From Microbacterium yannicii (lineage in GTDB: Bacteria; Actinomycetota; Actinomycetes; Actinomycetales; Microbacteriaceae): a stretch of DNA of 64,000 bases. The notes under the pieces were generated by a model. The model ran no database searches. It was not told where the DNA came from and saw only the letters and a program-made list of their open reading frames with translations. Shown in pieces: positions 1 to 64,000 of the stretch; position 1 is the first letter of the stretch; every line of letters begins with the position of its first letter. The DNA is taken from assembly GCF_024055635.1 (NCBI RefSeq), contig NZ_JAMXMB010000006.1, forward strand, positions 124,001-188,000. Direction: 5' to 3'. Both the position numbers and the translations under genes were made by a program.

Positions 1-1
1 G

Positions 2-1000
2 CTGTCGCGCATGGATCCCGAGTCCGCCCACCACAGCGCGATGGTCGTGATCCGGATGCTGGGGGTCCCGCCTTTCTCGTGGGTCGCGCGCGCGATCACC
101 CGTCCCGCCCCGCAGCTGGCGACGAGGGCCCTCGGGCTCGCGTTCGACTCGCCGTTCGGCGTCGCCGCAGGGTTCGACAAGGATGTGACGGGCGCCGCGG
201 GCCTTCATGCGCTGGGATTCGGCCACGTCGAGGTCGGCACGGTGACGGCGATCCCGCAGGACGGGAATCCTCGTCCGCGCCTGTTCCGCCTGATCCCGGA
301 TCGCGCCGTCGTCAACCGGATGGGCTTCAACAACCACGGCGCCGAGGCCGCCGCAGGGCGGCTGCGCAGACTGCGCCGGCGCACGCGTCGCACCGTGCTG
401 GGAGTGAACATCGGCAAGAGCCGCGTGGTCGACGTCGCCGACGCGACCGCCGACTACGTGCGCAGCGCCACGCTGCTGGCCCCGCTCGCCGACTATCTGG
501 TCGTGAACGTGTCGTCGCCGAACACGCCCGGTCTGCGTGGACTGCAGGCGGTCGAGACGCTGCGGCCGCTGCTGGACGCCGTGCGAGAGGCGGCCGGCAC
601 CACGCCGCTGCTGGTCAAGATCGCCCCCGATCTGTCCGACGACGAGGTCGTCGCGATCGCACGGCTCGCCGTCGACGCGGGACTCTCCGGAATCATCGCC
701 ACGAACACCACGATCTCGCGTGACGGACTCGTCACCGATCCCGCGGTCGTCGCGGGCGCCGGTGACGGCGGTCTGTCCGGCGCCCCCCTGAAGAAGCGCG
801 CGCTCGAGGTGCTGCGACTGCTGCGCGCGACGGTGCCCGCAGAGTTCTGCGTGATCTCCGTCGGCGGGATCGAGACCGCCGCGGACGTACAGGAGCGGCT
901 GGATGCCGGCGCCACCCTGGTGCAGGGCTACACGGCCTTCCTGTACCGCGGTCCGCTCTGGGCCCGCCAGATCAACCGCGGACTGGCGACGCAGCGCTGA
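2..1000 (+). CDS. pyrD: Dihydroorotate dehydrogenase (quinone), class 2, 5'-truncated by the window edge
   Basis: Oxidises dihydroorotate to orotate with FMN and passes electrons to membrane quinone (fourth step of UMP synthesis). The reading frame is open to the first base, and the ATG at 11 lies inside the conserved N-terminal region, so the true start is upstream of the window. Visible family signatures are GFDKDVTGAAGL (FMN/phosphate region), NRMGFNN, the VNVSSPNTPGLR substrate loop with the class 2 serine, and the C-terminal SVGGI and GYTAFLY phosphate-binding segments. The hydrophobic N-terminal segment fits membrane-associated class 2 rather than soluble class 1 enzymes. A convergent DUF3043 gene follows after 21 bases. 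Confidence 0.97.
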   Translation: MSRMDPESAHHSAMVVIRMLGVPPFSWVARAITRPAPQLATRALGLAFDSPFGVAAGFDKDVTGAAGLHALGFGHVEVGTVTAIPQDGNPRPRLFRLIPDRAVVNRMGFNNHGAEAAAGRLRRLRRRTRRTVLGVNIGKSRVVDVADATADYVRSATLLAPLADYLVVNVSSPNTPGLRGLQAVETLRPLLDAVREAAGTTPLLVKIAPDLSDDEVVAIARLAVDAGLSGIIATNTTISRDGLVTDPAVVAGAGDGGLSGAPLKKRALEVLRLLRATVPAEFCVISVGGIETAADVQERLDAGATLVQGYTAFLYRGPLWARQINRGLATQR

Positions 1001-1021
1001 GGGCGTGCGTCGCCCGGCGGC

Positions 1022-1618
1022 TCAGGCCGGCTTCTGACCGCGCTTGACCTGCGGCTTCGGCAGGCGCAGGAACCGCATTTGCACCGTCCGCATCGCCGCG
1101 TACCAGCCGAGGCCCTTCTCCACCCGGCCTTCGCCGAACTTCTTCTTGACGGCCCGCTTGACCGTGATCGAGGTGATCACCATGTCGCCGATGACGAAGA
1201 AGATGAAGATCCACAGGCCCACGAACGCGTAGTACTGCACGGCCGGGAGCGGGAGGAAGGTGGCGAGGATCACGACGACCATGGCGGGCATGACCGCCTC
1301 GCCGAGGTGCCAGCCGGCATCGACCCAGTCCCGCACGAACTTCCGCTGCGGGCCCTGATCGCGCGCGGGCAGGTAGCGCTGGTCGCCGTTGGCCATGCCG
1401 ATGCGGGCCTTCTCACGCTGGGTGGCGAGGTCGGCCTTGGCGCGTGCCTTCGCCTCCTTCGTGTCGGCGACGAGGGGGCGCTTGCGCGCAGCCTCCTGCT
1501 CGGCGCGGGAAGGAGTGGGGCGTCCCTTGGGCGAAGGACCGCCGAGGGGGACGCCGTTCAGCGCGGTGCCCTCCGACGGTGCGTCGTTGGACGAAGGTGC
1601 TGCAGGTGTCTTGGCCAC
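1022..1618 (-). CDS. DUF3043 domain membrane protein
   Basis: Conserved actinobacterial protein of unknown function, about 198 residues. The N-terminal ~100 residues are hydrophilic, rich in Lys, Arg and Ala, and contain the typical TPSRAEQEAARKRPL stretch. Two membrane segments follow (around AVMPAMVVVILATFLP and YAFVGLWIFIFFVIGDM), then a basic tail. The GTG at 1618 is preferred over the upstream ATG at 1651 because a GAGGA ribosome-binding site sits just upstream of it. It is divergent from the M20 peptidase, with only 47 bases between the two starts. Confidence 0.85.
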   Translation of the reverse strand: MAKTPAAPSSNDAPSEGTALNGVPLGGPSPKGRPTPSRAEQEAARKRPLVADTKEAKARAKADLATQREKARIGMANGDQRYLPARDQGPQRKFVRDWVDAGWHLGEAVMPAMVVVILATFLPLPAVQYYAFVGLWIFIFFVIGDMVITSITVKRAVKKKFGEGRVEKGLGWYAAMRTVQMRFLRLPKPQVKRGQKPA

Positions 1619-1665
1619 GGATGATCCTCGATGTACGGAGTAGGGGTGCACTTAAGATTACCCGC

Positions 1666-3066
1666 ATGACCTCTGACCTCTCCCGACAGGATGCTGTGCG
1701 CGAAGCCGCGGCATCCGGCATCCCTTCCGCCCTCGCCGATCTCGGGACGCTGGTGCGCATCCCGTCCGTCGCATTCCCCGGGTTCGACCCCGCAGAGGTG
1801 CAGCGCAGCGCCGAGGCGGTCGCCGGGCTGGTACGCGACACCGGACTGTTCGACACCGTCGAGATCCGCTCGGCCGCGATCCCGGGCACGGGGGAGCAGG
1901 GCAGCCCCGCCGTGCTCGCCACACGCGCTGCCCGCAACGGTCGCCCGACGATCCTGCTGTACGCGCACCACGACGTGCAGCCGGTCGGCGACGAGTCGCT
2001 GTGGGAGTCGTCGCCGTTCGAGCCGACGGTCCGCGGCGGCCGCCTGTACGGTCGCGGCGCCGCCGACGACAAGGCCGGCATCATGGGGCACCTCGCCGCG
2101 CTCCGGGCGCTCAAGGAGGCGCTCGGCGACGACTTCGACCTCGGCGTCGTGCTGTTCTTCGAGGGCGAGGAGGAGGCCGGGTCGCGCTCGTTCGCGCAGT
2201 TCCTCTCCGACAACGCCGACGCGCTCCGCGCCGATGTGATCGTCGTCGCGGACTCCGGCAACTGGGATGCGAAGACGCCCGCGCTGACCGTCTCGCTGCG
2301 CGGCAACACGCGCTTCACGCTGCGCGTGCGCACGCTGGAGCACGCGTCGCACTCGGGCATGTTCGGGGGAGCGGTGCCCGACGCCATGATGGCGACGGTC
2401 AAGCTTCTCTCCACACTGTGGGACGACGACGGCGCGGTCGCGGTGGCGGGACTCACCGAGCGGGATGCCGAGACCCCGCCGTACAGCGAGGAGACGCTGC
2501 GCGACGAGGCGGGGCTTCCCGCGGGCGTCTCGCCCGTCGGCCGGGGCACGATCCTCGGCCGCATCTGGAACAAGCCGTCCATCACGGTGACCGGCATCGA
2601 CGCGCCCAGCGTGGTCAACGCCTCGAACACGCTGAGCCCGGAGATCTCGGTGGTCATCAGCGCCCGTATCGCCCCCGGTCAGGCGGCCCGCGACGCGTAC
2701 GGCGCGATCGAGGCCCACCTGCGCGCGCACGCGCCGTTCGGCGCGCAGCTCGACTTCAGCGACCACGACTTCGGCGATGCGTTCCTGGTGGACACGTCGG
2801 GATGGGCCGTCGAGGCCGCGCGCGAAGCGCTGCACGAGGGGTACGGCGTGGAGTCGGTCGACATCGGCGTCGGCGGGTCGATCCCCTTCATCGCCGACCT
2901 GGTGCGCGAGTTCCCGGGTGCGCAGATCCTCGTCACGGGCGTCGAGGACCCGCACGCGAAGGCGCACAGCCCGAACGAGTCGCTGCACCTCGAGACCTTC
3001 CGCAACGCCGTCCTGGCCGAGGCGCTGCTGCTCGAGAAGCTCGACGCGCGCACCTCGCAGGCGTAG
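1666..3066 (+). CDS. M20/M25/M40 family metallopeptidase (dipeptidase-like)
   Basis: Predicted zinc-dependent exopeptidase of 466 residues. The M20 signature is complete: H101-x-D103 in LLYAHHDVQPVGD, the bridging Asp in GRGAADDKAG, the catalytic and zinc-binding glutamates in EGEEEAGS, and the dimerisation-domain SHSGMFGG motif. The length fits the dipeptidase/carnosinase-like branch. The ATG at 1666 is chosen because a TAAGAT -10 box lies at 1653-1658, seven bases upstream, with no Shine-Dalgarno sequence, which suggests a leaderless mRNA. Substrate cannot be told from sequence; an acyl-peptide deacylase or acetylornithine-deacetylase-like role is possible but less likely. Confidence 0.93.
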   Translation: MTSDLSRQDAVREAAASGIPSALADLGTLVRIPSVAFPGFDPAEVQRSAEAVAGLVRDTGLFDTVEIRSAAIPGTGEQGSPAVLATRAARNGRPTILLYAHHDVQPVGDESLWESSPFEPTVRGGRLYGRGAADDKAGIMGHLAALRALKEALGDDFDLGVVLFFEGEEEAGSRSFAQFLSDNADALRADVIVVADSGNWDAKTPALTVSLRGNTRFTLRVRTLEHASHSGMFGGAVPDAMMATVKLLSTLWDDDGAVAVAGLTERDAETPPYSEETLRDEAGLPAGVSPVGRGTILGRIWNKPSITVTGIDAPSVVNASNTLSPEISVVISARIAPGQAARDAYGAIEAHLRAHAPFGAQLDFSDHDFGDAFLVDTSGWAVEAAREALHEGYGVESVDIGVGGSIPFIADLVREFPGAQILVTGVEDPHAKAHSPNESLHLETFRNAVLAEALLLEKLDARTSQA

Positions 3067-3192
3067 GCCGTCTCCGGGATCGGCGTGCACACGCCGGTCT
3101 CGGAGCCTCCTCCCGGCGCGCACGCGTAGAATCGAGGCATCCCGCCGCCTGCAGTGGATGATCGATCCGGGCGGCCCTTCCGGAGGAGTGCC

Positions 3193-3558
3193 ATGACCGA
3201 CACCGCACTGACGACCGAGCAGACCGCCCGCGAGCATGGTGTGCTGCTGACCGACGCCGCCGCCGGCAAGGTCAAGAACCTGCTGGAGCAGGAGGGCCGC
3301 GACGACCTGCGTCTGCGCGTCGCCGTGCAGCCCGGCGGCTGCAGCGGCCTGATCTACCAGCTGTACTTCGACGAGCGCTACCTCGACGGCGACAAGACCG
3401 TCGACTTCGACGGCGTCGAGGTGATCATCGACGACATGAGCGTCCCGTACCTCGACGGCGCCACCATCGACTTCAAGGACACCATCTCGGAGCAGGGGTT
3501 CACGATCGACAACCCCAACGCGGCGGGCTCGTGCGCCTGCGGCGACAGCTTCCACTGA
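3193..3558 (+). CDS. erpA: Iron-sulfur cluster insertion protein, ErpA/IscA type
   Basis: A-type carrier of 121 residues that delivers Fe-S clusters to target proteins. The three conserved cysteines are present: C50 in PGGCSG, and C114 and C116 in the C-terminal CACG. The start is supported by a strong GGAGGAG site at 3183-3189 and a TAGAAT -10 box at 3127-3132. It sits just upstream of the respiratory genes, a common actinobacterial arrangement that makes sense because the Rieske protein needs a 2Fe-2S cluster. A hairpin terminator follows. Confidence 0.94.
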   Translation: MTDTALTTEQTAREHGVLLTDAAAGKVKNLLEQEGRDDLRLRVAVQPGGCSGLIYQLYFDERYLDGDKTVDFDGVEVIIDDMSVPYLDGATIDFKDTISEQGFTIDNPNAAGSCACGDSFH

Positions 3559-3583
3559 CGGGTCGGCGATCCAACACTTTTCC

Positions 3584-3627
3584 GGCGGGTCCGGCGTGCC
3601 ACGAATGGCCGCCGGGCCCGCCTTTTT
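3584..3627 (+). terminator. Intrinsic terminator after erpA
   Basis: A 13-bp inverted repeat (3584-3596 with 3610-3622, one G-T wobble) encloses a loop that can pair further (GCC/GGC). Five T residues follow at 3623-3627. It separates erpA from ctaC. Confidence 0.85.
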
Positions 3628-3727
3628 CAGCGGGCCGGACACGATCCAACCTGGGCGGATGGCCTGAATCCCCTGGACGCTTGCCCTAGACTGGCGGGAG
3701 TCCTGTTCGTGATCGGAAAGGTGCACA

Positions 3728-4630
3728 GTGCCTTCGAAACGCCGTATCCGCTGGGCCGTTCTCCCGCTCGGGATCGCAACGGCAGCAGTCCTCGCCGGAT
3801 GCACCCCGACCGAGCTGCACGGCTTCCTCCCCGGGTTCACCGAAGACGGCCAGGCAGCCACCAACCACACCGACATGGTCGCCGGTCTCTGGGTCAACTC
3901 CTGGATTGTCCTGCTGGCCGTCGGCATCATCACGTGGGGCCTGATGGGCTGGGCCGCGATCGCCTACCGCCGGCGCAAGGGTCAGATGGGTCTTCCCGTC
4001 CAGCTGCGCTACAACATGCCGATCGAGATCTTCTACACGATCGTCCCGCTCATCCTGGTGATCGGGTTCTTCGCCTTCACGGCGCGTGACCAGACGGTCC
4101 TCGAGACCCAGTACGACGAGCCGGACGTGTCGATCACGGCGATCGGCAAGCAGTGGGCGTGGGACTTCCAGTACAACGGCGAGACCGATGACGACACCGT
4201 CTGGAGCATGGGCGTCCAGGCTCAGCCTGCTCCGAACGGCGACATCGACCAGGCGGCGCTGCCGACCCTGTACCTTCCGGTCGACCAGACGGTCAAGATC
4301 AAGCTGCAGTCGCGTGACGTCATCCACTCGTTCTGGATCATCGACTTCCTGTACAAGAAGGACATGTACATCGGCAGGGACAACTACTGGTCCTTCACGC
4401 CGACCCGGGAGGGCACGTACGCCGGCAAGTGCGCCGAGCTGTGCGGCGAGTACCACTCGGCGATGCTCTTCAACGTGGAGGTCGTGAGCGAAGACGAGTA
4501 CGAGGACTACCTCGACTCGCTCCGCGACGCCGGCCAGACCGGTGACATCGACGACGCCTACGACCGCCTGCAGAACTACCCGGGTACGGGTGCCTCCGGC
4601 GAGGCGTCAGACGAAGAGGGAGACCACTGA
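3728..4630 (+). CDS. ctaC: Cytochrome c oxidase subunit II
   Basis: CuA-bearing subunit of the aa3 oxidase, taking electrons from the cytochrome cc of the bc1 complex. It is 300 residues and starts at GTG. A lipoprotein-type signal ends in LAGC, two membrane segments follow (around [17 protein letters not shown] and [17 protein letters not shown]), then a cupredoxin domain with WAWDFQY. CuA ligands are visible as C235, C239, H243 and M246 in [19 protein letters not shown] -10 box lies at 3687-3692 with a short leader containing GGAAAGG. The first gene of ctaC-ctaD-ctaF; two bases separate it from ctaD. Confidence 0.97.
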
Positions 4631-4632
4631 TC

Positions 4633-6396
4633 ATGGCGACGACGCTTCCGCTCCAGGAGACGACGCAGGGTCGCCCGACGACCCTGCCGCCGCGTCAGGC
4701 CGCACTGCTCAGCGCATCGCGCGTCGAGCAGAAGGGCAACATCATCGTCAAGTGGATCACCTCCACCGACCACAAGACGATCGGCTATCTGTACCTCATC
4801 TCGTCCGTCGTGTTCTTCATGCTCGGCGGCGTGATGGCGCTGATCATCCGTGCCGAGCTCTTCGAGCCCGGCATGCAGATCCTGCCGACGAAAGAGCAGT
4901 ACAACCAGCTCTTCACGATGCACGGCACGATCATGCTGCTCATGTTCGCGACCCCGCTGTTCGCGGGTTTCGCGAACGCGATCCTGCCACTGCAGATCGG
5001 TGCGCCCGACGTCGCGTTCCCGCGTCTGAACGCGTTCGCGTTCTGGCTGTTCCTCTTCGGTTCGACGATCGCCGTCGCCGGCTTCCTCACCCCGCAGGGT
5101 GCGGCGGCGTTCGGATGGTTCGCCTATCAGCCGCTCGCGAACGCCAGCTTCTCGCCCGGCGCCGGCGGCAACCTCTGGATGCTCGGCCTCGGCATGAGCG
5201 GGTTCGGCACGATCCTCGGCGCGGTGAACTTCATCACGACGATCATCACCATGCGCGCGCCCGGCATGACCATGTGGCGCATGCCGATCTTCTCCTGGAA
5301 CACGCTGATCACCAGCATCCTGGTCCTGATGGCGTTCCCGGTGCTCGCCGCCGCCATCCTCGCCGCCGCCGCGGACCGCGTGCTCGGCGCGCACATCTAC
5401 GACCCGGCGAACGGCGGCGTGCTGCTGTGGCAACACCTGTTCTGGTTCTTCGGTCACCCTGAGGTGTACATCATCGCGCTGCCGTTCTTCGGCATCGTCT
5501 CGGAGATCTTCCCGGTCTTCAGCCGCAAGCCGATCTTCGGCTACAAGACCCTGGTCTACGCGACGATCGCCATCGCGGCGCTGTCGGTCGCGGTGTGGGC
5601 TCACCACATGTATGTGACCGGCGCGGTGCTGCTGCCCTTCTTCGCGCTCATGACGATGCTCATCGCGGTACCCACCGGTGTGAAGATCTTCAACTGGATC
5701 GGCACCCTCTGGCGAGGGTCGGTGACGTTCGAGACGCCGATGGTGTTCGCGCTCGGCTTCCTCGTGTCGTTCGTCTTCGGCGGTCTCACCGGCGTCATCC
5801 TCGCCTCGCCGCCGCTCGACTTCGCCCTGTCGGACTCGTACTTCGTCGTCGCGCACTTCCACTACGTCGTGTTCGGCACCGTCGTGTTCGCCATGTTCGC
5901 CGGGTTCTACTTCTGGTGGCCCAAGTGGACGGGGCGGATGCTCAACGAGCGGCTCGGCTACGTGCACTTCTGGATGCTGTTCATCGGCTTCCACATGACC
6001 TTCCTCATCCAGCACTGGCTGGGCGTCGACGGCATGGTGCGCCGCTACGCCGACTACTCCGAGGCCGACGGCTGGACCTGGCAGAACCAGGTGTCGACGA
6101 TCGGCGCCGTCCTCCTCGGCGCCTCGATGATCCCGTTCCTCTTCAACGTGTGGATCACGTCGCGCAAGGCGCCCCGGGTGACCGTCAACGACCCGTGGGG
6201 CTACGGCGCGTCGCTGGAATGGGCGACCTCGTGCCCGCCGCCGCGACACAACTTCACGTCGATCCCGCGCATCCGCAGCGAGCGGCCGGCATTCGACCTG
6301 AACCACCCCGAGGCGGGGATCCCGGTCGGCGTCGGCCCGGCGAAGGACGCTCCCGAAGCCCCGGTCTCCGATCTCGCCGATGGAGAGGTGAAGTAA
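4633..6396 (+). CDS. ctaD: Cytochrome c oxidase subunit I
   Basis: Catalytic subunit with heme a and the heme a3-CuB centre, reducing O2 to water and pumping protons. It is 587 residues with about twelve membrane helices. Hallmarks are the early HGTIM helix-II segment, WFFGHPEVY (with the cross-linked His/Tyr of the active site), the AHHMY CuB histidine pair, and the late HFHYV heme-ligand motif. The soluble C-terminus ends about 60 residues after the last helix. It is followed without any gap by ctaF. Confidence 0.98.
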
Positions 6397-6831
6397 GTGC
6401 GCACCAACACCGGACTCTGGTGGCTGCTGTCCACGTTCTTCCTGTTCGTGGCGATCGTCTACACCGGGTGGAACATCATCGCCCACCCCGACGTGCCGTG
6501 GTACCACGGCGTGGAGTGGGTCGGCAGCGTCGCGCTGCTCTTCACCGCGCTCATGGGCGCGCTCATCGCCTTCTACATCGGTCGCGTGCACCACGCGCAG
6601 GGCGGGGAGCTGCCCGAGGATCTTCTCACCGCGGACATCGACGACGGTGACCCGGAGCTCGGCGAGTTCAGCCCGTGGTCCTGGTGGCCGATCGTGCTCG
6701 CGTTCTCCGCGGCCCTCGGCATGATCGGCCTGGCGGTCGGCGCGTGGCTCATGCCGATCGGAATCGGCGTCTTCGTCGTCGCGATCGTCGGCTGGGTCTA
6801 CGAGTACTACCGCGGGTACTTCGCTCGCTGA
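6397..6831 (+). CDS. ctaF: Cytochrome c oxidase subunit IV, actinobacterial type
   Basis: Small accessory subunit of the actinobacterial aa3 oxidase, 144 residues. Four hydrophobic segments are visible, in two pairs: residues ~4-24 and ~40-62, then ~95-115 and ~117-135, with an acidic loop between. GTG start directly after the ctaD stop, with a GGAGAGG site inside the end of ctaD, so the three genes form one operon. In this group ctaF is almost always directly downstream of ctaD. Confidence 0.94.
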   Translation: MRTNTGLWWLLSTFFLFVAIVYTGWNIIAHPDVPWYHGVEWVGSVALLFTALMGALIAFYIGRVHHAQGGELPEDLLTADIDDGDPELGEFSPWSWWPIVLAFSAALGMIGLAVGAWLMPIGIGVFVVAIVGWVYEYYRGYFAR

Positions 6832-6886
6832 TCAGCCAGCTGACGCCTCGCGTGGCCTGCCACGTCGCCTGCCCGGGTTCCCGTCT

Positions 6887-7693
6887 ATGACGGGCGCCCG
6901 GGCGCGTCTGCGTGCGGCCGCCTTCTCCGACATCGGTCCGCATCGCGCCACCAACCAGGATGCCGCCTTCACGGCCACCTGGGGAGCAGCCGTCGCGGAC
7001 GGGGTGGGCGGTGGACCCGCCGGCGATCTGGCGTCCTCGACGTTCGTCCATCGTCTCGCGGCGGGACGACTCGATGGACTCGAGCCCATCCAGCTCGCGG
7101 ACAGCGTGCGGTCCGCGAACTGGGACCTGCGCGCCCACGTCGAGCGCGACCCGTCGCTGCGGGGCATGGCGACCACCTTCACGGGACTGTTCGTCGACCG
7201 CGACGGCGGCATCCTGCTCGCGCACACGGGCGACTCGCGCGCGTACCGGCTGCGCGACGGAACCCTGACGCAGATGAGCCGCGACGACTCGCTCGTCCAG
7301 GCGCTGGTGGATCAGGGACTGGTATCGATCGCGGAGGCGGCTTCGCATCCGCGCCGCAACCTCATCACCGCCTCCCTGAGTGGTGCCGAGCGCGACGCCG
7401 CGACGGTGACAGCCTTCGACGCTCCGGTCGGGGACCGCTGGATGCTCTGCAGCGACGGGCTCACCGACTATGTTCCGGATGCCGACATCCGCGCGATCCT
7501 GACCGGCATCGACGACGCGGAGGAGGCCGCGGAAGCGTGTGTCAGCCGGGCGCTCGACGCCGGCAGCCGCGACAACGTCACGGTCGTCGTGTGCGACGTC
7601 GTCGACGCGGGGATCCACGGTGACTCGTCTGCGCCGACGTCCTTCTACGGTGCGGCGGCGGCTCGCTACATGGAGGGCCTCGAGTCGGCCTGA
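6887..7693 (+). CDS. PP2C-family serine/threonine protein phosphatase
   Basis: Metal-dependent phosphatase of 268 residues that removes phosphate from Ser/Thr. PP2C motifs appear in order: SDIGPHRATNQD with the metal aspartate D25, VADGVGGG with D38, the HTGDSRAYRLRDG segment, LCSDGLTDY, and the C-terminal DNVTVVVCDV. No membrane segment or sensory domain is seen. There is no partner kinase nearby, so its targets are unknown. It is inserted between the two convergent respiratory gene groups. Confidence 0.92.
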   Translation: MTGARARLRAAAFSDIGPHRATNQDAAFTATWGAAVADGVGGGPAGDLASSTFVHRLAAGRLDGLEPIQLADSVRSANWDLRAHVERDPSLRGMATTFTGLFVDRDGGILLAHTGDSRAYRLRDGTLTQMSRDDSLVQALVDQGLVSIAEAASHPRRNLITASLSGAERDAATVTAFDAPVGDRWMLCSDGLTDYVPDADIRAILTGIDDAEEAAEACVSRALDAGSRDNVTVVVCDVVDAGIHGDSSAPTSFYGAAAARYMEGLESA

Positions 7694-7755
7694 GCCGGCG
7701 TCACATGGCGTTCAGCCGGGGTCACGCGGCGTTCAGCCGGGGTCACGCGGCGTTC
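7693..7755. repeat. Three tandem copies of a 21-bp unit
   Basis: Units at 7693-7713, 7714-7734 and 7735-7755; the last two are identical and the first differs at three positions. A fourth partial copy begins at 7756. They lie between the convergent PP2C and rhodanese genes and overlap the rhodanese stop codon. The unit is seven codons long. Confidence 0.9.
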
Positions 7756-8173
7756 AGCCGGCGACCCTCGAGCGCACGACCATGACCTGCGGGTCGAACA
7801 CGCGGGGGAGTGCGCCCTCGTCGTTCTCGGTCGGCTGGCCCTCGCGCACCCAGTACTCGTAGCCGCCGATCATCTCCTTGACGGCGTAGCCGAGCTTCGC
7901 GAACTCGATGGCGCCTTTCGCGCCCGCGTTGCAACCGGGGCTCCAGCAGTACACGACGACGCGGGTCGATGGATCGATCTCGCGCGGTGCGCGCTCCGCG
8001 ATCTCGCGGTATGGCATGTGGATCGCGCCCTGGATGCGCCCCTGCGTCCACGCGTCGTCGCCGCGCACGTCCACCAGCACGAACGGCTCGCCGTCCTTCT
8101 GCGCGGCGTACACGTCGGAGGCGTCGGTCTCGAGGGCGAGTTTGGCGGAGAAGTACGCGAGCGCATCGGTCAT
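7754..8173 (-). CDS. Rhodanese-like domain protein
   Basis: Single-domain rhodanese fold of 139 residues, probably a sulfurtransferase or sulfur carrier. It has the VLVDVRGDDAW and GAIHMPYREI motifs and an active-site loop beginning with the cysteine of YCWSPGCNAG. The loop carries two cysteines and lacks the usual CxxxxR arginine, so catalysis of thiosulfate transfer is uncertain. A run of seven-codon repeats starts at its stop codon. No sulfur-metabolism partner is adjacent. Confidence 0.88.
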   Translation of the reverse strand: MTDALAYFSAKLALETDASDVYAAQKDGEPFVLVDVRGDDAWTQGRIQGAIHMPYREIAERAPREIDPSTRVVVYCWSPGCNAGAKGAIEFAKLGYAVKEMIGGYEYWVREGQPTENDEGALPRVFDPQVMVVRSRVAG

Positions 8174-8253
8174 GAGTCAACGCTACGTCGGGGCGGGAGA
8201 TCCGCCCCCTGGATCCTCGGTCACACCGCGTACGATTCCTGCCGATGCCGAAT

Positions 8254-8300
8254 GAGGGATGCCCCGGCACGATCGTCAAGATCGTGCCGGGACATCCCTC
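8254..8300 (-). terminator. 21-bp hairpin downstream of qcrB
   Basis: Inverted repeat 8254-8274 with 8280-8300, 20 of 21 positions complementary plus one G-T wobble, five-base loop. It lies 16 bases beyond the qcrB stop on the strand qcrB is read from. There is no clear T-run after it, so it may act as a 3'-end stabiliser rather than a classic terminator. Confidence 0.7.
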
Positions 8301-8316
8301 GGTGAAGGACTGCGAC

Positions 8317-10170
8317 CTACTGGTCGGTCTCCTTCTCACGGTTCTTCGCCGGCTTGGTGCCGGCCTCGGGCTCGGGCACGATCACATTCGAGGGGCGCAC
8401 CGGCACCTCGCTGTTCCTGCCGTCGTCGATGGGCGTGTGCGGCGCGTCCGGCACACCGGCGCGCTCGTGGGCACCCTGCAGCTCGAGATCCTCTTCCTCG
8501 GCGATGTGGCCGAGCTCGTGGTGCTGGTGAGCCAGTGCCGCGTCGAGCTCGCCCTGCGAGACCGGCGTGAGGCGGTCTTCGAAGAACCAGCGCGAGATCG
8601 AGGCCCGCACGTTCTCGTGCCAGGGGATGCGACCCTTGGCGTTCGGGCGCACGACGAGCGGCTCGTAGGTGTCGAAGTCGGCGAGCTTGAAGCGCTCGTA
8701 CTCGTCGACGGGCTGGTGGACCTCGATGTACTCGCCGCCGGGGAGACGGACGATGCGGCCCGACTCGTAGCCGTGCAGGACGATCTCGCGATCCTTCTTC
8801 TGGAGCGCGACGCAGATCCGCTTCGTCACGAAGTACGCGATGATCGGGCCGATGATCAGCAGCGCCTGCAGCGTGTGGATCACGCCCTCCATCGTCAGCC
8901 AGAAGTGCGTGGCGATGATGTCGGAGGACGCAGCGGCCCACATGACGGCGTAGAACGTGACGCCGGCAGCGCCGATCGCCGTGCGGGTGGCGGCGTTGCG
9001 CGGACGCTGCGCGATGTGGTGCTCGCGCTTGTCGCCGGTCACCCACGCCTCGATGAACGGGTAGATCAGGACCAGCACGATGAAGATGCCGATGACGATG
9101 AGCGGCACCAGGATGTTGAACGACCACGTGCGGTCGAGGAACACGACCTCCCACCCGGGCGGGATCAGGCGCAGCATGCCGTCGGCGAAGCCGATGTACC
9201 AGTCGGGCTGGGTGCCCGCCGACACGGGGGACGGGTCGTACGGGCCGTAGTTCCAGATCGGGTTGATCGTGAACAGCGATGCGATGAGCACGATCACGCC
9301 GAACGTGATGAACAGGAAGCCGCCCATCTTCGACATGTAGACCGGCATCATCGGGTAGCCGACGACGACGCTGTTGGTGCGCCCCGCGCCCGCGAACTGG
9401 GTGTGCTTGTTGATCACCATCAGCATGAGGTGGACCACGAGCAGTCCGACGAGGATCGCCGGCAGCAGCAGGATGTGCAGCGTGTACAGACGGCCGACGA
9501 TCGCCGAGCCCGGGAACTCGCCGCCGAACAGCAGGAACGAGGTCCAGGTGCCGATCAGCGGGATGCCCTTGATGATGCCGTCGATGATGCGGAGGCCGTT
9601 GCCCGAGAGCACATCGTCAGGCAGCGAGTAGCCGGTGAAGCCCTCGCCCATAGCGAGGATGAACAGGATGAAGCCGATCACCCAGTTCAGCTCGCGCGGC
9701 TTGCGGAACGCGCCCGTGAAGAACACGCGCAGCATGTGCACGCCGATGCCGGCCACGAAGACCAGGGCGGCCCAGTGGTGGATCTGGCGAACCAGCAGGC
9801 CGCCGCGCAGGTCGAACGAGATCTCGAGGGTCGACGCCATGGCGGCCGACATCTCGATGCCGCGCATCGGGAGGTACGCCCCGTTGTAGTGGGTCTCGAC
9901 CATCGACGCCTGGAAGAAGAACGTGAGGAAGGTACCCGTCAGCAGGATGACGACGAACGCCCAGAGCGCGATCTCGCCGAGCATGAACGACCAGTGGTCG
10001 GGGAAGATCTTGCGGCCGAGCTCCTTGACGAAGCCCGAGAGGCTCGTGCGCTCGTCGATGTAGTTCGCGGTGGCGCCGATGAAGCGCCCGCCGAGGGGCT
10101 TGTCGCGCCCGTTCGGCGACACGGGTGCACCGGGAGCCTCAGGCTGCTCGGTGACGGTTGAGGTGCTCAA
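8317..10170 (-). CDS. qcrB: Cytochrome bc1 complex cytochrome b subunit
   Basis: Quinol-oxidising subunit with two b hemes. The chosen start is a TTG at 10170, giving 617 residues (beginning STSTVTEQPE); it overlaps the qcrA stop by four bases (TTGA), and the frame upstream has no homologous sequence. Actinobacterial features are the eight-helix core, HHWAALVFVAGIGVHM with heme histidines, and a long hydrophilic C-terminal extension of about 150 residues with acidic and proline-rich stretches. It forms a supercomplex with the aa3 oxidase encoded a few kb to the left. Confidence 0.96.
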   Translation of the reverse strand: MSTSTVTEQPEAPGAPVSPNGRDKPLGGRFIGATANYIDERTSLSGFVKELGRKIFPDHWSFMLGEIALWAFVVILLTGTFLTFFFQASMVETHYNGAYLPMRGIEMSAAMASTLEISFDLRGGLLVRQIHHWAALVFVAGIGVHMLRVFFTGAFRKPRELNWVIGFILFILAMGEGFTGYSLPDDVLSGNGLRIIDGIIKGIPLIGTWTSFLLFGGEFPGSAIVGRLYTLHILLLPAILVGLLVVHLMLMVINKHTQFAGAGRTNSVVVGYPMMPVYMSKMGGFLFITFGVIVLIASLFTINPIWNYGPYDPSPVSAGTQPDWYIGFADGMLRLIPPGWEVVFLDRTWSFNILVPLIVIGIFIVLVLIYPFIEAWVTGDKREHHIAQRPRNAATRTAIGAAGVTFYAVMWAAASSDIIATHFWLTMEGVIHTLQALLIIGPIIAYFVTKRICVALQKKDREIVLHGYESGRIVRLPGGEYIEVHQPVDEYERFKLADFDTYEPLVVRPNAKGRIPWHENVRASISRWFFEDRLTPVSQGELDAALAHQHHELGHIAEEEDLELQGAHERAGVPDAPHTPIDDGRNSEVPVRPSNVIVPEPEAGTKPAKNREKETDQ

Positions 10171-11246
10171 TGACGCTCCCAGAAGCTCGGGCCGACGGGC
10201 TCGTTGAAGTCGCTCCTCGCGATGAGGTAGCCCTCGTCGTCGACGGTGATGGGCAGCTGCGGCAGCGGACGCGCGGCCGGGCCGAAGATGACCTTGGCGT
10301 GATCCGTGACGTCGAACTGCGACTGGTGGCAGGGGCACAGCAGGTGATGCGTCTGCTGCTCATACAGCGCCACCGGGCAGCCGACGTGGGTGCAGACCTT
10401 GGAGTAGGCGACGATGCCGTTGTAGGACCACTCCTTGCGCTCCTCCGACTCCACCAGATCCTCCGGCAGCAGGCGGACGAGAAGCACGATGGCCTTGGCC
10501 TTCTCTTCGAGGTAGCCCTCGCTGTGCGACACCGCGGCCAGGGCCTCGGGGATGACGTGCACGGCGGAGCCGAGGGTGAGGTCGGCGGCGCGGATGGGCT
10601 CGCCCGAGGGGTCGTGCGCCAGGCGCATGCCCTTCTTCCACATGGTGTGCTCGAGGAGGTACACGGGGTCGCCCGCGTGCGGCTTCTCGGGAGAATCGAA
10701 CGGCGCGAGGCCGCGGAACAGCACGACGCCCGGGACGACCGAAGCCACGAGGGCGGCGATCATCGAGTTGCGGACCATGACACGGCGCCCGAAGCCGGAC
10801 TCCTCGTTCGCGTCTGCGAACGCCTGGATCGCGGCCTCACGGGTCGTGTCGCGGCCGCGCGTGGCGTGCCGGGGCTCGACGAACTCCTTGTCGGACACGA
10901 CGGCCTTCGACCAGTGGATCGCGGCGACGCCGATGGCCAGCAGCGCGAGCGCGATGCCGAGTCCGATGAAGAGGTTGTTGTTGCGGATGTCGACGATCCG
11001 CCCGCTCTCGATCGGGAACAGCATGTACGCCGCGATGGCCCAGATGCTGCCGGCGATCGAGAGGTAGAAGAGCGTGTAGACGCCGCGCACGGCGCGCTTC
11101 ATCGAAGCGGGGTCCTGGTCGGTCATCCGCTCGCGGTGCGGGGGGAGGCCAGGGTTGTGCACCGGGTCGGGGACCGCGACGGCGAGCCCGGGGGAGGGCT
11201 TCCAGGAAGCCCTCTCGTGCTCGAGCGGGTCGTCCTCGTGGGCCAT
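10167..11246 (-). CDS. qcrA: Cytochrome bc1 complex Rieske iron-sulfur subunit
   Basis: Rieske 2Fe-2S subunit, 359 residues, in the actinobacterial form with three N-terminal membrane segments (around YTLFYLSIAGSIWAIAAYML, LFIGLGIALALLAIGVAAI and MIAALVASVVPGVVLF). The cluster ligands are C285 and H287 in CTHVGCP and C304 and H307 in CPCHQSQFD, with C290 and C306 forming the structural disulfide. The C-terminal fold ends in RPLPQLPITVDDEGY. It is second in ctaE-qcrC-qcrA-qcrB and overlaps qcrB. Confidence 0.97.
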   Translation of the reverse strand: MAHEDDPLEHERASWKPSPGLAVAVPDPVHNPGLPPHRERMTDQDPASMKRAVRGVYTLFYLSIAGSIWAIAAYMLFPIESGRIVDIRNNNLFIGLGIALALLAIGVAAIHWSKAVVSDKEFVEPRHATRGRDTTREAAIQAFADANEESGFGRRVMVRNSMIAALVASVVPGVVLFRGLAPFDSPEKPHAGDPVYLLEHTMWKKGMRLAHDPSGEPIRAADLTLGSAVHVIPEALAAVSHSEGYLEEKAKAIVLLVRLLPEDLVESEERKEWSYNGIVAYSKVCTHVGCPVALYEQQTHHLLCPCHQSQFDVTDHAKVIFGPAARPLPQLPITVDDEGYLIARSDFNEPVGPSFWERH

Positions 11247-11283
11247 GCTGCTCCTCGTCAGTGTTGCGTGTGTCGTACGTAGA

Positions 11284-12087
11284 TCAGTTGGACTTCGCCG
11301 TGATCCACACGGTGATGGCGATCAGCGAACCGATCCCGAAGATCCAGATGAAGAGGCCCTCCGAGACGGGGCCCAGCGAGCCGAGCGTGAATCCGCCCGC
11401 CGACTCGTTGTCCTGCAGGTAGAGCAGGTAGGTGATGACGTCGCGCTTCTCTTCGGTGGTCAGCGTCATGTCGTTGAACACCGGCATGTTCTGCGGGCCC
11501 GTGACCATGGCCGCGTACATGTTGAGGGGACTCGTCGTGTGCAGGTTCGGCGCGTACTTGCCTTCGGTGAGCGCACCGCCGGCGCCGGCGACGTTGTGGC
11601 ACATCGCGCAGTTGATGCGGAAGAGCTCGCCGCCTTCAGAGGCGCTGCCGCCGCCGTCGAGGACTTCGTCGTCGGGGTAGGTCGGGCCGGGCGCGATCGA
11701 CTGCACGTAGGCGCCGACGGCCGCGATCTGCTCCTCGGTGAACTGCGCCGGCTTCTGCGGCGCCTGGGGCCCCTGCATCTGCAGCGGCATGCGACCGGTG
11801 CTCATCTGGAAGTGCACCGCGAGCTCACCGACGCCGTACAGCGACGGGCCGTCCTCGGTGCCCTGCACGTTCAGGCCGTGGCAGGTGGCGCAGTTCGCCT
11901 GGAACAGCTTCTTGCCGTCCTCCACCGTGAGCGCGGAGTTCGTCACCGTCTCGGGGGTCGTCGCCGCCATCGCGGCGGATGCCCCGGCGTAGACGCCGCC
12001 GGTGATGAGCAGGCCGATGCCGATCAGTGCGGCTGCGGCCCAGGGGCTGCGGCGGCCTTTTGAGCGGCGCGTGGTCTCTCGTGCCAT
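11284..12087 (-). CDS. qcrC: Cytochrome bc1 complex diheme cytochrome c subunit
   Basis: Diheme c-type cytochrome of 267 residues that carries electrons internally from the Rieske centre to CuA, replacing a soluble cytochrome c. A signal or anchor helix is at residues ~17-40. Two CxxCH motifs are present: C66-H70 (CATCH; C66, C69, H70) and C160-H164 (CAMCH; C160, C163, H164). A second membrane anchor lies near the C-terminus (LFIWIFGIGSLIAITVWI). It lies 20 bases downstream of ctaE and 37 bases upstream of qcrA. Confidence 0.96.
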   Translation of the reverse strand: MARETTRRSKGRRSPWAAAALIGIGLLITGGVYAGASAAMAATTPETVTNSALTVEDGKKLFQANCATCHGLNVQGTEDGPSLYGVGELAVHFQMSTGRMPLQMQGPQAPQKPAQFTEEQIAAVGAYVQSIAPGPTYPDDEVLDGGGSASEGGELFRINCAMCHNVAGAGGALTEGKYAPNLHTTSPLNMYAAMVTGPQNMPVFNDMTLTTEEKRDVITYLLYLQDNESAGGFTLGSLGPVSEGLFIWIFGIGSLIAITVWITAKSN

Positions 12088-12107
12088 GTCGGGTTACAGC
12101 TCCGCTC

Positions 12108-12749
12108 TCACTTGAGGAAGTAGATGACGAGGAAGAGGGCGATCCAGACGACGTCGACGAAGTGCCAGTAGTACGACACGACGATCGAGGAGGTCATCTC
12201 CTTGCGCCCGAAGTTCTTGACGGCGTACGCGCGACCGATCACGAGGAGGAAGGCGATGAGGCCGCCGGTGACATGAAGGGCGTGGAACCCGGTGGTGAGG
12301 TAGAAGGCCGACGCGTAGGAGTTGGCGCTGATCGGCATGCCCTCGGTGACGAGCTGGGCGTACTCCCACACCTGGCCCGAGACGAAGATCGCGCCGAGCG
12401 CGAAGGTGAGCCAGAACCACTCGACCATGCCCCAGCCGAGCCAGCCGCGCTCCTTCAGCGAGTAGGGCTGGAAGCGCTCGGCGGCGAACACGCCCATCTG
12501 GCAGGTCACGGACGACAGCACGAGGATGATCGTGTTGGCCGTCGCGTAGGGGATGTTCAGCAGCTGCGTCTCCTGCGCCCACAGTTCGGGCGAGGTGCTG
12601 CGCAGGGTGAAGTAGATCGCGAACAGGCCCGCGAAGAACATCACCTCGCTGCCGAGCCACACGATGGTTCCGACAGCAACCGGATCCGGCCGCTTGACGG
12701 ACCGCATGGCCTGGGAGTAGGTCGCTGTCGAGGTCGTCACGCTCCCCAT
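12108..12749 (-). CDS. ctaE: Cytochrome c oxidase subunit III
   Basis: Integral membrane subunit stabilising the oxidase core, up to 213 residues and five helices, with [18 protein letters not shown] and the C-terminal [12 protein letters not shown] signature. The start is ambiguous. The ATG at 12749 has no ribosome-binding site, and it overlaps a CATAAT -10-like box (12754-12749); the GTG at 12740 sits seven bases after that box and could be a leaderless start giving 210 residues. First gene of ctaE-qcrC-qcrA-qcrB and divergent from trpD. Confidence 0.95.
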
Positions 12750-12936
12750 TATGGCCGATTCAGGGCCGCGATTTTCGCATCGGAGGGCATGTCTTCGGCC
12801 GTGCGGGAACTTAGGGGAGCCTAAGAGGACGCTGCGACTCTGCCGTGAACACGTGGTGAAGACGCAGAATCGCCCGACGTGGGACGCCGTGTCACGAAAA
12901 CGTTCCGATTCGTGCGCGCGGCTAGGCTTCTCGGTT

Positions 12937-13998
12937 ATGGCGGAGCTGTACACCTGGCCGGGAATCCTCACCACACTGCTCGAGCGGCGCGATCTCAGCG
13001 TCTCGGAGTCGACGTGGGCGATGCGCCAGATCATGTCGGGCAGCGCGACGCCGTCCCAGCTGGGCGGATTCCTGGTCGCGCTGCGCGCCAAGGGCGAGAC
13101 CGTCGACGAGATCGTCGGCTTCCGCGATGCGATCCTCGAGGCCGCCCTGCCCCTTCCCGTGGACGCCGCGGTGCTCGACATCGTCGGCACCGGCGGCGAT
13201 CGCTTCGGCACGGTCAACGTCTCGACCATGGCGGCACTCGTGGCCGCGGCATCCGGGATCCCCGTCGTCAAGCACGGCAACCGGGCCGCGAGCTCGTCGT
13301 CGGGCTCGTCGGACGTGCTCGGCGCCCTCGGCATCGACCTCGCGCTGTCACCGGACGCGGTGGCCGAGACCCTCTCGCGGGCGGGCATCACGTTCGCGTT
13401 CGCCGCGGCGTTCCACCCCGGCTTCAAGCACGCCGGCGCGACGCGGAGCGAACTCGGCGTGCCGACGGTGTTCAACTTCCTCGGACCGCTGTGCAACCCG
13501 GCCCGCGCCGAGGCGAACGCCGTCGGCGTCGCGCACCTCGACAGGGTGCCGCTCATCACCGGCGTGTTCCAGACGCGTGGTGCGACGGCGCTGGTGTTCC
13601 GCGGCGACGACGGGCTCGACGAGCTGACCACGACCGGACACAGCCGCCTGTGGGAGGTGAGCCGGGGGGACATCCACGAGCACGACCTCGACCCGCGCGA
13701 TCTCGGCATCCCGCTGGCCGACATCGACGACCTCCTCGGCGGTGATCCCGCGCACAACGCCGCTGTCGTGCACCGCGTGCTCGGCGGCGAGCAGGGGGCG
13801 GTCCGCGACATCGTGCTGCTGAACGCGGCGGCCGGGATCGTGGCCTATCGGCTGTTCCGCGACGCCACGGAGGTGCAGCGGCCGATCCTCGAGCGCCTCG
13901 CCGAGGCGCGCGACGACGCGGCCGCGGCGATCGACTCGGGTGCAGCCACTGCCACACTCGAGCGCTGGGTGCAGGCGACGAAGGCGCTCGCGGGCTGA
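12937..13998 (+). CDS. trpD: Anthranilate phosphoribosyltransferase
   Basis: Transfers phosphoribose from PRPP to anthranilate in tryptophan synthesis. It is 353 residues with [17 protein letters not shown] (PRPP binding), [15 protein letters not shown] and the HPGFKHAG segment. No other trp gene is adjacent, which is usual for trpD beside the respiratory genes in this group. A TAGGCT -10 box at 12923-12928 ends eight bases before the ATG and there is no ribosome-binding site, so translation is probably leaderless. The shared spacer with ctaE is 187 bases. Confidence 0.96.
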
Positions 13999-14091
13999 GG
14001 CGGGTCCGCCGCTGCGCGGCGCGCTCTCTTCCGCCGCACCGGCGGGCGCCGATAGCGTGTGCCACGACGCACCCGTGAACGAGGAGGACCC

Positions 14092-14580
14092 ATGAGCGTG
14101 GAAGAGCCCCGTACCGCCGACGTGATCGAGCCGCCCGAGAAGAAGGTCGGCCTGGTGAAGGCGATCGGCATCCTCGGGATCGTGGGCGGCATCCTGCTGA
14201 TCCTGGTCGGTGTGATCGCGTGGATCGGCGTCACCAACCAGCTGACGGCCGAGAACATCACGATCCCCGACGACGCGGCGGCGTTCCAGGGTCAGCAGGT
14301 CACCGGCCCGTTCACCGCATTCGTGCAGGCCGACATCATCAACCATCACGCGCTCGAGGCATCCGACGGCAAGACCTACGCCGAGCTCGACCAGGACGAC
14401 CCGGTGCGCGCGACGGTGATGCAGGCATCGTTCCTGCGCGCCTCGCTGTTCACCTCGGTCGTCGCGTACGGCGTCGCCCTGTTCGCGGCCGGCATGGGCG
14501 TGCTCGCGATCCTCTTCGGCTGGGCGATCCACCGACTCGCGAGCGTGCCGGTGGTGATCAAGCGGGCGAACGTCGTCTGA
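14092..14580 (+). CDS. Two-TM membrane protein, function unknown
   Basis: A 162-residue actinobacterial membrane protein. One helix lies at about residues 22-45 and one at about 122-145, and between them is an extracytoplasmic loop with ENITIPDDAAAF and NHHALEASDGKTYAELD. Homologues are often labelled aromatic ring-opening dioxygenase LigA in databases, but nothing here resembles a dioxygenase, so that name should not be copied. The start has a GAGGAGG site at 14081-14087, and a TAGCGT -10 box lies at 14053-14058. Confidence 0.85.
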   Translation: MSVEEPRTADVIEPPEKKVGLVKAIGILGIVGGILLILVGVIAWIGVTNQLTAENITIPDDAAAFQGQQVTGPFTAFVQADIINHHALEASDGKTYAELDQDDPVRATVMQASFLRASLFTSVVAYGVALFAAGMGVLAILFGWAIHRLASVPVVIKRANVV

Positions 14581-14599
14581 CCAGGCGGCCGCACACGCC

Positions 14600-15595
14600 G
14601 TGAACCCCCACGACGCCCTCACCGAGATCGCGACGCTCCTCGAGCGGGAGCGGTCGTCGCGGTACAAGTCGAAGGCCTTCCGGGCGGCCGCGGACGCCAT
14701 CGAGGGACTCACCGACGCAGAGCTGCGGGATTCCGCCGCACTGCGGCGGCGCAAGGGCATCGGCGAGTCCACCTTCGCGGTGATCCAGCAGGCGCTGGCC
14801 GGCGACGTGCCCGGCTACCTGGTCGATCTGCGCGAGCGTGCGGGCGTGCAGCGCGCCTCGACGCTGCGCCCGCTCCTGCGGGGCGACCTGCACGCCCACA
14901 GCGACTGGTCCGACGGCCTGACCTCCATCGATCTCATGGTCGAGGCCGCCCGCGCGCTCGGCCACGAGTACCTCGCGCTCACCGACCACTCGCCGCGGCT
15001 GCGCGTGGCGAACGGGCTCTCGTCGGAGCGGCTGCGCGCGCAGCTCGACGTGGTCGCGGGGATGAGCGGTGACGGTTTCACGCTGCTGTCGGGGATCGAG
15101 GTCGACATCCTGGAGGACGGCTCGCTGGACCAGGAGCCCGAGATGCTCGATCGGCTGGACGTGGTCGTCGCCTCCGCCCACTCGAAGCTGCGGATGGAGC
15201 GCGGGCCGATGACGCGACGGCTGGTGGCCGCGGTGTCGGATCCGCACACCGATGTGCTCGGCCACGTCACCGGACGCCTCGTCGAGGGCTCCCGCGGCAC
15301 GAGGCCGCCGTCGACCTTCGACGCGCGGGCGGTGTTCGAGGCGTGCGAAGCGCACGGCGTGGCAGTCGAGATCAACTCCCGGCCCGAGCGTCAGGACCCG
15401 CCCGATGAGCTGATGACCCTCGCGCTGGAGATCGGATGCCTCTTCTCGATCGATTCGGACGCGCATGCGCCTGGGCAGCTGTCGCTGCTCGACTACGGCG
15501 CGGAGCGGGCCGAGCGGCTCGGAGTGCCACCGGAGCGGATCGTGACGACCTGGCCTCTGTCGCGGCTGCGAGAGTGGACCGGACGCGACCGCTGA
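14600..15595 (+). CDS. PHP-domain protein with DNA polymerase X-like N-terminal domain
   Basis: 331 residues in two parts. Residues ~1-85 resemble the 8-kDa/helix-hairpin-helix domain of family X polymerases (RYKSKAFRAAADAIEGL, then RRRKGIGESTF). Residues ~93-330 form a PHP metal-dependent phosphoesterase with GDLHAHSDWSDG, LALTDHSPR, LLSGIEVDIL, SAHSKLRM and SIDSDAHA, all containing metal-binding residues. The polymerase palm that joins these parts in full bacterial Pol X is absent. GTG start, 19 bases after the preceding gene. A DNA-end-processing phosphatase or nuclease is plausible; histidinol phosphatase is less likely given the N-terminal domain. Confidence 0.88.
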   Translation: MNPHDALTEIATLLERERSSRYKSKAFRAAADAIEGLTDAELRDSAALRRRKGIGESTFAVIQQALAGDVPGYLVDLRERAGVQRASTLRPLLRGDLHAHSDWSDGLTSIDLMVEAARALGHEYLALTDHSPRLRVANGLSSERLRAQLDVVAGMSGDGFTLLSGIEVDILEDGSLDQEPEMLDRLDVVVASAHSKLRMERGPMTRRLVAAVSDPHTDVLGHVTGRLVEGSRGTRPPSTFDARAVFEACEAHGVAVEINSRPERQDPPDELMTLALEIGCLFSIDSDAHAPGQLSLLDYGAERAERLGVPPERIVTTWPLSRLREWTGRDR

Positions 15596-15638
15596 GCTCC
15601 CCGAGGATCAGGGCTGTCGCAGCCGCGTCCGGCCGGCG

Positions 15639-15950
15639 TCACTGCGCCGCGTTGGCGCGGAGAACCTCCAGCCGCGCGCGGTACTCCGTCTCGTCGATGT
15701 CGCCCTGGGCGAAGCGCTCGGCGAGGGTGGTCTCGGCCCGGCGCGCCGGCGTCCGCCCGTACGGGCCGTAGCCGTTCTCGGCGGCATTGCGGCGCCAGCG
15801 ACGCCCGAAGACGCCGAACAGCAGGGCGATGAGCCCGATCCAGAACAGCGGGATCAGCAGGAACCACCATCCGAAGCCCCACGGGCCGATGGGGTGCGCG
15901 GCGACGATCCCTGAGCCGGCTTCGAGTGCGGTGGCGAGTGCAGTGGACAT
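15639..15950 (-). CDS. Small SHOCT-domain membrane protein
   Basis: 103 residues. One strong membrane helix (GWWFLLIPLFWIGLIALLFGVF) is followed by a basic RRWRR stretch. The C-terminal ~30 residues form a SHOCT motif (AERFAQGDIDETEYRARLEVL), a short domain often found at protein ends and thought to aid oligomerisation. The ATG at 15950 is supported by AGAGAGGAA upstream. Function unknown. It lies 128 bases downstream of the response regulator on the same strand. Confidence 0.85.
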   Translation of the reverse strand: MSTALATALEAGSGIVAAHPIGPWGFGWWFLLIPLFWIGLIALLFGVFGRRWRRNAAENGYGPYGRTPARRAETTLAERFAQGDIDETEYRARLEVLRANAAQ

Positions 15951-16078
15951 GCGGGTTCCTCTCTCGGGCCGGCCGCGCCGGATGGGCGACCGGATGCCTC
16001 GAGTCAACGCGGGACGCGGCATCCGCGAATCTGCCCGGGGGAGTGAGTCCGACTGCTCTTGCGGGAGTACTCCGTGCT

Positions 16079-16741
16079 CTATGCGGGCCCTGAGCCGACC
16101 AGACCGGACTCGTACGCGACGATGACGAGGCGCACCCGGTCGCGTGCCGAGAGCTTCTGCATGATGCGCGAGACGTGGGTCTTCGCCGTGAGGGGTGAGA
16201 GGAACAGGCGGGCCCCGATCTCGTCGTTCGTGAGTCCCTGGGCCACCAGTCGCAGCACCTCGACCTCGCGGTCTGTGAGCGGCGCGAGCAGCTGCGGATC
16301 GGCGACGGCGCGCAGCTGGGGTGCCACGCGATCGAGCAGCGTCCGGGTGACGCCGGGGGAGAGCAGCGCATCGCCGGCCGCGACGGCACGGACGGCGCGG
16401 ATGAGCTCCGCGGGCTCGGTGTCTTTCACGAGGAACCCGCTCGCGCCGGCGAGCACCGCGCGGACCACGTACTCGTCGAGCTCGAACGTGGTCACGATGA
16501 CCACGCGCACGCCTGTGAGCGCGGGGTCGGCGGCGATCCGCTCCGCCGCCCACAGCCCGTCGCCGTCGGGCATGCGGATGTCGACGAGGGCGACGTCGAC
16601 CGGAGTGTCGCGGAGAGCCGTGAGCAGCTGCTGTCCGCTGGATGCCTCGGCGACGACCTCGATGTCGGGCTCGGAGTCGAGCAGGGCGCGGAAGCCGCCG
16701 CGCACGAGCTGGTGGTCATCGGCCAACGCGACGCGGATCAT
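16079..16741 (-). CDS. Response regulator, NarL/FixJ (LuxR-type HTH) family
   Basis: 220 residues. The receiver domain has an acidic pocket in ALADDH, phosphoacceptor D54 in LVDIRMPDG, the conserved Thr in VIVTTFE and Lys in FLVKDTEP. The C-terminal LuxR helix-turn-helix includes LTDREVEVLRLVAQGLTNDEIG and LSPLTAKTHVSRIM. The ATG at 16741 overlaps the stop of the upstream kinase by four bases (ATGA), which is why it is preferred to the ATG at 16756. It is the cognate partner of that kinase; the targets are not identifiable. Confidence 0.94.
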   Translation of the reverse strand: MIRVALADDHQLVRGGFRALLDSEPDIEVVAEASSGQQLLTALRDTPVDVALVDIRMPDGDGLWAAERIAADPALTGVRVVIVTTFELDEYVVRAVLAGASGFLVKDTEPAELIRAVRAVAAGDALLSPGVTRTLLDRVAPQLRAVADPQLLAPLTDREVEVLRLVAQGLTNDEIGARLFLSPLTAKTHVSRIMQKLSARDRVRLVIVAYESGLVGSGPA

Positions 16742-18036
16742 GCGGCACCCCGCCACGGAAGACGCGCCACGACGGTGGTTCCGCGCGGCCCGCTTTCGAC
16801 GGTCAGCCGCCCGCCCGCGAGCTCGGCGCGCTCGCGCATTCCCCGCAGGCCACCGCGCTCCGCAGCGGTCGCAGGGATGCCGGCGCCGTCGTCCGTGACC
16901 GTGAGCACGAGATCGCCCTCGTCATCGGCGACGCTGGCGCGCGCGACACCCCCCGGCTCGACGGTCTCGCGTTCCACGGTCTCGCGTTCCACGGTCTCGC
17001 GTTCCAGAGTCACCGTCGCGTTCGACGCCGCGGAGTGACGCACGACGTTCGTGAGCGCCTCCTGCGCGATCCGGTACGCCGTGGTCTGCACCGCACTGGG
17101 CGGTGCGTCGCCCCGCAGGCGGTCGTCGAGCACCACCGCGAGGCCGAGCCCGCTGCGAGCGGCGATCAGAGCGGGCAGCTGCGCGAGCTGCGGCTGCGGC
17201 GTGAGCGGCGCGGTGTCGGGCGCGCCGGTCTCGTCTCCCCGCAGGAACGCCAGCACACCGCGGACCTCGTCGAGTCCGGTCGCGCTCAGGCCGCGGATGT
17301 TGGCGAGCGCCTCACGCGCGCGCTCGGGCTCCCGATCGAACAGGTGCAGTCCCACACCGGACTGCACGGCGATCTGGCTCAGCGAGTGCGCGAGCACGTC
17401 GTGCAGCTCGCGGGCGATGCGGGTGCGCTCCTCCTGCTCGACGGTGCGGCGGCGGGCCGCGAGCTGAGTGCGGCGCTCCTCGACGCCCCGCTGACGGGCG
17501 CGCACTCCCTCGCCGATCACGAAGCACAGGGCGAGGCCGACCGTCGCGAGCGCGATGCGAGCGGGATGCCAGTCGACCCCGACGAACTCGGCGCCCACCA
17601 CGACCGCGAGCCACACGGCGCCGACCGACACGAGCGCCCACACGCGGGCGCCGCGCGCCACCGCGCCGACGATCGCGAACACGAGCGCGACGGGAGGGGG
17701 CCCGCCGAATGGCGCGATCAAGAGGTCGGCCCCGGCGAGCACCGCGACAGCGGCGACGGTGGGACCCGGCAGGCGTCGTGCCGCCAGGAGGACCAGAGCG
17801 GATGCCGCGGCCAGCGCGACGCTCGCCACAGCCGCGGCGAGCGGGACGCGCTGCCACCACGACAGGGCGATGGTGCCCGGCACCTGCACGAAGAAGGAGA
17901 CGAACACCGGGACCAGCAGTACGACCGCCGCGGGTGGCCGATACCGCGGCCAGGCGTCGTCCGCCGGCATGGTGCGGCCGCCGGGGTGGCCGAGGGGAGG
18001 CCGCGTCGCGGGGTCGTCGCGCGCGGGCCGTGTCAT
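16738..18036 (-). CDS. Sensor histidine kinase, HisKA_3 (NarX/DesK-like) family
   Basis: 432 residues. About six hydrophobic segments occupy residues ~30-170. The dimerisation domain has H212 in RIARELHDVLAHSLSQI. The ATP-binding domain has ALTNVVRHS (N box) and VTDDGAGIP (G box). The first 22 residues are hydrophilic and a second ATG at codon 23 is a possible start. Three exact 15-bp tandem repeats at 16961-17005 encode an ERETV-type pentapeptide repeat between the N and G boxes. No extracytoplasmic sensor domain is seen, so the signal may be read in the membrane. Confidence 0.92.
   Translation of the reverse strand: MTRPARDDPATRPPLGHPGGRTMPADDAWPRYRPPAAVVLLVPVFVSFFVQVPGTIALSWWQRVPLAAAVASVALAAASALVLLAARRLPGPTVAAVAVLAGADLLIAPFGGPPPVALVFAIVGAVARGARVWALVSVGAVWLAVVVGAEFVGVDWHPARIALATVGLALCFVIGEGVRARQRGVEERRTQLAARRRTVEQEERTRIARELHDVLAHSLSQIAVQSGVGLHLFDREPERAREALANIRGLSATGLDEVRGVLAFLRGDETGAPDTAPLTPQPQLAQLPALIAARSGLGLAVVLDDRLRGDAPPSAVQTTAYRIAQEALTNVVRHSAASNATVTLERETVERETVERETVEPGGVARASVADDEGDLVLTVTDDGAGIPATAAERGGLRGMRERAELAGGRLTVESGPRGTTVVARLPWRGAA
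16961..17005. repeat. Three exact 15-bp tandem repeats inside the sensor kinase gene
   Basis: Units at 16961-16975, 16976-16990 and 16991-17005 are identical and in frame. They add three pentapeptides (ETVER register) to the ATPase domain of the kinase. Confidence 0.95.
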
Positions 18037-18169
18037 GCGCCCGATGCTACGCCGCGGGCCACTGTGAGGAATCTGACCGCGGGAGCCCTCGCCGTACTCC
18101 CGGGGGAGTATGGCGCCTGGGTCAGACGGCGCCTCGGTCAGACGGCGACCGGGTCGGACCGTGACGGCG

Positions 18170-19093
18170 TCAGACGGCGTCGAGCGCGTCGATGATCCGG
18201 GTCATCGCCGTGCCCAGCGCCCACCGCTCGGCGAGGGCTGCGGCATCCGTCTTCGCCTGCTCATCCAGCGCACGCAGCCGCGCATCGGGCACGTCCAGCG
18301 GCAGGTCGCGGACGACGGCGACGACCTGCGGCGCGACGGCGAGATACGGCAGCCCGGCGAGCACCTTCGACCGGACGCCCGCCGTCATGCCCTCGCCCTG
18401 CTCGGCCGCCGCGATGATCCCGGAGAGATCGCCGAACGTCGCCAGCAGACCGGCCGCCGTCTTCTCGCCGATGCCGGCGACGCCCGGGAGGCCGTCGGAT
18501 GAGTCGCCGCGCAGCGTCGCGAAGTCGGCGTACTGCGACGGCAGCACACCGTACTTGGCGACGACCGACGCGTCGGTGAGCGCCTCGAGGTTGCTCATTC
18601 CGCGCGCCGTGTAGATCACCCTCACATCGCGCGCGTCGTCGACGAGCTGGAACAGATCCCGGTCGCCGGTGATGATGTCGACGGGCATGGTGGCGGTGCT
18701 CGCCAGCGTGCCGATGACGTCGTCGGCCTCGTGCTCGGCGGCACCGACGATGCGGATGCCGAGCGTGTCGAGCGCCTGGCGGATGACGGGCACCTGCACC
18801 TCGAGCGGATCGGGCACCTCTTCGACGTCGGGTCCCACGGCCACGACCTCCGCGACGCGGTGCGTCTTGTAGGTGGGGATGAGATCGACGCGCCATTGCG
18901 GCCGCCAGTCGTCGTCCCAGCACGCCACGAGGTGCGTCGGCCGGTAGGTCGTCACGAGCCGCGTGATGATGTCGAGTAATCCGCGGACCGCGTTGACGGG
19001 CGTGCCGTCGGGGGCGCGAACGGTGTCGGGCACGCCGTAGAACGCGCGGAAGTACAGGGATGCGGAATCGAGCAGCATCAGGCGGTCGGTCAC
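18170..19093 (-). CDS. Stand-alone 5'-3' exonuclease (FEN/PIN-like, as in DNA polymerase I N-terminus)
   Basis: 307 residues, matching only the 5' nuclease domain of polymerase I. Metal-binding acidic motifs are LMLLDSASLYFRAFYG, CWDDDWRPQWR, EHEADDVIGTLA, ITGDRDLFQLV and GDSSDGLPGVAGIGEKTA, the last being the helix-hairpin-helix. No polymerase or 3'-5' exonuclease domain follows. A GTG at 19093 is the likely start; CAGGAT lies six bases upstream and could be a -10 box. It may remove flaps or RNA primers alongside a full polA elsewhere. Confidence 0.92.
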   Translation of the reverse strand: MTDRLMLLDSASLYFRAFYGVPDTVRAPDGTPVNAVRGLLDIITRLVTTYRPTHLVACWDDDWRPQWRVDLIPTYKTHRVAEVVAVGPDVEEVPDPLEVQVPVIRQALDTLGIRIVGAAEHEADDVIGTLASTATMPVDIITGDRDLFQLVDDARDVRVIYTARGMSNLEALTDASVVAKYGVLPSQYADFATLRGDSSDGLPGVAGIGEKTAAGLLATFGDLSGIIAAAEQGEGMTAGVRSKVLAGLPYLAVAPQVVAVVRDLPLDVPDARLRALDEQAKTDAAALAERWALGTAMTRIIDALDAV

Positions 19094-19267
19094 GCGTTCA
19101 TCCTGGCATGCGGCTCCGACCCCCGCCGAGGCGGGATGCGACATCCGCCGTTCACCTGCGCGACGGATGCCGGTCGCCCGGCGGGCCCCGTCGCGTTCAC
19201 ATCTCGCGCCCACCGTGGGGAGACAGCAGTGAGCCGTCCGCACGGCACCGCTGGGAGAGGAGGCGTC

Positions 19268-20197
19268 ATGGGTCGCGAAGACGTGCTGGCGTGGGTGGAG
19301 TCGCCCCTGCAGCTGATCGGAGCCGCAGAGTGGGCCGCCGCCCACCGCACCACCGTGCCGGTCGCCGGGCGCCTGACGCCGCAGATCTCCGCCACCGCCG
19401 ACGAGCTGCTCGCGCGCGGCGCGCGCTTCGGCGAGTTGGAGCCCTACCTCGGCATCCCGTGGAACCTGCTCGCCCGCCATGGCCACTGGCTCGTGGGCGA
19501 CGGGTTCTCCGGCCAGTTCCGCCTCGCAGCCGCAGTGCTCCGGCCGCATCGCCTCACGTTCCTCGACGACGGGGCGTATGCGATCGCCTACGCCGACGCG
19601 CTCCTCGGCCGCCGCCCCTACGCTCGCCCGCACGTCGCAGAGCGGGGTCTGACCACGCTCGTCGCCCCGTTCGCGGCCGAACTCGTCCACCGCCGCGCCG
19701 CCGCCCGCAACGTCGAGATGTTCACCGCATTCGACCTGGGCGCCGACCGTCTCGAGGCTCTCGCCGACCGCGGGTTCGGCGTCCGTCGCCATGATTTCTC
19801 GTGGACGCGCGCCACCGCGCCCGCGGCGGCGACGCTGGGCCGGCGCATCGTGCTCGGCAGCGCGCTGCCGGTCGACGGGCGCATGATGCTGCTCGACTAC
19901 GTGCGATGGGTGAGGGATGCCGCGGCCGGCGGTGCCGTGTACCTCCCGCACCGCCGCGAGACGCCGGAGCAGCTGGACGCGGTCGCAACGGTGCCCGGGC
20001 TGCGGATACACCAGACCGGGCTGCCGGTGGAACTCGTGCTGGCCGGGGCGCGGCATCCGCTCGATGTGCACACACTGCCGTCCAGCACCACCACCACCCT
20101 CCCGCTGGTGCTCGCGGGGACCGGTGCGACCGTGTTCACCGACGTCGTCGGGGCGAACGGGCGCGCACGCCGCTCGGCGCGGACGGCGGCCGCATGA
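19268..20197 (+). CDS. Polysialyltransferase-family glycosyltransferase
   Basis: 309 residues. The N-terminal VLAWVESPLQLIGAAEWAA resembles the opening of alpha-2,8-polysialyltransferase family proteins (SPLQ motif), and HPLDVHTLPSSTTTTLPLVL near the C-terminus resembles the donor-binding HP and SS/T motifs of bacterial sialyltransferases. It probably transfers a sialic-type sugar from its CMP-activated form to a surface glycan. The ATG at 19268 has a strong GAGAGGAGG site. It is first in a four-gene operon and overlaps the cytidylyltransferase by four bases. Exact sugar and acceptor are unknown. Confidence 0.82.
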   Translation: MGREDVLAWVESPLQLIGAAEWAAAHRTTVPVAGRLTPQISATADELLARGARFGELEPYLGIPWNLLARHGHWLVGDGFSGQFRLAAAVLRPHRLTFLDDGAYAIAYADALLGRRPYARPHVAERGLTTLVAPFAAELVHRRAAARNVEMFTAFDLGADRLEALADRGFGVRRHDFSWTRATAPAAATLGRRIVLGSALPVDGRMMLLDYVRWVRDAAAGGAVYLPHRRETPEQLDAVATVPGLRIHQTGLPVELVLAGARHPLDVHTLPSSTTTTLPLVLAGTGATVFTDVVGANGRARRSARTAAA

Positions 20198-21447
20198 GCG
20201 AGGTGGTGGCGATCATCCCGGCCCGCGGCGGTTCGAAGGGCATCGCGCGCAAGAACCTGCAGCGGGTCGGGGGTGTGCCGCTCGTCGCGCGCGCGGTCGA
20301 CGCCGCTCGCCGGTGCCCGGCGATCGACAGGGTCGTGGTGACGACCGACGACGCCGAGATCGCGGCTGTCGCCGCCGAGTGGGGCGCCGAGATCGTCGAT
20401 CGGCCGACCGGCCTTGCGGGCGACGAGGCGCGCAGTGAGACAGCACTGCTGCACGCCCTCACCACCCTCGAAGCGCGCAAGGTCGACGTGAGCGTGGTCG
20501 CCTTCCTGCAGGCCACCTCGCCCTTCATCGACGTCGAGGCGCTCACCACCGCGGTGCAGCTGGTGCGCTCGCGACGCCGCGACAGCGTCTTCTCGGCGGT
20601 CGAGACGTACGGCTTCCTGTGGGAGAAAGGCCTCGGCGGCGCCGCCGAGCCCGTCAACCATGAGATCGACGTGCGCCCGCGCCGGCAGGACCGCGAGCCC
20701 CACTACCTCGAGACCGGCGCGTTCTACGTCGTGCGCGCCGCCGGCTTCCGCGCCGCCGAGCACCGGTTCTTCGGCAGCGTCGGCATCGCCGAGGTCGACC
20801 CGCGCACGGCGATCGAGATCGACACGCCGCACGAGCTGGACCTCGCGCGGCGCCTCGCTCCTCTCGTCGACGGCGGCGCTCGTGACCGCGCGATCTTCGT
20901 GGACGCGGTCGTGACGGACTTCGACGGCGTCCACACCGACGACACCGTCCGCGTGGACCAGAACGGCCTCGAGTCGGTGACGGTGAGCCGATCGGACGGC
21001 ATGGGGGTCTCACTGCTGCGAGCCGCCGGCATCCCGTTCCTCATCCTCTCGACGGAGGCCAACCCCGTGGTCGCCGCGCGTGCCGGCAAGCTCGGCGTCG
21101 ATGTGCGGCAGGCCGCCACCGACAAGGCCGCGGTGCTGTGCGAATGGGCCGCGGACCGCGGCATCCCGCTGTCGCGCATCGCCTACCTCGGCAACGACGT
21201 CAACGACCTCGCCTGCCTCGAGCTCGTCGGCTGGCCCGTCGCCGTGCCCGACGCCCACCCGCTCGTCCTGTCCGCCGCACGCACCGTGCTCGACAGCCCG
21301 GGGGGCGAGGGCGCCGTGCGCGATCTCGCCGAGCGCGTGCTGGCCGGAGCGCCGTCCGCGGCCACGGGTGCCCAACGGGCCGGCGAGCCCGCCGGGCGAC
21401 GAGTCGCAGCATCCGATCACCCCACCGCACCACTGGAGGCCTCATGA
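20194..21447 (+). CDS. neuA: Bifunctional CMP-sialic (nonulosonic) acid synthetase / HAD phosphatase
   Basis: 417 residues. Residues ~1-225 are an acylneuraminate cytidylyltransferase with AIIPARGGSKGIARKNL, VVVTTDDAEIA, FLQATSPF and RPRRQD. Residues ~235-390 are a HAD phosphatase like the C-terminus of animal CMAS and KdsC, with D242-x-D244 in TDFDGVHTDD, Thr/Ser in ILSTEANP, K311 and GNDVNDL (D335, D338). The HAD catalytic residues appear intact. The architecture and several local stretches match my recollection of human CMAS. A hydrophilic tail of ~30 residues ends the protein. It overlaps both neighbours by ATGA. Confidence 0.9.
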   Translation: MSEVVAIIPARGGSKGIARKNLQRVGGVPLVARAVDAARRCPAIDRVVVTTDDAEIAAVAAEWGAEIVDRPTGLAGDEARSETALLHALTTLEARKVDVSVVAFLQATSPFIDVEALTTAVQLVRSRRRDSVFSAVETYGFLWEKGLGGAAEPVNHEIDVRPRRQDREPHYLETGAFYVVRAAGFRAAEHRFFGSVGIAEVDPRTAIEIDTPHELDLARRLAPLVDGGARDRAIFVDAVVTDFDGVHTDDTVRVDQNGLESVTVSRSDGMGVSLLRAAGIPFLILSTEANPVVAARAGKLGVDVRQAATDKAAVLCEWAADRGIPLSRIAYLGNDVNDLACLELVGWPVAVPDAHPLVLSAARTVLDSPGGEGAVRDLAERVLAGAPSAATGAQRAGEPAGRRVAASDHPTAPLEAS

Positions 21448-22316
21448 CCGTCACCATCGGATCCCGCGTCGTCGGCGGCGGACGCCCCGCGTACGTCATC
21501 GCCGAGATCGGGCTGAACCACAACGGCGACGTCGAGCTCGCCAAGCGCCTCATCGACGTCGCCGCGGATGCCGGTGCGGACGCCGTGAAGTTCCAGAAGC
21601 GCACGCCCGAGATCGCCACCCCCGAGCACATGCGCGACATCCCGCGCGACACGCCCTGGGGACGCATGACCTACCTCGAGTACCGCCGCCGCGTCGAGTT
21701 CGACCGGGATCAGTACATCGAGATCTCGGATCACGCGCTCCTGCGCGGGCTCGAATGGTTCGCATCGCCCTGGGACGTGCCGAGCGTCGCCTTCCTCGAA
21801 GACCTGGGTGTCGCCGCCCACAAGGTCGCGTCGGCGTCGCTGACCGACGTCGAGCTGCTCGAGGCGCTGCGCGACACCGGCAAGCCCGTCATCCTGTCGA
21901 CCGGGATGTCGACGAGCGAGCAGATCGATGCGGCCATCGAGGTGCTGGGCACCGACCGCCTCGTCCTCATGCACGCCACCTCGACGTACCCGATGGAGCC
22001 GGAGGAGGCCAACATCCGGATGATCCCCGTGCTGCGCGATCGCTACCCCGGGGTGCCGGTCGGGTACTCGGGACACGAGCGGGGCCTCCAGATCTCGCTC
22101 GCCGCCGTCGCGCTCGGCGCCGTGGCCGTGGAGCGGCACATCACGCTCGACCGCACGATGTGGGGCTCGGACCACGCCGCATCGCTCGAGCCAGCCGGCC
22201 TGCAGCATCTGGTGCGCGACATCCGCGTCATCGAGGCCGCGCTGGGCGACGGCGTCAAGCGCGTGTACCCCGGTGAGCTCGCCCCCATGGCGAAGCTGCG
22301 CCGCATTCCCGCGTGA
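21444..22316 (+). CDS. neuB: N-acetylneuraminate synthase-family protein lacking the SAF domain
   Basis: 290 residues forming the TIM barrel that condenses PEP with an N-acyl-hexosamine (or its 6-phosphate). Motifs are AEIGLNHNGDVELAKRL, ADAVKFQKR, ILSTGMST, LMHATSTYPMEPEEANIRM, VGYSGHERGLQISLAAVALGA split over two strands, and ERHITLDRTMWGSDHAASLE. The protein stops at KLRRIPA, where the C-terminal antifreeze-like SAF domain would normally begin; usual length is about 340-360. The insert DTPWGRMTYLEYRRRVEF resembles synthases that use phosphorylated substrates. It overlaps both neighbours by four bases. Confidence 0.9.
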   Translation: MTVTIGSRVVGGGRPAYVIAEIGLNHNGDVELAKRLIDVAADAGADAVKFQKRTPEIATPEHMRDIPRDTPWGRMTYLEYRRRVEFDRDQYIEISDHALLRGLEWFASPWDVPSVAFLEDLGVAAHKVASASLTDVELLEALRDTGKPVILSTGMSTSEQIDAAIEVLGTDRLVLMHATSTYPMEPEEANIRMIPVLRDRYPGVPVGYSGHERGLQISLAAVALGAVAVERHITLDRTMWGSDHAASLEPAGLQHLVRDIRVIEAALGDGVKRVYPGELAPMAKLRRIPA

Positions 22317-23683
22317 GGGCGCCTGCGGGCGGCGACGCCAGGCTGCGTGTCGTCGCGATCGCCGACACCGACTCGTATGTGAAGTGGTCGGCGGCGATCC
22401 TCGGCGGGCTGATGGTCCGCGACGGATCGGAGCGGTGGGATGCCGCACTGCTCGTGCTCGAGACACCCCTGGTGGTCAGCGACGGCCAGCTCGCCTCGGC
22501 GCTCAGCGGCAGCCGCCTGCCACGGGATCGGGTGGAGCGGATCGCGTACAGCCGGCTGATCGCACGGCTGACGGAGCTGCGCGCCGATGTCGTCGTCATC
22601 GGTGCACGGGGACCGCTGGTGCGCGTGCTCGCCCGCGACATCGCCGCCATGCCCGGGCGGCCGGTCGTCGTGACGGGACTCCCGGGCATCTCGATCCCGG
22701 CGACGCGCCGGGCCGTCGTCTACCGGCTTCAGTGCGACCTGTTCGTCGTGCACTCGAAGCGCGAGGTGCGGGAGTTCCGGGCGCTGTCGGCGCGCACCGG
22801 CTACGCCCACCGCTACGCCCTGGCCACCCTTCCCTTCGCGCGGGGCGCCCGGGTGACGGGGTCAGGCACCGCCGCGAGCGCCGAAGGTGGCGGCGACCTC
22901 GTGTTCGCGGCGCAGGCGAAACTGCCGGCCGAGCGCGCGGACCGCCTGGCCGTGGCACGGATGCTGGTGCGCGCGGCGGAGGCGGATCCGTCGCGGCGCG
23001 TCGTGGTGAAGCTCCGCGCCGCGACCGGCGAGCACCAGACCCACGTCGAGCAGGACGGCTACCCGGAGCTCCTCGCGTCGCTCGGCCCGCTGCCGCCGAA
23101 CCTCGTCACCTCGACCGCCCCCATGCGGAAGGCTCTCGCGACCGCGGAGGGCCTCGTCACGGTAAGCTCCACCGCCGCGATCGAGGCGATCGCCCGCGGC
23201 ATCCCCGTCATCGCGCTCGACACGTACGGCGTCTCGCCGCAGCTCATCAACGAGACTCTCGCCGACGCCGATCTGCTCGCAGGCGAGGCGGATGTCGTCG
23301 CGCGCCGGTTCCGGCATCCCGATCCGGAGTGGCTCGACGAGAACTACTTCCACCCGCCCGAGGACGACGACTGGACCGACCAGCTGGCGGATCTCACGGC
23401 CCAGCGGTCTGCCGGCCGGCTGCCGCCACGGACCGGGTTCGTCCGGCGCGGCGGCGCGCTGCGCGACGCGTGGGAGCGCCGGGTCGCCCTCGGACGCGCC
23501 GACACGTCGGCGGCGGGCGCGATCGCGTTTGCGGTGGGGGTGCCGCTGCGGACGGTGGCGCGGCTGGTGCACCGGGTGCGCCGCGTCGTCGCGGGGGAGG
23601 CTCAGCAGCCGGGACCGGTGGGATCCTCGACGCAGGTGCGATCGACCAGCGCGGTCCGCACCTCGACCACACGCACGTCGTAG
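22313..23683 (+). CDS. Putative glycosyltransferase (DUF6716-like)
   Basis: 456 residues with a GTG start overlapping the synthase stop (GTGA). The middle and C-terminal parts look like a GT-B fold: TGLPGISIP, LVFAAQAKLPAERAD, VVKLRAATGEHQTH, then VSSTAAIEAIARGIPVIALD and the DTYGV segment, a donor-binding-like pattern. No membrane segment. The last ~28 residues are Ser/Thr/Arg-rich and are encoded antisense to the end of the next gene, so the conserved part may end earlier. Likely the second transferase of the sialic-acid-type operon; the activity is inferred mainly from context. Confidence 0.78.
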   Translation: MRAPAGGDARLRVVAIADTDSYVKWSAAILGGLMVRDGSERWDAALLVLETPLVVSDGQLASALSGSRLPRDRVERIAYSRLIARLTELRADVVVIGARGPLVRVLARDIAAMPGRPVVVTGLPGISIPATRRAVVYRLQCDLFVVHSKREVREFRALSARTGYAHRYALATLPFARGARVTGSGTAASAEGGGDLVFAAQAKLPAERADRLAVARMLVRAAEADPSRRVVVKLRAATGEHQTHVEQDGYPELLASLGPLPPNLVTSTAPMRKALATAEGLVTVSSTAAIEAIARGIPVIALDTYGVSPQLINETLADADLLAGEADVVARRFRHPDPEWLDENYFHPPEDDDWTDQLADLTAQRSAGRLPPRTGFVRRGGALRDAWERRVALGRADTSAAGAIAFAVGVPLRTVARLVHRVRRVVAGEAQQPGPVGSSTQVRSTSAVRTSTTRTS

Positions 23684-24390
23684 CCCGCAGCCTGGGAGCG
23701 AACAACGCCCGCCACAGGGCGCCACGTTCCGCTGCCGAAGTCGACGGATGCCGCGTACTCGACGGTCACCGACACCGGGTAGGTGCCGCGGTCCCGGTAG
23801 GCATGGCTGGTGGGCGTCGGGGTGAACTGCCCCTGACCGAGGCTCGTCCACGACGACCCGCCGGTCGCTGACCGGGTGGTCGTGCCGTCGCCGTTGTCGA
23901 ACACATACGCGACCGGGACGAAGCGCACCGTGACGTCCCAGCCGAGCACCGTGCCCGGAATGCGCTCCTCGGATGCCGCCGCCAGCAGATTCGTCGGCAT
24001 GCCGACGACGCCGAACCCGGCCGGCTCGCCCGCGACCGTCGGCGGTGTCGGACGGAAGGAGGCGAGGTCGGCGAGCGTCACGTCAGGCGCCGCATCGGTG
24101 ACGACGGTGAAGCCGCCACAGCGGTTGAGGGGGCCGCAGTCCCTGGGTGAGGGGGTCGGGGTCGGCCGGTTGGAGGTTCCCAGGTCGACTGCAGGTCCAC
24201 CGCCATCCCTAGTCTCGGACCCGGCCTCCGTCTGAGTCCCTGCGACGTCCACACCACTGCCAGAATCGTCGATTGTGCAGGTCCAACCGGCGGGATCCGC
24301 GCAGCCCGGTATGGCAGCTATTGCCTGTGACGCAGTCGAGGCGATCATCGTTGCGAGAGCCGCCGTGATCAAAGATTGTGCTACCCGCAC
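23602..24390 (-). CDS. Secreted PKD-domain protein
   Basis: 262 residues. A signal peptide covers residues ~1-25 (LITAALATMIASTASQAIA). A Thr/Pro-rich linker (NRPTPTPSPRDCGP) follows, and a PKD-like beta-sandwich near residues 150-225 ends in SHAYRDRGTYPVSVTVEY. Cysteines at the C-terminus (RTCVEDPTGPGC) may form a disulfide. GTG start with GGAGA upstream; it overlaps the end of the lipoprotein gene by ten bases. Its 3' end overlaps the convergent glycosyltransferase by 82 bases. The N-terminal half is visibly richer in A/T than the flanks. Function unknown. Confidence 0.82.
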   Translation of the reverse strand: MRVAQSLITAALATMIASTASQAIAAIPGCADPAGWTCTIDDSGSGVDVAGTQTEAGSETRDGGGPAVDLGTSNRPTPTPSPRDCGPLNRCGGFTVVTDAAPDVTLADLASFRPTPPTVAGEPAGFGVVGMPTNLLAAASEERIPGTVLGWDVTVRFVPVAYVFDNGDGTTTRSATGGSSWTSLGQGQFTPTPTSHAYRDRGTYPVSVTVEYAASVDFGSGTWRPVAGVVRSQAAGYDVRVVEVRTALVDRTCVEDPTGPGC

Positions 24391-24917
24391 CCGGGTTCTC
24401 CATTTCGTCCGCTGATCTCTTCGATCGCCCAGCCGAATGATGACTCCGAGGTGGGCGAGAGGAGGATTTTCAGGCTCTGGACGGGAACCCTGTCCGGATC
24501 AACTGCTGATGCACCGGTCGAATCGACAACTTGGACTTGAGACACGTCGAGGCAGACAGCTAGCTCGGCGGCCTCAAAGTCGGAGTCGATAGCCAAAGGC
24601 TCAAGCGCCGAGATTGTGCTGCTGCCAGTCACGACCATTCCCTCAGCGTGCATGTTCGAAAACGACTCGCGAAAGTCAGCATTCGCTTCCCCGGTCGTCA
24701 GGTCGTAGACAGGCTCGAACGTCTCAGGGTTGCTCAGGTCGACCTGGTTCAGCGCGTCCACGTACGCCCGGTACGTCGCCTCCGCGGCCGCGAACGCCTC
24801 CTCCTCGGAGGAGAACAGGGGCGTCGGTGTCGGCTCCGGCGGTTCGGGCGTGGTGCAGCCGGTGAGCGCCAGCACCAGGAGGGCGCTGACCGCCGCTGCC
24901 GTGATCCGAGTCCTCAC
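24381..24917 (-). CDS. Predicted lipoprotein
   Basis: 178 residues with a lipoprotein signal ending in LALTGC, so it is anchored on the outer face of the membrane. A Pro/Thr-rich linker follows and then a single globular domain starting AFAAAEATYRAYVDALNQVD, with no recognised enzyme motif. A TACCGT -10 box (complement of 24924-24929) ends six bases before the GTG start, so the message is probably leaderless. It heads a two-gene unit with the PKD protein. Base composition in the 3' half is more A/T-rich than the neighbourhood. Confidence 0.82.
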   Translation of the reverse strand: MRTRITAAAVSALLVLALTGCTTPEPPEPTPTPLFSSEEEAFAAAEATYRAYVDALNQVDLSNPETFEPVYDLTTGEANADFRESFSNMHAEGMVVTGSSTISALEPLAIDSDFEAAELAVCLDVSQVQVVDSTGASAVDPDRVPVQSLKILLSPTSESSFGWAIEEISGRNGEPGCG

Positions 24918-24956
24918 GCCCCCACGGTAACCGGTGGCGCCGACCCGCCGGCCGAG

Positions 24957-25165
24957 TTATCCACAGTCCTGCGAGCGAGCCGGCGATCGCGCCCGGGGGT
25001 TGCGGATCGCCGGCTCCGGGGCGGGGCCGATGGGACCGCCCCTCGTGCCCTTCGGGGAGGGCACGAGGAGGGGTCCCGGCGATCCATCGCCCTGGGGAGC
25101 GCGAGCGAGATCGGGTGCTCGCTGCGCCGTGCACCCAGGTTCCCCATCACACCTGGGAGATCCCT
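24957..25165. other. Gene-free spacer with a run of strong hairpins and a DnaA-box-like sequence
   Basis: The 24918-25285 spacer holds no convincing gene. A TTATCCACA nonamer is at 24957-24965. Hairpins follow: 24977-24988 with 25005-25016 (12 bp, perfect); 25032-25051 with 25058-25077 (18 of 20 pairs, six-base loop); 25101-25106 with 25117-25122 (6 bp); 25134-25140 with 25151-25157 (7 bp, perfect). It could encode a structured RNA or hold terminators for both flanks; the sequence does not decide. Confidence 0.55.
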
Positions 25166-25285
25166 ATCGCCGGCCCGCGTGAACGCCCCATGCCGGCCGT
25201 GGAGCCGCTGTACTGCCACGACCCGGGCCCCGACATCCGGGGCCGGCTGCGGCGCGGCGCTGACACGCGGGCGTATCCTCATGCG

Positions 25286-25651
25286 ATGACCACCGCCGCG
25301 AGCCGCACCGAGCTGCGAGCGCTCCTGGACGAGCTGCACGACGCGGCGACGGCGCGTGTCGCGGCGATCGACGAGAACCTCGCCGGACTGCGCGCCGACC
25401 GTCGCGGCGACGTCGCCGACGACGAGCACGATCCCGAGGGAGTGACGCTGTCGGGCGAGTGGTCCCGCGCGATCGCGCTCGAAGAGGCCGCGCGCCGCGA
25501 GATCGTCGAGATCGACGAGGCAGTCCGTCGCTGGGAGGACGGCACCTACGGGGTCTGCGTGGACTGCGGCCGCGGCATCCCCATCGCGCGTCTGCGTGCG
25601 CGCCCGTTCGCGACCCGCTGCGTGACCTGCGCGGAGAAGGCCGGCGTCTGA
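25286..25651 (+). CDS. TraR/DksA-family C4 zinc-finger protein
   Basis: 121 residues. An N-terminal helical region (coiled-coil-like, with acidic DVADDEHDPEGV in the middle) is followed by a C4 zinc finger with C91, C94, C112 and C115. DksA-type proteins bind the RNA polymerase secondary channel and can modify initiation; whether this short version does is unknown. A TATCCT -10 box at 25274-25279 ends six bases before the ATG, without a ribosome-binding site, so it is probably leaderless. It is followed one base later by the YchJ-like gene. Confidence 0.9.
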   Translation: MTTAASRTELRALLDELHDAATARVAAIDENLAGLRADRRGDVADDEHDPEGVTLSGEWSRAIALEEAARREIVEIDEAVRRWEDGTYGVCVDCGRGIPIARLRARPFATRCVTCAEKAGV

Positions 25652-25652
25652 C

Positions 25653-26093
25653 GTGTCGTTCGGTCCCGCGGCCTCGCGCGCCGCGCCGGAGGGGTTCCCG
25701 CGCATCGCGGACGGTGATCCCTGCCCCTGCGGCAGCGGAGCACGCTTCGACGGATGCTGCGCCCCTGCGCTGCGCGGATCACCACCGTCGACGGCCGAGG
25801 CGCTGATGCGGTCGCGCTACACGGCGTTCGTCGTCGGCGACGAGCGGTACCTGGAGGAGACGTGGCATCCCGGCACGCGTCCGGACGAGCTCGCCCTCGA
25901 CGCCGCCCAGCGGTGGACCGGACTGGAGATCCTCGACGTCGATGCGGGCGCGGAGGGCGACACGCGCGGGGTCGTGGAGTTCCGCGCGACCTGGCGCCAC
26001 GGACGCGAACAGGGCGCCCTGCATGAACGCAGCGGGTTCCTGCGACAGAGCGGACGCTGGTGGTACCTGGACGGCGAGATCCGTCCGTCCTGA
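25653..26093 (+). CDS. YchJ-family protein with SEC-C-type metal-binding motif
   Basis: 146 residues. The N-terminal zinc-binding motif is DPCPCGSGARFDGCC (C24, C26, C35, C36), followed by the family signature ALMRSRYTAFVVGDERYLEETWHP and an NTF2-like domain ending in SGFLRQSGRWWYLDGE. Function unknown. GTG start, one base after the DksA-like stop, so the two are probably co-transcribed. Confidence 0.9.
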   Translation: MSFGPAASRAAPEGFPRIADGDPCPCGSGARFDGCCAPALRGSPPSTAEALMRSRYTAFVVGDERYLEETWHPGTRPDELALDAAQRWTGLEILDVDAGAEGDTRGVVEFRATWRHGREQGALHERSGFLRQSGRWWYLDGEIRPS

Positions 26094-26133
26094 CCGGCCC
26101 TCGGCCATGCGCAGCGCCGATAGCGTGACAGGC

Positions 26134-26910
26134 ATGACCACTGAGGCTGAGAAAGCACAGACCCTCGCGCGGCTCCACGCCGCGCCCGAGATCCTCCGCG
26201 TCGTGAACGTCTGGGACGCCGTGTCGGCCCGCGCGATCGCCGCCCTCTCCGAGACCCGCGCCATCGCGACGGCGGGCCACGCGATCGCCGCGACGTTCGG
26301 CTACCCCGACGGCGAGATCCCGCTGGACATCACCCTCGACATGCTCGGCCGGATCGTGGAGGCCGCGGGCGACCTGCCCGTGACGAGCGACCTCGACGAC
26401 GGATACGGGGACGCGGGCGAGACGGCGCGGCGGGCGATCGGCACGGGCGTCGTGGGGGCGAACGTCGAGGACCGGCTGCGGCCGCTCGACGAGGCAGTGG
26501 CGGCGGTCGAGGCGATCGTCGCCGCCGGCGCCGCCGAAGGCGTGCCCTTCGTCCTGAACGCCCGCACCGACGCCTTCGTCCGGGCCGGCAAGCGCCCGGT
26601 CGAGGAGTCGATCGCCGACGCGATCGAACGAGGCCGCGCGTACCTGGCCGCAGGTGCCGATCTGGTGTTCGTGCCCGGCATCCTCGATGCCGACATCACC
26701 CGGCGCCTGGTCGAGGGCATCGGCGAGCGCAAGATCAGTGTCATCGGTCTGCCGGGTGCGCTCACGGCGGGGGAGTACGAGGCACTCGGCGTCGCCCGCG
26801 TCTCCTACGGTCCGCTGCCGCAGCGCGTCGCGCTCACCGCGCTGCAGGACGTCGCCGCCGACCTCTACCGAGACGGCGTGATCCCGGCATCCACGCGCGC
26901 CCTCAACTGA
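26134..26910 (+). CDS. Isocitrate lyase / PEP mutase superfamily protein
   Basis: 258 residues. The barrel fold is indicated by NVWDAVSARAI, DLDDGYGDAGETARRAI (metal site), VVGANVEDR and VLNARTDAF. The lyase catalytic KKCGH motif of isocitrate lyases is absent, so it is closer to PEP mutase / oxaloacetate hydrolase-like members, which cleave or rearrange 2-oxo acids; the substrate is not predictable. A TAGCGT -10 box at 26121-26126 ends seven bases before the ATG, with no ribosome-binding site, which suggests leaderless translation. Confidence 0.9.
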   Translation: MTTEAEKAQTLARLHAAPEILRVVNVWDAVSARAIAALSETRAIATAGHAIAATFGYPDGEIPLDITLDMLGRIVEAAGDLPVTSDLDDGYGDAGETARRAIGTGVVGANVEDRLRPLDEAVAAVEAIVAAGAAEGVPFVLNARTDAFVRAGKRPVEESIADAIERGRAYLAAGADLVFVPGILDADITRRLVEGIGERKISVIGLPGALTAGEYEALGVARVSYGPLPQRVALTALQDVAADLYRDGVIPASTRALN

Positions 26911-26985
26911 GCTCCGCGCACACCGCGCCGATCCTCGCGTCCGGCCCGCGGGAATCACCGCGGGCCGGACGCTGTTGAGGCCGGC

Positions 26986-28149
26986 ATGGAGCCCGCAGCC
27001 GTCGATGTCATCGTGATCGGCGGGGGACAGGCGGGCCTGTCAGCCGCCTACCACCTTCAGCGCCGCGGCTTCGTGCCGCTGCGGCGGGCGACCGGCGCGG
27101 AGCCGACGTTCCTCGTCGTGGATGCCGCTCCCCGTCCCGGCGGCGCCTGGCAGCACCGCTGGCCGTCGCTCAGGATGGCCACGGTCAACGGCATCCACGA
27201 ACTGCCCGGGTTCGCTGTTCCGCCGGCCGATCCGCGTTCGGCGAGCCGCGACATCCTGCCGTCGTACTTCGCCGACTACGAGGCGCGCTTCGCACTGGAC
27301 GTGCTCAGGCCCGTGGACGTCACGGCGGTGCGTCGTGTCGACGACGACCCGCACGGGAGGCTCCTGGTCGAGTCCGACCGAGGACGCTGGTCGGCGCGGT
27401 TCGTCATCAATGCCACCGGCACCTGGACCCGACCGTTCTGGCCGCACTATCCCGGACAGGAGCGCTTCCGGGGCCGGCAGCTGCACGTCGCCGACTACGG
27501 CTCGGCGGAGGAGTTCCGCGGACAGCGCGTCGTCGTCGTCGGCGCCGGTGTCTCGGCAGTGCAGCTGCTCGATGAGATCTCGCACGTCGCCGACACGTTC
27601 TGGGTGACGCGGCGGGAGCCGGAGTGGGTCGAGGCCGACTTCGACATCCCGGCTCGCGTGGCCGCGATCGCCGGCGTCGAGGATCGCGTGCGCCGCGGCC
27701 TGCCCCCGGGGAGCGTCATCTCGGTGACGGGCATGCACTGGACGCCCTGGGCGCGGGCGGCGCAGGCGCGCGGCGTGCTGGTGCGGCATCCGATGTTCGC
27801 CTCGATCGAGGCGGACGGCGTGCGGATGCCGGACGGCTCGTTCGAGCCGGCCGACGCGATCCTGTGGGCGACCGGGTTCCGGCCTGCGCTCGACCATCTG
27901 GCTCCGCTGCGCCTGCGCACGCCCGCGGGCGGCTTCCGCGTCGAGAACGGGCGCTCCATCGACGAGCCGCGGCTCTTCCTGATCGGCTACGGACCCTCGC
28001 AGTCGACGGTCGGCGCGAATCGCGCCGGTCGGGACGCGGTCCGCGCGATCATGGCCGATCGGACCGCCTCGCCCTCCGCAGGCGCCCCCGTCGCCGCAGG
28101 CGCTGCCCACACGGTTGCCGCGGAGATGCCGGAAGAGCTGGTCGCCTGA
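26986..28149 (+). CDS. FAD-dependent pyridine nucleotide oxidoreductase (flavin monooxygenase-like)
   Basis: 387 residues. The FAD-binding site is VIGGGQAGLSAAYHL near the N-terminus. A second dinucleotide site (VVVVGAGVSAVQLL) lies mid-protein, and ILWATGFRPALDHL is the conserved ATG motif before the final FAD strand. The order matches flavin-containing monooxygenases and thioredoxin-reductase-like enzymes. No CxxC pair is seen, so a monooxygenase or NAD(P)H oxidoreductase is likelier than a disulfide reductase. A C-terminal Ala/Pro tail follows the domain. Substrate unknown. Confidence 0.88.
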   Translation: MEPAAVDVIVIGGGQAGLSAAYHLQRRGFVPLRRATGAEPTFLVVDAAPRPGGAWQHRWPSLRMATVNGIHELPGFAVPPADPRSASRDILPSYFADYEARFALDVLRPVDVTAVRRVDDDPHGRLLVESDRGRWSARFVINATGTWTRPFWPHYPGQERFRGRQLHVADYGSAEEFRGQRVVVVGAGVSAVQLLDEISHVADTFWVTRREPEWVEADFDIPARVAAIAGVEDRVRRGLPPGSVISVTGMHWTPWARAAQARGVLVRHPMFASIEADGVRMPDGSFEPADAILWATGFRPALDHLAPLRLRTPAGGFRVENGRSIDEPRLFLIGYGPSQSTVGANRAGRDAVRAIMADRTASPSAGAPVAAGAAHTVAAEMPEELVA

Positions 28150-28202
28150 TGCGCGGCGACCCGACCGCGGCTAGCGTGGATCGTGCGACGGAAGGAGCCC
28201 CC

Positions 28203-28847
28203 ATGGCGCGCATCCTGATCTTCGGCGGACACGGCAAGGTCGCCCTGCTCCTCGAGCCCCTGCTCGTCGCGCAGGGCCACACCGTGACCGCCGTCATCCG
28301 CGACTCCGCACAGGAGGCGGAGGTCGCCGCGACCGGGGCGCAGCCGGTGGTCGCCGACGTCGAGATCCTCGACCTCGACCAGCTGACGAACCTCATCGCC
28401 GGCAACGACGTCGTGGTGTGGTCCGCCGGCGCGGGCGGCGGCAGCCCCTCGCGCACGTACGCCGTGGACCGCGACGCCGCCGTGCGCTCGATGGACGCGG
28501 CGGCCGCAGCCGGGGCGCTGCGGTATGTCATGGTGTCGTGGATCGGCTCGCGCGCCGACCACGGCGTCGCCGCGGACGCGTCGTTCTTCCCCTACGCCGA
28601 CGCCAAATGGGCGGCCGACGCCCACCTCGCCGGCAGCGCGCTGGACTGGACGATCCTGGCGCCCGGCACGCTCACGCTCGATCCGCCGACCGGCCGCATC
28701 GCGCTCGATCCGGCGGACGACGGGGCGGTGCCGCGCGCGGACGTGGCGGCGGTGGTAGCGGCGACGATCGCCGACGACAGCACGATCGGGCGCACGATCA
28801 GGTTCGGCGGCGGCGACGAGCCGATCGGCCACGCGATCGCGGGCTGA
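28203..28847 (+). CDS. NAD(P)-binding SDR-like protein (NmrA/YwnB type)
   Basis: 214 residues. Rossmann start ILIFGGHGKVALLLEPLL with a GGxGxxA pattern, then VVADVEILD and VVVWSAGAGGG. FFPYADAKWAADAHL supplies a YxxxK-like pair, and DWTILAPGTLTLDPPTG is typical of atypical extended SDRs. Such proteins are NAD(P)H-dependent reductases or cofactor sensors. GGAAGGAG precedes the ATG, with a TAGCGT -10 box upstream. Confidence 0.88.
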   Translation: MARILIFGGHGKVALLLEPLLVAQGHTVTAVIRDSAQEAEVAATGAQPVVADVEILDLDQLTNLIAGNDVVVWSAGAGGGSPSRTYAVDRDAAVRSMDAAAAAGALRYVMVSWIGSRADHGVAADASFFPYADAKWAADAHLAGSALDWTILAPGTLTLDPPTGRIALDPADDGAVPRADVAAVVAATIADDSTIGRTIRFGGGDEPIGHAIAG

Positions 28848-28850
28848 GCC

Positions 28851-29144
28851 TCAGTCGTCACTCGAGTGCAGCCCGCGCCGCGCAGACAACAGGGTGACCT
28901 CGGGACGCTCAGCGACAAGTCGTTCGGCGTGGTCCAGCACGTCGCGCACGTGCGACGACTCCGCGGCGACGATCGACACGCCGATGCCGGCCCGCCGGTG
29001 CAGATCGTGCTCGCCCACCTCGGCGGCCGCCGCCTCGGTGCGCCGGCTGAGCTCGGCGATGATCGGCCGCAGCACGCTGCGCTTCTCCTTCAGCGAGCGG
29101 ATGTCGCCGAGGAGCAAGTCCAACTCCATCCACCCGATCCACAT
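28851..29144 (-). CDS. DUF503 family protein
   Basis: 97 residues. Starts MWIGWMELDLLLGD and carries the family signature RSLKEKRSVLRPIIAEL, with FERREDOXIN-like alternation of strands and helices and VSIVAAESSHVRDVLDHAERL. Function unknown; in many bacteria it lies near ribosome-maturation genes, but not here. It is convergent with the SDR gene, three bases apart. Confidence 0.88.
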   Translation of the reverse strand: MWIGWMELDLLLGDIRSLKEKRSVLRPIIAELSRRTEAAAAEVGEHDLHRRAGIGVSIVAAESSHVRDVLDHAERLVAERPEVTLLSARRGLHSSDD

Positions 29145-29313
29145 GGCTGCATGGTGCCACCGCTGCGGGCGGACGCTCCGGGTACGAGCCCGGTTTCCGC
29201 GGGAGGCGCGGGCGGGCGATCGACCCGCCGCAGGATGGCGACGCGCCCGCGCGCCTGCGCACATACCGCTCGTCGTGCGGTAGAACAGCAGAAGTCGAAG
29301 GGAACCCCGGACC

Positions 29314-29481
29314 GTGAAGCTCGTGAAGCGCATCGTCGTCGTGCTCGTCATCGCGTTCGCGGCGTTCTACCTCATCACCCGCCCGCACGATGCGGCGAAT
29401 GCGGTGCAGGGCGCCATCGGCGCCGTCTGGGGCGCCGGCGCCGCCGTGGTCGATTTCTTCATGGCTCTCGCCGCGGGCTGA
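29314..29481 (+). CDS. Small single-helix membrane protein, 55 residues
   Basis: GTG start with GAAGGGAA upstream. The product begins with a basic KLVKR, has one membrane helix (IVVVLVIAFAAFYLITRP) and a second hydrophobic, Gly/Ala-rich half ending VVDFFMALAAG. It ends two bases before the ATG of the PH-domain protein, so the two are almost certainly one transcript. The family is unassigned, but the placement suggests a small partner of the PH protein. Confidence 0.75.
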   Translation: MKLVKRIVVVLVIAFAAFYLITRPHDAANAVQGAIGAVWGAGAAVVDFFMALAAG

Positions 29482-29483
29482 GC

Positions 29484-30260
29484 ATGTTCGATCCGCGGAT
29501 CGACAAGCACCTGATCACCGATCAGGGCGAGCACGTCGTCGACGAAGTCCGCAAGCACTGGGCCGCCACGGTGTCGGCGGTGCTCGAGATGTTCGGCGGA
29601 ATCGTCGTGCTCCTCTTCTCGTTCTTCGTGCCCGCCCAGGCGTGGTGGGTGCCGGCCCTCCTCGGCGCCGCGGTGACCGGCCACGCGATCTGGCGGTACT
29701 TCGAACAGCACACCGACCGCTTCGTCATCACCAACATGCGGGTCTTCCGCGTGCACGGCATCCTCTCGCAGCGCATCGCGACCATGCCCCTCGCGCGCAT
29801 CCTCGACATCTCCGTCTACAAGCCGGTCGTCGGCCGGGTCTTCGGCTACGGCCACTTCGTCTTCGAGTCGGCCGCGCAGGAGCAGGGTCTCCGCGAGATC
29901 CGCTACGTGGGTGATCCCGACGAGCGCGGACTCACGATCCAGCGGGTCATCCAGCAGGCCGGGCTCCGCGGCGCCGCAGGGCGGGCGGATCAGTTCGGTG
30001 GCGCGCACATCGTGCCGCCGATGGCGGCCCAGCCCGCGGCATCCGTCACGACGACCGACGTGGGCCGGGACGACAACCCCACGGCGCCGGTGCCGGACGT
30101 GCGGCCGGTGGCGACCTCGTCCGGATGGGACTGGCTCGCCGACGCCCAGCGACGCGAGGACGAGCGGCTCGCGCAGCTGCGGGGGGAGCCCGCCGCTCCC
30201 AGCGAGACGCCGTTCGATCCGGACCGCACGAACACGGCGCCGATCCAGCTGCCCCGCTGA
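29484..30260 (+). CDS. Bacterial PH-domain membrane protein (YdbT/YdbS-like)
   Basis: 258 residues. Residues ~28-70 form two membrane helices, followed by a bacterial PH-like domain with RFVITNMRVFRVHGILSQR, MPLARILDIS and the VFGYGHFVFESA segment typical of these proteins. The C-terminal ~90 residues are disordered and rich in Pro, Ala and Asp. Function in bacteria is unclear. It is downstream of a 55-residue membrane protein. Confidence 0.9.
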   Translation: MFDPRIDKHLITDQGEHVVDEVRKHWAATVSAVLEMFGGIVVLLFSFFVPAQAWWVPALLGAAVTGHAIWRYFEQHTDRFVITNMRVFRVHGILSQRIATMPLARILDISVYKPVVGRVFGYGHFVFESAAQEQGLREIRYVGDPDERGLTIQRVIQQAGLRGAAGRADQFGGAHIVPPMAAQPAASVTTTDVGRDDNPTAPVPDVRPVATSSGWDWLADAQRREDERLAQLRGEPAAPSETPFDPDRTNTAPIQLPR

Positions 30261-30368
30261 GCGCACTCCGCGGCGGCCGCCATGGCCCGCGTCACCTACC
30301 GCGCGCGGCCCGCCATGGCGCCGATTCCCGGTCCCGCGGGAACATCGCGGGCGACCCGCGCGTTCTGT

Positions 30369-30565
30369 TACCCTGGAGTGTCACTCGTGTGGCTGTTTCG
30401 CCACGCTCAGGTCTCGGTTCGCACCGGCCTTCCGGATCCGCAGGATCCGGGTGACATCGCAGAAAAATCCGCTTCGCCTCGGCTCGAGGCATCCGTTCGC
30501 CCTTGCGCGAGGGAAGCCGCTGAAAGCCGGAGCCCGACACCACCCCAACAAGGACAACCCACTAC
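30369..30565 (+). promoter_or_regulatory. Promoter and long structured leader of rpsA
   Basis: A TACCCT -10 box lies at 30369-30374, placing the transcript start near 30381 and giving a leader of about 185 bases. It contains a perfect 8-bp stem with a three-base loop (30432-30439 with 30443-30450), then an A-rich stretch (AGAAAAAT). S1 in other bacteria controls its own translation, so an autoregulatory leader is possible, but nothing here proves it. There is no gene between 30261 and 30565. Confidence 0.5.
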
Positions 30566-32014
30566 ATGACTACCGCAACGACCGCCCCGGCCACCAAGCA
30601 GGTCGCGATCAACGACATCGGATCTGCCGAGGACTTCCTGGCCGCGGTCGAGAAGACCCTGAAGTTCTTCAACGACGGCGACCTCATCGAGGGCACCGTG
30701 GTCAAGATCGACCGCGACGAGGTGCTCCTCGACGTCGGTTACAAGACCGAGGGCGTCATCCCCTCGCGCGAGCTCTCCATCAAGCACGACGTCGACCCCA
30801 ACGAGGTCGTCAAGGTCGGCGACGAGGTCGAAGCCCTCGTTCTCCAGAAGGAGGACAAGGAAGGCCGCCTCATCCTGTCCAAGAAGCGCGCTCAGTACGA
30901 GCGTGCCTGGGGCGACGTCGAGAAGATCAAGGAGAACGACGGTGTGGTCACCGGCTCCGTGATCGAGGTCGTCAAGGGTGGTCTGATCGTCGACATCGGC
31001 CTTCGCGGCTTCCTCCCGGCTTCGCTCATCGAGCTGCGCCGCGTCCGCGACCTGACGCCGTACCTCGGCCAGGAGATCGAGGCGAAGATCCTCGAGCTCG
31101 ACAAGAACCGCAACAACGTCGTGCTGTCGCGCCGCGCCCTGCTCGAGCAGACGCAGTCCGAGTCGCGCACCACGTTCCTCAACAACCTGCACAAGGGCCA
31201 GGTCCGCAAGGGCACGGTCTCGTCGATCGTCAACTTCGGTGCGTTCGTCGACCTGGGCGGCGTGGACGGCCTCGTGCACGTCTCCGAGCTCTCGTGGAAG
31301 CACATCGAGCACGCGTCCGAGGTCGTCGAGGTCGGTCAGGAAGTCACCGTCGAGATCCTCGAGGTCGACCTGGACCGCGAGCGCGTCTCGCTGTCGCTCA
31401 AGGCGACGCAGGAGGACCCGTGGCAGGTCTTCGCCCGCACGCACGCGATCGGACAGGTCGCTCCGGGCAAGGTCACCAAGCTCGTCCCGTTCGGCGCGTT
31501 CGTGCGCGTCGCGGACGGCATCGAGGGCCTCGTGCACATCTCGGAGCTGTCGGGCAAGCACGTCGAGCTCGCTGAGCAGGTCGTGTCGGTCGGTGAAGAG
31601 GTCTTCGTCAAGATCATCGACATCGACCTCGAGCGTCGCCGCATCTCGCTGTCGCTGAAGCAGGCGAACGAGTCGGTCGACCCCAACGGCACCGAGTTCG
31701 ACCCGGCGCTGTACGGCATGGTCACGGAGTACGACGAGAACGGGGAGTACAAGTACCCCGAGGGCTTCGACCCCGAGACCAACGCATGGCTCGAAGGCTT
31801 CGACGAGCAGCGCGAGAAGTGGGAGCAGGAGTACGCCGCTGCCCACGCTCGCTGGGAGGCCCACAAGGCCGCCGTCACGAAGGCTCTCGAGGCCGAGGCT
31901 GCCGCCCCGGTCGACAGCGGCTCGTCCTCGTTCTCGTCCGACAGCGGCTCCGGTGGCACGCTTGCGGACGACGAGGCCCTCGCCGCTCTGCGCGAGAAGC
32001 TCTCGGGTCGCTGA
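30566..32014 (+). CDS. rpsA: 30S ribosomal protein S1
   Basis: 482 residues with four S1 RNA-binding repeats, at about residues 35-105, 120-185, 205-275 and 290-360. Each has the GxVxxIxxxGxFVDxG...GLVHxSELS pattern, clearest in the third and fourth. The C-terminal tail is acidic, ending in a Ser/Gly-rich stretch. Four repeats are typical of high-GC Gram-positive S1 (Gram-negative S1 has six). Codon use is strongly biased to C-ending codons, as expected for a highly expressed gene. Confidence 0.97.
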   Translation: MTTATTAPATKQVAINDIGSAEDFLAAVEKTLKFFNDGDLIEGTVVKIDRDEVLLDVGYKTEGVIPSRELSIKHDVDPNEVVKVGDEVEALVLQKEDKEGRLILSKKRAQYERAWGDVEKIKENDGVVTGSVIEVVKGGLIVDIGLRGFLPASLIELRRVRDLTPYLGQEIEAKILELDKNRNNVVLSRRALLEQTQSESRTTFLNNLHKGQVRKGTVSSIVNFGAFVDLGGVDGLVHVSELSWKHIEHASEVVEVGQEVTVEILEVDLDRERVSLSLKATQEDPWQVFARTHAIGQVAPGKVTKLVPFGAFVRVADGIEGLVHISELSGKHVELAEQVVSVGEEVFVKIIDIDLERRRISLSLKQANESVDPNGTEFDPALYGMVTEYDENGEYKYPEGFDPETNAWLEGFDEQREKWEQEYAAAHARWEAHKAAVTKALEAEAAAPVDSGSSSFSSDSGSGGTLADDEALAALREKLSGR

Positions 32015-32053
32015 TCTGAGCTGAGTCCGCCGGTTCCCTGAACCGCTGGTTCC

Positions 32054-32100
32054 GAAAGGGCCGTCACCCCGACCGAGAGGTCGCGGGCGGCGGCCCTTTC
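32054..32100 (+). terminator. Intrinsic terminator after rpsA
   Basis: A 10-bp perfect stem (32054-32063 with 32091-32100) encloses a second 5-bp stem (32070-32074 with 32079-32083) capped by a GAGA tetraloop. The T-run is short (TTT within the stem end). It lies 39 bases after the rpsA stop. Confidence 0.75.
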
Positions 32101-32153
32101 GCGTACCCACGGCGCGGGCCGGCCACGTCGGTGGTGGCGGGTACTGTCGCGGT

Positions 32154-32723
32154 GTGGCTGCGAACCGACTCCCCGTGCACTGCGTGGTGGACGATGACGG
32201 ATGCCTCGGCCCGGTGCCCGCGGACGCCCCCATCCCGCTCTGCGAAGGCCACCTGGCTGCGGCGGCGGACTGGGGTGCCGCGCACGACGGGCTGACCGAC
32301 GTGCTGCCATCGCCGTGCCGCCTCTGCGGATCGCGGCTCGGCGTGCACTATGCGTCGGGGTGGCTCTGTGCGGTGTGCGAGTGGCGGCACGGCGAGATCC
32401 CGGATGCCGAGATCGCGCCGCCGCGAGTGGACGTGGTCTACTACCTCGGTTACGCCGACCGGGTCAAGATCGGCACGAGCGGGAACCCGCGGCAGCGCCT
32501 GGGAGCACTCTGGCACGACGAGCTGCTGGCGTTCGAGCGCGGCGGGCGCGCGCTCGAGCATCGACGGCACGTCCAGTTCGCCGCCGACCGCTATCCGCGC
32601 ACCGAGTGGTTCCGCCGTTCGGAGGCGCTCATGGCGCACATCGCGGTGCTCGCGGCGGGCGTCGACGATCCGTGGCAGCTCCACGCCCGCTGGCGGAGCG
32701 AGGCGCTCGCGGCACAGGGGTGA
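32154..32723 (+). CDS. GIY-YIG nuclease-like protein with zinc ribbon
   Basis: 189 residues. A zinc ribbon is suggested by C55, C58, C72 and C75 (CRLC and CAVC). Residues ~95-170 look like a T5orf172/MUG113-type GIY-YIG domain: VYYLGYADRVKIGTSGNP, then RQRLGALWHDELLAFERGG, then LEHRRHVQFAADRYPRTEWF. The motif tyrosines, Arg/Lys and a downstream Glu and His are recognisable. GTG start with a TACTGT box (32142-32147) six bases upstream, probably leaderless. Role unknown; not part of a visible mobile element. Confidence 0.8.
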   Translation: MAANRLPVHCVVDDDGCLGPVPADAPIPLCEGHLAAAADWGAAHDGLTDVLPSPCRLCGSRLGVHYASGWLCAVCEWRHGEIPDAEIAPPRVDVVYYLGYADRVKIGTSGNPRQRLGALWHDELLAFERGGRALEHRRHVQFAADRYPRTEWFRRSEALMAHIAVLAAGVDDPWQLHARWRSEALAAQG

Positions 32724-32783
32724 TCCGCGACGCCGAGCGCGCGATGCCTCGCACCGGGGCGCGGCATCCGTTACCGTCGCCCT

Positions 32784-34457
32784 ATGACCGCCGCGATGCC
32801 GGGCGACTCGGGTGCGCCCGCAGCGCGCCCCCGCTACGGCGCGACCGCGCCCGAGGCCGCCGACCGCACTCGCGGCCGGACCGCGATGCTCAACCAGCTG
32901 CTGCTCGCCGCAGTGGTATTCGTGCTGGGCGTGCTGGTGGCGGTCGGCCCGTTCGGGGGGGAGCCGCTGCTGTTCTTCGTCGGCGTCGTGATCGTCGTCG
33001 TCGTCACCGCTGCGACGCTCGTCATCCCCTGGAGCCGACTGCCGTACGGCTGGGTCGCGGTCGTACCCGCGGTCGACATCCTCGCGATCACGCTCATGCA
33101 GATCGCGGCGCCCGACACGGTGCTCGGCCTCCTGTGGATCTTTCCCACGACGTGGCTCGCCGGCGGGTTCGGGCTGCTGGGCCTGTTCGGCGTCATCGTG
33201 GCCATCACGGGCATCGTGAGCGTGCTGACCGCCCTCAGTGCGGCGGAGGTCACGTACCGCACCCTCCTCCTGCCCCTCGTGCTGATCGCCGTCGCCGCAA
33301 CCAGCAATCTCAATGCGCGCCGGTCGGATGCGCAGCGCATGCTGCTGGCGAAGCAGTCGCGGCTGCTTCAGAGCATCCTCGCGCGCACCCGGCGCCAGGA
33401 GCAGGTCGTGACCGAGGTACTCGATGCCGTCGATTTCGGCGTCGTCCGGATCAGCCCTGCCGGACGGGTCGCGGTGACCAACGAGGCTCACGGCCGGCTG
33501 CAGCTGGGCCTCGAGCCAGGGGATGACCGCGCCGAGGTGCGGGCATTCCGTGACGACGGCAGCTCGCCGCTGCCGACCGATGAGCTCCCGCTCGAGCGCG
33601 CCCGCCGCGGCGAGTCGTTCGATGACCAGGTGGTGTGGTTCGGAGTCGAGCCCGGTCCGCGACGCGCCCTCACCATCACCGCCCGCCGGCTCACCGATCC
33701 CGACGGCGCCGACGCCGGCGCGGTCGTCGTCTCGAGGGACGTCACGGCGGAGCTGACCGCCCTCCGCGCGCGCGACGACCTCGTCGCCTCGGTGTCCCAC
33801 GAGCTGCGCACTCCGCTGACGTCGATCCTCGGCTACCTCGACCTCGCGATCGAGGATCCGGAGACGCCGGATGCCGTGCGCGCCAGCCTGAACGTGGCGG
33901 AGCGCAACGCGGAGCGGCTGCTGCGGATCGTCGGCGACATCCTCGCCGCGTCGAGCTCGTCGCCGTCATCGATCGAGCTCTCCCTCACCCCACTCCTCAT
34001 CGATGCCCGCGAACTGGTGCAGGCCGCCGCCGCCGACGCCCTCCCTCGCGCCACGGCGCGCGCCATCACGATCGACCTGACCGGTCTGGAGCGGGCGGCG
34101 GCCTGGGCGGATCCGCTCCGGCTGCGGCAGGTGGTCGACAACCTCCTCTCGAACGCCATCGCCTACAACAAGGACGGTGGGACCGTCTTCGTCGGCACGA
34201 CGACCGACGGCGCCTCGACCTGGATCCTGGTGCGCGACACCGGGGTCGGCATCTCGAATGCGGACCGCTCGCGTCTCTTCCAGCGCTACTACAAGGCAGG
34301 CGCCGAACGGCGCGCGGGCACGGGTCTCGGTCTCGCGATCACCCGCGACATCGTGCGCGCGCACGGCGGCGAGCTCGCCCTGCACAGTGCACCCGGGGTC
34401 GGTTCGACCTTCATCGTGAAGCTGCCCGCGACCGCCCCGGAAGGAGACGCATCATGA
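32784..34457 (+). CDS. Membrane sensor histidine kinase with PAS-like domain
   Basis: 557 residues. Five or so membrane helices occupy residues ~35-175. A PAS-like region (~205-325) contains LDAVDFGVVRISPAGRVAVTN. The HisKA domain has H339 in SVSHELRTPLTSILGY, and the ATP-binding domain has NLLSNAIAYNKDGG, DTGVGIS and GTGLGLAI. A TACCGT box (32772-32777) ends six bases before the ATG, so it is probably leaderless. It overlaps the next gene by ATGA. The convergent OmpR-type regulator 1.2 kb downstream is its likely partner. Confidence 0.92.
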   Translation: MTAAMPGDSGAPAARPRYGATAPEAADRTRGRTAMLNQLLLAAVVFVLGVLVAVGPFGGEPLLFFVGVVIVVVVTAATLVIPWSRLPYGWVAVVPAVDILAITLMQIAAPDTVLGLLWIFPTTWLAGGFGLLGLFGVIVAITGIVSVLTALSAAEVTYRTLLLPLVLIAVAATSNLNARRSDAQRMLLAKQSRLLQSILARTRRQEQVVTEVLDAVDFGVVRISPAGRVAVTNEAHGRLQLGLEPGDDRAEVRAFRDDGSSPLPTDELPLERARRGESFDDQVVWFGVEPGPRRALTITARRLTDPDGADAGAVVVSRDVTAELTALRARDDLVASVSHELRTPLTSILGYLDLAIEDPETPDAVRASLNVAERNAERLLRIVGDILAASSSSPSSIELSLTPLLIDARELVQAAAADALPRATARAITIDLTGLERAAAWADPLRLRQVVDNLLSNAIAYNKDGGTVFVGTTTDGASTWILVRDTGVGISNADRSRLFQRYYKAGAERRAGTGLGLAITRDIVRAHGGELALHSAPGVGSTFIVKLPATAPEGDAS

Positions 34458-35620
34458 CGCTGGATCTCACGAGCGTCCTGATCATGACGGCACTGGTCGT
34501 CAATGTCAGTGGCGTCCTGTTCATCGTCGAGACGCTGCTGCGGCGGGACGAGGGTGCCGGGCGCATCTGGTCCATCGGGTTCCTCGCCGCGATGCTCACC
34601 ACGCTCGCGTACACCGTCTGGGTGCAGTCCGAGGCGGCCTGGTGGGCGATCGCGGTCGGCAACGGTGCGTTCGTCGCCGGCACCGGATGCATGTGGCTGG
34701 GATGCCGCCGATTCAACGGACGGCACATGCGGTGGTCGTCGATACTGGTCGCGGCTGCGGTCGCCGCAGCCTCGCTGGCCGTGGTGTTCGAGGGCCCCGG
34801 TGGGGGCGACTGGGCGGGCGCGCTGTGGATGTTCGTGCCGCTGCTGGGCTTCGCAGGTGCGGGAGCGGTCGAGTGCCTCCGGGGTGACATGCGCGAATCG
34901 CGGACGGCGTGGGTGCTCGGGGCGGTGCTCGGGTTCCAGTCGCTGTACTACGTGTCGCGCACCACCGCGTTCGTCACGTCGGGTCCCGACAGCGCGCTGT
35001 TCCAGGCGGCCTTCGGCACCGCGAGCACGAGCTTCCTCACGGTGACGCTGACGATCGTGGCTGTCGTCGTCACCTCGGTGCTGCGGGCGAGTCGCGCCCC
35101 CATGCGCGGCTATCTGCGCGATGCGCAACGGGTCGACGACGAACAGGGGATCGTCAGTGCCGAATCGTTCGCGACCGTCGTCGACGGCATCTGCCGGCGT
35201 GCCGCGCGACGCCACGAGGCGGTGGCCGTGACGGCGATCCGCCTCGACGATCTGGACCCCATCTCGACCGCCTTCGGCAGCGACGTGGCGGGATCGGTGT
35301 CGGCCACCTGGCGCACCGGCGTGCGCCAGTACGCTCCGACGAACGCCGTGGTGGGGCAGGACGGGCCGACCGGGCTCGTGGTCGGCGTCGCCGTCGCGTC
35401 CGCACAGGAGGCGCGACGCCAGGCCGGCGCCATCTACCGCGGCCTCTTCGACGACCTCGGCAAGGTCGGCGGGGGAGTGATCCCTGTGGTGGGCGTCGGC
35501 GTCGCGCTCAGCGAGACGGCCGGCTACGATCCCGCGGAGCTCATCCGCGCGGCCAGAGAAGCGGCCAGCCGTGCTGCTGACGACGTCGAGACGTCGGTGC
35601 TCGTCGACGACGGCGATTAG
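34454..35620 (+). CDS. Seven-TM protein with degenerate GGDEF-like domain
   Basis: 388 residues. Seven membrane helices fill residues ~5-220, and a cytoplasmic domain (~245-385) has the strand/helix order of GGDEF domains: VAVTAIRLDDLDPISTAFGS matches the metal-binding start, but where GGDEF should lie the sequence reads VVGQDGPTGLVVGV. The enzyme site is therefore lost, and diguanylate cyclase activity is not expected. Stop-start overlap with the kinase (ATGA) implies that the two work together, with this protein as sensor, adaptor or nucleotide-binding partner. Confidence 0.82.
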   Translation: MTLDLTSVLIMTALVVNVSGVLFIVETLLRRDEGAGRIWSIGFLAAMLTTLAYTVWVQSEAAWWAIAVGNGAFVAGTGCMWLGCRRFNGRHMRWSSILVAAAVAAASLAVVFEGPGGGDWAGALWMFVPLLGFAGAGAVECLRGDMRESRTAWVLGAVLGFQSLYYVSRTTAFVTSGPDSALFQAAFGTASTSFLTVTLTIVAVVVTSVLRASRAPMRGYLRDAQRVDDEQGIVSAESFATVVDGICRRAARRHEAVAVTAIRLDDLDPISTAFGSDVAGSVSATWRTGVRQYAPTNAVVGQDGPTGLVVGVAVASAQEARRQAGAIYRGLFDDLGKVGGGVIPVVGVGVALSETAGYDPAELIRAAREAASRAADDVETSVLVDDGD

Positions 35621-35667
35621 CGCCGGGGCCGGGAGCCCCCCGGCTCTCGGCGCCGACGGTCGCCGCG

Positions 35668-36411
35668 TCAGGCGGTCAGCCGGTAGCCGACGCCGCGCAC
35701 CGTCTCGATCCAGCGGGGATTGGACGGCGATTCTCCGAGCTTCCGACGGAGGTTCGCCATGTGCACCTCGATGGCGCGCGCGTCGCTGTCGGAGACGAAG
35801 TCGTTGACCGCGTATTGGTCGCCGCGCAGCATGATGGCCAGATCGGACTTGGCACGCACGCGGCGGCCGGCCATCAGCAGGTCGGCGAGGATATCGAATT
35901 CGCTGCGCGTCAGCTCGACGTCGTGGCCGTCGACGGTGACGAGGTGCGTCGCGGCGTTGAGACGCAGTCCATGGTGCTCGAGCCACGACCCGTTCGAGGA
36001 GAGCGACGCGTCACCGGGCTCGTCCTCAGGCAGTGCGACATGCCGCGGACGTCTCAGCATCGCGTCGATCCGCGCACGCAGTTCGCGAGGGCGGAACGGC
36101 TTTGCGACGTAGTCGTCGGCGCCGGCTTCGAGGCCCTGCAGCGCGTCGATCTCCTCGGTGCGCGCGCTCAGCATCACGATGTAGGTCGAGCTGATCGCGC
36201 GGATGCGCTTGGCGGTCTCGAAGCCGTCGATGCCGGGCATGTTGACGTCGAGCGTGGTCACCAGCGGCCGGTGGGCACGAACCAGTTCGACGCCGTCGGC
36301 ACCGTTGGCGGCACCGTGCACCTCGAAGCCCGCCTGGGCCAGGACCGTCGAGAGGAGGGAACGGATGTCCTCTTCGTCCTCGATCACGACGGCGACGCGC
36401 GCTTCTTCCAC
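35668..36411 (-). CDS. Response regulator, OmpR family
   Basis: 247 residues from the GTG at 36411, preceded by GGAGGG. The receiver has the acidic patch IEDEED, phosphoacceptor D55 in TLDVNMPGIDGF, Ser in VMLSART and Lys in YVAKPFRPRELRARID. The C-terminal winged helix has VTVDGHDVELTRSEFDILADLL split by one break and RAIEVHMANLRRKLGE then TVRGVGYRL. It converges on the seven-TM protein and probably acts with the kinase at 32.8 kb. Confidence 0.93.
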   Translation of the reverse strand: MEEARVAVVIEDEEDIRSLLSTVLAQAGFEVHGAANGADGVELVRAHRPLVTTLDVNMPGIDGFETAKRIRAISSTYIVMLSARTEEIDALQGLEAGADDYVAKPFRPRELRARIDAMLRRPRHVALPEDEPGDASLSSNGSWLEHHGLRLNAATHLVTVDGHDVELTRSEFDILADLLMAGRRVRAKSDLAIMLRGDQYAVNDFVSDSDARAIEVHMANLRRKLGESPSNPRWIETVRGVGYRLTA

Positions 36412-36915
36412 CGGTGCACCCTCCGGACCCGGGGGTGTCGACGGGTCCTGGACGTCGGTCAGGATATCCCAGAACACGGCGCGGAATGCGAATGGCGGCG
36501 CGTGGACGGTCACACCAGGCGTCCGGACAGGCGTGGCGCCCGAGCATCGAGGTCGCCCAGCGGGCCCGCCTCGGTGAAGATCCGGGCCGCGCGGAGGGCG
36601 GGAGAATTCCCCACATCCCGCCCTGCGCGCGTCCCCGGTGCTCGGACCCCGGCTGCCGTCGTCCCCACGTGGGCCGCCGGTCCGCACCTCTGGACGATCC
36701 GCCTGCTCCCGCCATCTCCACGATGGTGGAAGTGATGCATGCAACAGGACGCGGACCGGTTGTACGGCGTGTCGCGTCTTGCGTTCATCTGCGCCCCTCC
36801 CCAGTTGCAAGGGCGGAGCGTCCTTCGGGTGACCCGAGGCTATCGCCGCGGCCTCAGCCCGGGCTCAAGCCCGCCTCAGGAAGCCGTCAGGGAGTCTGCA
36901 TGGCATGCTCGTTGC
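36412..36915. other. Spacer without a recognised gene
   Basis: About 500 bases between the divergent regulator and coaE starts. No open frame with a credible start, codon pattern or homologue was seen. It presumably holds the promoters of both genes. The last 20 bases contain a perfect 7-bp inverted repeat (36902-36908 with 36914-36920) spanning the coaE start, and CATGCT at 36904-36909 may serve as a -10 box. Confidence 0.5.
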
Positions 36916-37539
36916 ATGCCGCTCGTCGCCCTCACCGGAGGCATCGCCTCGGGAAAGTCCACGATCGCCCGCCGCCTTGCCGAGCGGGGAGCGGTCGTGG
37001 TCGACGCGGATCAGCTCGTGCGCGAGGTGCAAGCGCCCGGCACACCGGTGCTGGCCGCGATCGCCGACGCGTTCGGCGTGCGGATGCTGCGCCCCGACGG
37101 GTCGCTGGATCGTGCCGCCCTCGGAACGCAGGTGTTCGGAGACCCTGCCGCGATCGCCCGTCTCAATGCGATCGTGCACCCCGCAGTGAGGGCCGAGTCC
37201 GCTCGTCGCTTCGCCGCGGCGTTCGCCGCCGACCCCGATGCGGTCGTCGTCTACGACGTGCCGCTGCTGGTCGAGGCGCGGGTGGATGACCCGTGGCAGC
37301 TGATCGTCGTGGCGCACGCTCCTGCCGACGTGCGCGCCGAGCGCCTCGTCGCACTGCGGGGCCTGAGCCCGGCCGACGCGGCGGCACGTATCGCGTCGCA
37401 GGTTCCCGACGACGCGCGACTGCGGATCGCGGACGTGGTGATCGACACCGCGGGCAGCCTCGACGAGACGATCCGCCAGGCGGACCAGCTCTGGGACCGC
37501 CTCGACGAGCACGTGGCGCGGCGCGCGGCGCGGTCCTGA
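36916..37539 (+). CDS. coaE: Dephospho-CoA kinase
   Basis: Last step of coenzyme A synthesis, phosphorylating dephospho-CoA at the 3' position. 207 residues, with the P-loop LTGGIASGKSTIARRL at residues 5-20, DADQLVREV, and the CoA-binding and lid segments VVVYDVPLLVE and RLVALRGLSPADAAARI. Its usual neighbours rpsA and uvrB flank it at a distance; here a two-component locus separates it from rpsA. Probably leaderless from CATGCT at 36904-36909. Confidence 0.96.
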   Translation: MPLVALTGGIASGKSTIARRLAERGAVVVDADQLVREVQAPGTPVLAAIADAFGVRMLRPDGSLDRAALGTQVFGDPAAIARLNAIVHPAVRAESARRFAAAFAADPDAVVVYDVPLLVEARVDDPWQLIVVAHAPADVRAERLVALRGLSPADAAARIASQVPDDARLRIADVVIDTAGSLDETIRQADQLWDRLDEHVARRAARS

Positions 37540-37624
37540 CCGCCGGGCCAGCCGCCAAGCCCCGCCGCCGGCCCGCGCATGGGCGGTGCGGGCTACCCTG
37601 GAGTGAGACCGATGGAGGTGTCGC

Positions 37625-38308
37625 GTGGGTGTGCTCTCGTGGTTCCGGCGCCGTCGCGCCGTCCCGTACCGTGCCGGTTCGGACGAGGAGCGCATCGCGC
37701 GCTACGTCTATCTCCTCAATACCCTTCCGGCATCGGTGATCGAGAGCGCGCACGCCTCGGCGTTCAAGGATCTGCCGCCGCAGCGCCGCCGCGAGCTGTT
37801 CGAACAGCTGCGGCCGTTCCTCGCCGAGTCGGAGCGCGACGCGGCGGCGGAGGACCCCACGGTGATCGCGCGCCTCGTCCGCCGTGCCGACGAGCATCGT
37901 GCGGCGCGTGCGGCGAGGGCGCAGACGGATGCCGCGACCCGCGCTGCCGAAGATCCTGCGCGTACTGCGGTCGCCGTCGACGGTGATCCGATGGACCCCC
38001 GCGACCGCGTCGACGTCCAGGCCATGCTGCTGAACGCCGGCGTCATGACGATCGTCGCGCACCAGTTCCTGCTCTCGAGCTCCGTGGCGGCGTACTACAC
38101 GGTCGGCGCCGGTTCGCTCGCCATCGGCTCGGAGCCGGCGTGGGTGGGCGACACCTACGATCCGGGCGCTTCGGGATTCGACGGCGGTGGAGGCGGCGGC
38201 TATGACGCCGGCGGAGGCGGGTTCGACGGCGGCTCCTTCGGAGGCATGGACGGAGGGGGCTTCGGCGGCGGAGGGTTCGACGGCGGAGGCGGGGGCTTCG
38301 GAGGCTGA
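37625..38308 (+). CDS. Conserved hypothetical protein with glycine-rich C-terminus
   Basis: 227 residues, not recognised. Residues ~1-100 are helical and charged ([20 protein letters not shown], then [16 protein letters not shown]). A hydrophobic stretch ([21 protein letters not shown]) sits near residue 145 and could be a membrane segment. The last ~50 residues are almost entirely Gly, Asp and Phe in FDGGG-type repeats and are probably disordered. GTG start with GGAGG upstream. A TACCCT box lies upstream. It sits between coaE and uvrB. Confidence 0.75.
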
Positions 38309-38388
38309 ACGCCCCGCGTGCGCAGGTCGCGGCATCCGCTCGTCGCGAACGCCGCCCCGATGTCGGAGGCGCAGCCTACGCTGGAACG

Positions 38389-40470
38389 GTGCAGACCACT
38401 CGATCCGTGCGGCCGTTCGAGGTCGTCAGCGAATTCGTCCCCTCGGGCGACCAGCCGCAGGCGATCGCCCAGCTGGCGGCCCGCATCAACGCGGGTGAGA
38501 CCGACGTCGTGCTGCTCGGTGCGACCGGAACGGGCAAGTCGGCGACGACGGCCTGGCTCGTCGAGGCCGTGCAGCGGCCGACCCTCGTGCTCGCGCACAA
38601 CAAGACGCTCGCCGCGCAGCTGGCCAACGAGTTCCGCGAACTCATGCCCCACAACGCGGTGGAGTACTTCGTCAGCTACTACGACTACTACCAGCCCGAG
38701 GCGTACGTCCCGCAGACCGATACGTTCATCGAGAAGGACTCCTCGGTCAACGCCGAGGTCGAACGACTTCGGCATTCGACGACCAACTCGCTGCTCAGCC
38801 GCCGCGACGTCATCGTGGTGAGCACGGTCTCGTGCATCTACGGCCTCGGCGCCCCCGATGAGTACCTGCGTGCGATGGTCGCCCTGCAGGTGGGGGAGGT
38901 CTACGACCGCGACGCGCTGATCCGCAAGTTCATCGCGATGCAGTACAACCGCAACGACGTGGACTTCTCGCGCGGCAATTTCCGCGTACGCGGCGACACC
39001 ATCGAGATCATCCCGGTGTACGAGGAGTACGCCATCCGCATCGAGATGTTCGGCGACGAGATCGAGGCGCTGTTCATGCTGCACCCGCTCACCGGCGACG
39101 TGGTGCAGCGGCTCGACAGCGTTCCGATCTTCCCGGCGTCGCACTACGTCGCGGGGACCGAGACCGTGCAGCGGGCCATCGGCACCATCGAGGACGAGCT
39201 CGCCGACCGGCTGAAGGAGCTGGAGTCGCAGAACAAGCTGCTCGAGGCTCAGCGCCTGCGCATGCGCACCACGTTCGACCTCGAGATGCTGCAGCAGCTC
39301 GGCTTCTGCTCGGGCATCGAGAACTACTCCCGCCATATGGACGGCCGGGCTCCGGGCGAGCCGCCCCATACCCTGCTCGACTTCTTCCCCGACGACTTCC
39401 TCATGGTGATCGACGAGTCGCACGTCACGGTCCCGCAGATCGGTGCGATGTACGAGGGGGATGCCTCGCGCAAGCGGACGCTCGTCGAGCACGGCTTCCG
39501 CCTGCCGAGCGCGCTCGACAACCGGCCGCTGCGGTGGGACGAGTTCAAGAACCGCGTCGGGCAGACGGTCTACCTCTCGGCGACGCCGGGACGCTACGAG
39601 ATGGGCATCGCCGACGGCGTCGTCGAGCAGATCATCCGTCCGACCGGCCTCATCGACCCCGAGATCGTGGTGAAGCCCTCGAAGGGTCAGATCGATGACC
39701 TGCTGGAAGAGATCCGCCTGCGCGCGGCGCGCGATGAGCGCGTGCTGGTCACGACCCTGACGAAGAAGATGGCCGAAGAGCTCACCGACTTCCTCGGCGA
39801 GCACGGCGTGCGCGTGCGCTACCTCCACTCCGACGTCGACACGCTGCGCCGCGTCGAACTGCTCAGCGAGCTGCGTGCCGGCGTGTACGACGTCCTCGTG
39901 GGCATCAACCTCCTCCGCGAGGGTCTGGACCTCCCCGAGGTGTCGCTGGTGTCGATCCTCGATGCCGACAAGGAGGGCTTCCTCCGCAGCGGCACCTCGC
40001 TGATCCAGACGATCGGCCGCGCGGCGCGCAACGTGTCGGGTCAGGTGCACATGTATGCCGACACGATCACCGACTCGATGGCGAAGGCGATCGAAGAGAC
40101 CGACCGGCGCCGTGAGAAGCAGATCGCCTACAACACGGCCAACGGCATCGACCCGCAGCCGCTGCGCAAGCGCATCGCCGACATCACCGAGGTGCTCGCC
40201 CGCGAGGCCTCGGACACGGATCGGATGCTGCGTGGCAAGGCGGCCGCGAAGACCAAGTCCGGCATGGGCAAGAGCCCGACGCCGCAGCTGCGACGCGAGG
40301 GCATCGCGGCCGAAGGCGCGGAGCAGCTGGAGGCGACCATCGCCGATCTCAGCCAGCAGATGCTCTCGGCAGCCGGGGAGCTGAAGTTCGAACTGGCCGC
40401 GCGGCTGCGCGACGAGGTGCAGGATCTCAAGAAGGAGCTGCGGGCCATGGAGCGCGCCGGTCACGCCTGA
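38389..40470 (+). CDS. uvrB: Excinuclease ABC subunit B
   Basis: DNA-damage verification helicase of nucleotide excision repair, 693 residues. Walker [11 protein letters not shown] (residues 44-53), the beta-hairpin region [20 protein letters not shown], Walker [15 protein letters not shown], helicase motif SATPGRYE, and motif [13 protein letters not shown]-terminal UvrC-binding region ([20 protein letters not shown]) ends the protein. GTG start with a TACGCT box (38377-38382) six bases upstream, so leaderless. It recruits UvrC, encoded 10.5 kb downstream. Confidence 0.98.
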
Positions 40471-40510
40471 TCCGGCCGGCGTGCCTCGGACTGCCCGTGA
40501 TCAGTGCTGA

Positions 40511-40765
40511 TCAGGGGCAGTGCATGAGCGGCTTCGGGCCCGACCGATCGAACGTGTGCTGTGCGATCGGTGCACCGCACAGGGGACACGCCCGTTCGGC
40601 GCGTTCGGCAGCGGTGGGCGGCGGAGCTGTCTCGTACGGTCCCACCGCGGCCGGTCCCGCGACCCTGATCAGGTTCGCGTTGAGATAGGCATACCACCCA
40701 CCGGCCTCGCGCACGCGGGCACGGAGCGAGCGGCGGGCGGCGGGCGCGGCATCCGATTCAGGCAT
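40511..40765 (-). CDS. Small conserved actinobacterial zinc-finger-like protein
   Basis: 84 residues. The conserved core is GGWYAYLNANLIRVAGPA, with a C-terminal metal-binding-like cluster at C60, C63, H70 and C83 (CPLCGAP...HCP). The core looks typical of Microbacteriaceae and related groups from memory of similar proteins; no function is known. It is divergent from the OhrR-like regulator, sharing a 43-base spacer with a palindrome, so it may be under that regulator's control. Confidence 0.78.
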   Translation of the reverse strand: MPESDAAPAARRSLRARVREAGGWYAYLNANLIRVAGPAAVGPYETAPPPTAAERAERACPLCGAPIAQHTFDRSGPKPLMHCP

Positions 40766-40770
40766 GTTAC

Positions 40771-40782
40771 TTAGTGTACTAA
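40771..40782. promoter_or_regulatory. Candidate operator of the OhrR/MarR-type regulator
   Basis: TTAGTGTACTAA is a 5-bp inverted repeat around a two-base centre, midway between the divergent starts at 40765 and 40809. It overlaps where the -35 region of the rightward promoter would be (the -10 is TAGGAT at 40796-40801), so binding would block transcription. Autorepression is inferred from position and symmetry. Confidence 0.55.
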
Positions 40783-40808
40783 CGATTCGTGCAGATAGGA
40801 TATGCATC

Positions 40809-41252
40809 GTGACGGATGCCGACTTCACCCCCGACGACCTGCTGGCGCTCGACAACCAGGTCTGCTTCGCGCTGGTGACCGCTGCGCGCAACGTCGTCGG
40901 CCTGTACCGGCCGATCCTGGAGCCGCTCGGGCTCACGCATCCGCAGTATCTGGTGATGCTGGCGCTGTGGGAGCGATCGCCCCGGTCGCTGCGTGAACTC
41001 GCCAGCGAGCTGGCGCTCGAGCCGGCCACCCTCTCGCCGCTGGTCAAGCGCCTGGAAGCGCAGGATCTCGTCACACGCTCGCGCCGCGAGCACGACGAGC
41101 GCGTGCTCGACGTCGGGCTCACCGACGCCGGCCGCCGGCTGCGTGAGCAGGCTCTCGAGGTACCGGGCAAGGTGATGGCGAGTGCGGGAACCGACGCGCG
41201 CGCGCTCCTCGCCCTCCGCGACGCCCTGCGTCCCTTCGCCGGAGCCCGCTGA
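40809..41252 (+). CDS. MarR-family transcriptional regulator, OhrR-like
   Basis: 147 residues with a winged helix-turn-helix. The start LDNQVCFALVTAARNVVGLY and YLVMLALWE match OhrR-type organic-hydroperoxide sensors, including the N-terminal peroxide-reactive cysteine C19. The DNA-binding part is SLRELASELALEPATLSPLV with the wing DLVTRSRREHDERV. GTG start with TAGGAT seven bases upstream, probably leaderless. No ohr peroxidase gene is next to it, so its targets may be the divergent 84-residue protein or distant genes. Confidence 0.9.
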   Translation: MTDADFTPDDLLALDNQVCFALVTAARNVVGLYRPILEPLGLTHPQYLVMLALWERSPRSLRELASELALEPATLSPLVKRLEAQDLVTRSRREHDERVLDVGLTDAGRRLREQALEVPGKVMASAGTDARALLALRDALRPFAGAR

Positions 41253-41427
41253 CCCGTCTGCTCACCGCAGGAGGTCGTTTCCGAACCGTTGCAGGACCGT
41301 TCACGTTGGCTCTAGGCGAACGCCCAGGTTTCTCTTAGTCTCGAACTCGGTGCGATGCGGTCCTCCCCGAACCCGGCCCGACCCGGCGCACTGTCATGCA
41401 TCGCATACGAGAAAGAAGCACGCACCC

Positions 41428-43890
41428 ATGCGCTCCGATCCGCGTTCCGCACCCCCGTCTTTCCGTCGTCGCCTCGCGCTCGGCGCCTCGGCCCTCACGG
41501 TCGCCGCACTGACCACGGGCGGCCTCGCCGTCCCCGCGGCCTATGCCGCGACCACCGACGTCCAGATCCTCGCGACCAATGACTTCCACGGCCGCATCCT
41601 CGACAACACCAGCAACGGCGAGGCGGGCGCGGCGGTGCTCGCCGGCGCCGTCGAGCAGCTGCGCGCAGCCAACCCGAACACGGTGTTCGCGGCAGCGGGC
41701 GACCTCATCGGCGCATCGACGTTCGAATCCTTCATCCAGCACGACAAGCCCACGATCGACGCGCTGAACGCCGCGGGACTCGACGTCTCGGCGGTCGGCA
41801 ACCACGAGCTCGACCAGGGCTACAACGACCTCGTGAACCGCGTGATGGCGCCGTACGACGCCACCACGAACCCGTTCGGCGGTGCGCAGTGGCAGTACAT
41901 CGCCGCCAACCTCAAGATGAAGACGACGGGTGACCGGGCCGTTCCTGCGACGTGGGTCAAGGACGTCGGCGGGGTGCAGGTCGGATTCGTCGGCGCTGTC
42001 ACCGAAGACCTCCCCACGCTCGTCAGCCCCGGCGGGATCGCCGACATCACGGTCGAAGACATCGTGACCTCGGTCAACACCGAGGCGGCCGACCTGGTCG
42101 CCGAGGGTGCGGACATCGTCGTGATGCTCGTTCACGAGGGCGCGACCTCGACCGACTGCGGGACCATGGACGACTCGGGCACGTGGGCCGACATCGTCAA
42201 CAACGTCTCGCCCGACGTCGACGCGATCGTGTCGGGGCACACGCACCTGGCATACAACTGCTCGTTCCCCGTCGCGGCCTGGCAGTCCCAGGGCCGCGCG
42301 GTCACTGAGCGCCCCGTCGTCTCGGCCGGCCAGTACGGCACCAATCTCAACCAGCTGATCTTCTCGGTCGACGATGCCGGCACCGTCACGGCGAAGAGCC
42401 AGCAGATCCTCCCGCTGGAGGTCGGGGTGACGGTTCCTCCGGTGCCGCCGGCCACGACGCCGACGACGCGCTGGGACCCGCTGTACCCGGCCGACCCGAC
42501 CGTCGCAGCGATCGCCAAGGCCGCGGCCGACCAGGCGAAGGTGCTCGGCGCCGTGCCGCTCGGCACGATCGCCGGCGCCTTCAACCGCGCGGTCGCCGTC
42601 GACTCCAAGGACCCCGCCAAGACGGTGGAGAACCGCGGCGGCGAGTCCACGCTCGGCAACCTCGTGGCCGAAGTCCAGCGCTGGGCTACCGAGGCGCCGG
42701 AGTCGGGCTCCGCGCAGATCGCGTTCATGAACCCCGGCGGTCTCCGACAGGACATGGTCGGCAGCAACGCCGCGGGCTATCCCGCGACGCTGACCTACCA
42801 GCAGGCAGCAGTCGTCCAGCCGTTCGCCAACACGCTGGTGAACATGCAGCTCACCGGCGCGCAGATCAAGACGGTGCTCGAGCAGCAGTGGCAGCGTGAC
42901 AGCCTCAACAAGGTGGCGACGCGTCCGTTCCTCCGGCTGGGTGTCTCCGAGGGCTTCACGTACACGTACAGCCAGCAGGACGTGACCGAGTTCCAGAAGG
43001 ACGACCCGAAGACCGCCGACGTCGACGAGTCGACGATCTCCTACACCGCACCCAAGGGCACGGTGACGGGCATGTGGCTGAACGGCGAGCAGATCGACCC
43101 GGCGGCGACCTACTCGGTGACCGTGAACTCGTTCCTGTCGACGGGTGGCGACAACTTCTTCGAGCTGGGGAAGGGCGCGAACAAGCGGGACACCGGCAAG
43201 GTCGACCTCGCTGCGATGGTCGACTACATGGCGACGTTCGCCGCATCGACGCCGCTGCCGGTCGACTACGCCCAGCACGCGGTCGAGGTGGCGTTCCCCG
43301 CCGGCGCGCCGAGCGCGTACGACCCGGGTGCGACCGTCGCCTTCGGCGTGAAGTCATGGGCGATGTCGACGGCCACCGACGTCAAGGACAGCGAGATCGC
43401 GGTCTCGCTGGACGGCGTGGCTCTCGGCTCGTTCCCAGTCGACAACACGATCGGCACCGCGGTGTACGACAACTACGGGACGGCCGCCGTGTCGGTGACG
43501 CTGCCGCGGACTCTGGCATTCGGCAGCGTCGCGCAGCTGACGCTCACGGGCGCGCAGACGGGCACCTCGGTCGTCGTGCCGGTCACGATCGACAAGGCAG
43601 ACAGCTCCACCGTCGGACTGCCGAACAAGCTGATCGTCACGGGCAACGGCGCGCTGCAGTTCACGACCATCGTGGTCGCCGAGCGGCTGACCCGGGTGAC
43701 GGGCGAGGTCACGATCTACGACGGAAGCACCGCGATCGCGACGGCCACCCTGACGGAACGCAGCCACGGCATCGTCAAGGTCAAGCTGCCCAAGCTGGAC
43801 AAGGGCGTGCACAGGCTGTCGGTCGTCTACAGCGGCAGCGACACTGTCAAGTCGTCGACCAGCCCCAAGGTGACCATCGTGGTCAGGTAA
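41428..43890 (+). CDS. Secreted 5'-nucleotidase / UshA-like bifunctional metallophosphatase
   Basis: 820 residues. The N-terminus has a twin-arginine-like signal (FRRRLALGASALTVAALTTGG, cleavage near AYA-AT), though a Sec signal is possible. The calcineurin-like metallophosphatase domain (~45-330) has ILATNDFHGR, FAAAGDLIGAS, VSAVGNHELDQG and VSGHTHL. The 5'-nucleotidase C-terminal domain (~380-620) has GNLVAEVQRW, FMNPGGLRQD and VNSFLSTGGDNF. Two Ig-like beta domains end the chain, with no sortase signal. It likely hydrolyses extracellular nucleotides for phosphate and nucleosides. Confidence 0.92.
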   Translation: MRSDPRSAPPSFRRRLALGASALTVAALTTGGLAVPAAYAATTDVQILATNDFHGRILDNTSNGEAGAAVLAGAVEQLRAANPNTVFAAAGDLIGASTFESFIQHDKPTIDALNAAGLDVSAVGNHELDQGYNDLVNRVMAPYDATTNPFGGAQWQYIAANLKMKTTGDRAVPATWVKDVGGVQVGFVGAVTEDLPTLVSPGGIADITVEDIVTSVNTEAADLVAEGADIVVMLVHEGATSTDCGTMDDSGTWADIVNNVSPDVDAIVSGHTHLAYNCSFPVAAWQSQGRAVTERPVVSAGQYGTNLNQLIFSVDDAGTVTAKSQQILPLEVGVTVPPVPPATTPTTRWDPLYPADPTVAAIAKAAADQAKVLGAVPLGTIAGAFNRAVAVDSKDPAKTVENRGGESTLGNLVAEVQRWATEAPESGSAQIAFMNPGGLRQDMVGSNAAGYPATLTYQQAAVVQPFANTLVNMQLTGAQIKTVLEQQWQRDSLNKVATRPFLRLGVSEGFTYTYSQQDVTEFQKDDPKTADVDESTISYTAPKGTVTGMWLNGEQIDPAATYSVTVNSFLSTGGDNFFELGKGANKRDTGKVDLAAMVDYMATFAASTPLPVDYAQHAVEVAFPAGAPSAYDPGATVAFGVKSWAMSTATDVKDSEIAVSLDGVALGSFPVDNTIGTAVYDNYGTAAVSVTLPRTLAFGSVAQLTLTGAQTGTSVVVPVTIDKADSSTVGLPNKLIVTGNGALQFTTIVVAERLTRVTGEVTIYDGSTAIATATLTERSHGIVKVKLPKLDKGVHRLSVVYSGSDTVKSSTSPKVTIVVR

Positions 43891-43905
43891 TAGGCACCCC
43901 GAGGC

Positions 43906-43939
43906 GGGGCCCCCGACATCCACGGATGCCGGGGGCCCC
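43906..43939 (+). terminator. Hairpin after the 5'-nucleotidase gene
   Basis: A 15-bp stem (43906-43920 with 43925-43939, one mismatch) with a CACG loop, 15 bases after the stop. Very GC-rich with only TT after it, so the efficiency as an intrinsic terminator is uncertain. Confidence 0.65.
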
Positions 43940-43971
43940 GTTCGCGTGTCGGGCGGCCCTAGGGTAGGGGC

Positions 43972-44700
43972 ATGACCCCGCCCGTCCGCTCCCCACGGGA
44001 GCGGACCGGCCTCCTGCGGGGGCTGGTGGTCGCGGCGGGGGTCGTCCTGGTGTCGACGCTGCTCATGCTGCTCGCCGGCGTACAGGGCGTTCCCCGGTTC
44101 GGGGCGGTCCCGCCGCCCCAGGTGACGCGCAGCGCCGAACCCCTCCCGGAGCCGAGCGCCACCGGCGAACCGCTTCCGGAACCACCCGGCGACGCCGACC
44201 CCGCGGCCGCCGGCCAGCTGATCGTGATCCTTCTCTGGCTCGTCGCCGCCGCCCTGCTGGCACTCCTGGTCGTGGCCGTGGTCCGGGCGCTCCGCCGTGC
44301 CTGGCAGAGCCGGGCCCTGCGTGAACGAGAGGGCGCGGCCGTCACCTCCACGACGGCCACGGCGACCGCCGAAGCAGAGCCCGACGCCGCAGTGATCCAG
44401 CGGGGCATCGCGGCGGCCCTGCAGCGCATCCACGAGCCCGCGGCACCTGGCGACGCCATCGTCGCCGCGTGGTGGGGCGTCGAGGAAGCCGCCGCCGACT
44501 CGGGCGTCGTGCGCGGCGTCAGCGAGACGCCGGGGGAGTTCGCCGTGCGGATCATCGCCCGGCGGTCCGCCATCGGCGAGGACGCGCGGCGGCTGCTCGT
44601 GCTCTACGAACGGGTGCGCTTCGGCGGGTACGGCGCGACCGAGGCGGATCGAGCCGAGGCGCGGCGCCTGCTGGAGCGGATCGAACGGGAGTGGCGATGA
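43972..44700 (+). CDS. DUF4129 domain membrane protein
   Basis: 242 residues. Two membrane helices (VVAAGVVLVSTLLMLLAGV and LIVILLWLVAAALLALLVV) flank a Pro/Glu-rich extracytoplasmic linker. The cytoplasmic C-terminal region (~145-242) is DUF4129, with AAWWGVEEAAADSGV, ETPGEFAVRII and YERVRFGGYGATEADRAEA. First of the five-gene MoxR/DUF58 operon. A TAGGGT box (43960-43965) ends six bases before the ATG, so it is likely leaderless. Confidence 0.88.
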   Translation: MTPPVRSPRERTGLLRGLVVAAGVVLVSTLLMLLAGVQGVPRFGAVPPPQVTRSAEPLPEPSATGEPLPEPPGDADPAAAGQLIVILLWLVAAALLALLVVAVVRALRRAWQSRALREREGAAVTSTTATATAEAEPDAAVIQRGIAAALQRIHEPAAPGDAIVAAWWGVEEAAADSGVVRGVSETPGEFAVRIIARRSAIGEDARRLLVLYERVRFGGYGATEADRAEARRLLERIEREWR

Positions 44701-45170
44701 GCGTGAAGCGGGTGCTGCTCATCGTGCTGGGCGTCGCCGCCGGCACGGGGATCGTGGCGGCCCTCGGCGCACTCGGGGTCCCGATCGCCTTCGCCCTCGC
44801 GTGGGTGCTGCTGATCGTCGCGGTCGGCCTGCTGAGCCGCGCCGTGCATCTCGACGATCACTCGTGGCCGCCGCCGCGTCCGGAGCGGCGGCCCCGCGGC
44901 TCGGAGGTCTCGCGCCTGAGCTGGAACATCAACGCCCGCACGGGTGAGGCAGGGCTGCTGATCGTGCGCCGCGTGGAGCGCGTCCTGCGCCACCGCCTCG
45001 CCCGCCTGGGAGTCGACCTCGACGATCCCGCCCAGAGCACCGCGGTGGACGCCCTGCTCGGTGCGGGCATCCGCGAGACCTTCCATCGTCCTGAGGTCAC
45101 GCGCACCGACCTCGAACGCGTCATGAGCGCGATCGACCGCCTTCCGTCCCCCACGAACCAGGAGCGTTGA
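44697..45170 (+). CDS. Membrane protein of the MoxR/DUF58 operon
   Basis: 157 residues with two adjacent N-terminal helices (VLLIVLGVAAGTGIVAALGA and IAFALAWVLLIVAVGLLS), then a cytoplasmic tail of ~105 residues with no known domain. It overlaps the DUF4129 gene by ATGA and its own stop shares one base with the MoxR start. The position is typical of small uncharacterised subunits in such operons. Confidence 0.85.
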   Translation: MSVKRVLLIVLGVAAGTGIVAALGALGVPIAFALAWVLLIVAVGLLSRAVHLDDHSWPPPRPERRPRGSEVSRLSWNINARTGEAGLLIVRRVERVLRHRLARLGVDLDDPAQSTAVDALLGAGIRETFHRPEVTRTDLERVMSAIDRLPSPTNQER

Positions 45171-46159
45171 TGCATCCCGAGCCCGTCCGATCCACCCCGG
45201 CCGCCGAAGACATCGCCGATCTCGGGCGCCGCGTCCTCGACAGCGTGCGCTCCGCGATCGTCGGGATGGACGAACCGCTCACGATCGCGCTGGCGGCCGT
45301 CCTGGCCGGTGGCCACGTGCTGTTCGAAGATGTCCCGGGTCTCGGCAAGACGCTCGCGGCGCGGAGCCTCGCGACGGCGCTGGGGCTCGACTTCCGGCGG
45401 CTGCAGTGCACACCCGACATGCTCCCCGGCGATGTCACCGGTTCGTACGTCTATGCCCCCGACACAGGCGAGTTCCGCTTCCGGCCCGGCCCGATCTTCG
45501 CCGGGCTGCTGCTGGCCGACGAGATCAACCGCACGACGCCCAAGACCCAGTCGGCGATGCTCGAGGCGATGGCCGAGCGGCAGGTCACCGTCGAAGGCAC
45601 GCGGTTCGCACTGCCCGTGCCCTTCCATGTCATCGCCACCTCCAACCCGATCGAGTACGAGGGCACGTACGCGCTGCCCGAGGCCCAGCTCGACAGGTTC
45701 ATGGTCCGCCTCTCGGTCGGATATCCGACCGCGGACGGCGAGACGCAGATCATCCTCGATCGCGTGAGGCGGCAGAGCCCGGATGCGGCGGTCGAGCAGG
45801 TGCTCGACGCCGAAGGGCTGCGGCAGCTGCAGCAGGTCGTCGAGACCATCCACGTCGACGCCGACATCGCGCGCTACTGCACGGATCTCGCCCGCGCCAC
45901 CCGGACGGCGCAGCATGTGGCGGTGGGCGCGTCGCCGCGCGGTTCGCAGTCGCTGGTGCTGCTGGGCCGGGCGTTCGCCGCGCTCGACGGTCGCGCGTAC
46001 GTCCGTCCCGACGACATCAAGCATCTCGCGGTGCCGGTGCTCGCGCACCGGCTCACGCTGACTCCCCAGGCCTGGGCGCAGGGCGTCGACCCGGCCTCGG
46101 TGGTGTCGGCTGCGGTCTCACAGGTGCCCGTTCCGCCGACCGTCGCGCAGCATCGATGA
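45170..46159 (+). CDS. MoxR-family AAA+ ATPase
   Basis: 329 residues. Walker A VPGLGKT (residues 55-61), Walker B LLLADEINRT, sensor ATSNPIEYEGTYALPEAQLDR divided at the usual positions, and a C-terminal lid. MoxR proteins are chaperone-like ATPases that act on partners encoded beside them, here the DUF58 protein. The ATG at 45170 is preferred over the TTG three bases upstream. It overlaps the DUF58 gene by ATGA. Confidence 0.95.
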   Translation: MHPEPVRSTPAAEDIADLGRRVLDSVRSAIVGMDEPLTIALAAVLAGGHVLFEDVPGLGKTLAARSLATALGLDFRRLQCTPDMLPGDVTGSYVYAPDTGEFRFRPGPIFAGLLLADEINRTTPKTQSAMLEAMAERQVTVEGTRFALPVPFHVIATSNPIEYEGTYALPEAQLDRFMVRLSVGYPTADGETQIILDRVRRQSPDAAVEQVLDAEGLRQLQQVVETIHVDADIARYCTDLARATRTAQHVAVGASPRGSQSLVLLGRAFAALDGRAYVRPDDIKHLAVPVLAHRLTLTPQAWAQGVDPASVVSAAVSQVPVPPTVAQHR

Positions 46160-47472
46160 GCGACGGCGTCCGTACGAGCATCGAGGCGCCGCTGCGCTGG
46201 CGGCGAACACCCGTCACCGCCGTCGGGCTGATCGGTGCCGTGCTGCTGGGCGCCGCCGGTGTGGCGTTCTCGCGCCCCGACCTGGTGGCGGTCGGCATCC
46301 CCCTCGCACTCGCGACGGCGTGGGCGCTCGCACGGCGCCCGGCCGCCGGCATCCTTCACCTCACGGTGTCGGCGCATCGCGACGTCGACGCCGCGCAGAC
46401 CGGTGTCGTGGTCGGAGAGATGGATGCCGCGCTGCCGGCGGACTGGGTGCAGCTCGCGATCGACCAGGGCGGTCTTCGGACCGGTCTCGCCGACACCGCG
46501 CCGGGCGGAGGGGTGCTGCGCACGCGCAGCCGGCTGCGGCACAGCGGTCCGTCCGAGATCGTGGCGGTGACCGCGCGCGGCGTCGACCAGGACGGCGCGT
46601 GGGTCACCGATCCGGGCCCGCGGACGGCGCTCACGTGGAACGGCGTGCCCGACACGGTGCCGCTGCAGCAGCTGCCTGTCGCGCTGCGGCTCACCGGCCT
46701 CCACGGCGGGCACGAGGGTGCGCGGCCGGGACAGGGCGGCGACTTCCGCGACATCCATCCGTTCGCACCCGGTGACGAGCTGCGGCGCGTCGACTGGCGT
46801 GCCACCGCCCGCCTGGCCCGGCGCCCCGGAGAGCTGCTGGTGCGGCGCACCCACGCGCTGAGCGACAGCACCGTCGTCATCGCGATGGACACCGCCGACG
46901 ACCTGGGCGAGGCGGTCGTCACGTGGGGCACGGACGATCCGGAGCACAGCGGCGTGACCTCCCTCGACCTCGCCCGCCAGGCCGCGCTGTCGCTCGCGAC
47001 CTCCGCGGTGCGGGCCGGCGACCGCATCGCGTACCACGTCCTCGCGCCCGGCGGCCGCACGGTGCGCGCCGGCGCCGGGGCGCGGCAGCTGGCGCGCGTG
47101 CGCGATGTGATCGCGGCGACCGGAGCCCACGGCGCCGAGGTGCGCTATCGGCGGGCGCCCGTGATCGCACACGGGTCGATCGTCTTCGTGCTGTCGACGT
47201 TCTTCGACGGCGCGGCAGCCGAGCTCGCGACGCACTGGCGCGCGGCCGGCCACGCGGTGGTCGCCGTGGACGTGCTGCCGGCGCCGCACGCCGAGCGCCT
47301 CGCGCGCGAGCAACTGCTCGCCATGCGTACGCTCCTGGCCGAGCGCGAGGACGTGTTCGCGGAACTCCGGGCCGCCGGCGTCGACGTGGTGCCGTGGGGG
47401 ATCGGCTCGCCGGACACGGCGCTGCGCGTCGCGTCGCGCGGGCAGCGACGCCTCAGGGCGGTGCGGCCATGA
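46156..47472 (+). CDS. DUF58 domain protein
   Basis: 438 residues. Two N-terminal membrane segments (~15-55), an extracytoplasmic or beta domain, then the DUF58 core with GGDFRDIHPFAPGDELRRV and DWRATARLARRPGELLVR. A vWA-like domain follows (VVIAMDTADDLG, then SLDLARQAALSLATSAVRAGDR). Found next to MoxR in most actinobacteria and thought to be its client. Overlaps the flanking genes by four bases on each side. Confidence 0.92.
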   Translation: MSDGVRTSIEAPLRWRRTPVTAVGLIGAVLLGAAGVAFSRPDLVAVGIPLALATAWALARRPAAGILHLTVSAHRDVDAAQTGVVVGEMDAALPADWVQLAIDQGGLRTGLADTAPGGGVLRTRSRLRHSGPSEIVAVTARGVDQDGAWVTDPGPRTALTWNGVPDTVPLQQLPVALRLTGLHGGHEGARPGQGGDFRDIHPFAPGDELRRVDWRATARLARRPGELLVRRTHALSDSTVVIAMDTADDLGEAVVTWGTDDPEHSGVTSLDLARQAALSLATSAVRAGDRIAYHVLAPGGRTVRAGAGARQLARVRDVIAATGAHGAEVRYRRAPVIAHGSIVFVLSTFFDGAAAELATHWRAAGHAVVAVDVLPAPHAERLAREQLLAMRTLLAEREDVFAELRAAGVDVVPWGIGSPDTALRVASRGQRRLRAVRP

Positions 47473-48050
47473 GACGGCGGCCCCACACCTTCCGGGTGCC
47501 GTGGGGCGTGCCCGCGGTGCTGCTGCGCGTGCTCCTGGTCGCGGTGACCGCGGCCGGCGCCATGCTGCTGGTGCCGGTGCCGCTGTGGCGCGGCGTCGCG
47601 ATCATCGCGGCGGTCGTCGGGGCGGTGGTGCCGCGCTCGCTGGCGGCGTGGATCGGAGGAGCATGCGTGGGGCTCGGGATGCTGTTCGCCGACCCGCACC
47701 CGGCGCAGACCGCGATCGCCGTGCTGGTGGTCCATGCGATCCACGTGCTCGCGTCGCTCGCGTGGACCGTCCCCGCCTGGAGCTGGATCTCGCTGCGCGC
47801 ACTGCTGCCGACTCTCCGCCGGTTCGTCGCGATCCAGCTCGTCGCGCAGTCGCTCGCGTTCGGGATCGCCATGCTGACCTCGCCGGCGCAGGCGCGGGGG
47901 ATGGCGTGGGCGGCCGTCGCCGCTGCGGTGGTGCTGGTCATGGGCGCGGGCGTCGGGTTGTTCGCACTTCGCCGGGTGGATGCCGACGTCGCGGCGGTTC
48001 ACAGCGCACACGGAGGACGATCCGGAGCCGATGTCGGAGGCCCCGCTTAG
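47469..48050 (+). CDS. Multi-helix membrane protein ending the MoxR operon
   Basis: 193 residues with about four or five hydrophobic segments ([67 protein letters not shown] and [20 protein letters not shown]). No known domain. Overlaps the DUF58 gene by ATGA and ends nine bases before uvrA. Function unknown, presumably shared with the operon. Confidence 0.82.
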
Positions 48051-48059
48051 ACTTGAGCG

Positions 48060-50999
48060 GTGCCCATCGTCCCTGTCGCCCTGCCCGCGAACCTGCCCGA
48101 AAAGACCATCGGTGGCACCAGCGGAAAGCTGAGCGTCCGCGGTGCCCGCGTGCACAATCTGAAGGACGTCGACCTCGACATCCCGCGCGACTCGCTCGTC
48201 GTGTTCACGGGGCTGTCGGGCTCCGGCAAGTCCAGCCTCGCCTTCGACACGATCTTCGCCGAAGGACAGCGCCGGTACGTCGAGTCGCTGAGTGCGTACG
48301 CGCGGCAGTTCCTGGGGCAGGTCGACCGACCCGATGTCGACTTCATCGAAGGCCTGAGTCCCGCCGTCTCGATCGACCAGAAGTCGACCAACCGCAACCC
48401 GCGTTCGACGGTCGGCACCATCACCGAGATCCACGACTACATGCGCCTGCTGTGGGCGCGCATCGGCGTGCCGCACTGCCCGGAGTGCGGTGAGGTCATC
48501 CAGCGCCAGACGGTGCAGCAGATCGCCGACCAGCTCATGGAGCTTCCCGAGCGCACGCGCTATCAGATCGTCGCGCCCGTCGTCACGCAGAAGAAGGGCG
48601 AGTTCGTCGACCTCTTCAAGGAGCTCGGTGCGAAGGGGTACGCGCGTGCCATCGTCGACGGCGAGCTGATCCAGCTGGCGGAGCCGCCCGTGCTCAAGAA
48701 GAGCTACAAGCACGACATCGCGGTCGTCGTCGACCGCCTCGTCGCCGCTCCCGCCATCCTCGATCGTGTCACCGACTCCGTCGAGACCGCGCTCTCGCTG
48801 GCCGGTGGCGTGATGCAGGTCAACTTCGTCGACGAGGAGGGGGATGCCGCGTGGCAGTCCTTCTCCGAGAAGCTCGCCTGCCCCAACGGCCACCCGCTGC
48901 AGCTCACCGAGATCGAGCCGCGCACGTTCTCGTTCAACGCCCCCTTCGGCGCCTGTCCCGCCTGTTCCGGCCTCGGCACGCGCATGTCGGTGGACGTCGA
49001 GCTCATGCTCGCCGATGAGGACCTGTCGATCCGCGAGGGCGTCCTCATCCCGTGGACGACGCAGGGCAAGGGCCTCTTCCAGTACTACGAGCGCCTGCTC
49101 GAAGGCCTCGCCAACGACCTCGGCTTCTCGCTCGACACCCCGTGGAAGAAGCTGCCCGCCGACGTGCGCGAGGCCGTGCTCCGCGGTGAGAACTACAAGG
49201 TCACCGTGAAGTGGAAGAACCGCTACGGCCGTGAGATGCGCTACTCGTCGGGCTTCGAGGGCGTCGTGCCGTACATCGAGCGGCAGTACACCCAGGCCGA
49301 GTCCGACACGCAGCGTCAGCGCTGGTCGGAGTACCTGCGCGAGGTCCCGTGCCCGGTGTGCGACGGCGCACGGCTCAAGCCCGAGGTGCTGGCCGTGCAG
49401 GTGCACGGGCATTCCATCGCGGATGCCTCCCGCCTGAGTCTGGGGGAGGCTCGCGCCTACTTCGCTCACCTGACGCTCACCGAGCGCGAGGCGACGATCG
49501 CCGCGCAGGTCCTCCGCGAGATCCGGCTGCGACTGGACTTCCTCATCCGCGTGGGGCTGGATTACCTCAGCCTGAGCCGTGCCGCGGCCACCCTCTCCGG
49601 CGGGGAGGCGCAGCGCATCCGCCTGGCGACCCAGATCGGCTCCGGGCTGACGGGTGTGCTCTACGTGCTCGACGAGCCGTCGATCGGCCTGCATCAGCGC
49701 GACAACCGCCGCCTCATCGAGACGCTCGTGGCCCTCCGCGACCTCGGCAACACGCTCATCGTCGTCGAGCACGACGAGGAGACGATCCACGCCGCCGACT
49801 GGGTCGTCGACATCGGCCCCGGCGCGGGCGTCAACGGGGGAGAGGTCGTCCACTCGGGTCCGATCGAGGAGCTTCTCGCCGACCGCGACTCGATCACCGG
49901 CGACTACCTGTCGGGCCGTCGCGCGATCCCGACGCCGAAGAAGCGTCGCAAGATCGACAAGAAGCGCCAGGTCAGCGTCGTGGGAGCCCGCGAGAACAAC
50001 CTCAAGAACGTCACGGTGGACTTCCCGCTCGGGGTGCTCACCGCGGTCACGGGCGTCAGCGGGTCCGGCAAGTCCTCGCTGGTCAACGGCATCCTGTATC
50101 AGGTGCTCGCGACGCGTCTCAACGGCGCGCGCCGTGTCGCCGGCAAGCACACCCGGGTGACCGGTCTCGAGAACCTCGACAAGGTCGTGCACGTCGACCA
50201 GGCGCCGATCGGCCGCACGCCGCGGTCGAACCCGGCGACGTACACGGGCGTGTTCGATCGCATCCGGACGCTGTTCAGCGAGACGCCCGAGGCGAAGGTG
50301 CGCGGCTACCAGCCCGGTCGCTTCAGCTTCAACGTCAAGGGCGGCCGGTGCGAGGCCTGCTCGGGCGACGGCACGATCAAGATCGAGATGAACTTCCTCC
50401 CCGACGTCTACGTCGACTGCGAGGTGTGCCACGGCAAGCGGTACAACCGCGACACGCTCGCGGTGCACTACAAGGGCAAGAACATCGCCGAGGTGCTCGA
50501 GATGCCGATCGCCGAGGCGGCGGAGTTCTTCGAGCCCATCCAGGCGATCCACCGCTACCTCAAGACGCTCGTCGACGTCGGACTCGGCTACGTGCGGCTC
50601 GGCCAGTCCGCCACGACCCTGTCGGGCGGTGAGGCGCAGCGCGTGAAGCTCGCGACCGAGCTGCAGCGCCGCACCAACGGGCGGTCGATCTACGTCCTCG
50701 ACGAGCCGACGACGGGTCTGCACTTCGAGGATGTGCGCAAGCTCCTCGAGGTGCTCAACGGCCTCGTCGACAAGGGCAACACCGTCATCGTGATCGAGCA
50801 CAATCTCGACGTCATCAAGTCCTCCGACTGGGTGATCGACCTCGGCCCCGAGGGCGGCGCCGGCGGCGGCGAGGTCATCGCGACCGGCACGCCGGAGCAG
50901 GTCGCGCGTGTCGAAGCCAGCCACACCGGAGCCTTCCTCGCCGAAGTGCTGGGAGTGCGCGCGCCCGCAGAGCTCGTCGAGGCCCGCAAGGCCGGCTGA
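48060..50999 (+). CDS. uvrA: Excinuclease ABC subunit A
   Basis: Damage-recognition ATPase of nucleotide excision repair, 979 residues. Two ABC ATPase modules: Walker [10 protein letters not shown] at residues 51-59 and GVSGSGKSS near 665, each with an LSGGEAQR signature. Zinc-binding cysteines are in CPECGE and in the CEACSG and [10 protein letters not shown] pair of the second module. The GTG start follows TAGACT (48048-48053) by six bases, so it is probably leaderless. uvrC follows five bases downstream. Confidence 0.98.
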
Positions 51000-51004
51000 G
51001 CGGC

Positions 51005-52933
51005 ATGGCGCGTTCCACCCCCACCGTCCCGTACAAGCCGAACCCGGGAGAGATCCCGACCAATCCGGGCGTCTACCGGTTCCGCGATCGGGACGGGCGC
51101 GTGCTCTACGTCGGCAAGGCGAAGAACCTCCGCGCACGCCTGTCGAACTACTTCGCTCCGCTGCACACGCTGCACGAGCGCACCCGGCGCATGGTCACGA
51201 CGGCGGCATCGGTGGAGTGGACCGTCGTCGCGACGGACGTCGACTCGCTGCAGCTCGAATACCAGTGGATCAAGGAATTCGATCCGCCCTTCAACGTGCG
51301 GTACAAGGACGACAAGTCCTACCCCTTCATGGCGATCACGCTCGCCGACGAGGCGCCGCGGGTGATCGTGACCCGCAACCGGCGCATTCCGGGCGCGAAG
51401 TACTTCGGGCCGTATCCGAAGGTGTGGGCGGTGCACGACACCATCGACCTGATGATCAAGGTCTTCCCGATCCGCACGTGCAGCGACGCGTCGTACAAGA
51501 AGGCGATGGCGACCGGCCGCCCCTGCTTCCCCGGGCAGATCGGGCGCTGCGGCGGGCCGTGCTCGATGAAGGTCACGATCGAGGAGCACCGCGCGATCGT
51601 CGACGACTTCATCGCCTTCATGTCGGGCGGCGACCAGCGCTTCACGAAAGAGCTGACGGCGCGCATGCGCGAGGCCTCCGCCGCGATGGACTATGAGGCT
51701 GCGGCGCTCTACCGCGACCGCCTGCAGTCGATCGACGCGGTGCTGAACAAGAGCGCGCTGGTGCTGGCGCCCGACACCGACGCGGACCTGTTCGGCATCG
51801 CCGAGGACGAGCTCGCCGCCACGGTGCAGCACTTCGTGATCCGCGGTGGTCGCGTGCGCGGTGTGCGCGCCACGACGATCGAGAAGGAGATCGACATCTC
51901 CGACGGGGATCTCGTCGACCAGGTGATCCAGCGCACGTACGGCAACGCCGCGGGCGCCGACATCCCGAAGCAGGTGCTGGTGCCCTCGATGCCCGACGAC
52001 GCGGCCGACCTCGAAGAGTGGCTGCGCACCCGGCGGGGCAGGAACGTGACGATCCAGGTGGCGCAGCGGGGCCGCAAGGCGGACCTGATGCGCACGGCCA
52101 CGCTCAACGCCCAGCAGGCGCTGATGCTGCACAAGACCCGGCGCACCAGCGACTACGTCGCCCGCAGCCAGGCGCTCACCGACCTGCAGGAGGCGCTCGA
52201 CCTCGCCGAGGCGCCGCTGCGCATCGAGTGCTTCGACGTGTCGCACCTCAGCGGCACCAACGTGGTGGCGTCGATGGTGGTCTTCGAGGACGGGCTGCCG
52301 CGCAAGGACCAGTACCGCTCGTTCGGCGTCGCTGAGACGACGGACGACACCGATTCGCTGTACCAGGTGCTCACCCGCCGCCTCGCGTACGTCGACCGCC
52401 CCGACGAGAACGAGACTGCGCCCGAGCCGGACGTCACCTCCGACGAGACGGTGGTGACCGAGCGGCGGCGCCCCCGCTTCGCCTACCGACCGCAGCTGCT
52501 GGTGGTCGACGGCGGCAAGCCGCAGGTCGAGGCGGCCGCCCGCGCGCTCCGGGACGCGGGTCATGAGGAGATCGCTCTGTGCGGCATCGCCAAGCGCCTC
52601 GAAGAGGTGTGGCTGCCGGGGGAGGAGTACCCGGTCATCCTGCCGCGCACCTCCGAGGCGCTCTATCTGCTGCAGCGGCTCCGCGACGAGGCGCACCGCT
52701 TCGCCATCACCCACCAGCGACGCCGGCGGCGACGCGACATCCAGAGCGTGCTGGCCGAGGTGCCGGGGCTCGGCGATGCCCGTATCAAGGCGCTTCTGCG
52801 GCATTTCGGATCCGTTACGGCGCTGCGCAAGGCCACTCCGGACGAGATCTCCGAGCTGCCGGGCATCGGGCCCAAGCTCGCCGCGTCGATACACGCCCAC
52901 CTGTCGGAGCCCGCCCCGGCGGCCAGTGGGTAG
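51005..52933 (+). CDS. uvrC: Excinuclease ABC subunit C
   Basis: Nuclease subunit making both incisions around the lesion, 642 residues. The N-terminal GIY-YIG domain has [21 protein letters not shown], the UvrBC-binding region ([21 protein letters not shown]) is near residue 220, and the RNase H-like endonuclease has [16 protein letters not shown] and [11 protein letters not shown]. The C-terminal tandem helix-hairpin-helix ends the chain. A charged loop of ~40 residues (rich in Glu, Asp and Pro) is inserted before the VDGGKPQ motif. Confidence 0.98.
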
Positions 52934-52955
52934 GCTGGGCTCGACGGGGGTGGTC

Positions 52956-53837
52956 ATGGGCGAGGCGACGCATCAGGACATCGGAGAAGTGCTGATCGTC
53001 ACGGGGATGTCGGGTGCCGGGCGTTCTACGGCGGCGAACGCGCTCGAAGACCTCGACTGGTACGTGGTCGACAATCTGCCGCCGCAGATGCTCAAGCCCC
53101 TGCTCGACCTCACGGAGCTCGCCGGGGGAGTGCTGCCCCGGGTCGCCGTCGTCGTCGATGTGCGCGGCCGGGACCTCTTCTCCAACCTGCCCGATGCGAT
53201 GCGCGCGCTCCGCGAGCGCCGGCAGATCCGCGTGATGTTCCTGGATGCCTCGGACGAGGTGCTCGTCCGCCGGTTCGAGGCGGTGCGCCGCCCGCATCCT
53301 CTGCAGGGCGGGGGCACCATTCTCGACGGCATCCGCCGGGAGCGCGCGCGCCTGGCCGCCGTCCGCGAGGGTGCCGACATCATCGTCGACACGTCGTCGT
53401 ACAACATCCACCAGCTCGCGACGAAGGTGGCCGACCTCTTCACCGAGGAAGGAGCGGCGCGCCACACTCTCACGCTCCAGAGCTTCGGCTTCAAGTACGG
53501 GCTGCCGCCCGATGCCGACCTCGTGGCCGACATGCGCTTCCTCCCGAACCCGTTCTGGGACGAGCGACTGCGGCCCTTCACCGGCGAGGACGCCGAGGTG
53601 CGCGACTACGTGCTGTCGCAGACGGGGGCGGCCGAGTTCCTCGACGCGTACAGCGCCGCGCTGCGACCGGTGCTCGAGGGGTATCAGCGCGAGAACAAGA
53701 GCCACTCGGTCGTCGCCGTCGGATGCACCGGCGGAAAGCACCGCTCGGTGGTGATGGTCCGCGAGCTCGCGGAGCGCCTTGCGGAGGTCCCGGGCGTGGC
53801 AGTTCGCGTGACGCATCGCGACCTCGGACGGGAGTGA
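52956..53837 (+). CDS. rapZ: RNase adapter protein RapZ / nucleotide-binding protein
   Basis: 293 residues. P-loop [17 protein letters not shown], with Arg where most P-loops have Lys, then [18 protein letters not shown] and the C-terminal [34 protein letters not shown]. In E. coli RapZ directs degradation of GlmZ RNA; in actinobacteria the role is unclear. A GTG at 52950 is an alternative start; a TAGGCT box lies at 52931-52936. The usual yvcK gene is missing between it and whiA. Confidence 0.95.
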
Positions 53838-53904
53838 TGAGGTCCCCGGCCGAACCGGCCGGTAGGGTGGAGGGTCGTTCCGAAAAGACCCGCGAAGGAG
53901 ACCC

Positions 53905-54882
53905 GTGTCGCTGACCGCTGACGTGAAGGCCGAGCTGATCACCGTGCGAGACCCGCGCCCCACCGCGCGGGTCGCCGAGCTCACGTCGCTGCTGCGATTC
54001 TCGGGCGGACTGCACTCGATCGCGAACCGCGTCGCGGTCGAGGCCGAGCTCGACTCCGACATCCTCGCCCGGCGCACCGCGCGCGACCTCGTCGAGCTGT
54101 ACGGCGTGCGGCCGGAGCTCGTCCACGTGCAGGGGTCGGGCGCACGCACCGGCAGCCACTACGCCGTCCGCGTGATCGAGGGCGGCGAGACGCTCGCCCG
54201 CCAGACCGGCCTGCTGGACCAGCGACGCCGACCCGTCCGCGGGCTTCCGAACAAGCTCACGACGGGCTCGCGCGGAGATCTCGCCGCCATCTGGCGTGGC
54301 GCATTCCTGGCGGCCGGCACGCTCACCGACCCGGGTCGGTCCGCGGCGCTCGAGATCACGTGCCCGTCGTCCGAGGCCGCGATGGCCCTCGTCGGCGCCG
54401 CGCACCGCCTCGGCATCGCCGGCAAGGCCCGCGAGGTGCGCGGGATCCCGCGCGTCGTGGTCCGCGAGGGCGAGGCGATCCGCGCCGCACTCGCCACCAT
54501 GGGCGCGGTGCGCGCCGCCGCCGACTGGGACCAGATGCGTCAGCGCCGCGAGGTGCGTGCGGGCGTCAACCGGCTCGTCAACTTCGACGACGCCAACCTG
54601 CGGCGCTCCGCTCAGGCCGCCGTCGCCGCCTGCGCCCGCGTCGAGCGCGCGCTCGCGATCCTCGGCGACGAGGTGCCCGAGCACCTCCGCCAGGCCGGCG
54701 ACCTGCGTCTGGCGCACCGCGACGCGAGTCTGGACGAGCTCGGACACCACGCCGACCCGCCCCTCACGAAGGACGCCGTCGCCGGTCGCATCCGTCGCCT
54801 TCTGGCGATGGCCGACAAGAAGGCCGAGATCGAGGGTCTGCCCGGCACCGAGTCCGCCGTCCCCGCCGGGATCGAGGACTGA
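53905..54882 (+). CDS. whiA: DNA-binding protein WhiA
   Basis: 325 residues. The N-terminal part is related to LAGLIDADG homing endonucleases but lacks nuclease acidic residues ([35 protein letters not shown]), and the C-terminal helix-turn-helix has [30 protein letters not shown] divided over the recognition helices. In sporulating actinobacteria it controls cell division genes with WhiB; it is also kept in non-sporulating relatives. GTG start with AAGGAG, and TAGGGT lies upstream. Confidence 0.96.
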
Positions 54883-55034
54883 TTCCCGCACGGATGCCGG
54901 GGGCCGCGGCATCCGCGTTTCACACGTCACAGTGGGAAGCAACCCCGTCTCCCGGGTGTTGCCGCTCAGTAGGATGATTCCGTCACCCTCGCTGCGCCGG
55001 GGATTTCGGCGCGCGCCGACAGGAAGAAGAGAAC

Positions 55035-55661
55035 ATGGCGAAGTACACCTTGCCCGACCTCCCTTACGACTACGCCGCCCTCGAGCCGCACATCAGCGGC
55101 AAGATCATGGAGCTGCACCACAGCAAGCACCACCAGGCGTACGTCACCGGCGCGAACACCGCGCTGGAGCAGCTGGCCGAGGCGCGTGAGTCCGGCAACC
55201 TGGCCAACGTGAACAAGCTCGAGAAGGACCTCGCGTTCAACCTCGGCGGTCACGTCAACCACTCGATCTTCTGGACCAACCTGTCGCCCGAGGGCGGCGG
55301 AGAGCCCGAGGGCGAGCTGCGCGCCGCGATCGACGAGTTCTTCGGCGGCTTCGACAAGTTCCAGGCGCACTTCACCGCCGCCGCGACCGGTATCCAGGGC
55401 TCCGGCTGGGCCGTGCTCAGCTGGGACCCGATCGGCGAGCAGCTCATCATCCAGCAGCTGTTCGACCAGCAGAGCAACACCGCGCAGGGCACGATCCCGG
55501 TGTTCCAGCTCGACATGTGGGAGCACGCCTTCTACCTCGACTACCTCAACGTCAAGGCCGATTACGTGAAGGCCGTCTGGAACATCGCGAACTGGCAGAA
55601 CGTGGCGCAGCGCCTCGACGCCGCCCGTCAGAAGACCTCGGGCCTGCTGGTACTGTCCTAA
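55035..55661 (+). CDS. sodA: Superoxide dismutase (Fe/Mn)
   Basis: 208 residues. Metal ligands are the His in ISGKIMELHHSKHHQAYV and in HVNHSIFW, and the Asp and His of QLDMWEHAFYLDY. The overall pattern (AKYTLPDLPYDYAALEPH start) is that of Mn- or Fe-type dismutases; the metal cannot be told by eye. AGGAAGAAGAG precedes the ATG. TAGGAT upstream at about 54973 may be its -10 box. Confidence 0.97.
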   Translation: MAKYTLPDLPYDYAALEPHISGKIMELHHSKHHQAYVTGANTALEQLAEARESGNLANVNKLEKDLAFNLGGHVNHSIFWTNLSPEGGGEPEGELRAAIDEFFGGFDKFQAHFTAAATGIQGSGWAVLSWDPIGEQLIIQQLFDQQSNTAQGTIPVFQLDMWEHAFYLDYLNVKADYVKAVWNIANWQNVAQRLDAARQKTSGLLVLS

Positions 55662-55664
55662 TAG

Positions 55665-56774
<1,110 letters not shown>

Positions 56775-56783
56775 GCGATCACC

Positions 56784-57988
<1,205 letters not shown>

Positions 57989-57998
<10 letters not shown>

Positions 57999-58807
57999 GC
58001 AATTCCGAAGCGAGCGCTTCGCGCCGCGGTCGCACCCCGCTGATCGCCGGCAACTGGAAGATGAACCTCGACCACCTGCAGGCCGTCGCGTTCGTCCAGA
58101 AGCTGCACTGGGCGCTCAAGGACGCCAAGCACGAGGACGGCTCGGTCGAGGTGGCGGTCTTCCCGCCGTTCACCGACCTCCGCACCGTCCAGACGCTGCT
58201 CGACGCCGACAAGATCCCCTTCGCGCTCGGTGCGCAGGACATCTCGTCCCACGACTCCGGTGCGTACACCGGCGAGGTGTCGGGCGCCTTCCTGGCGAAG
58301 CTCGACAACCGTTACGTGATCATCGGTCACTCCGAGCGTCGCGAGTACCACCACGAGGGCGACGACATCGTCGCCGCCAAGGTGCAGGCCGCGCTGAAGC
58401 ACGGGCTCGTCCCGGTGATCTGCGTGGGCGAGACCGCCGAGGACCTCGAGAAGCACGGCGCGAGCGCGGTGCCGGTCGGTCAGCTCGAGGCTGCTCTGCA
58501 GGGTGTCAAGGCGGATGCCGACATCGTGGTGGCCTACGAGCCCGTGTGGGCGATCGGCTCCGGCCAGGCGGCGACGCCCGAGCAGGCGCAGGAGGTCTGC
58601 GCGAAGCTCCGCGAGGTCATCGCTGCGAAGCTCGGGGCGGATGCCGCGGCCCGCACGCGGGTGCTCTACGGCGGCTCGGTGAAGGCCGCGAACATCGCCA
58701 GCTTCATGCGGGAGCCCGACGTCGACGGTGCGCTGGTCGGTGGTGCGAGCCTCGTCGTCGACGAGTTCGCCGCGATCATCCGCTACCAGAAGCACGTCGG
58801 CGTCTGA
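57989..58807 (+). CDS. tpiA: Triose-phosphate isomerase
   Basis: 272 residues, slightly longer than the usual ~255 because of an N-terminal Ser/Glu-rich extension of ~10 residues. GNWKMN (catalytic Lys), IIGHSERR (catalytic His), AYEPVWAIG (catalytic Glu), and YGGSVKAAN phosphate loop. An alternative later start is not obvious. Ends the gap-pgk-tpiA unit. Confidence 0.98.
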
Positions 58808-58829
58808 CCTTCGACCGGCGGGCGGCGCG

Positions 58830-58869
58830 CTTCGACAGGCTCAGCGACCGGTTGCTGAGCCTGTCGAAG
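58830..58869. repeat. Inverted repeat built from the CTTCGACAGGCTCAGC element
   Basis: A perfect 16-bp inverted repeat (58830-58845 with 58854-58869) and an eight-base loop, plus partly paired GC-rich flanks. It lies 23 bases after tpiA. I recall this sequence core as a common dispersed palindrome in Microbacteriaceae and related genomes. It may end the glycolytic transcript, though there is no T-run. Confidence 0.8.
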
Positions 58870-58889
58870 TACCGCCGCCGTCGTACACG

Positions 58890-58924
58890 TATACTTGACC
58901 CTTGTGCGATCGGCGAACGATCGC
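58890..58924 (+). promoter_or_regulatory. Promoter and leader hairpin of secG
   Basis: TATACT at 58890-58895 is a good -10 box. A perfect 7-bp stem with a GCGAA loop (58906-58912 with 58918-58924) follows in the leader, just upstream of the AAAGG ribosome-binding region. Confidence 0.5.
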
Positions 58925-58944
58925 AGCGAAAGGCTTCAACGACT

Positions 58945-59193
58945 GTGCAGATCCTCGAGTTCGTCCTGCAGGTGCTTCTCGGCATCACGAGTCTCCTGCT
59001 GACCCTCCTCATCCTTCTCCACAAGGGGCGCGGTGGCGGTCTTTCCGACATGTTCGGCGGCGGCATGACGTCCGCTCTCGGATCGTCGGGCCTCGCCGAG
59101 CGCAACCTCAACCGGTTCACGGTGGTGCTCGCTCTGGTGTGGTTCGCCTCGATCGTGGCGCTCGGCCTGATCACGAAGTTCCAGGCCATCTGA
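58945..59193 (+). CDS. secG: Preprotein translocase subunit SecG
   Basis: 82 residues, GTG start. Two membrane helices (ILEFVLQVLLGITSLLLTLL and FTVVLALVWFASIVALGLI) around the conserved HKGRGGGLSDMFGGG loop. Part of the SecYEG channel. Its stop shares a base with the rbpA start (TGATG). The glycolysis-secG-rbpA order is typical of actinobacteria. Confidence 0.95.
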   Translation: MQILEFVLQVLLGITSLLLTLLILLHKGRGGGLSDMFGGGMTSALGSSGLAERNLNRFTVVLALVWFASIVALGLITKFQAI

Positions 59194-59549
59194 TGGCTAC
59201 CGGAGGCAACGCGATCCGCGGCACCCGCGTCGGTGCCGGCCCCATGGGCGAGCAGGACCACGGCTACCACGCCGAGCGCGTGGCCATCTCGTACTGGGAC
59301 GCCCTGGGCAACGAGACGGTCCGCTACTTCGCGGCGGGCATTCCCGAAGAGGAGATCCCCGAGACGATCGACTCGCCCCACTCGGGCCTGCCGGCCGGCC
59401 GCGACAAGGAGAATCCTCCCGCGCTCGCGAAGACCGAGCCGTACAAGACGCATCTCGCGTACGTGAAGGAGCGCCGCACCGAAGAGGAAGCCGAGACGCT
59501 TCTCGACGACGCCCTGCAGCAGCTGCGCGATCGCCGCGGTCAGGGCTGA
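59193..59549 (+). CDS. rbpA: RNA polymerase-binding protein RbpA
   Basis: 118 residues. IRGTRVGAGPMGEQDHG and the region RVAISYWDALGNETVRYFAA, then the acidic segment IPEEEIPETIDSPHSGLPAG, resemble actinobacterial RbpA, an essential activator binding the principal sigma factor. The zinc-binding cysteines seen in some relatives are absent here. A hydrophilic C-terminal helix ends the chain. Probably co-transcribed with secG. Confidence 0.92.
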   Translation: MATGGNAIRGTRVGAGPMGEQDHGYHAERVAISYWDALGNETVRYFAAGIPEEEIPETIDSPHSGLPAGRDKENPPALAKTEPYKTHLAYVKERRTEEEAETLLDDALQQLRDRRGQG

Positions 59550-59562
59550 CCGGCAACGACCA

Positions 59563-59612
59563 AGATAGAGAAGAAGAGCGGATGCCGAGGCATCCGCTCT
59601 TCTTCTCTATCT
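59563..59612. terminator. Very long bidirectional terminator between rbpA and pgl
   Basis: A perfect 24-bp inverted repeat (59563-59586 with 59589-59612) with only two bases between the arms, so the terminal pair probably opens into a four-base loop. The right arm is pyrimidine-rich (CTCTTCTTCTCTATCT) on the + strand, so both directions would end in a U-rich or A-rich stem. It lies between convergent genes. Confidence 0.88.
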
Positions 59613-59631
59613 GGCTGTCCGGCGACCGGCG

Positions 59632-60411
59632 TCAGTACTCGCGGTCGATGAGCTCGGGCGGCACCTGTGCGGCCGCGGCCTGGTCGACGAAGAACGTCGT
59701 GCGTTTGCGACCCTTGGCCCCGGCCGCGGGGACGCTCGCGTAGCTGGCACCGGCGAGGGCGAGCCCAAGGGCGGCCGCCTTGTCGGGGCCCGAGAGCACG
59801 AGCCACACGCGCTTGGAGCTGTTGATGACCGGACGCGTCATGGTGATGCGCTCCGGCGGGGGCTTGGGGGAGTCGCGCACCGGGACGACGGAGCGGTCCG
59901 TGATCTGGATCTCGGCGCGGTCGGGGAAGAGCGACGCGATGTGACCGTCCGGCCCGACACCGAGGAAGCACACATCGAATGACGGCCAGGGGCCCTCGGC
60001 ACCGGGGAAGCGGGCCAGTTCCTCCGCGTACGCGGCGGCGGCGCCGTCGAGGTCGACCCCGTCGTCGCTGGCGCGGGCGGCGTGGATGTTCTCCGCCGGG
60101 ATCTCCAGACCGTCGAGGAACGCCTCCCGAGCCTGATGGTCGTTGCGCTCCGCGTGTCCGAGGGGCAGGAACCTCTCGTCGCTCCACCAGAAGTGGACGC
60201 GCGACCACTCGATGCGGCCCGCACGAGGGTGGCGTCCTGCCGCAGCGAGCACTGCCGCACCCATCGATCCGCCCGTGAGGGAGACGTGGGCGAGCTTGCC
60301 GTCATCGACACGCTTCGCGACCCTGCTGAGGAAGCGCGGAGCGACGGATTCGACGAGAGCAGCGGGATCCGGACTGATGATGACGCGCTTCTCGGCCCAA
60401 CCCTCAGGCAT
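59632..60411 (-). CDS. pgl: 6-phosphogluconolactonase
   Basis: Hydrolyses 6-phosphogluconolactone in the oxidative pentose-phosphate pathway. 259 residues, with LTGGSMGAAVL, FWWSDERFLP, and LGVGPDGHIASLFP containing the catalytic His. The ends match the family. Last gene in pgi-zwf-opcA-pgl. Confidence 0.97.
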   Translation of the reverse strand: MPEGWAEKRVIISPDPAALVESVAPRFLSRVAKRVDDGKLAHVSLTGGSMGAAVLAAAGRHPRAGRIEWSRVHFWWSDERFLPLGHAERNDHQAREAFLDGLEIPAENIHAARASDDGVDLDGAAAAYAEELARFPGAEGPWPSFDVCFLGVGPDGHIASLFPDRAEIQITDRSVVPVRDSPKPPPERITMTRPVINSSKRVWLVLSGPDKAAALGLALAGASYASVPAAGAKGRKRTTFFVDQAAAAQVPPELIDREY

Positions 60412-60447
60412 CCGTCTGCGTCCTGTCCGTCACCCGCGCACTGTCCA

Positions 60448-61404
60448 TCAGGCCTGCGTCCCCTTCGTCGCCGGAGGGTCGAGCAGCTGCCAGCCCTCGG
60501 TGATCACTCGACCATACAGGACGTCCGGGTCCAGGCGACGGAGCTCCTCGGCCAGGCATTCGCGCAGCGTCCGGCGCGGGAAAGCGAGGTCGTGCGTGGG
60601 CTGTCCCGGCTGCGTGAGGATCGCCACACCCGGCGTCGGACGCTCCAGGAGCACCTCGCCACTGGGACGCACCAGTGCGACCGACTTGATGCCGTGCGGC
60701 CACTCCTCGGGGTCGAGGTAGGCCCAGTCCACGGGCACGTCGAGCGCGAGGCGCAGCCATGCCGCCAGCAGCGCCGTCGACGGAGAGTCCGACGCTCCGC
60801 GTACTCGGACGCCCACGACCGGCTCGTACGGGGGCTGGTCGAGGATTGCGGCCAGCTGCTCGCGCCACCGGGTCAGGCGCGTCCACGCGAGATCGGTGTC
60901 GCCCGGCGCGTACTGCTCGCCGAGATCGGCGACCCAGGCCGACGGGTTGGACTTCGTCGCGGCATCCGTGATCCTGCGCTGCGCGATACGGCCGATCGAC
61001 GTCTTCGAGATGTGATCGGGAGTCCGGTTGGGCCACCACACCACCACCGGCGCGTCGGGCAGCAGGAGACCGGTCACCAGGCTCTCGAGGTTGGAGCGTC
61101 CGGCGTCGCCCAGGGCCCGCAGCGTCACGACCTCGCTGGCGCCCGCGTCACCTCCGACCCGGATCTGGGCGTCCAGGCGCGACTCGCTGTCGTCGCCGTC
61201 CGGAAGCATGAGAACGATGACGCGCATCGGGTGCTCGCGCGACGCGTCATTCGCTGCTTCGATCACCTCTTCGACCGCGCCCTCGCGGGTCAGAATGATG
61301 AGCGTCAGCACACGGCCGAGCGCGACCGCACCGCCCTCTTCGCGCACGTTGACCAATGCGCGGGAGATCTTGCTGACAGTGGTGTCGGGAAGGTCGACGA
61401 TCAC
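60448..61404 (-). CDS. opcA: Glucose-6-phosphate dehydrogenase assembly protein OpcA
   Basis: 318 residues. Actinobacterial and cyanobacterial accessory factor that supports G6PDH activity. Conserved segments: RALVNVREEGGAVALGRVLTLI, LPDAPVVVWWPNRTPD, and TRWREQLAAILDQPPYEPV. The GTG start at 61404 overlaps the zwf stop by four bases (GTGA). The upstream frame opposite zwf is not coding. Confidence 0.95.
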   Translation of the reverse strand: MIVDLPDTTVSKISRALVNVREEGGAVALGRVLTLIILTREGAVEEVIEAANDASREHPMRVIVLMLPDGDDSESRLDAQIRVGGDAGASEVVTLRALGDAGRSNLESLVTGLLLPDAPVVVWWPNRTPDHISKTSIGRIAQRRITDAATKSNPSAWVADLGEQYAPGDTDLAWTRLTRWREQLAAILDQPPYEPVVGVRVRGASDSPSTALLAAWLRLALDVPVDWAYLDPEEWPHGIKSVALVRPSGEVLLERPTPGVAILTQPGQPTHDLAFPRRTLRECLAEELRRLDPDVLYGRVITEGWQLLDPPATKGTQA

Positions 61405-62951
61405 GGGCGCCTCCAGGTGCGACCATCGCGGGCGAGCATCTCGTCCGCGGATTCCGGGCCCCACGACCCGGGCGAGTACTGTTCGAGCGGGCCGCCCTGG
61501 GCTTCCCAGAACTCCTCGATCGGGTCGAGGATCTTCCACGACAGCTCGACTTCTTCGTGCCGCGGGAACAGCGGCGGGTCGCCGAGCAGCACGTCGAGGA
61601 TCAGGCGCTCGTAGGCCTCGGGGCTGGCCTCGGTGAAGGCGTGGCCGTAGCCGAAGTCCATCGTGACATCGCGGACCTGAGCGCCGGCGCCTGGCACCTT
61701 CGAGCCGAAGCGGATGGTCACGCCCTCGTCGGGCTGGACGCGGATCACGAGGGCATTCTGCCCCTGGCCCGACGTCTGGCTGCGGGAGAACAGCAGCTCG
61801 GGAGCCCGCTTGAAGACCACCGCGATCTCGGTGACGCGACGTCCGAGGCGCTTGCCGGTGCGCAGGTAGAACGGCACCCCCGCCCAGCGACGGGTGTTGA
61901 CCTCCAGGGTCACCGCCGCGTACGTCTCGGTCGTGGACTGCGGGTTCATGCCGTCTTCCTCGAGGAAGCCGAGCACCTTCTCGCCCCCCTGCCACCCACC
62001 GGCGTACTGACCGCGTGCGGTCGAACGCGCCAGGTCGGCGGGAAGGGTGACGGCGGCGAGCACCTTCTCCTTCTCGGCGCGGAGGTCCTTCGCATCGAAC
62101 GAGATGGGCTCCTCCATGGCTGTCAAAGCCATGAGCTGGAGCAGGTGGTTCTGGATGACGTCGCGGGCGGCGCCGACTCCGTCGTAGTAGCCGGCGCGGC
62201 CGCCCACGCCGATGTCTTCTGCCATCGTGATCTGCACGTGGTCGACATAGTTGCGGTTCCAGATCGGCTCGTACAGCTCGTTCGCGAACCGCAGCGCCAG
62301 GATGTTCTGGACGGTCTCCTTGCCGAGGTAGTGATCGATCCGGAAGATCGAGTCCGTCGGAAAGGCCGAGCGCAGGACATCGTTAAGCGCGCGCGCTGAC
62401 TCCAGGTCGTGACCGAACGGCTTCTCGATGACGACGCGGCGCCAGCGGTCGGGTCGGTCGGCGGTGTCGTCGACCAGACCCGACGCCTTCAGCTGCTCCG
62501 CCACCAGCGGGAACGCCTTCGGCGGGATCGACAGGTAGTACGCGTGATTGCCCATCGTGCCGCGCTCGGTGTCGAGCTTGTCGACGGTGTCCTTCAGACG
62601 GCGGAACGCCTCCGGGTCGTCGAACTCGCCCGAGACGAAGCGGATGCCCTGGAGCAGCTGCTGCCACGTCTCGTCGCGGAACTCGGTGCGCGCGTGCTGT
62701 CGTACAGCGTCATAGACCACCTTGGCGAAGTCCTGGTCCGCCCAGTCTCGCCGGGCGAACCCGACCAGCGCGAACCCCGGGGGCAGAAGCCCGCGATTGG
62801 CGAGGTCGTAGACGGCGGGCATGAGCTTCTTGCGGGAGAGATCTCCCGTGACGCCGAAGATGACGAGCGCGCTCGGGCCCGCGATGCGGTTGAGGCGACG
62901 GTCTTCGGGGTCGCGCAGCGGGTTGTGCCCGCGCGTGATCTCGACGGTCAT
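61401..62951 (-). CDS. zwf: Glucose-6-phosphate 1-dehydrogenase
   Basis: First enzyme of the oxidative pentose-phosphate pathway. 516 residues. The dinucleotide site is FGVTGDLSRKKLMPA, and the catalytic substrate site is RIDHYLGKETVQN. Further conserved parts are KPFGHDLESA and RTGKRLGRR. It overlaps opcA and follows pgi by 15 bases. Confidence 0.98.
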   Translation of the reverse strand: MTVEITRGHNPLRDPEDRRLNRIAGPSALVIFGVTGDLSRKKLMPAVYDLANRGLLPPGFALVGFARRDWADQDFAKVVYDAVRQHARTEFRDETWQQLLQGIRFVSGEFDDPEAFRRLKDTVDKLDTERGTMGNHAYYLSIPPKAFPLVAEQLKASGLVDDTADRPDRWRRVVIEKPFGHDLESARALNDVLRSAFPTDSIFRIDHYLGKETVQNILALRFANELYEPIWNRNYVDHVQITMAEDIGVGGRAGYYDGVGAARDVIQNHLLQLMALTAMEEPISFDAKDLRAEKEKVLAAVTLPADLARSTARGQYAGGWQGGEKVLGFLEEDGMNPQSTTETYAAVTLEVNTRRWAGVPFYLRTGKRLGRRVTEIAVVFKRAPELLFSRSQTSGQGQNALVIRVQPDEGVTIRFGSKVPGAGAQVRDVTMDFGYGHAFTEASPEAYERLILDVLLGDPPLFPRHEEVELSWKILDPIEEFWEAQGGPLEQYSPGSWGPESADEMLARDGRTWRRP

Positions 62952-62966
62952 GGGGGGTTCGAACTC

Positions 62967-64000
62967 CTACTGGGCCGCTTCGAAGAGCGAGAGCACTTCG
63001 ATCTGGGGATCGGTGAGGGTCAGGGTCACGACCGGTCGGCCGTGCCCTTCGGCGAGAACTGCCGCGTCTCCTGCTGCCTGCGCCTGGATGAGCTGGCCGA
63101 AGGTGAAGGGCCGGCCCGGGATCTCGAGATCGACGTCGGTCTGCTCGAGGATCTGGAGGAACACGCCGTTCGCGGGACCGCCCTTGTGGAACTGGCCGGT
63201 CGAGTGCAGGAAGCGCGGTCCCCAGCCGAACGTCGTGGGACGACCGGAGTCGGCGGCGACGAGCTCGCGCAAGCCGGGCAGCTGCGACAGCTCGAGCCGG
63301 TTCACGTAGGCCTGGATCGCGACGTAGCCGTCCTCGGGGAGGCGCGCCCACAGCGCGTCGAGCACGCCGGCGACGCTTCCGGATGCCGCGAGCTCCGGGT
63401 CCGACACGCGCACCTCGACGCCCTCGACGGCGAATGCCGGCGCCGTGGGCTCGGGACGCGCGTCGAGGAGACCGCGTGCAGCCACCTTGGCGGACTCGAC
63501 ATCGGGCTGGTCGAAGGGGTTGATGCCCAGCATCCGCCCGGCGATGGCCGTCGCGTACTCCCAGACCACCAGCTGGGCGCCCAGCGAGCCGCTGACGAGC
63601 AGCTCGCCCTCGTGGTGCTCGAAGAGGTGGAACTGCTTCGCCTCGTCGACGAAGCGCACGATCTGCAGGTCTGCCGGCTTCGCGTCGACCTCGGGGGAGA
63701 CCGGGAGCAGGACGACGGGCAGGATGCCGGTGCCCTCCTTGCCCGTCGACTCGGCGACGAGCTGCTCGATCCAGTCGGGCAGGCCCACGATGTGCGTGCC
63801 GTCGGTGACGAGGCCCAGCTTGTCCTTGCGGGGCTCGCCGCCGGCGATGGCGGCCGCGAGCACCAGCGCGGGGTTCTCGGGGCTGTCGATCGACACCTCG
63901 AGCAGCGTCGCCTCCGCCTCGTCGAGCAGCTCGGAGATGTCGGCGCCGGCAAGGCCCGCGGGCACCAGCCCGAAGGCCGTGAGCGCCGAGTAGCGGCCGC
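62967..64000 (-). CDS. pgi: Glucose-6-phosphate isomerase, N-terminus beyond the window
   Basis: The open frame continues past the right edge, so only about the last 344 residues are visible. FGLVPAGLAGADI, VGLPDWIEQLVAESTGKEG (substrate/catalytic region), WEYATAIAGRMLGINPFDQPDVE, FLHSTGQFHKGGP and the C-terminal ILEQTDVDLEIPG match the large form of the enzyme found fused or unfused with transaldolase in actinobacteria. Starts pgi-zwf-opcA-pgl. Confidence 0.96.
   Translation of the reverse strand, partial: GRYSALTAFGLVPAGLAGADISELLDEAEATLLEVSIDSPENPALVLAAAIAGGEPRKDKLGLVTDGTHIVGLPDWIEQLVAESTGKEGTGILPVVLLPVSPEVDAKPADLQIVRFVDEAKQFHLFEHHEGELLVSGSLGAQLVVWEYATAIAGRMLGINPFDQPDVESAKVAARGLLDARPEPTAPAFAVEGVEVRVSDPELAASGSVAGVLDALWARLPEDGYVAIQAYVNRLELSQLPGLRELVAADSGRPTTFGWGPRFLHSTGQFHKGGPANGVFLQILEQTDVDLEIPGRPFTFGQLIQAQAAGDAAVLAEGHGRPVVTLTLTDPQIEVLSLFEAAQ

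Follow-up and report, generated by a model that had tools for sequence, protein, structure and literature searches.

Kdn teichulosonic acid of S. coelicolor and its gene region have been published (PMC11481543, PMC7831098, PMC13011467). The teichulosonic acid genes SCO4873-4882 are described as controlled by PhoP (PMC13011467), and SCO4881 is named NeuB (PMC2367054). The route from mannose-6-phosphate (Man-6-P) through Kdn-9-phosphate and Kdn to CMP-Kdn is described in B. thetaiotaomicron and P. parvum, and the P. parvum synthase requires Man-6-P and leaves mannose unconverted (PMC6200933). Human NANS contains an antifreeze domain (PMC13214540). For the mouse CMP-sialic acid synthetase, whose C-domain is structure 3ewi, the relevant text calls the role of the vertebrate C-domain unclear, with phosphatase activity demonstrated neither for the synthetase nor for its fused C-domain (PMC8636478). 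Among the open-licence papers listed, none deals, by its title and the opening of its abstract, with nonulosonic or teichulosonic acids of Microbacterium or Microbacteriaceae; PMC6113628 mentions both Microbacterium and teichulosonic, and its relevant text concerns Kribbella. A surface acid of this type, called little described in the first-pass annotation, therefore deserves that label within Microbacterium, as far as these open-licence papers go, but not among actinomycetes generally, given the S. coelicolor papers cited above.

The locus analyzed here lies in a 64,000-nucleotide stretch of Microbacterium yannicii DNA (the window) and consists of four plus-strand open reading frames (Table 1). 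Adjacent genes overlap by 4 bp at each junction (ATGA between genes 1 and 2, ATGA between genes 2 and 3, and GTGA between genes 3 and 4), which confirmed the operon as first annotated. We read it, with a probability of about 0.72, as the form that the Kdn (teichulosonic acid) module of actinomycetes takes in Microbacterium. The synthase encoded by gene 3, which lacks an SAF domain, would convert Man-6-P and PEP to Kdn-9-phosphate, the HAD half of gene 2 would remove the 9-phosphate to give Kdn, and the cytidylyltransferase half would use CTP to form CMP-Kdn. Kdn would then be transferred from CMP-Kdn onto a wall glycopolymer by the product of gene 1, and gene 4 would add a further sugar or build the acceptor. 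The end product would be an acidic, phosphate-free wall glycopolymer in a soil-type bacterium, probably induced at phosphate limitation via the PhoP-type repeats upstream of gene 1. The parts supported by sequence are the gene set, the intact catalytic residues, the missing ManNAc sources and the conserved repeats; substrates, product, transfer specificity and PhoP control are what we infer. Gene content also bears out the original proposal that synthase, phosphatase, activation and transfer belong to one operon.

Table 1. Features of the Kdn-type locus and its upstream region (window coordinates)
Feature	Start	End	Strand	Evidence
Candidate PHO-box-like region	19139	19205	+	GTTCACC core at 19150, GTTCAC at 19195, 45 bp apart; degenerate 11-nt units between
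Gene 1: CMP-nonulosonate transferase (predicted) with GT-B fold; family unnamed	19268	20197	+	Model and fold match
Gene 2: predicted CMP-nonulosonate synthetase (~residues 1-228) fused to KdsC-type HAD phosphatase (~229-390)	20194	21447	+	PF02348 4.8e-23; PDB 3mmz 7.9e-46
Predicted HAD phosphatase domain in gene 2 (approximate bounds)	20878	21363	+	Invariant catalytic residues
Gene 3: predicted Kdn-9-phosphate synthase of the NeuB family, SAF domain absent	21444	22316	+	PF03102 5.2e-79
Gene 4: putative glycosyltransferase (DUF6716) with GT-B fold	22313	23683	+	PF20471 1.5e-122

The pathway is known from Streptomyces; the unusual parts are the unnamed transferase family and the fused enzymes. 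All four genes have homologues in the five Streptomyces-type loci fetched (L140-L144), with identities over matched pieces of 66-68% for NeuB, 53-55% for HAD, 44-58% for NeuA, 30-38% for DUF6716 and 29-34% for gene 1. The layout of these loci is consistent with SCO4877-4882; note that they are Streptomyces-type loci and not named S. coelicolor sequences. One of them (L141) additionally encodes a PF07388 polysialyltransferase and a GT2 protein. Compared with the Streptomyces Kdn region, the gene order here is different, the four-gene run holds no GT2 and the genome yielded no PF07388 match; the product here is a predicted one. B. thetaiotaomicron and P. parvum use the same series of synthase, phosphatase and cytidylyltransferase starting from Man-6-P (PMC6200933), but here the phosphatase and the cytidylyltransferase are one protein.

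The operon is widespread yet patchy across Microbacterium: of the 12 same-genus genomes listed in the class sample, 6 carry the synthase. It occurs in two layouts that differ in the first gene, the second starting with GT2. Among the best 80 of 531 loci found, NeuA was present in 79 and carried HAD in 78; at one locus (L056), no cytidylyltransferase gene was found next to the synthase. Overlaps of 4 bp were seen in the same 80 loci between gene 1 and NeuA (30/31), NeuA and NeuB (31/79), and NeuB and DUF6716 (65/79). Because NeuA, HAD and the overlaps recur in this way, the arrangement is not due to chance.

Gene 3 matched the PF03102 TIM-barrel model with 265.5 bits (cut-off 22.1). No SAF/antifreeze domain was matched in it with Pfam or NCBIfam, as its 290 residues stop after the barrel; the other synthase of the same genome (L139) does carry SAF. 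Sixteen positions were tried that we take to form the active site of NmNeuB. F288 failed to align, and 12 of the 15 aligned positions are identical in gene 3, the exceptions being serine at T110 and N184 and aspartate at N74. All but the N74 position (14/15) are invariant in 151 aligned synthases, a set in which the window gene and the genes of a few genomes occur more than once. Scores fell below cut-off for both N-acetylneuraminate synthase (TIGR03569, 257.7 bits versus 399.65) and pseudaminic acid synthase PseI (TIGR03586, 204.3 bits versus 340.25). The NeuB part of the earlier assignment to a NeuB/NANS type is thus upheld by PF03102, and the NANS part is not, given the missing SAF domain and the TIGR03569 score. 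Gene 3 is predicted to be a Kdn-9-phosphate synthase, a call for which sequence alone cannot separate use of Man-6-P from use of ManNAc-6-phosphate.

This choice of substrate was addressed through precursor supply. NanE, Epimerase_2 and GlcNAc_2-epim had no match in the genome at E ≤ 0.001, and one phosphomannose isomerase (PMI) was found; three LytR-CpsA-Psr ligase matches were also recorded. The genome search agrees with the initial observation that the locus has no epimerase, but lends no support to the ManNAc-6-phosphate precursor assumed with it. A missing epimerase is to be expected if the product is Kdn made from Man-6-P. Across 199 genomes of the bacterial family, and with kinship between genomes ignored in this and all per-genome tallies, NanE was held by 8/57 genomes with the synthase and 18/142 without (Fisher p 0.82), and Epimerase_2 by 17/57 and 38/142 (p 0.73). 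Neither was present in 35 of the 57 synthase genomes. The lack of association speaks against a need for ManNAc supply, and is no proof of Kdn. The route first proposed, from ManNAc-6-phosphate through Neu5Ac-9-phosphate and Neu5Ac to CMP-Neu5Ac and a sialylated surface, would suit a NeuB-family enzyme and a NeuA-HAD fusion like that of vertebrate CMAS, and the NanE held by 8 of the 57 synthase genomes weakens the Kdn reading somewhat. It is nevertheless improbable, and as a claim about this organism unsupported: the genome holds PMI and no matches to the three ManNAc-related models, the synthase lacks SAF and misses the TIGR03569 cut-off, and the counterpart region in Streptomyces is linked to Kdn (PMC11481543, PMC7831098, PMC13011467).

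The gene 2 product matched CTP_transf_3 (PF02348) with 82.6 bits (cut-off 22.6) and, in addition, a HAD model in Pfam. The best NCBIfam model for the first half was PseF (TIGR03584, 127.9 bits, below the cut-off of 205.7), and the best HAD model for the second half was KDN-9-P phosphatase (NF058599, 89.3 bits, below the cut-off of 180). In single-sequence comparisons the HAD half scored 74.1 bits against 3e81, presumably the KDN-9-P phosphatase chain, and 75.5 bits against 3n1u, so that KDN-9-P phosphatase is not ranked above other KdsC-type chains. Residues P9, R11, K20, N21, Q106, R161, R164, Q165, E173 and G175 of the cytidylyltransferase half and D242, D244, S286, K311, D335 and D338 of the HAD half do not vary among 112 fused proteins aligned (the window protein and 111 ORFs, some of them repeat copies, either of the window gene or from a few genomes). 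We take the HAD residues to fill the usual motif roles (DxD, S/T, K and the acidic pair), and the DxD described earlier as intact is indeed kept as D242/D244. Vertebrate CMAS/CSS is likewise a cytidylyltransferase with a C-terminal HAD-like domain, and 1qwj, which we assume to be the mouse chain, and 3ewi match the two halves of gene 2. The gene set was at first called animal-like. This is a loose description: the NeuA-HAD fusion is shared with vertebrates, but the antifreeze domain of human NANS is absent here (PMC13214540), and gene 2 keeps the HAD catalytic residues whereas phosphatase activity of the mouse C-domain is, in the relevant text, not demonstrated (PMC8636478).

In 14 other actinomycete genomes the cytidylyltransferase, HAD and synthase form a single protein. 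This fusion ties the HAD to the other two enzymes and makes the 9-phosphate intermediate of the original proposal likely. No HAD orthologue was found in eight genomes whose synthase is 78-79% identical (no match in three, weak short matches in five), and the fused HAD is thus dispensable or replaceable. These genomes, together with the mouse C-domain result (PMC8636478), favor a synthase that uses free mannose or another unphosphorylated sugar, with a structural HAD as suggested for the vertebrate C-domain. We consider this unlikely, since the HAD catalytic residues are invariant across the aligned fused proteins and the P. parvum synthase needs Man-6-P (PMC6200933). Loss of the HAD would be explained by the redundancy of sugar phosphatases noted in the same source (PMC6200933).

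Gene 1 was matched neither by Pfam (E ≤ 1) nor by NCBIfam (E ≤ 0.1). The PF07388 (alpha-2,8-polysialyltransferase) model matched neither gene 1 nor any of 13 relatives, and profile comparison of gene 1 with two PF07388 proteins gave 0.6%. Four other families each matched one family member at E 0.04-0.2 and were taken as chance. The gene 1 model (pLDDT 91.9) has as its best PDB match 5wcn, a bacterial polysialyltransferase (Foldseek E 1.4e-6; VIA-align Z 14.9). The GT-B fold is shared with this enzyme (5wcn/5wc6, by the name of the PDB entry) at an rmsd of 4.4 over 274 residues, but identity is 10%, and gene 1 is shorter (309 aa) and lacks the PF07388 match. Stretches conserved in the gene 1 family are DDG, HR(R) and SS/ST; DDG, which we assume to be a polysialyltransferase family motif, is common to gene 1 and the bacterial enzymes. 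The earlier label, polysialyltransferase-like, is thus apt for the fold and not for the sequence models. At E ≤ 1e-5, the gene 1 family occurred in 19/57 genomes with the synthase (two of the 57, G176 and G130, with synthase fragments, and G130 counted among the 19 on a 38-residue match at 1.8e-6) versus 0/142 without. Borderline matches in G063 and G182 (E about 5e-4) were left out; counting them gives 19/57 versus 2/142. In 5 of the 19 the family is unlinked to the synthase locus. PF07388 was found in 5/199 genomes, none of which has the gene 1 family. From model and fold, gene 1 is predicted to be a CMP-nonulosonate transferase of a family without an existing model.

Gene 4 matched PF20471 with 409.3 bits (cut-off 27). 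The best PDB matches of its model (pLDDT 85.6) are non-hydrolysing UDP-GlcNAc 2-epimerases (Z 21.8), ahead of the best UDP-glycosyltransferase (Z 20.4). This ranking would suit a DUF6716 that acts as a UDP-GlcNAc 2-epimerase-like supplier of ManNAc instead of a transferase, with Neu5Ac made after all. Such a role is very improbable: the GT-B fold is common to epimerases and glycosyltransferases, and comparison of the DUF6716 profile with two true epimerases gave a probability of 3.9%, with GDTT, HVEAGLR and HRREN (presumably the epimerase catalytic stretches) not conserved in that low-probability alignment. The DUF6716 profile showed no likeness to PF07388 proteins or to gene 1.

Upstream of gene 1 lies the candidate PHO-box-like region. 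The window shows no enrichment of single PHO-box units (5 found versus 3.04 expected), and the rarer unit pair matched once (0.05 expected; reached in 5/100 shuffles). Weight is therefore put on the conservation of the repeats, though the loci are mutually related. In the second layout, 43/44 loci have GTTCACC no more than 80 bp before the estimated start of GT2 (0.57 expected). TCACC-like copies accompany it at −11 in 34/43 and at +11 in 32/43. The GTTCACC core of these conserved 11-nt direct repeats is common to the boxes of both layouts, and the 11-nt periodicity is clear in the GT2 layout. In the five Streptomyces-type loci, a scan found neither a clear box nor a strong tandem repeat next to the genes; the highest two-unit scores, at scattered positions, were 16-18 of 22. 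The PHO-type repeats here parallel PhoP control of SCO4873-4882 in S. coelicolor (PMC13011467), and the operon is probably under PhoP control and induced at phosphate limitation. The repeats suggest a common phosphate-saving role. A scan for sigma-70-type promoters found none, and a terminator-like match within gene 3 on the opposite strand was judged to be chance.

A broader picture can be offered tentatively, at somewhat less than even odds. Actinomycetes would have one-protein Kdn factories, in which the fused HAD is a working Kdn-9-phosphatase, sometimes also fused to an SAF-less Man-6-P synthase, and stands for a functional, ancestor-type state of the C-domain of vertebrate CMAS, in which the fold would have survived and the reaction been lost. 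A new family of CMP-Kdn transferases would be founded by gene 1, and throughout Microbacterium the module would be induced when phosphate runs out. The fused HAD may shed light on the C-domain of the vertebrate enzyme, and the bifunctional and trifunctional fusions and HAD-less lineages provide a means to test which role the HAD domain formerly had in vertebrate CMP-sialic acid synthetase. The unmodelled transferase family, linked to CMP-nonulosonate genes, is open to testing. On gene evidence, Kdn wall polymers would not be confined to Streptomyces, but would also be made by many Microbacterium and by genera related to it.

From the sequences compared here, the operon most likely serves to make CMP-Kdn, a form of the sialic-acid relative Kdn, which would then be used in a phosphate-free wall glycopolymer. 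The run of four genes described in the first-pass annotation was confirmed by reading the open frames (see table), the start of genes 2, 3 and 4 each lying within the stop of the preceding gene. The operon is real and conserved. Among 80 named loci, the best 80 of 531, NeuA was present in 79 and carried a HAD domain in 78; it was not found in L056, and the NeuA of L078 is without HAD. Gene 3 has orthologues of at least 63% identity in 76 of 394 class-level genomes (row count) and of at least 69% in 57 of the 199 family-level genomes, a sample taken as Microbacteriaceae. Among the matches listed, the nearest named relatives are Microbacterium, with the M. psychrotolerans synthase closest (99% identical), and on this ground the host is assigned to Microbacterium. 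The synthase is patchily distributed: of the 12 genomes of the same genus that appear in the class-level sample, 6 carry it. The same operon was seen in an assembly labelled Planococcus sp. APC 4015 (its synthase shares 90% identity with that of Microbacterium), which is probably mislabelled or mixed. Convergent with the DUF6716 gene is a minus-strand ORF (23602-24390), and the two share 82 bp at the 3′ end of the former.

Features of the operon, the second cluster and the fused loci
Feature	Location	Strand	Description
Gene 1	19268-20197	+	ORF; no Pfam or NCBIfam match
Gene 2	20194-21447	+	ORF; clear Pfam placement
Gene 3	21444-22316	+	ORF; clear Pfam placement
Gene 4	22313-23683	+	ORF; clear Pfam placement
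L139 cluster (own genome)	C28: 46500-66400		PseB-like (Polysacc_synt_2) and SAF-bearing synthase
Three-domain fusion, 683-708 aa	L120-L126, L128, L129, L131-L133, L136, L137		14 genomes

The gene 3 product (290 aa) consists of the barrel domain, and scans with Pfam and NCBIfam found no SAF domain in it. At what we take to be the active-site positions of N. meningitidis NeuB, 12 of 15 aligned residues are identical, the differences being serine at T110 and N184 and aspartate at N74; 14 of the 15 positions are invariant among 151 sequences. The genome's one further PF03102 match does carry SAF and sits in a pseudaminic-acid-like cluster (L139), and therefore belongs to a separate system, whose product is probably pseudaminic acid or something related to it. 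Candidate aminotransferase and cytidylyltransferase genes were also recognised there by eye, and the cluster further encodes a PseG-PseH-like protein combining a GNAT domain with a weak Glyco_tran_28_C match; the Pse names are our own presumptive assignments.

The operon had been read as an animal-like route to Neu5Ac through a 9-phosphate. That product is unlikely: NanE, Epimerase_2 and GlcNAc_2-epim gave no match in the genome at E≤0.001, and a type I phosphomannose isomerase is encoded. Across the 199 relatives, the synthase was associated with neither NanE (8 of 57 synthase genomes versus 18 of 142 others) nor Epimerase_2 (17 of 57 versus 38 of 142), and 35 of the 57 have neither. Both are dispensable for a route from mannose-6-phosphate to Kdn. 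Such a pathway is described, in the relevant part of PMC6200933, for B. thetaiotaomicron and P. parvum, the P. parvum enzyme converting Man-6-P alone of the sugars tested.

Catalytic HAD residues are invariant across 112 aligned fused proteins. The top NCBIfam HAD model was KDN-9-P phosphatase, scoring under its cut-off, and the top PDB chain was 3mmz; the KDN-9-P phosphatase chain ranked no higher than other KdsC-type chains. Cytidylyltransferase, HAD and synthase form a single open frame in 16 loci from 14 genomes (13 of family f24, one of f8), confirmed by Pfam for L121, and in L023 the cytidylyltransferase and synthase are joined, with no HAD, in a protein of about 520 aa. The HAD is fused in single frames, yet 8 of 18 genomes checked yielded no orthologue, 3 of them giving no match at all and 5 giving weak matches of short length; it is thus tied to the pathway but replaceable. 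Of these 8, 7 were selected for an apparent lack of the HAD and G137 because it shares their genus; the remaining 10 all gave strong matches. For the corresponding vertebrate C-domain, a passage in PMC8636478 states that phosphatase activity was not demonstrated and calls its role unclear.

The predicted fold of gene 1 is confident (pLDDT 91.9) and its best PDB match is the bacterial polysialyltransferase 5wcn (Foldseek E 1.4e-6; Z 14.9); other sialyltransferases reach a Z of at most 13.0 and other GT-B enzymes at most 11.9. The gene 1 family (alignment A2, E≤1e-5) occurs in 19 of the 199 genomes, unlinked to the synthase in 5 of them (more than 10 kb off or on another contig), and PF07388 occurs in 5. 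No genome matches both, and each family falls entirely within the 57 synthase-bearing genomes, which fits alternative CMP-nonulosonate transferases. In L065, a PF07388 protein follows the GT2 gene, at the place of gene 1 in other loci. The DUF6716 model has a GT-B fold nearest UDP-GlcNAc 2-epimerases and UDP-glycosyltransferases, and the protein is read as a putative transferase with its donor left unnamed.

Homologues of all four genes are shared by L140-L144, five class-level loci of a single genus taken as Streptomyces. L141 has in addition a PF07388 protein and a GT2, consistent with SCO4877-4882, in a comparison with Streptomyces-type loci. The assignment to Streptomyces rests in part on the HAD of L141, which matches 3mmz, a chain we take to be from S. 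avermitilis, at 288.7 bits. An excerpt of PMC13011467 gives SCO4873-4882 as teichulosonic acid genes under PhoP control, and passages in PMC11481543 and PMC7831098 describe the polymer as galactose and Kdn. NeuB is equated with SCO4881 in part of PMC2367054; a table for Planobispora rosea instead matches "sialic acid synthase" to SCO4880, and the same source places the counterparts among PhoP-activated genes, there termed teichuronic acid genes (PMC8269224).

GTTCAY pairs spaced 44-45 bp were found in 22 of the 80 loci, always upstream of gene 1 (22 of 32 gene 1 loci), and also at 19150-19200 in the window; pairs at other spacings averaged 0.47. In a second layout (L047-L107, about 2.2-4.7 kb), a GT2 gene precedes the cytidylyltransferase; 44 of the 80 loci hold a GT2 homologue. 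Here GTTCACC lies at most 80 bp upstream of the estimated GT2 start in 43 of 44 loci, where 0.57 would be expected, and a TCACC-like copy stands 11 bp before it in 34 of 43 and 11 bp after it in 32 of 43 (background 2.4%). Since these 11-nt tandem repeats with a GTTCACC core resemble the Streptomyces PHO box, as we take its consensus to be, we infer that the operon may be under PhoP control. Two observations count against this: in L140-L144 a scan next to the genes gave no clear PHO box, and the window's repeats are turned towards a divergent gene as well, one judged exonuclease-like by eye.

The kind of system proposed here is already known; the putative transferase encoded by gene 1 is unnamed, and the fusions are informative.
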